Positions 1 to 32,799 are shown, numbered from the stretch's first letter. The stretch is 32,799 nucleotides of DNA from Chloroflexota bacterium (GCA_021789855.1 JAJYIW010000008.1:1-32799); one strand, 5' to 3'. Translations and numbers: made by a program. The notes: generated by a model not told the origin, from the sequence alone.

Positions 1-453
1 CCTAAGAGTGGCTGATGGCTATCACCCCCAACAGGGCTGGTCAGCCCCACCACAATCACGCCGCCCGTGACCAGCGCCAGCCCCAGGATCTGGCGAAGGT
101 TCAGACGCTCGTGGAGAAAAACGACCGCCAGGCCGGCCGTCAGGGCGGGCGTACAGGACTGGATCAGCACGGTACTGCTGATGGAGGTATTATTTAAGCC
201 CACGTTTTGAAGGGTGTAGAAAAGCGCAGTTCCTGTCAGGCCCAGGAGCAGGTAATTGGGACGGAGGATGGATGCAAGGCGAAAACCCCGCCGGGCAGAA
301 ACCAGGTACAGAGCAATAAAAGCAATGACAAAGCGCAGCCCGGTTAACACCAACGGGCCAATTTCACGCAAAATGACCTTCGTGACCAGGAAGGTCGATC
401 CCCAGATTAAAAGGGTGACAAAGAGAGCCACATACCCACGACGTCTGTTCATG
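1..453 (-). CDS. EamA/DMT-family transporter, partial (continues past left edge)
   Basis: Reverse-strand translation from ATG at 453: MNRRRGYVALFVTLLIWGSTFLVTKVILREIGPLVLTGLRFVIAF..., typical EamA N-terminus. The + strand ORFs here are spurious. Confidence 0.85.
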
Positions 454-557
454 AGCGGTTATTATACCGGTTAACTTCTATTCTCCCACCCGCTGGCGCT
501 TTTCATGATCACCCATCCATAGGTGGGACTGACCCCGCCAGCGTGATGGGCGCCAGG

Positions 558-1475
558 TTATACCCCCAGTACCTGGATACCGCTTTGTTCCACTTCTTCC
601 CCAATATGCGGGTCCCAGCCGCCGAAAGTCTGGGCCGCCAGCCGCAGGTGACCGACGCTGTCCGGTGTTCGCCCTCCGGCGAAGGCTGCAAAGGCATCCA
701 GCGAAACCGTGTCTTCGCTGGCCATAGCCAGGCCTAACCCGGGATACACGTGAGTTCTATCCGTGGCCGTCTCCAGGCGGCCAAAGGAATGCACGACTTC
801 GACTATCCCTTTGAGCGAAAACAGGCTGCGGTATATCTTGTTGATATCCACAATGCTCTGATCCAGCAAGGTATCATTTTTGCCGTGGTATTTTCCCCGA
901 CTCGGGCCGGGAATCAGGCCAAACAGGTTCTTGATGGAGAGGGAAACCCCCAGGGGATAAAAGATGATCTTGTGTTTCGCCAGGCTCAATAATGAACCGC
1001 CGCGCATCTCATAGAGCCGCGCCGGGATCTTGGCATACAGGTCTTTTTGCTCGACCGGCGCGAACTTCGCCTCGACCGCCGCCTGGATCAGCGCCGGGTC
1101 AGCGGCCCTCCCAGCCCAGATCTCTTCGGTCAGGTTCAGGTAGGCCACATGGTGTTTGGCCAACACCCGATCCATGCCCGTATGCTCCAGGAACCAGCGA
1201 TCCCCCTGGCGCAGGTTAGTTTTGGTCAGGCCAGGTGACGCCTGCTGGTGCAGGGTCTCCTCATTTCGCGCCCACCCGTGGCTCTCAATGACCAGCTTAT
1301 CTCCGGGGATGGCGGCCAGGGTCCAATCCAGAATTTGGGCTTCGGTGAAACATTCGACCGTGCCCCAGTTGGGTTTGATCAGCACAGGCGGTTTCAAGTT
1401 CAAGGCTATGATCAGCGCAGAAAAACTTTCTGCGGTGACCTGAGTTTCAAGGCTCACTTTTCCATAGCGCTTCAT
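558..1475 (-). CDS. DUF362-like protein
   Basis: Long reverse ORF; likely start is MKRYGKVSLETQV (codon 39 of the supplied ORF). Contains VLIKPNWG and VIESHGWAR, and KHKIIFYPLGVSLSIKNLFGLIPGPSRGKYHGK, resembling DUF362 proteins. Confidence 0.75.
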   Translation of the reverse strand: MKRYGKVSLETQVTAESFSALIIALNLKPPVLIKPNWGTVECFTEAQILDWTLAAIPGDKLVIESHGWARNEETLHQQASPGLTKTNLRQGDRWFLEHTGMDRVLAKHHVAYLNLTEEIWAGRAADPALIQAAVEAKFAPVEQKDLYAKIPARLYEMRGGSLLSLAKHKIIFYPLGVSLSIKNLFGLIPGPSRGKYHGKNDTLLDQSIVDINKIYRSLFSLKGIVEVVHSFGRLETATDRTHVYPGLGLAMASEDTVSLDAFAAFAGGRTPDSVGHLRLAAQTFGGWDPHIGEEVEQSGIQVLGV

Positions 1476-1666
1476 CCGATCCAATCTCCCTTCACCCGTG
1501 GTGTGCGATTCAATCCCGTATGATGCAATCATACCTGTTTTATTTTGACAGCGCAACAGGTTCACCCGAACCAGCCCGCCGCTCAGCAATTCACCTTAAT
1601 TCGATGGTTATTGCCTATTTCATCTCCTGGCCAAATAAAATATAATTTGGGGAAGGAGTATCGCCC

Positions 1667-2662
1667 ATGATCCATACTGACGTCATCATCGTAGGAGGAG
1701 GGCCGGCCGGCGCAGCCTGCGCCTGGCAATTAAAACAGCACGGTATCGATTGCCTTGTGCTGGATCAGGCCCGCTTTCCGCGTTTTAAACCCTGTGCGGG
1801 CTGGATGACACCCGAGGCCGTGAATTCGATCCAGCTCAAAAAGGCGGATTACCCTTACAGCTTTACTACCTTTCGTTCCCTGAAAATTGCGATAAAGGGG
1901 TTTAAAATAAACCTCCATACCGCGCAATATGCGATTCGCCGGGTGGAATTTGATGACTGGCTGTTGCGCCGGTCAGGTGCGCCGGTGCAAGAACATACGG
2001 TGAAATCCATCAGCCGTGTTGGGGATCGATACGTCGTGGACGACGAGTTTTCAGCCACCTACCTGGTGGGCGCGGGTGGAACTTATTGCCCCGTTTATCG
2101 AACTTTTTTTAAAGAGGATTCCCCTAAATCCCGTGAAGCGCTTATCGCCGCCCAGGAAGAGGAGTTCCCCTATCCCTATACCGACAGCAATTGCTGGTTG
2201 TGGTTCCTGGAAAATGGCCTGCCCGGTTACGCCTGGTACGTGCCCAAGGCTAACGGCTATGTCAACGTGGGCGTCGGCGGGCTGGCGCAGCAACTGCATG
2301 ACAATGGCGATAACCTCAAGCGCCACTGGGCACTGTTGGTTGAGAAGCTGGATAAACTTGGGCTGGTGCGCAACCACGAATATCAACCCAGCGCCCACAG
2401 TTATTACCTGCGCCGCGACGGGGGAAAAATTTACAAGGACCACCTCTACCTGGTTGGCGATTCCGCCGGGCTGGCCACGGCTGACATGGGGGAAGGCATT
2501 GGCGCAGCCATCCGCAGCGGGCAGCTGGCTGCCGACGCGATCGCGACAGGCGGCGTGTATTCGGTCAAAGCGATATCCAGATATTCGTTCTGGCCCCCCT
2601 TGAGCAAAGTACTGACTTCGTTAGGCTCCTCCCATACCAGCTCGCAGAGACAAAAAAACTGA
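1667..2662 (+). CDS. Geranylgeranyl reductase family / FAD-dependent oxidoreductase
   Basis: N-terminal Rossmann motif DVIIVGGGPAGAACAWQL, PCAGWMTPEA, and C-terminal LYLVGDSAGLATADMGEGIGAAIRSG. Preceded by GGAAGGAG. Confidence 0.88.
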   Translation: MIHTDVIIVGGGPAGAACAWQLKQHGIDCLVLDQARFPRFKPCAGWMTPEAVNSIQLKKADYPYSFTTFRSLKIAIKGFKINLHTAQYAIRRVEFDDWLLRRSGAPVQEHTVKSISRVGDRYVVDDEFSATYLVGAGGTYCPVYRTFFKEDSPKSREALIAAQEEEFPYPYTDSNCWLWFLENGLPGYAWYVPKANGYVNVGVGGLAQQLHDNGDNLKRHWALLVEKLDKLGLVRNHEYQPSAHSYYLRRDGGKIYKDHLYLVGDSAGLATADMGEGIGAAIRSGQLAADAIATGGVYSVKAISRYSFWPPLSKVLTSLGSSHTSSQRQKN

Positions 2663-2788
2663 AATCGTCCTGCCGTCGTTTCCAAAATGATTAATCAGGG
2701 CCAGGCGCAGCGGATGAGCAACTTCACCCGTTGCGATGGGTTTTAATTTTCGGTAGTTTAGTGGTATTCAAAACAAAAAGGAGTCATT

Positions 2789-4450
2789 GTGGGCCAACCG
2801 TTTTACGATTACGTCATCATCGGCTCCGGTTTCGGCGGTGCGGTATCCGCCATGCGCCTGGCTGAAAAAGGGTATTCCGTCCTGGTGCTTGAAAAAGGTA
2901 AACGCTTTCGCGATGAAGATTTTGCTCGCACGAACCTGGCCTTCTGGAAATACCTGTGGGCGCCGGCCATTCGCTCCTTTGGCATCCTGCAGATCAGCCT
3001 GCTGAAGGGCATGATGGTGCTGCATGGCGCAGGTGTGGGCGGCGGCAGCCTGGGGTATGCCAATGTGCTGGAAATCCCCCCAGAGGACACCTTTAAAACG
3101 GCACCCTGGAATACGCCCATTCCCTGGGGGGACGTGTTGGCGCCCCACTATGCCACAGCCAGGGCCATGCTGGGCGTCACACCCAATCTGCGGTTATGGA
3201 AAGCCGACCGGACGATGGCCGAGATCGCCGGCGAGCGCGGCCAGGAAGATACCTTCCGGCCTACGGACGTCGGTGTTTACTTCGGCGTCGCGCAAAAAAA
3301 CGTGCCCGATCCTTTCTTTGGCGGCAAAGGCCCCAGCCGCACCGGTTGCCGGTTCTGCGGAGGATGCATGGTTGGCTGCCGTTACAATGCCAAAAACACG
3401 CTGCCTAAGAATTACCTGTATTTTGCCGAAGCTTTTGGAGCCGAGATCCGCCCTGAATGCCAGGTCGATTGGATATTGCCCCTCGCGAAAAAAAACGGGG
3501 CCGCGCCGGGCTATGAAATAGCCTGTTCCAGCTCCACGCACTGGCCAGGCCGGGCCAGGGAAAAAGTGCACGCGCACCATGTGATCGTCGCCGGCGGCGT
3601 CCTGGGTACCCTGAAGCTGCTGTTGGATTGCCGCGACCGCTATGCAACCCTGCCGGAGCTCTCACCGCGCCTGGGACAGCAGGTGCGTACCAATTCTGAA
3701 GCCCTGCTGGGCTCGGTAGCGCGCGGCTCTGACGTGGATTACTCAGAGGGCATCGCTATCCCGTCCATTTTCCGCGCTGACGAGGTAACCCGCATCGAGC
3801 CGGTGCGCTACCCGGCCGGTTCAGACTTGATGAAGATGCTGGCGGCGCCGTTGATTTCAAACGGCGACCCGGTTCCGCTGCGGATGGTTAAAACGCTCGC
3901 CTGGATAGCCCGTCACCCCCTGGATTTTGTCCGGGCGCAGATACTCCCCGGGTGGGCCAGGCGCACCACGATCATTCTGGTGATGCAAAACCTGGACAAT
4001 GCCTTGCGGGTCAAGCTTGGGCGCAGCCTGTTGACTTTCTTTAAGCAAGGTCTGGTGGCCGAGCCCTATAACGGTCACGCCATCCAGGCTCGGGTAGACG
4101 TAGGGCACGACATCACCCGCTCCTTTGCTGAGAAAACGGGGGGCGTTCCGTTGGGATCCATCGGTGAGAACCTGCTCAATTTACCCACCACCGCCCATAT
4201 TCTGGGCGGCTGCCCGATCGGCAAAACCTGGGAGGAGGGGGTGGTCGACGAAAATCTCGGCGTCCACCGGTACCCGGGCCTGTATGTCATCGACGGATCC
4301 ATCTTACCGGGCAACCCTGGGGTTAATCCATCCCTCACCATTACCGCCCTGGCCGAATATGCGATGAGCAAAATCCCGGCTCAGCCTGGCCGCAGCCAGG
4401 CCTCATCTGGCCTTGTGCCTGGGACTACCCGCTCCCTGTCAGCAGGATAG
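2789..4450 (+). CDS. GMC-family oxidoreductase (cholesterol oxidase-like)
   Basis: GTG start after AAAAAGGAG; DYVIIGSGFGGAVSAMRLAEKG FAD motif; C-terminal LYVIDGSILPGNPGVNPSLTITALAEYAM. Confidence 0.87.
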   Translation: MGQPFYDYVIIGSGFGGAVSAMRLAEKGYSVLVLEKGKRFRDEDFARTNLAFWKYLWAPAIRSFGILQISLLKGMMVLHGAGVGGGSLGYANVLEIPPEDTFKTAPWNTPIPWGDVLAPHYATARAMLGVTPNLRLWKADRTMAEIAGERGQEDTFRPTDVGVYFGVAQKNVPDPFFGGKGPSRTGCRFCGGCMVGCRYNAKNTLPKNYLYFAEAFGAEIRPECQVDWILPLAKKNGAAPGYEIACSSSTHWPGRAREKVHAHHVIVAGGVLGTLKLLLDCRDRYATLPELSPRLGQQVRTNSEALLGSVARGSDVDYSEGIAIPSIFRADEVTRIEPVRYPAGSDLMKMLAAPLISNGDPVPLRMVKTLAWIARHPLDFVRAQILPGWARRTTIILVMQNLDNALRVKLGRSLLTFFKQGLVAEPYNGHAIQARVDVGHDITRSFAEKTGGVPLGSIGENLLNLPTTAHILGGCPIGKTWEEGVVDENLGVHRYPGLYVIDGSILPGNPGVNPSLTITALAEYAMSKIPAQPGRSQASSGLVPGTTRSLSAG

Positions 4451-4519
4451 CCCCTGCCACCGGCCGCCCGGCTTAGCATATAACACTCATCACAAGATTC
4501 ACCAGGGAATAGGGGTAGC

Positions 4520-5359
4520 TCATTGAATGATCATCGAGGTCATGGTCAACGAACCGGCCAGGGCTACGTCATTGAAGAAGGTGACCGACTCGTTTTCGCC
4601 TTTCAATGCCAGGCTATACAGCATGGGCAGGTAATGCTCAGGCGTTGGGATGGCCATCTGGACGGCGTTACCCAATTTCCTGTAATCGATCAAGGCCTGG
4701 TGCTGATTTTCCAGGATTAATTTCTTGAACAGGTCGTTGGCTTCGATCGCCCAATCCAATCCATAAGGGACATTAAAATCCTCGACCGTGCCATTGCGGA
4801 ACACCACCCGGCGAAGGTTATGCACCATATTCCCGCTGGCCAGGATCAGCACGCCCTCCTCGCGCAATGGCGCCAGTTCTTTCGCCAGGTCATAATGGTA
4901 TTGGGCTGGCGCATCATGGTTCAGGCTCAACTGGACCACCGGAATATTCGCCTGCGGGTACATGACATGGAGAATGCTCCAGCAGCCGTGATCCAGACCC
5001 CAGCTCTGGTCTGGCTCTACCCTGGCATGGTGGACGATAGACTGCACCCGGCTGGCCAACCAGGGACTGCCCGGGGCCGGGTATTGAACGGCATAAAGCT
5101 CGGGAGGGAATCCCCCAAAATCATGGATGGTGCGGGGCTGCTCCATGGCCGTGACGCCGCTCCCGTGGGTTTCCCAATGGGCCGAGATGCACAGGATGGC
5201 CCTGGGTGCCGGCAACTTCTTGCCCCATTCACCCCATTCTCTCGACCAGGGATTATCTTCGATGGCATTCATCGGGCTGCCATGCCCGATAAAGAGAACT
5301 GGCATACGCTCGCTGGCTTTATTCGGCTCGTTCTGCCGCTTGTTTTCCGGGATTACCAT
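4520..5359 (-). CDS. ygiD: 4,5-DOPA dioxygenase extradiol (YgiD-like, LigB superfamily)
   Basis: MPVLFIGHGSPMNAIEDN, ILCISAHWETHG, LDHGCWSILHVMYP and ILASGNMVHNLRRV motifs. Confidence 0.9.
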   Translation of the reverse strand: MVIPENKRQNEPNKASERMPVLFIGHGSPMNAIEDNPWSREWGEWGKKLPAPRAILCISAHWETHGSGVTAMEQPRTIHDFGGFPPELYAVQYPAPGSPWLASRVQSIVHHARVEPDQSWGLDHGCWSILHVMYPQANIPVVQLSLNHDAPAQYHYDLAKELAPLREEGVLILASGNMVHNLRRVVFRNGTVEDFNVPYGLDWAIEANDLFKKLILENQHQALIDYRKLGNAVQMAIPTPEHYLPMLYSLALKGENESVTFFNDVALAGSLTMTSMIIQ

Positions 5360-5536
5360 AATAACTCCATATCTTCCCCTTGCTGACCGAAAGGTTAAGC
5401 CGAGAGGAAAATTATTTATTTCCCGCTCAAGATTATAATCTATGTACCAACATAAAAGTCATGAAAGGTGAACCCTGATAATGGATAAGACCTTATGGTC
5501 AGGATGGTCACCCACGAATTATAAAAAATATGGGCG

Positions 5537-5542
5537 TATAAT
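5537..5542 (+). promoter_or_regulatory. Candidate -10 element TATAAT upstream of the structured intergenic region
   Basis: Perfect TATAAT in an AT-rich intergenic region; no convincing -35 seen. Confidence 0.35.
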
Positions 5543-5548
5543 GTAGTA

Positions 5549-5775
5549 AAAAGACAGTTCGCCGAAAGTATCTTAACATACGAATAACACAAAAAGGCAA
5601 ATTGCTTGAGTGATTGGTCGTTTTTCTAGATACACTTTGTTGAATTTCATTCGGCCAATCACTTAAAGGGTGTGGTAAGGTCCAATATTACCGGAAGGTA
5701 AGAAGCATCTCTGCCAGATGATTTTAGAATTCAACCTTACGAATGTAGAGATGTCCTCTTCTCTACATTCGTATT
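5549..5775 (+). ncRNA. Candidate structured non-coding RNA or leader
   Basis: Intergenic, no listed ORF. 5606-5620 TTGAGTGATTGGTCG pairs with 5652-5666 CGGCCAATCACTTAA; TTACC-GGAA-GGTAA at 5688-5701; GTAAGG 5675-5680 can pair with CCTTAC 5735-5740; 13-bp terminal hairpin 5739-5772. Confidence 0.4.
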
Positions 5776-5776
5776 T
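5739..5776 (+). terminator. Terminator-like hairpin
   Basis: Perfect 13-bp stem ACGAATGTAGAGA / TCTCTACATTCGT with an 8-nt loop, followed by ATTTT. Confidence 0.55.
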
Positions 5777-5843
5777 TAACCATGTAGCTTGCATAGGGGT
5801 GATGGATCATTGATCAGCTTAATCAAATCCGGACTCAAAATAA

Positions 5844-7559
5844 ATGGATAAGGTAGAAAACCGAACACTTCCTTTGGCAATAAAAAAGCTGTTTGAAGAC
5901 CACCCATCCCTCGGGCAAATTTTACATAACATCCAGCAAGTGGTCTGGCTGCTTGATCTGAGGACCGGCGACATCCTCTATGTCAGCCCGTCGTTTGAGA
6001 CCGTTTGGGGCCGTACCCGTGAAAGTCTTTATGCCGATCCGTTAACCCTCATCAAAAACGTCCATCCCGAAGACCGGGTAAAAGTGATGTCGGCCAGTCC
6101 AGACGATATCCGCAAGGGCATGGACCAATCCTACCGGATCATCCGTCCAGATGGCAGCCTGCGTTGGATCTCTGCTCATACATTCTTATTTCATGGAGAA
6201 TCGTCGGATGTTTCCTATCAGATCTGTATTGCCCAGGATATCACCGAACAGAACCAGCTTGATCGGACATTACGAAAGGCCCTGGATCGTTCTCACGAGC
6301 AGTTTACTCTTAGCCAGCGGATGAGCCTGGCGCGAAAACCAGAAGCGGTGCTCAAAACGCTGATGTCTGCCTCAGAACTTCGCCCCGCAAAACGCGCCTT
6401 TATATTATTTTTTGATTCCCCGATGGATGGTCTCTCCCACGAGATTGAGGTGATTACTTCCTGGCCATCCGCTTCTAACCAGACCGATCTCCATTCAAAC
6501 GAACAGGCATCCCAGACCAGCCTGTTCGAGGACCTGGCTTCGTTGGAGCTTTTCCATCCTTCCAGGCCGGTGATTGTCTCAGAAATCTCAAAAGACCAAC
6601 GCCTGACACCCGCGGTACGGGATCTATTGGTCGAAGCGCAAATCGAAACAATCGCTATTTTCCCCCTGGTGGCTTTAGGAAACTGGCTGGGCTGTCTTTT
6701 GGTGTTTTTCCCCACAGAAAAGCATTTCGAACCGATTGAGCTACGCCATATCAAGGTGTTGGTCGATCAGGCCACCATCACTTTGTATAATCTCCAACTG
6801 CTGGAGATCGAAGCGGAATCCCGCCATGAGGCGGAGCGGGCCAACGAAATAAAAACCCGTTTTCTAGCCATGATTTCACATGAGCTTCGCACTCCTCTGA
6901 CCTCTATCAGGGGTTTTACCACCACGCTTCTCGCGGAAGATGTGGTCTGGGATCCCGAAGAGCAGCGTGATTTTATTCAAACGATTGAAGAGGAGGCCAA
7001 CCAGCTCCAGGAGCTGATCGACCACCTGCTAGATCTTTCTCGCCTGGAGGCAGGAAGGCTCCCCGTTGTGATGGAATCGCACACCCTCCAGGAAATCATC
7101 CAGGGCGTGCTCCCCCAATTTCAAGTCATGACCCAAAAGCATGTCCTTACTTTACGCCTGCCACCTGATTTACCCCCGGTGTTTGTGGATGCAAAACGTA
7201 TCGCTCAGGTGTTGGTCAATCTGGTGCAGAACGCCTCTAAATACTCCCCTGAAGCGACTGAAATCATACTTGCAGCCAGTGTCCGCGGTAGTTTTGTCAA
7301 TGTGAGCGTGAGCAATCAAGGACCTGGGATCCCACCGGCAGACCGTAAACGCGTGTTCCAGGCGTTCCAACGAGGTATTCACGAAGATGATAGCGGGAGT
7401 AAAGGCGCCGGGTTAGGCCTGGCTATCTGCAAGGGGTTGGTTGAGGCCCATGGCGGCCGGATCTGGATCAAAAGGCAAACCGATCCTGGAACAACCATTA
7501 CTTTCACTATTCCACTCGTTCCGCAAAAAACATCGGCCATTGCTCCGGAAAAGGCATAA
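5844..7559 (+). CDS. PAS/GAF sensor histidine kinase
   Basis: PAS region (ILYVSPSFETVWGR...HPEDR), GAF-like middle, HisKA FLAMISHELRTPLTSIRGF, HATPase LVNLVQNASKYSP and GAGLGLAICKGLVEAHGGRIW. Confidence 0.93.
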   Translation: MDKVENRTLPLAIKKLFEDHPSLGQILHNIQQVVWLLDLRTGDILYVSPSFETVWGRTRESLYADPLTLIKNVHPEDRVKVMSASPDDIRKGMDQSYRIIRPDGSLRWISAHTFLFHGESSDVSYQICIAQDITEQNQLDRTLRKALDRSHEQFTLSQRMSLARKPEAVLKTLMSASELRPAKRAFILFFDSPMDGLSHEIEVITSWPSASNQTDLHSNEQASQTSLFEDLASLELFHPSRPVIVSEISKDQRLTPAVRDLLVEAQIETIAIFPLVALGNWLGCLLVFFPTEKHFEPIELRHIKVLVDQATITLYNLQLLEIEAESRHEAERANEIKTRFLAMISHELRTPLTSIRGFTTTLLAEDVVWDPEEQRDFIQTIEEEANQLQELIDHLLDLSRLEAGRLPVVMESHTLQEIIQGVLPQFQVMTQKHVLTLRLPPDLPPVFVDAKRIAQVLVNLVQNASKYSPEATEIILAASVRGSFVNVSVSNQGPGIPPADRKRVFQAFQRGIHEDDSGSKGAGLGLAICKGLVEAHGGRIWIKRQTDPGTTITFTIPLVPQKTSAIAPEKA

Positions 7560-7566
7560 TCAATTT

Positions 7567-8250
7567 ATGGGAAATATATTAATTGTCGAAGACGATCCTA
7601 ACATCCGCAAGCTGGTGCGGGTTAACCTGGTAAAACGCGGGTATACAGTCAGTGAAGCGGCAGACAGCCACCAGGCAATGACCTTATTCCAAGAAGTTCC
7701 CGTTGACCTGGTTTTGCTGGACCTGGTGCTCCCTGGTCTTTCCGGGGTGGATGTGTGCCTCTGGATCCGAGCGCGATCGGATGTGCCTATCATCGTGGTG
7801 AGCGCCCGGTTGGAAGAAGATCTTAAGGTCGCAGCCCTGGATGCAGGCGCGGATGACTACGTCACCAAACCGTTCGGATCAGAAGAGTTACTGGCGAGGG
7901 TACGTGCTTTCTTGCGCCGGTCCTACACCGCCCCAAACACATCTGATACGAAAATCCAGATCGGCGAACTGAGGATTGACCTGGAAGCGCGGCGAGTGTT
8001 CATTGGCGATGAAGATCTGCATCTGACCCGGACGGAATACGCCATCCTGGCTGAACTTGCCGGGCACATGGATGCGATTGTGACTCATGATGAGTTGATC
8101 GCCCAGGTTTGGGGACCGGAGTATCGGGGGTCAAACCATTATTTACACAACTATTTGGGACGCCTGCGTAAAAAATTGGGGGATTATAGCGGTCTTCTCG
8201 AAACCATACCCGGTAGGGGTTATAACCTTCATTCGAAGGTAGAGCCTTAA
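7567..8250 (+). CDS. OmpR/PhoB-type response regulator
   Basis: MGNILIVEDDPNIRKLVRVNLVKRGY, LVLLDLVLPGLSG, GADDYVTKPF and a C-terminal winged helix (LTRTEYAILAELA...NYLGRLRKKLGD...IPGRGYNL). ATG at 7567 lies just after the kinase stop codon. Confidence 0.94.
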   Translation: MGNILIVEDDPNIRKLVRVNLVKRGYTVSEAADSHQAMTLFQEVPVDLVLLDLVLPGLSGVDVCLWIRARSDVPIIVVSARLEEDLKVAALDAGADDYVTKPFGSEELLARVRAFLRRSYTAPNTSDTKIQIGELRIDLEARRVFIGDEDLHLTRTEYAILAELAGHMDAIVTHDELIAQVWGPEYRGSNHYLHNYLGRLRKKLGDYSGLLETIPGRGYNLHSKVEP

Positions 8251-8275
8251 CCGTCCACGTCCAGATTAATAGACA

Positions 8276-8322
8276 TTTAATAGGGTATATCAAGGACATC
8301 GGGAGATCGGATCTCGTACGAT
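8276..8322 (+). promoter_or_regulatory. Repeated promoter-like element, copy A
   Basis: TTTAATAGGGTATATCAAGGACATCGGGAGATCGGATCTCGTACGAT; GGACAT, 17 nt, TACGAT. Upstream of RRM protein 1. Confidence 0.7.
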
Positions 8323-8366
8323 AGTCTTTATCAAGAACAATCTTTTGAATCGAAAGCAAAGGTAAA

Positions 8367-8654
8367 ATGGAAACAAAACTTTATATAGGTAATATGGCGC
8401 AGGAAACAACGGAGCAAGATTTGCGCACGATGTTCAGCGAGGCGGGTACTGTGGGATCGGTTGAAGTGATCATGGACCGCCAAACGGGTAAACCGAAGGG
8501 ATTCGCCTTTCTAACGATGAGCAGCCAGGCTGAGGCCGAGAAAGCCATCAGTATGTTCGATGCGAAAGAAGTGAACACCCGGGCGCTTAAGGTCAACATC
8601 GCCAGGCCTCGTGAAGAACGGCCGGCCATGGTGGGGCGCGTAAACACGCATTAA
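8367..8654 (+). CDS. RRM-domain RNA-binding protein 1
   Basis: METKLYIGNMAQETTEQDLR (RNP2 LYIGNM) and KGFAFLTM (RNP1); 95 aa. Confidence 0.92.
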   Translation: METKLYIGNMAQETTEQDLRTMFSEAGTVGSVEVIMDRQTGKPKGFAFLTMSSQAEAEKAISMFDAKEVNTRALKVNIARPREERPAMVGRVNTH

Positions 8655-8702
8655 GTTCTCAGGATATCAGAAGCGATCAACCTTCTGAGGCTGAATCACA
8701 TC

Positions 8703-8734
8703 GACACCTCCCGAAAATAAAATCGGGAGGTGTC
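8703..8734 (+). terminator. Terminator-like hairpin after RRM1
   Basis: Perfect 12-bp inverted repeat GACACCTCCCGA / TCGGGAGGTGTC; only a weak T-tract follows. Confidence 0.6.
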
Positions 8735-8763
8735 GTGTTTGTGGGAAACGAAATAGTTAGGAA

Positions 8764-8810
8764 TTTAATAGATTTTCACCAGGACATAGATAGGTCTTAT
8801 CTTGTACGAT
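8764..8810 (+). promoter_or_regulatory. Repeated promoter-like element, copy B
   Basis: TTTAATAGATTTTCACCAGGACATAGATAGGTCTTATCTTGTACGAT; GGACAT, 17 nt, TACGAT. Upstream of the 40-aa ORF. Confidence 0.68.
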
Positions 8811-8892
8811 AAGAATTAGGAGTTTTTAGCCGTTATCTTCCGATCATTCGTTGGGGCTAAAGATAACTAAAATATCGAGGAGGTGCATACAC

Positions 8893-9015
8893 ATGTCAAA
8901 CGAGATTATCAAGAAGAAAATTAAAAGATTGCCCAAAGGACAGCGCACCCACGTGCGGAGGCTGAAGCAAGAAGCCCGCAAATCTGGTATCGTTTACCGG
9001 CCGGCCAGCCAGTAG
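8893..9015 (+). CDS. Small highly basic protein, 40 aa, unknown function
   Basis: ATG after GAGGAGGTGCATACAC (strong SD); MSNEIIKKKIKRLPKGQRTHVRRLKQEARKSGIVYRPASQ*. Below the length cutoff of the supplied ORF track. Confidence 0.65.
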   Translation: MSNEIIKKKIKRLPKGQRTHVRRLKQEARKSGIVYRPASQ

Positions 9016-9076
9016 GGTTCCGTCAAACCCGATTCTATCCGTTCGATGGTCGATAGGCAGAACGCTTTACGTCCTG

Positions 9077-9121
9077 TCAAAGATGACCGAAACGCCTTTC
9101 AATATGTATATTCATCTTTGA
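9077..9121. repeat. Inverted repeat, 10-bp arms
   Basis: TCAAAGATGA (9077-9086) and TCATCTTTGA (9112-9121), between the 40-aa ORF and Dps-like 1. Confidence 0.6.
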
Positions 9122-9163
9122 CCGGGCAGTAGCCAAAGTTTTATTTAATAATAGAGGATAAAC

Positions 9164-9703
9164 ATGGCACGTACTAGTTTCTATGGACATAAAAATGTGG
9201 ATGTTACCATCCAGCCAAACATTGGATTGGATGCCAGTTCCCGTCAATCTGTCGTGGAAATCCTCAACCTGCTCCTCGCCGATGAAGCCGTTTTATCGTT
9301 CAAGACCCATAAGGCCGACGGACACCCAGGCGAAGACGGAGGCTCTGACCTGCAATCTTTATACGATGCCCAATACAAACAGATCCAAGACATCCTGAAA
9401 GAAATCGCGGAACGAGTCAGCATTCTGGGCGGGTCGGACCCCAAAAGTCTTGAAGAATTAATCGATTCGGCCCGATTAGATAGTAAGCCCAATGATGCCC
9501 CGGGCATCCTGCATATTCTAGGTGATCATGAAGCCTTCATCAGATTCCTTCGAGAAGATGCCCAGAAATGCTCTGAACTGTATGATGATCAGGGTACCTT
9601 TGCACTCCTGGTTAGTGTGATGTGCCTTCATGAAAAAATGGCCTGGATCCTGCGATCCAATATTACCTCAGGTCAGCTTGACCAAGGAAAACGGACACAA
9701 TAA
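9164..9703 (+). CDS. Divergent Dps/ferritin-like protein (paralog 1)
   Basis: Aligns along its length with the Dps-like protein at 10295 (TIQPNIGLDASSRQSVVEILNLLLADEA vs ITQPNIGLDNDVRRSVVDMLNITLADEA; FIRFLREDAQKCSELYDDQGTFALLVSVM vs CIRFLREDARLCTENFEDEGTYELLVRVM). Confidence 0.8.
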   Translation: MARTSFYGHKNVDVTIQPNIGLDASSRQSVVEILNLLLADEAVLSFKTHKADGHPGEDGGSDLQSLYDAQYKQIQDILKEIAERVSILGGSDPKSLEELIDSARLDSKPNDAPGILHILGDHEAFIRFLREDAQKCSELYDDQGTFALLVSVMCLHEKMAWILRSNITSGQLDQGKRTQ

Positions 9704-9789
9704 AGGACTTGCGGGGGGGCCTGCTAAGCTGACCGCCATGAGCTGGTGGAAATATCCAAGATACAAAATGATTTGAGGTGTGTAATCCT

Positions 9790-10119
9790 ATGGAAACAAA
9801 GCTTTATGTAGGGAATCTTTCTTACGAAACAACCGATTATGATCTACGCAGCCTGTTTGCCCAGGTTGGAACGGTCAATGAGGTCACTCTGATAAAAGAC
9901 CGCGACACAGGCAGCTTCAAGGGATTTGCGTTTGTTACGATGAACAGCCTGGAAGTCGCCAATAAGGCCATTGACTGGTTCAATGGGAAAAACCTTGGCA
10001 GTCGTAAATTGAAAGTAAATTTGGCCCGTCCTCGCGAGGAACGGTACCAGAACAATTACGACAGCAGCCAGCCGGGTGGTTATGGCCACAATTCCCAAAA
10101 CCAGGGTGGCTGGCGATAG
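9790..10119 (+). CDS. RRM-domain RNA-binding protein 2 with Gly/Asn/Gln-rich tail
   Basis: METKLYVGNLSYETTDYDLRSLF, KGFAFVTM, tail NNYDSSQPGGYGHNSQNQGGWR. Confidence 0.92.
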   Translation: METKLYVGNLSYETTDYDLRSLFAQVGTVNEVTLIKDRDTGSFKGFAFVTMNSLEVANKAIDWFNGKNLGSRKLKVNLARPREERYQNNYDSSQPGGYGHNSQNQGGWR

Positions 10120-10148
10120 CAGAAATCTCTATGATGGGCCTGTTTTCG

Positions 10149-10180
10149 GACCTTGCTCAGATCGAGCAAGGTCTTTTTTA
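10149..10180 (+). terminator. Rho-independent terminator after RRM2
   Basis: 10-bp stem GACCTTGCTC / GAGCAAGGTC with a 5-nt loop, followed by TTTTTTAT. Confidence 0.85.
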
Positions 10181-10204
10181 TCAGGAGCATCGATTTGTTA
10201 GTTA

Positions 10205-10251
10205 TTTTATAGGTTGTATAAGGGACATAGATCGCTCCTTTCGAATACCAT
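10205..10251 (+). promoter_or_regulatory. Repeated promoter-like element, copy C
   Basis: TTTTATAGGTTGTATAAGGGACATAGATCGCTCCTTTCGAATACCAT; GGACAT, 17 nt, TACCAT. Upstream of Dps-like 2. Confidence 0.72.
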
Positions 10252-10294
10252 AGTAGTAATGAAGCGAAAAACGATCTTGAGAAAGGAGATACCC

Positions 10295-10831
10295 ATGGAA
10301 CACAATCGAAATGACGGCCACAACACAATCCTCCAGGTCATCACCCAGCCGAATATCGGTCTGGATAATGATGTGCGTCGTTCGGTTGTGGATATGCTCA
10401 ACATCACATTGGCCGACGAGGCCCTTCTGAAAACAAAGACCCGCAGCGCCCATTGGAACGTTCGCGGTGTCGATTTTTTAAAATTGTATACTCTTTTTGA
10501 GACTCAATACCAATTGCTAAACAACATATCCGACGAGATCGCTGAGCGGGCCCGGATGCTGGGTGGTGTGACCATCGGCAGTCTTGAAGAATTTCTCAAT
10601 CATACCCGGCTGGAGGAACAGCCCGGGGTCGCGCCAGACATCCTGCACCTCTTAGCCGATCAAGAAGCCTGCATACGTTTCTTGCGCGAGGATGCTCGAT
10701 TATGCACGGAGAATTTCGAGGACGAAGGCACATACGAATTGTTGGTAAGGGTGATGCGTATACACGAAAAGATGGCCTGGATGCTCCGTTCACAAATCGA
10801 AAAGGAACCCGATCAAGGCGAAAGCCAGTAA
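10295..10831 (+). CDS. Dps family ferritin-like protein (paralog 2)
   Basis: ATG after GAAAGGAGATACCC; KTRSAHWNVRGVDFLKLYTLFETQYQLLNNISDEIAERARMLGG matches the Dps signature. Confidence 0.9.
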   Translation: MEHNRNDGHNTILQVITQPNIGLDNDVRRSVVDMLNITLADEALLKTKTRSAHWNVRGVDFLKLYTLFETQYQLLNNISDEIAERARMLGGVTIGSLEEFLNHTRLEEQPGVAPDILHLLADQEACIRFLREDARLCTENFEDEGTYELLVRVMRIHEKMAWMLRSQIEKEPDQGESQ

Positions 10832-10935
10832 GGGATTTTTAAGCATGAATAATCATCAAATTTATTGGCTTACTCCAGGAGAAGTACGGTTTATACCCGG
10901 TAGTAAGCCGAAGAATCTAATAGAGAGAAGAAGAA

Positions 10936-11391
10936 ATGACAGATTATAGAGATGTAAGAACCACACAACATGAACAGGGGCGAGAACAGCGAGTCGCCAC
11001 TTTTAAAGTCACCCAGGTAGTCTGGCTGCTGCTGGGCCTGCTCGAAACCGTGATTGGACTGCGGGTAATTTTCAAGTTGATCGCGGTCAATGGAGCTAAT
11101 TCATTCGCGGCGCTCCTTTATAACGTGACCAATCTTTTCGTGGCTCCCTTCACCAGTTTGGTGAAAGCCCCGGCATCTGGCGGCATGGTTTTAGAAATTT
11201 CTTCCATCATCGCCATGGTCGTTTACCTGCTGATCGCCTGGGGTCTTGAACGGATTATCTACGTGCTGTTCTACCGCCCGCAGGGACCTGTGACCGTCAG
11301 ACAGACCATGGTTGCCGAACATACCCCTGCGCAAGCACCCCTGGATGTTCGCCAAACGGTAACGACCGATCGCATTACGACTCCAAAATAG
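10936..11391 (+). CDS. YggT-family membrane protein 1
   Basis: FWLLLGLLE-type TM helix, LRVIFKLIAVNGANSFAALLYNVTNLFVAPFTSLV, second TM pair. Confidence 0.75.
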   Translation: MTDYRDVRTTQHEQGREQRVATFKVTQVVWLLLGLLETVIGLRVIFKLIAVNGANSFAALLYNVTNLFVAPFTSLVKAPASGGMVLEISSIIAMVVYLLIAWGLERIIYVLFYRPQGPVTVRQTMVAEHTPAQAPLDVRQTVTTDRITTPK

Positions 11392-11400
11392 GGAAATTTT

Positions 11401-11919
11401 ATGAACGAAGATCAAGAAATCAATGCTGTGGCTGTGGATCGCCGTGAAGAAACCTTGGTCACCCGCCACCCCGGCTATGTTGCGACCGAGCAAATGGTGC
11501 GCGATGTCGCTGCGGAACGCCGGATGGGAATGTTCCAGCTTTACCGCATCTTTTGGAGCATTCTGGCCTTTCTAGAAATTTTACTGGCCTTACGCTTCGT
11601 TCTGAGATTGATTTCTGCCAATGCGGAAAGCGGGTTTGGCATGCTCATTTACGGGGTCACGGGCCTGTTCGTTGCGCCGTTCAACGGGTTAATTTCGACG
11701 CCCACTCCCGGAGGATCAGCCATCGAAGTGACTACGCTCATTGCCATGGCCGTCTATGCGCTGATCTTTTGGGGAATCGGATATGTCATCGGATTGGTAG
11801 CGGACCTTATCTTGCCAGACTCACGCTCGTTTTTCACCCGCACAACCCGTCAGCAGACGCCAGGCGGTGAAGGAAACGTACGCACCACTCACACGACCAT
11901 CTCCAACGGCAAAATGTGA
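11401..11919 (+). CDS. YggT-family membrane protein 2
   Basis: Homologous to the preceding ORF: LRFVLRLISANAESGFGMLIYGVTGLFVAPFNGLISTPTPGG. Confidence 0.75.
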   Translation: MNEDQEINAVAVDRREETLVTRHPGYVATEQMVRDVAAERRMGMFQLYRIFWSILAFLEILLALRFVLRLISANAESGFGMLIYGVTGLFVAPFNGLISTPTPGGSAIEVTTLIAMAVYALIFWGIGYVIGLVADLILPDSRSFFTRTTRQQTPGGEGNVRTTHTTISNGKM

Positions 11920-12097
11920 TGCGCGGGAAGATGGCGTCAATGGCCTCTGGTGTTGTAATGGAACACCCTTTGGCTAAAACAGCAAACGCAGGAAGGGGTA
12001 GTAGACCTTCTTGTCATTTCAAACTTGCGAAGTGTTTAGACCTTTCGTAAGACAACTACAGAAAAACCTGTGAGAACAGGTACAGAGGAGGATTATT

Positions 12098-12370
12098 ATG
12101 GGATGGCTTGCATGGATCGTGGTTGGTTTGATCGCCGGCTGGTTAGCCGGAAGAGTGATGCGAGGAGGCGGTTATGGGCTGCTGGGCGACATCATCGTCG
12201 GCGTGCTTGGTGGATTGTTAGGAGGTTGGTTGGCGACCTCTGTCCTGCATATTGGCGCCGCGGTGAGTGGAATCAACCTGGAGTCGATCCTGGTGGCGTT
12301 TGTAGGAGCCGTAATTTTGCTAGTGCTGCTACGCCTCTTGACGGGCAGTCGAAGAAGCATTTTAAGGTAG
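12098..12370 (+). CDS. GlsB/YeaQ/YmgE-family stress-response membrane protein
   Basis: MGWLAWIVVGLIAGWLAGRVMRGGGYGLLGDIIVGVLGGLLGGWLA; ATG after AGAGGAGGATTATT. Confidence 0.9.
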   Translation: MGWLAWIVVGLIAGWLAGRVMRGGGYGLLGDIIVGVLGGLLGGWLATSVLHIGAAVSGINLESILVAFVGAVILLVLLRLLTGSRRSILR

Positions 12371-12393
12371 TGCTGCATCGCATCCATAAGTTC

Positions 12394-12427
12394 CTATCCG
12401 AAAGAATATTTTCGGATAGGTTTTTAT
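12394..12427 (+). terminator. Rho-independent terminator
   Basis: Perfect 11-bp stem CCTATCCGAAA / TTTCGGATAGG with a 6-nt loop, followed by TTTTTATT. Confidence 0.88.
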
Positions 12428-12493
12428 TGTGATAAAGATGATTGAAGGCAGGTTAGTTGGCCAACTGCCCAAAACAACCTCAAGACGAGGAGG

Positions 12494-13135
12494 ATGAATG
12501 GAAGTTCTGAAGTAGATCGCCAATCAAACTCAGCACCCGGGTAATCTCTCTATCGAGAAAAAGCCTCAATCTTCCGATCCATTACTAGCTAAGGCGCGTG
12601 CAGATAACGACACAGTTCTGAAAGAGCTAAAATCGCGAACAGGGGGTTTGAGCACCGCGGAAGCCGGCTCTCGTTCGAAACAGTATGGGTTCAACGAGAT
12701 TGCGCGGGAGAAGCGCCAATCCGCCCTGATACGCCTGCTGGTTAACTTCAAGAATCCGCTAGTCATCCTGCTTTTGGTGCTGGGTTTCGTTTCATTTCTC
12801 ACGGGTGACCTGCGAGCCATGGTGGTCATTTTCGCGAGGGTAAGATCGTGCTCGAGAAGCACCTGGATACCTGTGGAAATTCCAGCAATAAGGTGCTGCA
12901 ATATGGCTATTTGAACAGCTACCACCATACCGGCTTGAAGAATTTGCTCGATGCTGCGATCCTCGACCATGAGGAGCTAGAAGACAGCTTGAAAGCCAAG
13001 GAAAAATATACCAAGATCGACGAAATTCCATTCGACTTTATCCGCAAGCGCATGTCGGTGATTGTAGAAGACACAACCGGATTAAATACTTTGATCTGTA
13101 AAGGGGCGGTAGAAGGGCAGCCTACGGCGGCATAG
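12494..13135 (+). pseudogene. Remnant of an MgtA-like P-type (Mg2+-translocating) ATPase
   Basis: Frame 1: DNDTVLKELKSRTGGLSTAEAGSRSKQYGFNEIAREKRQSALIRLLVNFKNPLVILLLVLGFVSFLTGD (N-terminus/TM1-2). It jumps to another frame: EGKIVLEKHLDTCGNSSNKVLQYGYLNSYHHTGLKNLLD...IPFDFIRKRMSVIVEDTTGLNTLICKGAVEG (nucleotide-binding domain). Actuator domain and DKTGT are missing, and the TM C-terminus is absent. Confidence 0.85.
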
Positions 13136-13316
13136 CCCATCACCACGGTGGTAGATGAGGCGATGGCCGCGCTCAGCAATCAGCCCGGCAGCCCGCCCAG
13201 CTAACCTGGACGGCGCTATTCACTTAGGGAGGGTGTGGTCGAGAATAGCAATCTGCCTGGGTGTTCCTGTTAGGATATATTGCGACCGCCATTGGCGCGT
13301 CTGAAGGTTATGGTCT

Positions 13317-13637
13317 CTATCTGTTAAAATACCCGGAGACGCGGTGGCGGTGGCGGTAGCTACCGCCATGTCCGGCCAGGTCGATCAGGAGCGCGACCCC
13401 CAGCACAATCCATTTGTAGCCCACAATACCTCCCTGGAAGACAAAGAGGTACGCCAGGGTCGTCCAGGGTAGGAAAATGGCGCCAACCAGCGTCCAGAGC
13501 CAGGCAGGGAAGGCCAGGCCGCCCGGCAGGATCAAATGTTTAAAAGCTAGATCGCGGACTTGCGGATTCACCAGCCACCAGATAATAATGCCGATCCGTG
13601 AAATAAGCACCAGAAAAAGGGTAGTTATACAACACAT
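13317..13637 (-). CDS. Small conserved-looking membrane protein
   Basis: MCCITTLFLVLISRIGIIIWWLVNPQ... with two or three hydrophobic segments; start after TTTGGGAGGAAGCC on the reverse strand. Confidence 0.6.
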   Translation of the reverse strand: MCCITTLFLVLISRIGIIIWWLVNPQVRDLAFKHLILPGGLAFPAWLWTLVGAIFLPWTTLAYLFVFQGGIVGYKWIVLGVALLIDLAGHGGSYRHRHRVSGYFNR

Positions 13638-13735
13638 GGCTTCCTCCCAAATAAAAGTGCTAAAGAGATAATAGTACAAAATGATGCGATTGTAAAGATA
13701 GCATCACTCGCAACTGATTAAATTTATTTTAGGTT

Positions 13736-13782
13736 TTTTATAGGTTGTATCATGGACATTGATAGGCCGTTTCAGCTATAAA
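13736..13782 (+). promoter_or_regulatory. Repeated promoter-like element, copy D
   Basis: TTTTATAGGTTGTATCATGGACATTGATAGGCCGTTTCAGCTATAAA; GGACAT, 17 nt, TATAAA. Overlaps the ORF-track TTG start. Confidence 0.7.
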
Positions 13783-13788
13783 GACAGG

Positions 13789-14643
13789 GTGAACAAAAAT
13801 CGACGACGGATTGCAGTGTTGTTGATATTAACCTTCATGGCTCAATTGCTAATGGGGTGTATCGGTATAGATACCATCACGCCTGGATATTCACCCACAC
13901 CAGGTGAATTCTTGCCCACACCCGCCATGGCCGAATCGCTCATACCTGCTAACGCGCTGGCTCAGGCCACAATCGATTCTGGCCAGGGCCAGTTGCTGGA
14001 TCTGTCTCGCAAGGCCACTCAAGCAGTCTATCTGGTGAACGGAACTCAGACTGCACAGGCTCAGGCGGTTCTGGATGCCCAGGCTCTGCAAAACGCTCAG
14101 ACCGTGGTTACCTTGACGGCTTACCCGTTGACGGAGACTGCTAAAGCCCAGGTTATTGTAAACGCCCAGGCGACGGAAACGGCTCAGGCAGTTGCTAACA
14201 TGACGGCTTATCCAATGACAGCGACTCCTTTCGCCGTGACCAAGGCCGCTCTGCTGATGCAGCAATATGGCCGAGAACAACAATCTTTCGTGAACCAGAT
14301 CGTCATCCCGTTTATTCCTATCATGGCCACCCTGGATCTTTTATTGTTCATTCTCTTGATTATTTTTGGCTATCGCCGCTTTATGCTGAGGCCTCGCCCC
14401 TTGAGTACCTCACGGTTTAATGATAACCCTCGCCATTTGATCATGGTTGATAGCGTCGCATCAGACCATGATCCCCACCTTCGCCGGATTATCCCATATG
14501 AGCTCATGCCGTCCAACCCATCCGGCCTCCCCGGCAATTGTACGGTTCGCGTAGAAATTGTTAATGCGACTGAACCACCCGTAGCTCATTGGATCGCTGA
14601 GGCAGAGCGCCAATTAGCCAATGAAGGAGGGCTATTAGTATGA
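13789..14643 (+). CDS. Lipoprotein with Ala/Thr/Gln-rich repeats and a C-terminal TM segment
   Basis: Reassigned GTG start gives M(V)NKNRRRIAVLLILTFMAQLLMGC, a lipoprotein signal with lipobox; internal repeats (VVTLTAYPLTETAKAQ / VANMTAYPMTATP); TM segment LDLLLFILLIIFGY. Confidence 0.7.
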   Translation: MNKNRRRIAVLLILTFMAQLLMGCIGIDTITPGYSPTPGEFLPTPAMAESLIPANALAQATIDSGQGQLLDLSRKATQAVYLVNGTQTAQAQAVLDAQALQNAQTVVTLTAYPLTETAKAQVIVNAQATETAQAVANMTAYPMTATPFAVTKAALLMQQYGREQQSFVNQIVIPFIPIMATLDLLLFILLIIFGYRRFMLRPRPLSTSRFNDNPRHLIMVDSVASDHDPHLRRIIPYELMPSNPSGLPGNCTVRVEIVNATEPPVAHWIAEAERQLANEGGLLV

Positions 14644-14975
14644 GCGCTAATCGTTACGTTCCTGCCGCCCAAAACGTTGCTCAAACGATCCCGGGAATCC
14701 TTGCCGAGCAGGGGCTAAATCCACTCATCAGCCGCTTTGTTTTGACCGAAACCGAGCGGGGTAATGCCTGGTTGTTTGTGGTTATGGATGACAGTATCCT
14801 AGAATCCCTCGGCTCCTATGCCGCTCCCAGTATGCTGTCCAAAATTTCCACGATCTTACACGGACATCCGGTCATTTTCAGCAACTCCTTTGGCCTGCGG
14901 TATGCCGTGCTTCTCAGTCCATCGAAATATCCTCCAGAAGCGAGCCCGACTTTTCAATTCTCTGATCACGGCTGA
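14640..14975 (+). CDS. Hypothetical protein (111 aa), translationally coupled
   Basis: ATG overlaps the preceding stop (ATGA); continuous ORF between the lipoprotein and the DAG kinase. Confidence 0.6.
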   Translation: MSANRYVPAAQNVAQTIPGILAEQGLNPLISRFVLTETERGNAWLFVVMDDSILESLGSYAAPSMLSKISTILHGHPVIFSNSFGLRYAVLLSPSKYPPEASPTFQFSDHG

Positions 14976-15048
14976 ATTTTTCATTGGCCAGCCTTCGCGC
15001 TTAGGGGCGCACGAAATATTTTTTCATTTTATACTAAAGGGTGATCAA

Positions 15049-16053
15049 ATGGATGTTAATTCTCTGGGTAAAAAGAAATACGCGATGCGGGCGATAAGAG
15101 CCAAGCTGATCTTTAACCCTGGTTCGGGGAAACCTGGCGAGTCGCCAATCCAATTGTTGGATGTGATCAGCGAGATGCAGCTCTGGAATATTGTCCCAGA
15201 GGCATTTCTGGTTGAGCCGGACTGTGATTTGCCAAAGGTTATCGAGGACGCCCTCGCACAGGGGATCCGGTTGTTCGTGGTATGCGGAGGTGACGGCACT
15301 ATCTCGACTTCAGCCAGAACCCTGGCCGGAACCCGCGCCACATTGGGGATTATTCCCATTGGCACCCAGAATAACACCGCTCTCAGCCTGGGCATCCCAT
15401 CGAATATCCCCTCCGCTATCGCCATCCTTCGCAACGGCCGGCGCATTAAAGTGGACGTTGGTATGGCCTCATGCGCAGATATAAATATGCCCTTCCTGGA
15501 AGTATGCTCGGTAGGGCTGGTTTCGACCCTTTTTCCGTCTGCCGATGATATTCAACACGGCAACCTGGCCCGGGTTGGCGATTTCTTGACCTCCCTGGTC
15601 AGTTCACCACCCGCCGAAATACATCTATTGCTGGATAGCAAGCAGGAGATCCACAATATGGGGCACATGGTGTTGGTTTCCAATATGCCTTATATCGGCC
15701 TCCATTATCATCTTGGCATGGCCACATCGCATACCGATGGCTTGCTGGATGTGCTGTTCTTCTCCGACCTGACCAAAATGGATCTGCTGGGGTATGTTCT
15801 CCAGGGAGTGGGAGAAGGCTTTCCAGAAGACCCCCGCATCCAGCACTTCCATGTGCGCAGGGTGGATATCGACACCCATCCTGCCATGCCGGTAATGGTA
15901 GATGGAACGCCATTAGGAGAAGGTCTTGTGCGGATCGAAGTGCGCCGGCACGCCCTGGCCGTGATGGTCAGCCAGCCGCCACCAGAGGTGCTGCCAGAGT
16001 CAAGCATGGATCCAGAACAGCAAATAGTAGATGCAACCCACGCCAGGAACTAA
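15049..16053 (+). CDS. Diacylglycerol kinase / YegS-BmrU-type lipid kinase
   Basis: AKLIFNPGSGKPGES, LFVVCGGDGTISTSARTLAGTRATLGIIPIGTQNNTALSLGIP; start after AAAGGGTGATCAA. Confidence 0.87.
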   Translation: MDVNSLGKKKYAMRAIRAKLIFNPGSGKPGESPIQLLDVISEMQLWNIVPEAFLVEPDCDLPKVIEDALAQGIRLFVVCGGDGTISTSARTLAGTRATLGIIPIGTQNNTALSLGIPSNIPSAIAILRNGRRIKVDVGMASCADINMPFLEVCSVGLVSTLFPSADDIQHGNLARVGDFLTSLVSSPPAEIHLLLDSKQEIHNMGHMVLVSNMPYIGLHYHLGMATSHTDGLLDVLFFSDLTKMDLLGYVLQGVGEGFPEDPRIQHFHVRRVDIDTHPAMPVMVDGTPLGEGLVRIEVRRHALAVMVSQPPPEVLPESSMDPEQQIVDATHARN

Positions 16054-16795
16054 AAGCCCCCGGGTCTGGGGGCGTTTTACCCTTTGGGTGAGCCATCGCC
16101 AACCGGTTGTCCGGCTGGTCAGCCTGACGGTCAGTCTCGCTATATTTCTTGTGGTTCTACCAGCGTCCATGCGGGTTGCTTTTTGGAAAGGTTTGCTATC
16201 CCATAAGATCATTACAAGTATGCTTCTCGTTTTCAGCCTGCTGGCGATCTCTCTGGTATGGTCGACCGGCCAGCATGTAGATGCCTGGGCTTTCCTGGTC
16301 TTTAATGTGAGGGGCTCACGCCCACTTTGGTTGGACCGGCTAATGTTAGGTTTCACCCAGATCGGCAATGGAATCTTCACGGCTGCAATTGCCCTGGTTT
16401 TGTTCCTTGTAAGCGATCGCCTTCTGGCATACGAACTCATGCTGGGCACCCTGAGCTTATGGCTGGTGGTCGAGGCGGTGAAATATCTGGTCCACCGGTC
16501 TCGACCTTTCATCCGGCTTACCCAGGCGCGCATCGTTGGGCACCGGGTGGTCGGTCGTTCGTTCCCCAGCGGGCATACCAGTCAGGTCTTTTTTATGGCA
16601 ACGCTGATCGCAGAACACTTTCACTCTGGCGTGTGGGTAATGTTGTTGCTGTATACCATTGCGTTGTTGGTGGGTATCACGCGCATGTACATCGGGGCGC
16701 ATTACCCCCGAGATGTGCTGGCGGGAGCCATCCTGGGCACCGCCTGGGGGCTGGTGGGGGTGATTATCGACGGGTATGTTTCGAGCCAATTCTAA
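16031..16795 (+). CDS. PAP2-family membrane phosphatase
   Basis: KYLVHRSRPF, RSFPSGHTSQVFFMATL and ITRMYIGAHYPRDVLAGAILG (three PAP2 motifs); overlaps the upstream ORF by 23 nt. Confidence 0.92.
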   Translation: MQPTPGTKSPRVWGRFTLWVSHRQPVVRLVSLTVSLAIFLVVLPASMRVAFWKGLLSHKIITSMLLVFSLLAISLVWSTGQHVDAWAFLVFNVRGSRPLWLDRLMLGFTQIGNGIFTAAIALVLFLVSDRLLAYELMLGTLSLWLVVEAVKYLVHRSRPFIRLTQARIVGHRVVGRSFPSGHTSQVFFMATLIAEHFHSGVWVMLLLYTIALLVGITRMYIGAHYPRDVLAGAILGTAWGLVGVIIDGYVSSQF

Positions 16796-16814
16796 AATAT
16801 GTAGATATTTTAGA
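16791..16814. repeat. AT-rich inverted repeat, possible terminator, directly before element E
   Basis: TCTAAAATAT GTAG ATATTTTAGA, perfect 10-bp arms, overlapping the PAP2 stop codon. Confidence 0.6.
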
Positions 16815-16854
16815 GGTTGTATCAGGGACATAGATCGCTCTGTTCGTATATCAT
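16808..16854 (+). promoter_or_regulatory. Repeated promoter-like element, copy E
   Basis: TTTTAGAGGTTGTATCAGGGACATAGATCGCTCTGTTCGTATATCAT; GGACAT, 17 nt, TATCAT. Upstream of the eRF1-like/FtsH unit. Confidence 0.72.
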
Positions 16855-17073
16855 GATAGGGTATTCTCATCTAGAGAACACGGGTATTTATCCTGTAGAC
16901 AAATGATGGCAAATGAGGTTGTTATTGTACCCGACAAACATACCCTTAGCGGTGCACATGAGTTATATCGTATAGGAGCGCATGGTAATAAACATCCACC
17001 CCTTGAGGAATTTAATAACAACCATAACCCGATTTCAAGATGCAAAATTGCATCAAACGCAAAGGATAAAGTC

Positions 17074-17484
17074 ATGAAAAGCGAAGTAGGTTTGTGGATT
17101 GACCATCGCAAGGCCGTGATAGTCACTATAGTAAATGAGGTTGAGGTAACCCGGGAAGTAAGATCGAATCTGGAGAAACATATCCCCTTTTCCAGCGGCT
17201 CTCGTTCAAAAGCTCCCCATAAATCCCAAGGGCCAACCGCAGAGGATACGCGGGATAGGCTGTATGGTAACCATCTTGGCGGGTATTATGAGGGGATTAT
17301 CTCCCTCATCCGCGGCGCCGACTCAATTTGGATATTTGGCCCTGGCGAGGCCAAGGTCGAACTCGAAACACGCCTTAAGCACGAAGACCTTGGTGGGCGA
17401 ATTGTGGGGATTGACACCGTCGATAAGATGACGGACATGCAAATCGCGGCAAAAGTCCGAGGTCGTTTCTCAACTTTTTTATGA
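17074..17484 (+). CDS. Small protein of unknown function, possibly eRF1/pelota-domain-like
   Basis: ATG after AAAGGATAAAGTC; MKSEVGLWIDHRKAVIVTI...DSIWIFGPGEAKVELETRL. The GPGxxK segment recalls eRF1/pelota-like folds. The track's longer start at 16903 lacks a visible SD. Confidence 0.5.
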   Translation: MKSEVGLWIDHRKAVIVTIVNEVEVTREVRSNLEKHIPFSSGSRSKAPHKSQGPTAEDTRDRLYGNHLGGYYEGIISLIRGADSIWIFGPGEAKVELETRLKHEDLGGRIVGIDTVDKMTDMQIAAKVRGRFSTFL

Positions 17485-17553
17485 AATGTTAGAAGAGGAT
17501 GATGGTAAGGTCGTAGAACAAACGGCTCAAGGAAGGTTGAATGATATAAACCG

Positions 17554-17913
17554 GTGCAGGAATTTACTGAGGAGATCATTTTTCGCGATGGCCCGTCTGG
17601 ATTGTTCAGGCAAGAGGTAATCAACCGGACCAACCGGCGCGTCATGGCTATGATCATCCAGGAGCAATTTCCCGACCAGCCGCTCAAGTTTGGATCTTTA
17701 CCAACTGGCGAAACCCAAACCCCCGACCAGATCGCAATCATACCCATCAGCGTGATGCGATATTTGACGGATCAATCAGGTTTTCTTCTCGTGGATAGCA
17801 CAGAGACAAGCAAGTACGAGGCCTTTTATCCGGCGAATTTTGTCGCTCCTGATCCTGATTGGGTCCCGCCCTATCCCTATTGTTCCGAAAATGTCAGGTT
17901 TTGTGCGAAATGA
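17554..17913 (+). CDS. Hypothetical protein (119 aa)
   Basis: GTG start; stop overlaps the ftsH start (ATGA), implying coupling. Confidence 0.55.
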   Translation: MQEFTEEIIFRDGPSGLFRQEVINRTNRRVMAMIIQEQFPDQPLKFGSLPTGETQTPDQIAIIPISVMRYLTDQSGFLLVDSTETSKYEAFYPANFVAPDPDWVPPYPYCSENVRFCAK

Positions 17914-19775
17914 TTAAGACTACTGGAAATGAAAAAGAAGGCCAACCTGCGAAGCGAAGGTTTAATTTATCCATCACATCTCTGATTACCATCGCTTTGC
18001 TTGTATACGTGACCTATCGATTGATCACTGGTTTCGGTCCCGCACCGAAAACTATCCCATATAGTGAGTTCAAAAATGACTTAAATGCCGGGCAGATCAG
18101 CAGTGTCGTGATCAGCGATACGAGCATCAACGGATCGATGAGAGATGGCACAGCCTTTACGACCGTCCCTGTGCTTGATCCTGGCCTGACGAAGACATTG
18201 GAAGCTCAAAAGGTGCAAATTACCGGGCAACTGCCCAGCAATGGTGGAATTCTGGGTTTTCTATTGACCTGGATCTTGCCGTTGGCCTTGATGGTCGGGT
18301 TGTGGTATTTTTTCTTTGGGCGCAACCGGGGCGGCGGCAACCCGATGGGTAATATCTTTTCCTTTGGTAAAAGCAAAGCGCGGATCATCACCGGAGAACA
18401 AACTGGAGTCACCTTTAAGGATGTTGGCGGCGCCGGCGAGGCCATCACCGACCTCAAAGAAGTCACCGAGTTCTTGAAGAACCCGCTTCATTTTCAGCGA
18501 CTGGGCGGAAAAATGCCCAAAGGTGTTCTGTTGGTTGGCCCACCCGGTACCGGAAAGACGCTGCTGGCCAGAGCCGCCGCCGGCGAGGCGGGCGTGCAGT
18601 TTTTTAACTTGAGCGGCGCCGAGTTTGTTGAGATGTTTGTCGGTGTAGGCGCCTCGCGGGTGCGGGACCTATTCAACCAGGCCAAGAAAAGCGCCCCATC
18701 AATTATATTTATCGACGAGATCGACGCCATTGGGGGCCGCCGGGCTGGAGTCGGCGCCATGGGCGCGCACGAGGAGCGCGAGCAGACCCTCAACCAGCTT
18801 CTGGCCGAGATGGATGGTTTTGAAACTTCCCGCGGGGTGATCGTGATGGCCGCTACCAACCGGCCCGAAATCCTCGATCCAGCGCTGCTCAGACCAGGAC
18901 GGTTTGACCGCCAGATTATGGTCGACCTGCCTGACCGGCAGGGGCGCCTCGAAATTATCGAGATTCATGCCCGGCAGGTGATCCGCGCCGAAAATGTTAA
19001 CCTGGAGGCAATTGCCCAGATCACCCCCGGGTTTTCGGGGGCGGACCTGGCCACCCTGGTTAATGAAGCAGCGTTGCTGGCTTCCCGGAATGGAAAAGAC
19101 GTCGTGGAAATGAGTGATTTTGACGCGGCATTCGAACGGGTGGTGGCTGGCTCGGAGCACAGGACCCGTTCGATCACCACGGATGAAAAACGCGTGATCG
19201 CCGTGCACGAAGCAGGGCACGCGCTGATTGCCAGCTTGATGCCCAACGCGGATAAGGTGCGCAAAGTGACGATTGTCCCCCGGGGACGAGCGATGGGATA
19301 CACCATGCAGCTTCCCACCAATGACCGCTACGTGCTGGGTGAAAGGGAGCTGGCAGCCCGTTTGACCGTCCTGGTGGGCGGACGGGTAGCAGAAGACCTG
19401 GAATTTGGCGAGGTTTCTACCGGCGCGGTGGATGACCTGGCGCACGCCACCGACCTGGCCCGAAAAATGGTCACAGAATTTGGCATGAGCCCGATCCTGG
19501 GGCCCGTCCGCCTGGCGTCGGATATGCAGGCGAACTATCTCAGCCAACAACTCGGCCTGGACGCGCGGGTCAGCCAGGAGACAGCCACCCTGGTGGATAC
19601 GGAGACCCGCCGGATCATCGAAGAAGCCGTGGATGAAGCCAGGGGTCACCTCGAAAACCATCGAGCGGTGTTGGACCAACTGGCGGATATGTTATGCGAG
19701 CACGAAACGGTGGACGGCGCCCAGATAGACGCTCTTCTCGAGAAAATTGAATTTCAAGAACCGATCGCCGTTTAA
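17910..19775 (+). CDS. ftsH: ATP-dependent zinc metalloprotease FtsH
   Basis: [18 protein letters not shown] (Walker A), [11 protein letters not shown] (Walker B), [20 protein letters not shown] (SRH), [11 protein letters not shown] (Zn site). ATG at 17910. Confidence 0.96.
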
Positions 19776-20102
19776 ATTGGACATGTTCTGGTTGACATAA
19801 AATCCCCCATATAGTTGGCAGTGAAGGGGCGACCACGCTCTGCTGTTGTAAAAAACCGGAGGGAAGACGAAGGATAGGGGAAACTAAGCCTTTACTTTCA
19901 TAAAATCATCCTTGAAGATGACATAAAATCGGAATACAATAGGATATATTGGGTATAATTATTACTCAATAGACTATTTCAGAGAAACCCCCGCGGAAGG
20001 GGAAAGAAAAAAGGAGGGAAAATTCGGACCCTGAAAATAGAGAGATTGAGTTGTCGGCAAAGATAAATTCAGCTTATCATCTGACCACAAAGGAAAATCC
20101 AA

Positions 20103-21923
20103 ATGAAACGATTCAGCCTATTTAGTTTTCTTGCGATTCTGGCTTTGCTCTTCACCACCTTTGGAACTCAGGCTTCGGTAACCTTCGCTGCATCCAGTCC
20201 CACATACAATATCAACACCCTGGCCGGCAAGGTGGCTTCGGTTAACGGTACAGCGGGATTGCAAATCCGCTTCTCGGCGTTCGTCGAGCAAGAGGCGCAA
20301 GACCTCTCTGCGACTCCCAACACAACCCCCATCACGCCAGCTTACGTGCTGTCCAGCCCGCTGGACGGAAATTCGGTTCTCGCCCCCGACGTGACGGTCA
20401 ACCAGGATACCGCCGGCGCACCGCAAAACGAAACCGCCATGATGGTGGATCCGAATAACCCCAACCGTGTCGTCGCGGCGGCCAATGACTACGTGTCGCG
20501 CACCTGGGACTGCACCATTGACGGCGTCCCTTGCAGCGCGCTAGGCGATGGCTACTCGGGCACTTACTACTCGAACGATGGCGGCGCCACGTGGTGCTGC
20601 ACCAGCACCGATCCCAGCCACCTGGGCACGCTCATACCCGGGGTCAATCGCCTCGCGGGCGGCCAATATGATGCCGGCGGCGACCCGGCTCTTGCCTTTG
20701 ATAGCCAGGGGAACGTATTCTACGCTGGGCTGGGCTTTGACCGCACGGCTCCTCCGAATACGGTGGCAGTCAACCGGGGCACCTTTGATGGCAGTGGGGC
20801 ATTGAGCTGGAGCCAGCCAACCTTCATTAATCCGACCACCTCGCCGTCAGTTTTTAATGATAAAGAATGGATTGGCGCGGACTGGCATGCCGCGAGCCCC
20901 TTTAAAGACCGCGTCTATGTGAGCTGGACTCGCTTTATTTTCAATCCAGTCACCGGCGCATACGTCCAATCCCCCATTTTCTTCGCCTTCTCCAGCGACC
21001 ACGGCGCGACCTTCAGCGCCCCGCAGGCCATCAGCGGTAACGTATTATATGACCAGGGCTCGCGCCCGGTGGTGGGTTATGATGGCAGTGTGTACGTGTT
21101 CTTTGAAGGAGCGACACGTCACTCTACCCTGGACAGCACCTACGTGGTTAAATCGACCGATGGCGGCATGACGTTTGGTAAGCCGGTCGCGGTGGCCACC
21201 TTACAAGATGTCGTCCCACCCGCCAACGCCGTCTTCCGCGTCAACAGCTTCCCCGCGGCTGATACTTCCCCCAACGGTGATGTGTACGTGGCCTGGTCGT
21301 CTCAGGTGAAAGATTCCGATGGCAGCCTGTGCCCCACGATGACCAACAACGGCTGCCACCTGGCGACCTTCTACAGCAAGTCGACGAATGGCGGGAGCAC
21401 CTGGAGCGCCCCCGCGTTGATTTTCCAGGGGCTTGATGCGATGACTCGCACCGCGGTGGGTTATACCGCCGGAGGCCTGGCCGCTCCTGCTGCGCGCCGG
21501 GTGGATACCTTCTGGCCGGCCGTGGCCATTTCGCCCTCTGGGCGAGTCTACATGTCAGCCTATGCGGCCGATGTGGTCTCTCCCTGGCAGACCTGCGCCA
21601 GCGCGCCCCCACTGCCCGTGGGCCGCATCGCCTGTAACAGCCTGGGCAGTTACATCAACAATGCCCGGCTGGATTACTTCGTAACTGACCTTACCACTAC
21701 CAAGACAAACGTGGTCACAGCCAATCCGATCAACACCCGCAACGGGTTTGGCGGAGGCTTTATTGGTGATTACACCGCCCTATCCGTGGGCTCCGACAAT
21801 GTGTTCCACGCCTTTTGGACCGACACCAACAACAAGCAAAATGTGGTCTGGTTCTATGGCTCTGAGTTCGTGCCCACCCTCATCAACCAGCAAGATGTGG
21901 TCACTGCCTCAGGCAACTTCTAA
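20103..21923 (+). CDS. Secreted BNR/sialidase-like protein
   Basis: Signal peptide MKRFSLFSFLAILALLFTTFGTQASVTFAAS; repeated Asp-box-like motifs (SNDGGATWCC, SSDHGATFSAP, STDGGMTFGKP, STNGGSTWSAP). Confidence 0.82.
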   Translation: MKRFSLFSFLAILALLFTTFGTQASVTFAASSPTYNINTLAGKVASVNGTAGLQIRFSAFVEQEAQDLSATPNTTPITPAYVLSSPLDGNSVLAPDVTVNQDTAGAPQNETAMMVDPNNPNRVVAAANDYVSRTWDCTIDGVPCSALGDGYSGTYYSNDGGATWCCTSTDPSHLGTLIPGVNRLAGGQYDAGGDPALAFDSQGNVFYAGLGFDRTAPPNTVAVNRGTFDGSGALSWSQPTFINPTTSPSVFNDKEWIGADWHAASPFKDRVYVSWTRFIFNPVTGAYVQSPIFFAFSSDHGATFSAPQAISGNVLYDQGSRPVVGYDGSVYVFFEGATRHSTLDSTYVVKSTDGGMTFGKPVAVATLQDVVPPANAVFRVNSFPAADTSPNGDVYVAWSSQVKDSDGSLCPTMTNNGCHLATFYSKSTNGGSTWSAPALIFQGLDAMTRTAVGYTAGGLAAPAARRVDTFWPAVAISPSGRVYMSAYAADVVSPWQTCASAPPLPVGRIACNSLGSYINNARLDYFVTDLTTTKTNVVTANPINTRNGFGGGFIGDYTALSVGSDNVFHAFWTDTNNKQNVVWFYGSEFVPTLINQQDVVTASGNF

Positions 21924-21961
21924 CCGGCGTCGTTAAAGTTCTGAAGACAGCATAGTTTGCC

Positions 21962-21995
21962 AGTGAGGCGAACAGGCGGCCCTGTTCGCCTCACT
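21962..21995 (+). terminator. Strong hairpin after the sialidase-like gene
   Basis: Perfect 15-bp stem AGTGAGGCGAACAGG / CCTGTTCGCCTCACT with loop CGGC; no T-tract. Confidence 0.6.
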
Positions 21996-22093
21996 CGATT
22001 AAGGTCCGGAGAGATGTAGCCAGGAAGGGGTTTGAGACGGATCAATCATCGGGCTGAAAAGCGGCGAAATAGGCAATCGCTTCCATGGGGGGA

Positions 22094-22149
22094 TTGACAG
22101 GCGGGCAATCGTGGTATATACTTGCAATAATAAACCGACGGTCGGTTTA
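22094..22149 (+). promoter_or_regulatory. sigma70-like promoter with TetR-type operator
   Basis: TTGACA (22094-22099), 17 nt, TATACT (22117-22122); perfect palindrome TAAACCGAC-G-GTCGGTTTA at 22131-22149, near the expected start of transcription. Confidence 0.85.
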
Positions 22150-22168
22150 TACCTTGAAGAAGATAACG

Positions 22169-22894
22169 ATGGCCCGTTTAAAGAAAGAAGAAGAATACAC
22201 CAACCGGCGCAACGAAATCCTGGACGCAGCCCAATATCTGATCCAGACCAAAGGATACGAGCAAACCTCCATCCAGGACATCCTGGACCGCTTACAAATA
22301 TCCAAAGGCGCGTTCTACCATTATTTTGGATCCAAAGCGGCCTTGCTAGAAGCCGTCACCGCGCGGATGGTAGACGAAGCGGATCAGGTGATGCACCCCA
22401 TCGTCCACGATCCAACCTTGCCGGCCCTGGAAAAATTCAACCGCCTGAACGACGTCATGGGCCAGTGGAAAACCGCGCGCCGGCCTATGCTCATGAGCCT
22501 TCTCCGCGTCTGGTATGCGGATGACAACGCCCTCATGCGCCAGAAAACCGTGGGAGCTCTGATCAGGCGCGTGGAGCCTTTGTATGTGGAAATCGTGCGC
22601 CAGGGTAACCGGGAAGGTGTGTTTAAAACCACTTACCCGGATCGGGTTGGGGCGGTGATCATTGCACTTATCCAGAGCTTTGGCGATGACATCACCCCGC
22701 GATTGCTGGCGGTCGACAGGCAAAAGGATGACCTGGAAAATCTGATCCACATTGCGTTAGCTTACAACGAGGCGCTGGAACGCGTGCTGGGCGCCCCACC
22801 TGGTTCAATCCGGCTAGCGGATAAAGACATCTTCGCCGCCTGGCTAGCCCCCGACGAAGAGAGCTATGAATCGATACCACGGAAGGAGAATTAG
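22169..22894 (+). CDS. TetR/AcrR-family regulator
   Basis: RRNEILDAAQYLIQTKGYEQTSIQDILDRLQISKGAFYHYFGSKAALLEAV. Confidence 0.95.
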   Translation: MARLKKEEEYTNRRNEILDAAQYLIQTKGYEQTSIQDILDRLQISKGAFYHYFGSKAALLEAVTARMVDEADQVMHPIVHDPTLPALEKFNRLNDVMGQWKTARRPMLMSLLRVWYADDNALMRQKTVGALIRRVEPLYVEIVRQGNREGVFKTTYPDRVGAVIIALIQSFGDDITPRLLAVDRQKDDLENLIHIALAYNEALERVLGAPPGSIRLADKDIFAAWLAPDEESYESIPRKEN

Positions 22895-22896
22895 AA

Positions 22897-24126
22897 ATGA
22901 AATTATCCCTGCGTCTGGCATGGCGCAATGTTTGGCGACACAGGCGCCGAACCGTCATCATCCTCCTTGCCATCGGCCTCACCATGGCCCTGATGATGTG
23001 GTACGATGCCATGATCGCCGGATTTGACCAGGCCATCTATGGAAACGCCATCAAGGTGCTGGGTGGAAACATCCAGATCCATGCGGTCGGTTACCGCGAT
23101 AGCAAAGAACAGAACCCGCTTCTCCCACTGAGCAACGATCAACAGATTGTAGCGGACGCCTTAGCCCAGCCCGATGTGGTGGCGGCGTCTCGGCGGATCC
23201 AGAGCGGTGGAATGATCACCAACCATGTCGGCGCTTTCGGCGTGGCCATCGTCGGGATTGAACCCGAGAAAGAGGCGGCGACCAACCTGATCGCCCAGCA
23301 TGTCGTCGCGGGCCGTTTCCTGACCGCCAGCGATCAAAACGTCATCTTTATTGGCAAAGGGCTGGCGGATGCCATGTCGGTCACAGTTGGCGATCGGGTG
23401 ACCCTGGCAGGCCGAGCCACCCACGGCCAGATCAGCCAGCGGCCCATGACTGTGATCGGCGTCTATGATTTGGGAATGGCTGCCATCGAAAAACAAACGG
23501 TCTATGTGTCGCTGGGGGAGGCCCAGGATATGTTTGGATTGAATGGGCAAACGACCGAAGTCATTCTGACGCTCAAGCAGATCGGGCAAGAAGGCAGTGT
23601 GATCAAGGCCTTGACGCCTCAGCTTCCCAACGTGGAGATGGAATCGTGGGCGGACAGTTTTCCGGACTTGCAGGCAGCCCTCAATACAAAAACCCAGGCG
23701 ATGAATGTCTTCAGCATCATCATCCTGTTGATTTCCGGCATAGGCATTCTCAACCTGTTGGTCATGGCGGTCTACGAGCGGACGCGTGAAATCGGCATCC
23801 TGGGCGCCTTTGGATTCAAGCCAGGGCAGATATCCCTGCTGTTTCTGCTCGAGGGCGCCCTGATCGGGCTGGTGGGGGCAGCTATCGGGGTGGGGCTGGG
23901 ATTGCTGCTGAATACCATCCTGGGCCACGTCGGCATGGATTTTAGCAAATTTACCGGCCTGTCCGACTACACCGCGCTGATTACCACCAAAATTTACCCC
24001 TCGCTTGGGCTCGAAAAGATAGTCCAGCATGTTCTAACCGTCATCATCATCACCGTACTGGCCGCTGCAATCCCCGCTAGCGAAGCAGCACGGAATGAGC
24101 CAGCCGAAGCACTTCATTATGTATGA
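22897..24126 (+). CDS. ABC transporter permease (FtsX/MacB-LolC type)
   Basis: LAWRNVWRHRRRTVIILLAIGL, MAVYERTREIGILGAFGFKPGQISLLFLLEGALIG. Confidence 0.92.
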   Translation: MKLSLRLAWRNVWRHRRRTVIILLAIGLTMALMMWYDAMIAGFDQAIYGNAIKVLGGNIQIHAVGYRDSKEQNPLLPLSNDQQIVADALAQPDVVAASRRIQSGGMITNHVGAFGVAIVGIEPEKEAATNLIAQHVVAGRFLTASDQNVIFIGKGLADAMSVTVGDRVTLAGRATHGQISQRPMTVIGVYDLGMAAIEKQTVYVSLGEAQDMFGLNGQTTEVILTLKQIGQEGSVIKALTPQLPNVEMESWADSFPDLQAALNTKTQAMNVFSIIILLISGIGILNLLVMAVYERTREIGILGAFGFKPGQISLLFLLEGALIGLVGAAIGVGLGLLLNTILGHVGMDFSKFTGLSDYTALITTKIYPSLGLEKIVQHVLTVIIITVLAAAIPASEAARNEPAEALHYV

Positions 24127-24134
24127 GGTCTGCT

Positions 24135-25352
24135 ATGACCCAACTCTTTAAAATGGCTTTTCGTGACCTCGGGCGTAACCGTCGCCGCACCTTCTTTTCC
24201 ATGCTGGCAGTAGGGATGGGACTGGCGCTACTGCTATTAATGGCTTCTTTCATCACCGGCGAGATCCAGGGTGCATTCGACCGCTCGATTAAATTGCAGA
24301 GCGGCGACATCCAGGTGCGCGCCAGGACTTACAATGAAAGCAAGGCCAGCCTGGCTTACCAGGACCTGGTGGAAAACCCCGACCAGGTTGCAGCTCAGAT
24401 CGCTTCCCTCGCGCCTGTCACCGTCGCCACCCCGCGCCTGTACGCCAGCGGCATCATCGTCTCAGGAGACAATTCGACCGGCGTACAGGTGGTGGGCATT
24501 GAGCCAGCCTCTCCGGCCAACGCGCCCTTCCGCGACGCGATGGTCAGCGGGCAGTTCATCACCGCCGACGACCGCGCTGGCATCCTGATCGGGCAATCCC
24601 TGGCCAATAAAATAGGCGTGAAAAGTGGGGATACGGTCAATTTAATGGTCAACACCTCCAATGGGGGCATTAGCCAGCAAAACTTTACCGTCCGGGGAAT
24701 TTACAACACCCACACCCCGGGTTACGACGATACCACCATCTTCATGCCGCTGGCTAAAGCCCAGGCCATCTCCGACACCCAAAACTACGCCAGCACCATC
24801 TTTGTCTTGCTCAAGAACAAAGATCAGGCTAACGCCGTGGTCAACGCCTTACAAGGCAGCCAGTACCAGGTGCAAACCTGGATCCAGATGAACGATTTAA
24901 TTTACCAGACGGAACAGTTAAGCAATGCCTATATGTGGCTGCTTTACCTGATCGTCCTGGGAATCACGGCGACGGTTATCATCAATACATTGATCATGTC
25001 CGTTTTTGAACGCACCCGCGAGATCGGCATCCTGTCCGCCATTGGGATGAAAAGCTCTCAGATCATGTCCATGTTCCTGGCCGAATCCACTATCCTGGCC
25101 GTCGGCGGGATCGTCATGGGACTGATCCTGGGGCTGTTGATGGTGAGTTACGCCACAACGTACGGTTTTTATATCGGCAACTTCGGCGTCACCGGAATGA
25201 CCCTGGGCGACACGATTCATGCGTCCCTGACCCTCAACGACGCCATTACCCTGTCAGTCATGGCCTTTATTATTACTTTACTGGCAGCCCTATATCCTGC
25301 CATCCTGGCAGCTCACATGGAGCCGGTCCAAGCTCTGCACGGTGGAAAATAA
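24135..25352 (+). CDS. ABC transporter permease (FtsX/MacB-LolC type)
   Basis: MAFRDLGRNRRRTFFSMLAVGMG, MSVFERTREIGILSAIGMKSSQIMSMFLAES. Confidence 0.92.
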   Translation: MTQLFKMAFRDLGRNRRRTFFSMLAVGMGLALLLLMASFITGEIQGAFDRSIKLQSGDIQVRARTYNESKASLAYQDLVENPDQVAAQIASLAPVTVATPRLYASGIIVSGDNSTGVQVVGIEPASPANAPFRDAMVSGQFITADDRAGILIGQSLANKIGVKSGDTVNLMVNTSNGGISQQNFTVRGIYNTHTPGYDDTTIFMPLAKAQAISDTQNYASTIFVLLKNKDQANAVVNALQGSQYQVQTWIQMNDLIYQTEQLSNAYMWLLYLIVLGITATVIINTLIMSVFERTREIGILSAIGMKSSQIMSMFLAESTILAVGGIVMGLILGLLMVSYATTYGFYIGNFGVTGMTLGDTIHASLTLNDAITLSVMAFIITLLAALYPAILAAHMEPVQALHGGK

Positions 25353-25368
25353 GCCATAGGAGGCTATC

Positions 25369-26061
25369 ATGGAAGTCGCAAAAACTGAAAATGTTACCCG
25401 AGTTTATAAAACTGGCAAGATCGAGACCCAGGCTTTGGGGGGCGTCAGCCTGGCTATCGACAAAGGCGAGTTCACCGCACTGGTTGGCCCATCCGGCTCT
25501 GGCAAAACCACCCTGTTGCAGTTGATCGGCTGCCTGGATCAACCCACCAGTGGGAAAGTCTATATCAACGGGAAAGATGTGAGCACGCTTAATCGCAACC
25601 AGCGCGCGGATGTACGCCGCGGGACGATCGGCTTTGTTTTCCAGTTCTTCGCCCTCATCCCCACCCTGACGGCTTATGAGAACATCGAGATGCCCCTGCT
25701 GCTGATTGGTCAGAACAGCCGCCAGCGGAGCGAGCGGGTGAAGGAACTGCTTGAATGGGTGGATATGACCACTTATGCCGATCACCGCCCGGATCAGTTG
25801 AGCGGCGGGCAACAGCAACGCGTGGCCGTCGCCCGCGCCCTGGCTACCCAGCCTTCGCTAATCCTGGCGGACGAGCCCACTGCCAACCTGGACACGCCCA
25901 ACGGCAAACAGGTGATGGACACCATGACCCGGCTCAACCAGGAAACGGGGGTCACCTTTGTGTTCGCCACGCATGACCCGCGCGTGATCCAGTACGCCCG
26001 CCGCATTATCACGCTGCGAGATGGGGTGATTGCCAGCAACGGCGCGGCATCGGCTGTGTAA
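25369..26061 (+). CDS. ABC transporter ATP-binding protein (LolD/MacB type)
   Basis: GPSGSGKTTLLQLIGCLDQPTSG (Walker A), LSGGQQQRVAVARAL (signature), LILADEPTANLD (Walker B). Confidence 0.96.
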   Translation: MEVAKTENVTRVYKTGKIETQALGGVSLAIDKGEFTALVGPSGSGKTTLLQLIGCLDQPTSGKVYINGKDVSTLNRNQRADVRRGTIGFVFQFFALIPTLTAYENIEMPLLLIGQNSRQRSERVKELLEWVDMTTYADHRPDQLSGGQQQRVAVARALATQPSLILADEPTANLDTPNGKQVMDTMTRLNQETGVTFVFATHDPRVIQYARRIITLRDGVIASNGAASAV

Positions 26062-26071
26062 GGAGCCCGGT

Positions 26072-27286
26072 ATGAGAATGAAAGCGCTGGTAAGCCTGGG
26101 GGTATCCTTCAGCCTGCTCCTGGCCGGGTGTAGTGCCCTCGGCCAAAACACGCCCACGCCCTTGCCCACCGTGGTCTTAGGCGGCAATGCCCCCACCCCC
26201 CAACCCACCGGCCAAACGCTGGCAGGGGGGGAAGTGACGGCATCCGGTGTGGTGGCGATTGAACGCACCGCCAACCTGGGTTTTATGCTCAGCGGCGAGA
26301 TTAAAGCGGTTAACGTTGTGATCAATGACCAGGTCAAAGCCGGGCAGGTGCTGGCTTCTCTCGCGGGTGATGAGCAGCTTCAGGCCTCTGTATCTGCCGC
26401 GAACCTGGCCGTGCTGACGGCTCAGCAAAGCCTGGCGAATTTGAAGGACGGCGCCGAGCTGGCTACTGCCCAGGCGAACCTGGACGTCGTGCAAGCTCAA
26501 AAGGCCTTGAGTGATGCAAAAACGCATCGCCTGGCCGTGGGATCGCGCGGCACCGAGTCACAGATCGCGGCTGCCAACGCGGCTTATATCCTGGCGCAGG
26601 ATCATGTGAACGACTTGCAAAAAATATACAATTCCGTGGCCAACCGCCCCGAAAACGATGCGACACGCGCCCTGGCCCTCTCGAACCTGGAAGCAGCCAA
26701 GGTCGCCCGTGACCGCGCCCTGGTCAACCTGAACTGGTATAAAGGCACGCCCGATCCCAAAGATATCGCCGAAGCTGATGCAAAGGTGGCGATTGCCCAG
26801 GCGCAACTGGATGCGGCCCAGGCGCAACTGGACAAGGTCAAAAATGGCCCTGACCCAGACCAGGTGGCTCTCATCCAGGCCCAAATCAAGACCGCCGAAG
26901 ATCAGGTGGCGGCTGCCCAGGCCAGCCTGGACAATCTCCAGCTCAAAGCCCCGTTTGATGCCACCGTGAATGCGGTCAACATCTCCCCCGGCGAATTTGT
27001 CACCCCTGGCCAGGTCTTGTTCGTCCTGATCGATAAGAGCAAACTGCACGTCAAAACGACCGATTTAAGCGAGCGCGACGTTAACCAGGTATCCGTCGGG
27101 CAGCCTGTCTCTATCCAGGTGAAAGCCCTGAACCAGACCCTCTCCGGCAAGGTCAGCTCAATCGCCAACCTGGCTGACAACCTGGGCGGCGATGTGGTTT
27201 ACAAAACCGAAATCGCCCTGGATAGCCAGCCGGCCGGCCTGCGCGAGGGCATGAGCGTCACCGTGACGTTCAAAACTGCACCCTGA
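26072..27286 (+). CDS. Membrane-fusion (HlyD/RND-like) adaptor lipoprotein
   Basis: Lipobox LLLAGCSALG; coiled-coil AQAQLDAAQAQLDKVKNGPD; LKAPFDATVNAVNISPGEFVTPGQVLFVLID. Confidence 0.92.
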   Translation: MRMKALVSLGVSFSLLLAGCSALGQNTPTPLPTVVLGGNAPTPQPTGQTLAGGEVTASGVVAIERTANLGFMLSGEIKAVNVVINDQVKAGQVLASLAGDEQLQASVSAANLAVLTAQQSLANLKDGAELATAQANLDVVQAQKALSDAKTHRLAVGSRGTESQIAAANAAYILAQDHVNDLQKIYNSVANRPENDATRALALSNLEAAKVARDRALVNLNWYKGTPDPKDIAEADAKVAIAQAQLDAAQAQLDKVKNGPDPDQVALIQAQIKTAEDQVAAAQASLDNLQLKAPFDATVNAVNISPGEFVTPGQVLFVLIDKSKLHVKTTDLSERDVNQVSVGQPVSIQVKALNQTLSGKVSSIANLADNLGGDVVYKTEIALDSQPAGLREGMSVTVTFKTAP

Positions 27287-27299
27287 CCCTGCCTTGCAC

Positions 27300-28601
27300 C
27301 TATCCCAGGGCCAGGGACACCATCTGGTGGCCGTTAACCTTGGGCACCACGAACTCCACTCGCCCATCCCGCACATCGAACGGCACCGGCACGCTTTGTG
27401 GCACCAGGCTCACTGATTTCACCTCGTGATCCGCGCGGACGGATACCTTCAGCTGATACAGGGGGATCACATCCTCGATGATGTCCAGGGTCATGCTGCG
27501 CCGCTCAGGGATGTAGTGCAGCAAGTGAACCACCTGGCGGTGCTCGGCGGCCTGGTGATTGAGGGTAGCCAGGATCGTGCTGGGGCCATCGTGTTTTAAT
27601 ACGGGCTCAGGCAACAGCATTTCCAGTGCATTCAGAAAAAGCTGTTTGCACCAGCGCGGGGCATGGGTGTGATACATCGTAAAGATGGGATGGATGAAGT
27701 AGATCGTGCGCCCATTTTTAACTATCGCCGGGTAGCCCGGCTTGCCCGAAGAAGGGGAATGCGCATGGGATGTAAAGTGCTCAAAGGTGCGGTTAAAAAT
27801 GGGCTCGATTGCCTCGGCTAATACCTCGCTTCCCTCCCTGGCAGCAACCCAGGCGCCCTTAAGGTACATGACGTGCTCCGCCGGCGGCAGGCCTTGCCCA
27901 ATTTTTCCCGCTGGCTTGATGAAATCCGGGCTATAAGGCGCGGAGCCTTTATAATCCACACCCAGGGCGCTCATGTCGCGCACGAAATCCCAATAGGCCC
28001 GGTAAGAATAGGCGACGCGATCTTTTTTCTGCGTGGGATCCAGGCCGAGGGCTTTCATCCCGGCCTTGCAGTGCTGGCAAGCGCACTCTACCACAAACGA
28101 GGCATCAAACCACACCAGTTCAAACGGGATCGTTTCCAGCACTTCCCCGATTTGCTCCTTGAGGAACTGCCGGTAAGGGGAGTTCCAACAAAGGTTCGTG
28201 TAAAAGCCTGGCTCAAAAAAGAAGTCTTTCTTCTCCAGGTTGCTGTACCGGCCATTTTCGTCGATTGCAATCCATTCGGGATGCTCATGCACCGTATACA
28301 GGTCCCAGCGCACCGTCACGTACAGGTTGACATGGATGTTGTGGCGGTGGCAGGCCTCCACCTGCTGTTTGAGCAGGTCGCGCGGATTCAAATGGGGGTG
28401 CACCCTTTCCGGAAAGCGCTTCGAGTCATAGTACAACATCCCATGGTGGCAGCGGGAAAACAGGTTAATCGAATTGACTCTGGCCTTCTCAAGGGTTTGG
28501 GCAAATTGTTCGGCGTCAAAGGCTCTTCCCACCCCCTCAACCAGCTCGCTGGTATGGAAGTCAAGATGGATTTGCCGGTAACGAATGTCGGGTACGCTCA
28601 T
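27300..28601 (-). CDS. Glycosidase-like (alpha-amylase/beta-galactosidase-fold) protein, possibly internally deleted
   Basis: TIM-barrel-like segments (NSINLFSRCHHGMLYYDSK, CHRHNIHVNLYVTVRWD, YRQFLKEQIGEVLETIPFELVWFDASF). The abrupt FVRDMSALG-VDYKGSAPYSPDFI join suggests loss of the middle. Confidence 0.6.
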   Translation of the reverse strand: MSVPDIRYRQIHLDFHTSELVEGVGRAFDAEQFAQTLEKARVNSINLFSRCHHGMLYYDSKRFPERVHPHLNPRDLLKQQVEACHRHNIHVNLYVTVRWDLYTVHEHPEWIAIDENGRYSNLEKKDFFFEPGFYTNLCWNSPYRQFLKEQIGEVLETIPFELVWFDASFVVECACQHCKAGMKALGLDPTQKKDRVAYSYRAYWDFVRDMSALGVDYKGSAPYSPDFIKPAGKIGQGLPPAEHVMYLKGAWVAAREGSEVLAEAIEPIFNRTFEHFTSHAHSPSSGKPGYPAIVKNGRTIYFIHPIFTMYHTHAPRWCKQLFLNALEMLLPEPVLKHDGPSTILATLNHQAAEHRQVVHLLHYIPERRSMTLDIIEDVIPLYQLKVSVRADHEVKSVSLVPQSVPVPFDVRDGRVEFVVPKVNGHQMVSLALG

Positions 28602-28784
28602 CAGGATTCTCCTTTGGATTACGCCAGGAAGATCAAGCCATCCTGCAGGGTCGATTCAACCATTTCTAACGATTCTACTTGATTTATTCTCACTTTCCCA
28701 ACTTCTCTGATATGATTATCAGGGTTACACACCAGCTTAAGGTTTCTATTACCTTCCATCCTATCCCATCGCGGAGATTAAGCC

Positions 28785-31700
28785 ATGCCCGAATCTTCTG
28801 GATCGAACGAAACGCTCTTACTCAAACAGCCGACCCTTAGCGCCAACCATATTGCTTTTTTATATGCCGGGGATATCTGGATCGCCAACCGCGACGGGAG
28901 CTATCCACGCCGCCTGACCGCTCAAAACGGGCGGAAAAGTTACCCCATGTTTTCACCGGACGGCAAATGGATCGCTTTTTCGGGCAACTATGATGGGAAC
29001 ATGAGCATCTATGCTGTCCCCATCGAAGGTGGATCGCCCCGCCGTTTGACTTTTCATCCGGACGAAGACCAGATGCGCGGATGGACGCCGGATGGCACCG
29101 CCATTCTTTTCTCATCGACCCGGGAATCATATACGGGGCGCGCCAGGCGCCTGTTTACCGTTCCGCTCAGCGGCGGCATGCCCGCCGCTTTACCCATGGG
29201 CATGGCCGAGCGTGGGGCTTACTCCCCGGATGGCGCCAACCTGGCCTATACACCCTATTATGAGGCATTCTGGTCATGGAAACGCTACCGGGGCGGAATG
29301 ACCGTGCCCATCTGGGTATTAGACCTGAAGACGTACGACCACGTGCAAATTCCTCATGAAAATGCCAGCGATACTTTCCCTTGCTGGATCGGCGATTGGG
29401 TGTACTTCCTCTCCGACCGCCATCACACCATGAACGTTTACCGGTGGCTGATGGAGAGCCAGACCGTGGAACAGGTGACCTTCCACCAGGATTTCGACGT
29501 CCGCTCATTGACCGCCGGTGCTGGCTGGCTGGCTTACGAACAGGCTGGCAGGATTCATCTTTACGACCCTGTTTCGAACCAGGCGACTACCCTGTCCATC
29601 TCCATCGAGCCGGATCTACCTTCCACGCGCCCGCAGTACAAAAATGTTGCCTACTCTATTCACTCCTATGACCTATCGCCTACCGGCCAGCGAGCCGTAT
29701 TCGAAGCCCGCGGTCATATTTTCACGGTGCCGGCCAAGAAAGGCGACGCGCGCGATCTGACCCGCACTTCGGGTGTCGCCGAGCGCTACCCGTCCTGGTC
29801 GCCGGATGGGCAATCCATTGCCTGCTTTTCTGATGCGAGCGGCGAGTATGACCTGGTTATCTCGGATCAGAAAGGCGTTAAAAAAACGACCATTCCCCTC
29901 CATACGCGCTCATTCTTCTATAAACCGCTCTGGGCCCCAGACAGTAAGAAGATCGCCTTTACCGACAAAGCGCTGAACCTGTCGTACGTGGTATTAGAAA
30001 CGCAAAGCATCGTGCACGTGGATACGGATTTGTATGACCACCCTGAACGCAGCCTGAATCCCTCCTGGTCGCCGGACAGCGCCTGGATTGCCTATACCCG
30101 GCGGTTAAATAACCAGATTCGCGCCGTATTTATCTACAACCTGGCGGAGGCGCAATCCTACCAGGTAACGGATGGGATGAGCGACACCACGGATGCCTGC
30201 TTCAGCCGGGATGGCAAATACCTGTTCTTCACGGCCAGCTCGGATTACGGTTTGAACACGGGCTGGCTGGATATGTCTTCCTATGAGAGACCGGTAACCC
30301 GCAGCCTGTATGTAGCCGTGCTCAACAAAGAAGACCCATCTCCCATTGCGCCGGAAAGCGACGAAGAAACACCGCCCGAAGAGAAGGCCAAAGATAAAGA
30401 TAAAGGCCAAGATAAAGACCAGGAAAAGGACAAAGCGGAAGGGATAGAGAAGAAAGAAGACGCCCCTTCCGGAGAAGGTAAGCCGGGCGAGGGGCCTTCA
30501 CCCTCCGAAGGCGAGAAAAAAACCGAACCAATCAAGGTGAAGATTGACCTGGACGGGCTGGGCCAACGTATCCAGGCCCTGGCGATGCCCCCGCGGAATT
30601 ACTGCTGCTTGCAGGTGGCCGAAAATAAACTTTTCTTCCTGGAGTCCCTGTCAAACCTGCCCGTCGAATTCCAGACGCCCGGTTATCGCCTGGTTTCCTA
30701 TGACATCAAGGAGCGCAAAACAGAGACATTCCTGGAGGATGCACTGGGGTACGCGGTCAGCGCAGATGGGAAAAAGCTGCTCTGCCGGCTGGCCGGCGGT
30801 CTCAGGTTTTCCATCCTTCCCACCGACAAAAAAAGCGATCCCTTTGACGGGTTCCTCGACCTCGATGGGATGGAAATTGCTATCGACCCCCGGGCTGAAT
30901 GGAAACAAATATACCTCGAAGCCTTCCGCATCCACCGCGACTTTTTTTATGACGGTGAGATGCATGGCCTGGACCTGGAAGCCACGTATCAAAAGTACCT
31001 GCCTTTCCTCGCCCATGTCGGTCATCGGGACGATTTGAACTACCTGTTGTCCGAATTTTCAGGTGAGCTGGTTGTGGGGCATGCTTATGTCGGTTCGGGC
31101 GATATCCCTGGGCCGGCCAATGTCCAGGTAGGTTTGCTGGGAGCTGATTACGAAGTCACCCCGGAAGGATACTACCGCATCCAACGCATATTGCCGGGTG
31201 TGAACTGGCATCCAGAGCTGCGCTCGCCGCTCACCGAGCCGGGCATCCATGTGCATGAGGGCGATTACATCCTGGCTGTCAACGGCCAGCCCCTGCGTTA
31301 CCCGACCATCATCTACAGCTTGTTCGAAAAAACCGCCGGGCGGCTGACCGATTTACTGGTCAGTCCTACACTGGCTGAAGCCGACGCCAAAGTCTTCAGC
31401 GTCCGCCCTATTTATAGCGAGAATGCCCTGCGACACTGGAACTGGGTTGAAGCCAACCGCAAAAAGGTGGATGAGCTGTCACATGGCCGGGTAGCCTATG
31501 TCTATATGCCTGATACGGCAATGAACGGATACAACAACTTCAATCGCTATTATTTCTCCCAACTGGATAAAGAAGCCGTGGTCCTGGATGAGCGGTTCAA
31601 TGGCGGGGGCAGCGTGGCCGATTATGTCATTGATTTGCTCAACCGGCCTATCCTGAGTTATTGGGCCACCCGCGAGGGCAAGCCCATCGCCACCCCCAAC

Positions 31701-32099
31701 GCGTCCATTTTTGGCCCTAAGGTGATGATTATCAACGAGCTGGCCGGTTCTGGTGGGGATGCCATGCCCCTATTCTTTCGCCGGCGCGGGTTGGGGAAAT
31801 TGGTGGGCAAACGCACCTGGGGCGGGCTAATCGGCATTTACGATTACCCCGTGCTGGTCGACGGCGGCGTCTTCACCTCGCCGCGCATTGCCATCTACAG
31901 CCCGCAAGGCCAATGGGAGGTGGAAAATGAGGGCGTTCCGCCGGACATCGAGGTAGAGATGACCCCCAAGTTAACCATCGAAGGACATGATCCCCAGCTC
32001 GAAAAAGCGGTTGAGGTGGTGATGGCAGAGTTAGAAGCCAATCCTCCGGTGCGCCCACCCAGGCCAGCGCCTGCCCACCGGGCTGGACCCCAGGCTTGA
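28785..32099 (+). CDS. Tricorn-type S41 protease with beta-propeller (PD40), PDZ and C-terminal protease domains
   Basis: Repeated FSPDGKWIAFSGNYDGN / WSPDGQSIACFSDASGEYD motifs; PDZ-like region GIHVHEGDYILAVNGQPL; catalytic NELAGSGGDAMPLFFRRRGLGKLVGKRTWGG. Confidence 0.93.
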   Translation: MPESSGSNETLLLKQPTLSANHIAFLYAGDIWIANRDGSYPRRLTAQNGRKSYPMFSPDGKWIAFSGNYDGNMSIYAVPIEGGSPRRLTFHPDEDQMRGWTPDGTAILFSSTRESYTGRARRLFTVPLSGGMPAALPMGMAERGAYSPDGANLAYTPYYEAFWSWKRYRGGMTVPIWVLDLKTYDHVQIPHENASDTFPCWIGDWVYFLSDRHHTMNVYRWLMESQTVEQVTFHQDFDVRSLTAGAGWLAYEQAGRIHLYDPVSNQATTLSISIEPDLPSTRPQYKNVAYSIHSYDLSPTGQRAVFEARGHIFTVPAKKGDARDLTRTSGVAERYPSWSPDGQSIACFSDASGEYDLVISDQKGVKKTTIPLHTRSFFYKPLWAPDSKKIAFTDKALNLSYVVLETQSIVHVDTDLYDHPERSLNPSWSPDSAWIAYTRRLNNQIRAVFIYNLAEAQSYQVTDGMSDTTDACFSRDGKYLFFTASSDYGLNTGWLDMSSYERPVTRSLYVAVLNKEDPSPIAPESDEETPPEEKAKDKDKGQDKDQEKDKAEGIEKKEDAPSGEGKPGEGPSPSEGEKKTEPIKVKIDLDGLGQRIQALAMPPRNYCCLQVAENKLFFLESLSNLPVEFQTPGYRLVSYDIKERKTETFLEDALGYAVSADGKKLLCRLAGGLRFSILPTDKKSDPFDGFLDLDGMEIAIDPRAEWKQIYLEAFRIHRDFFYDGEMHGLDLEATYQKYLPFLAHVGHRDDLNYLLSEFSGELVVGHAYVGSGDIPGPANVQVGLLGADYEVTPEGYYRIQRILPGVNWHPELRSPLTEPGIHVHEGDYILAVNGQPLRYPTIIYSLFEKTAGRLTDLLVSPTLAEADAKVFSVRPIYSENALRHWNWVEANRKKVDELSHGRVAYVYMPDTAMNGYNNFNRYYFSQLDKEAVVLDERFNGGGSVADYVIDLLNRPILSYWATREGKPIATPNASIFGPKVMIINELAGSGGDAMPLFFRRRGLGKLVGKRTWGGLIGIYDYPVLVDGGVFTSPRIAIYSPQGQWEVENEGVPPDIEVEMTPKLTIEGHDPQLEKAVEVVMAELEANPPVRPPRPAPAHRAGPQA

Positions 32100-32146
32100 G
32101 TTAAAGATGGCTTACTCCGGCCAATCTATTCTAAGGAAGTAACGCT

Positions 32147-32425
32147 ATGTCTCGTCTTATTCCTGCCGCTGAGCGCATCCGGCGCGCATGGCTCACCATC
32201 CAGAAGGCCCGCGATCTGCCAGTGCCGCCCGAGGGGCGCTACAGCTTTGCCTACATCGCGCAGGTCAAAGCTATCCTGCAGGACGCGCGCGACCTGGTCA
32301 AATTCATCCCTTATTCACCCTCCGCGACCGATGAGATGAAAGCAGAGGTGCAGAAAATTTTCGCAGAAGCCGACCGGGCCAACGAAGAGATTTTACATTC
32401 AGGCTCGCGCGCTGCGGACGCCTGA
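32147..32425 (+). CDS. Hypothetical protein (92 aa)
   Basis: ATG after AAGGAAGTAACGCT; continuous ORF. Confidence 0.6.
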   Translation: MSRLIPAAERIRRAWLTIQKARDLPVPPEGRYSFAYIAQVKAILQDARDLVKFIPYSPSATDEMKAEVQKIFAEADRANEEILHSGSRAADA

Positions 32426-32436
32426 GCCAAACCGGG

Positions 32437-32529
32437 TCAGCCTGCCAGGCGGATCACAACGATCCCAATCCACATCACCAGGGCGCCAAAAACGATGCTG
32501 ATTTCGCGGAAGGCGCCCGCGTATGTCAT
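32437..32529 (-). pseudogene. Short remnant of an EamA-type transporter C-terminus
   Basis: Reverse frame: MTYAGAFREISIVFGALVMWIGIVVIRLAG*. REISIVFGAL matches the conserved EamA segment but is joined almost directly to the final TM helix. Confidence 0.5.
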
Positions 32530-32621
32530 GACCGAGAAATGTTATTCGGTCAGCGCCAACGCGGGTCGGCATTTCCTTCGGGGTTAACCTGAGACTCAGA
32601 TGGATATGTTACTTTCTACGT

Positions 32622-32799
32622 ATGAAATCTACCCAAGTTAGCTTCCTGTGCTTCGTGATCCTGGCGTTCACAGTCACTGCCTGCCAGGCGACCAGTCCCA
32701 CGCCCTTGACTACTCAGGCGGTCACCCCTTCGCTTGCCAAGCCGCAGGTCACGATCATACCGATGGCATCCACGCAGCCCTCCGCCACGCTGACCTCCC
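32622..32799 (+). CDS. Putative lipoprotein, partial (right edge)
   Basis: MKSTQVSFLCFVILAFTVTACQATSPTPLTTQAV: signal peptide with lipobox VTAC. Confidence 0.7.
   Translation, partial: MKSTQVSFLCFVILAFTVTACQATSPTPLTTQAVTPSLAKPQVTIIPMASTQPSATLTS

Follow-up and report, generated by a model that had tools for sequence, protein, structure and literature searches.

Which factor reads a 47-bp sequence that recurs five times on the + strand of a Chloroflexota genome, and what does it control? The window considered here is the whole 32,799-nucleotide stretch of DNA that was analysed, and an initial annotation had proposed that the five copies are promoters of an undescribed stress regulon, served by a shared activator or a special sigma factor. 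Judged from sequence, the 47-bp element is probably a promoter whose upstream ~30 bp form a putative binding site for a response regulator encoded at 7564-8250, which would be phosphorylated by the adjoining histidine kinase and would activate the stress units.

The five copies lie where they had been placed, on the + strand, and align without gaps (Table 1); in each of them GGACAT is followed after exactly 17 bp by a hexamer (TACGAT, TACGAT, TACCAT, TATAAA and TATCAT in copies 1-5). In leave-one-out matrix scoring, copies 1-5 reach 36.7, 42.4, 52.6, 38.8 and 55.6 bits, and the best non-member in the window, on either strand, attains at most ~4 bits with the same matrix. A short loose pattern, TTGTATNNNGGACAT with 3 mismatches, performs no better than chance in the window, indicating that the signal resides in the full 47 bp. 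A scan of the full genome had been proposed, and a sequence model run on the 3.4-Mb assembly (333 contigs) recovers exactly the five copies, the next matches in the whole assembly having E values of 0.04 and 0.11, neither convincing. The regulon in this genome is a single 8.6-kb island. All copies are intergenic, as had been stated, and the overlaps with reading frames at 10214 and 13759 are only apparent because these frames were mechanically begun at the first TTG; the likely true starts are ATG 10295 (Dps2) and GTG 13789 (lipoprotein). Each copy does head a different unit, but the gene list given earlier for copy 3 was incomplete, as a second YggT-like gene and a GlsB/transglycosylase-associated gene are also found there. 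The first three box units are bounded by strong predicted intrinsic terminators.

Table 1. Genes, box copies and predicted terminators of the locus (positions in the window).
Feature	Position	Strand	Evidence and remarks
Histidine kinase PAS-GAF-HisKA-HATPase_c, proposed sensor	5844..7559	+	Pfam PAS_3, GAF, HisKA, HATPase_c; no evident membrane segment
OmpR/PhoB-family response regulator, proposed box-binding activator	7564..8250	+	Pfam Response_reg, Trans_reg_C
Box copy 1, predicted promoter of RRM1	8276..8322	+	Starts 25 bp past response regulator stop; matrix, genome model
RRM1 RNA-binding protein	8367..8654	+	Pfam RRM_1, E 6.7e-20
Predicted intrinsic terminator, end of RRM1 unit, directly before copy 2	8702..8735	+	13-bp stem
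Box copy 2, predicted promoter of 40-aa protein/Dps1/RRM2	8764..8810	+	Matrix, genome model
40-aa basic protein, conserved	8893..9015	+	No Pfam match; relatives 55-72% identical
Dps1 (ferritin-like)	9164..9703	+	Pfam Ferritin
RRM2	9790..10119	+	Pfam RRM_1
Predicted intrinsic terminator, end of Dps1/RRM2 unit, directly before copy 3	10148..10174	+	
Box copy 3, best match, predicted promoter of Dps2/YggT/YggT/GlsB-like	10205..10251	+	E 2.0e-10; box before Dps kept in relatives
Dps2 (ferritin-like)	10295..10831	+	Pfam Ferritin, E 7.7e-20
YggT-family membrane protein	10936..11391	+	Pfam YGGT
Second YggT-like protein	11401..11919	+	Pfam YGGT, E 3.4e-5, under curated cut-off
GlsB/YeaQ-like transglycosylase-associated protein	12098..12370	+	Pfam Transgly_assoc
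Predicted intrinsic terminator, end of copy 3 unit	12393..12420	+	
Box copy 4, predicted promoter of lipoprotein/DAGK/PAP2	13736..13782	+	Matrix, genome model
Lipoprotein, signal ending LMGC, GTG start	13789..14643	+	Sequence; no Pfam match
Diacylglycerol-kinase (DAGK) family protein	15049..16053	+	Pfam DAGK_cat, YegS_C
PAP2 phosphatase	16031..16795	+	Pfam PAP2
Box copy 5, predicted promoter of eRF1-like/FtsH unit	16808..16854	+	E 1.6e-9
Protein named eRF1-like in the initial annotation	17074..17484	+	No Pfam match; kept 3' of box in relatives, 49-73% identical
FtsH protease	17904..19775	+	Pfam Peptidase_M41, AAA, FtsH_ext

Related genomes, for which a scan had also been suggested, carry the box ahead of stress genes in many genera. 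It is present in ~22 of them (Anaerolineaceae-type), with 89 copies in the fetched loci and the consensus TTttatAGgttnTaTtaGGGACaTnGATAGcnccttTcnnaTAngAT. GGA is found in 89/89 copies, and TAnnnT stands 17 bp past the GGACAT position in 84/89. Conservation spans positions 1-30 and is strong at 1-8, 13 and 15 and at 26-30 within the spacer; ~18 of 43 bits of information lie 5' of GGACAT and ~11 bits in the spacer, and the conserved block stops 11 bp ahead of the -10 TAnnnT (84/89 copies). The claim that conservation exceeds what a plain sigma70 promoter needs is thereby borne out, as it is wider than sigma contacts require. In a direct-repeat test, offsets 10-12 alone gave distinctly positive self-similarity (z 2.0-2.3), the pattern that same-face direct repeats would give, but a weak signal with p ~0.014 at offset 11 uncorrected for the 12 offsets, and an inverted-repeat test gave two weak centres only (z 2.2-2.4) among many tried.

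The placement of the copies resembles that of promoters. With downstream genes assigned by a simple ORF caller, a co-directional gene start lies at most 350 bp from 78/89 copies, as against 28 when these are read on the opposite strand, and only 3/89 are inside ORFs of at least 100 aa. The box is thus not a repeat lying at random positions, and in the relatives' islands it often sits directly after the stop codon of the response regulator gene. The presence of five similar copies in 8.6 kb of one genome might nevertheless suggest duplicated DNA or a dispersed MITE-like repeat without regulatory function. This is extremely improbable given the strong co-direction with genes, the fact that similarity among the window copies stops near the 47-57 bp element, and the pattern across many genera, in which flanks and non-contact positions diverge while the invariant bases and the spacing are kept; a repeat or MITE origin was rejected for copies that are ungapped and co-directional, with contact-like conservation across genera. 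An RNA element was also considered and rejected, as no Rfam family was found in 7000-20000 and the conserved block lies 5' of the -10, and hence would not be transcribed from this promoter.

The genes headed by the box in relatives include those for Dps, CsbD, YggT, GlsB-like, YqjD-like and Usp proteins, and further units encode superoxide dismutase with a rubrerythrin-like protein, CBS and rhomboid proteins, an ice-binding-like protein with a sortase, and AI-2E/BrkB membrane proteins. This predicted content (Dps, CsbD, Usp, SOD and small membrane stress proteins) fits a general-stress regulon. The initial proposal of an undescribed stress regulon is supported by the stress genes downstream of the box across many genera, together with its promoter-like placement.

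The histidine kinase/response regulator pair at 5844-8250 had not been linked to the box in the initial annotation. The response regulator consists of a receiver domain (PF00072, E 2.2e-30) and a Trans_reg_C winged helix (PF00486, E 4.2e-17), and the solved structures nearest to the full-length protein are 4kfc and 4kny (KdpE, E ~1e-44). Its orthologs are 68-86% identical, and the phospho-acceptor Asp (D53), the switch Ser/Thr (S80) and the Lys (K102) are invariant in 12 of them, as is most of the recognition-helix region. A kinase ortholog (52-72% identical) adjoins the regulator in nearly all island-bearing relatives, and where close matches belong to named records, these are Anaerolineaceae or Chloroflexi MAGs. 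The operon of the pair has no box of its own within the window, and autoregulation was therefore not seen there.

Box and response regulator occur together. Regulator orthologs (73-85% identical) were present in 5/36 of the first same-family genomes, and a matrix begun from the window copies placed boxes next to the regulator in 5/5 of these first regulator-bearing relatives, each of the five islands having a box 5' of a Dps gene. A model of 18 copies was run on 101 family and 301 order-level genomes, and the regulator was searched for in the same sets. Of the family genomes, 19 have both, 1 has the regulator only, 3 have the box only and 78 have neither, so that the box is found in 19/20 regulator-bearing genomes versus 3/81 others (Fisher p 1.8e-16, which overstates independence, given uneven sampling of the tree and disregard of phylogeny); at the order level, the corresponding counts are 11, 2, 1 and 287. 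Within genera, the presence and absence of the two agree in g4, g9, g11, g16 and g58. As for the exceptions, the regulator gene of the regulator-only genome G084 is cut at a contig end, the contig of the box-only genome G081 ends within the kinase ortholog, and in box-only G063 the match is partial and weak, a chance hit; box-only G093, with a strong box and the regulator ortholog absent from its assembly, is unexplained. In the regulator-only genome G245, which belongs to another family and has a 70%-identical regulator, inspection revealed a diverged box ~160 bp downstream (score 19.4), and a further Chloroflexi MAG with a regulator of 57% identity has a weak candidate box (14 bits) at the expected place.

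Above 14 bits, the five-copy matrix has 80 matches in the 539 kb of island loci, a count that is partly circular as the loci were fetched with the 18-copy model, and none in 1.29 Mb around paralogous response regulators. The non-circular tests are the five-copy matrix as applied to the five relatives found first, this empty 1.29-Mb control, and G252, a genome outside the model that was found by both searches, is the sole g16 genome found by either, and has a box (score 49.7) directly 3' of the regulator. The box is absent from the Dps genes of the regulator-less genomes G003, G110, G001 and G019. In relatives, several boxes also lie on contigs other than that of the regulator (for example G007 C34, G117 C4 and G118 C18), suggesting a factor that acts in trans.

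The upstream ~30 bp, TTTtATAGgttgTaTtaGGGACaTnGATAG, would thus be the site bound by the response regulator after its phosphorylation by the adjoining PAS-GAF histidine kinase. This site may comprise two or three same-direction half-sites ~11 bp apart (TATAG, TTAGG and GATAG), and would stop 11 bp before a sigma70-type -10, TAnnAT. PhoB/PhoP-type regulators bind direct repeats lying across the -35 element or in its stead, with contact to sigma region 4 (PMC3413638, PMC4971064), and GGACAT may therefore be read as part of the middle half-site and not as a true -35; like PhoB, the regulator would take the place of the -35 contact and bring in RNA polymerase via sigma region 4. The kinase would sense stress, and the regulator would then turn on the Dps, RRM, YggT, GlsB-like, lipoprotein/DAGK/PAP2 and FtsH units jointly. 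We infer the binding of the box by the regulator, activation as opposed to repression, and the stress signal alike.

Several features of the box could also be accommodated by an alternative sigma factor, of the ECF or the group-2/3 general-stress kind, for which GGGACAT would be the -35, followed by 17 bp and the -10 TAnnAT in a SigB/RpoS-type promoter. GGAC resembles ECF -35 elements, the 17-bp spacing is fixed in all copies, the targets resemble a SigB/RpoS regulon, and in one relative, G117, an ECF sigma gene lies 212 bp downstream of a box. However, the strong conservation at 1-8, 13 and 15 is 5' of any sigma contact and that at 26-30 falls in the spacer, the -10 is sigma70-like (TAnnnT in 84/89), and no conserved sigma gene was seen in the islands, in contrast to the kinase/regulator pair, making this account improbable. 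Of the two factors first suggested, the shared activator fits better and the special sigma less well, given the co-occurrence with the response regulator, the ~30-bp conservation that includes part of the spacer, and the sigma70-like -10.

Regulator, kinase, Dps and box move together in a single island, so their joint occurrence does not by itself identify the response regulator as the factor. The box could belong to another trans-acting regulator encoded outside the island, the response regulator being merely linked, as the strong box of G093 would allow; this is quite improbable, for the kinase and regulator are the only regulatory pair seen conserved in the islands, and the box and the regulator track each other within genera in presence and absence. 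The response regulator is the best, though not the only, candidate for the box factor. The sign of its action might also be reversed, the regulator repressing through the box and being released on stress, and the site does overlap the core promoter, a region that repressors bind as well. Repression is distinctly unlikely, however, as the promoters, with GGACAT instead of the consensus -35 TTGACA, look weak and activator-dependent, and the position of the putative repeats matches class II activation by PhoB/PhoP-type regulators (PMC3413638).

Activation by the response regulator being preferred, a broader proposition may be advanced tentatively, with slightly less than even confidence: in part of the Anaerolineaceae-type Chloroflexota, a mobile kinase/regulator island, not an alternative sigma factor, may run general-stress genes and unlinked operons via a three-repeat class II box, having evolved independently and being gained or lost as a unit. 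The general stress regulons of SigB and RpoS include Dps, CsbD, GlsB-like proteins, Usp and SOD, a similar gene content, but they are sigma-driven, whereas the present regulon is most likely driven by a response regulator. RpaB of cyanobacteria, an OmpR-family response regulator, has a conserved promoter box (HLR1) ahead of light-stress genes; the arrangement of regulator and box before stress genes is alike, but the motif is unrelated, the targets are light-stress genes and the lineage is another. The pho box of E. coli measures 22 bp, with two 7-bp repeats and AT-rich spacers (PMC4971064). PhoB shares with the regulator studied here the OmpR/PhoB family and a (here proposed) direct-repeat site in the -35 place before a sigma70 -10, and differs in that the present system has another recognition sequence, possibly three repeats, stress and not phosphate genes, and a PAS-GAF kinase in which no membrane segment is evident. 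KdpE regulates kdpFABC and is, of the proteins with solved structures, the closest over the full length; it binds AT-rich direct repeats (PMC3264566), which the proposed half-sites resemble, but it controls a potassium pump, and kinase and targets differ. CosR of Campylobacter jejuni is described as an oxidative-stress regulator of the OmpR type (PMC3139631); it is comparable in tying such a regulator to oxidative stress, and different in being an essential regulator from an unrelated lineage.

In the literature covered, mostly outside subscription journals, nothing on this regulon came to light among papers linking Anaerolineae/Chloroflexi to response regulators, Dps, CsbD or general stress; the regulon and its motif appear to be new, and the type of system is already known. 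Together they provide a testable set of regulator, motif and targets for studying how a group that is largely uncultured controls stress. Operons can be predicted with the motif from sequence alone, and it connects small proteins without a known function (the 40-aa protein, the eRF1-like protein and DUF5670) with a stress regulon. Should the regulator be confirmed, a two-component system would be filling the role that falls to SigB or RpoS in other organisms. A smaller prediction concerns copy 4, where the lipoprotein mRNA is probably leaderless because GTG 13789 lies ~7 nt past the -10 TATAAA, at the expected transcription start.

The -10 element of the fourth copy of the box, the 47-bp promoter element, reads TATAAA, and the lipoprotein mRNA transcribed from it is probably leaderless, because the GTG start of the gene lies only 6 nt past the end of this hexamer. 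The signal of the encoded lipoprotein ends in LMGC. Within the same island of linked HK/RR and box-headed stress units, fragments in broken frames match Pfam Cation_ATPase_N and Cation_ATPase, and by sequence this remnant appears to be a decayed P-type cation ATPase gene. A 40-aa basic protein, for which a Pfam search returned no match, is conserved in relatives (55-72%), and its gene adjoins the eRF1-like gene in some of them.

In the related genome G117, a box lies 212 bp upstream of an ECF sigma factor gene, raising the possibility of a regulatory cascade. G103 carries two orthologs of the regulator, the OmpR/PhoB-family response regulator proposed to bind the box (loci L126 and L127, 79% and 82% identical), each with a separate Dps unit and a differing box flavour; the second set may reflect island transfer, or contamination. 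In G104, a box and a Dps gene are closely preceded by a regulator fragment (68% identity over 63 residues), which looks to be a partial duplication of the regulator. In two genomes without the regulator, Dps genes are preceded by a Fur/PerR-like sequence in place of the box.

Coordinates of features in the window and in loci of related genomes
Feature	Location	Genome
-10 of box copy 4 to GTG start	window 13777-13791	
40-aa basic protein	window 8893-9015	
P-type cation ATPase remnant	window 12519-13136	
ECF sigma factor gene	L119 4770-5294	G117
Regulator fragment	L114 3485-3675	G104
Fur/PerR-like GATAATGATTATC-type sequence, upstream of Dps	L173 1303-1360; L174 1150-1200	G003, G110
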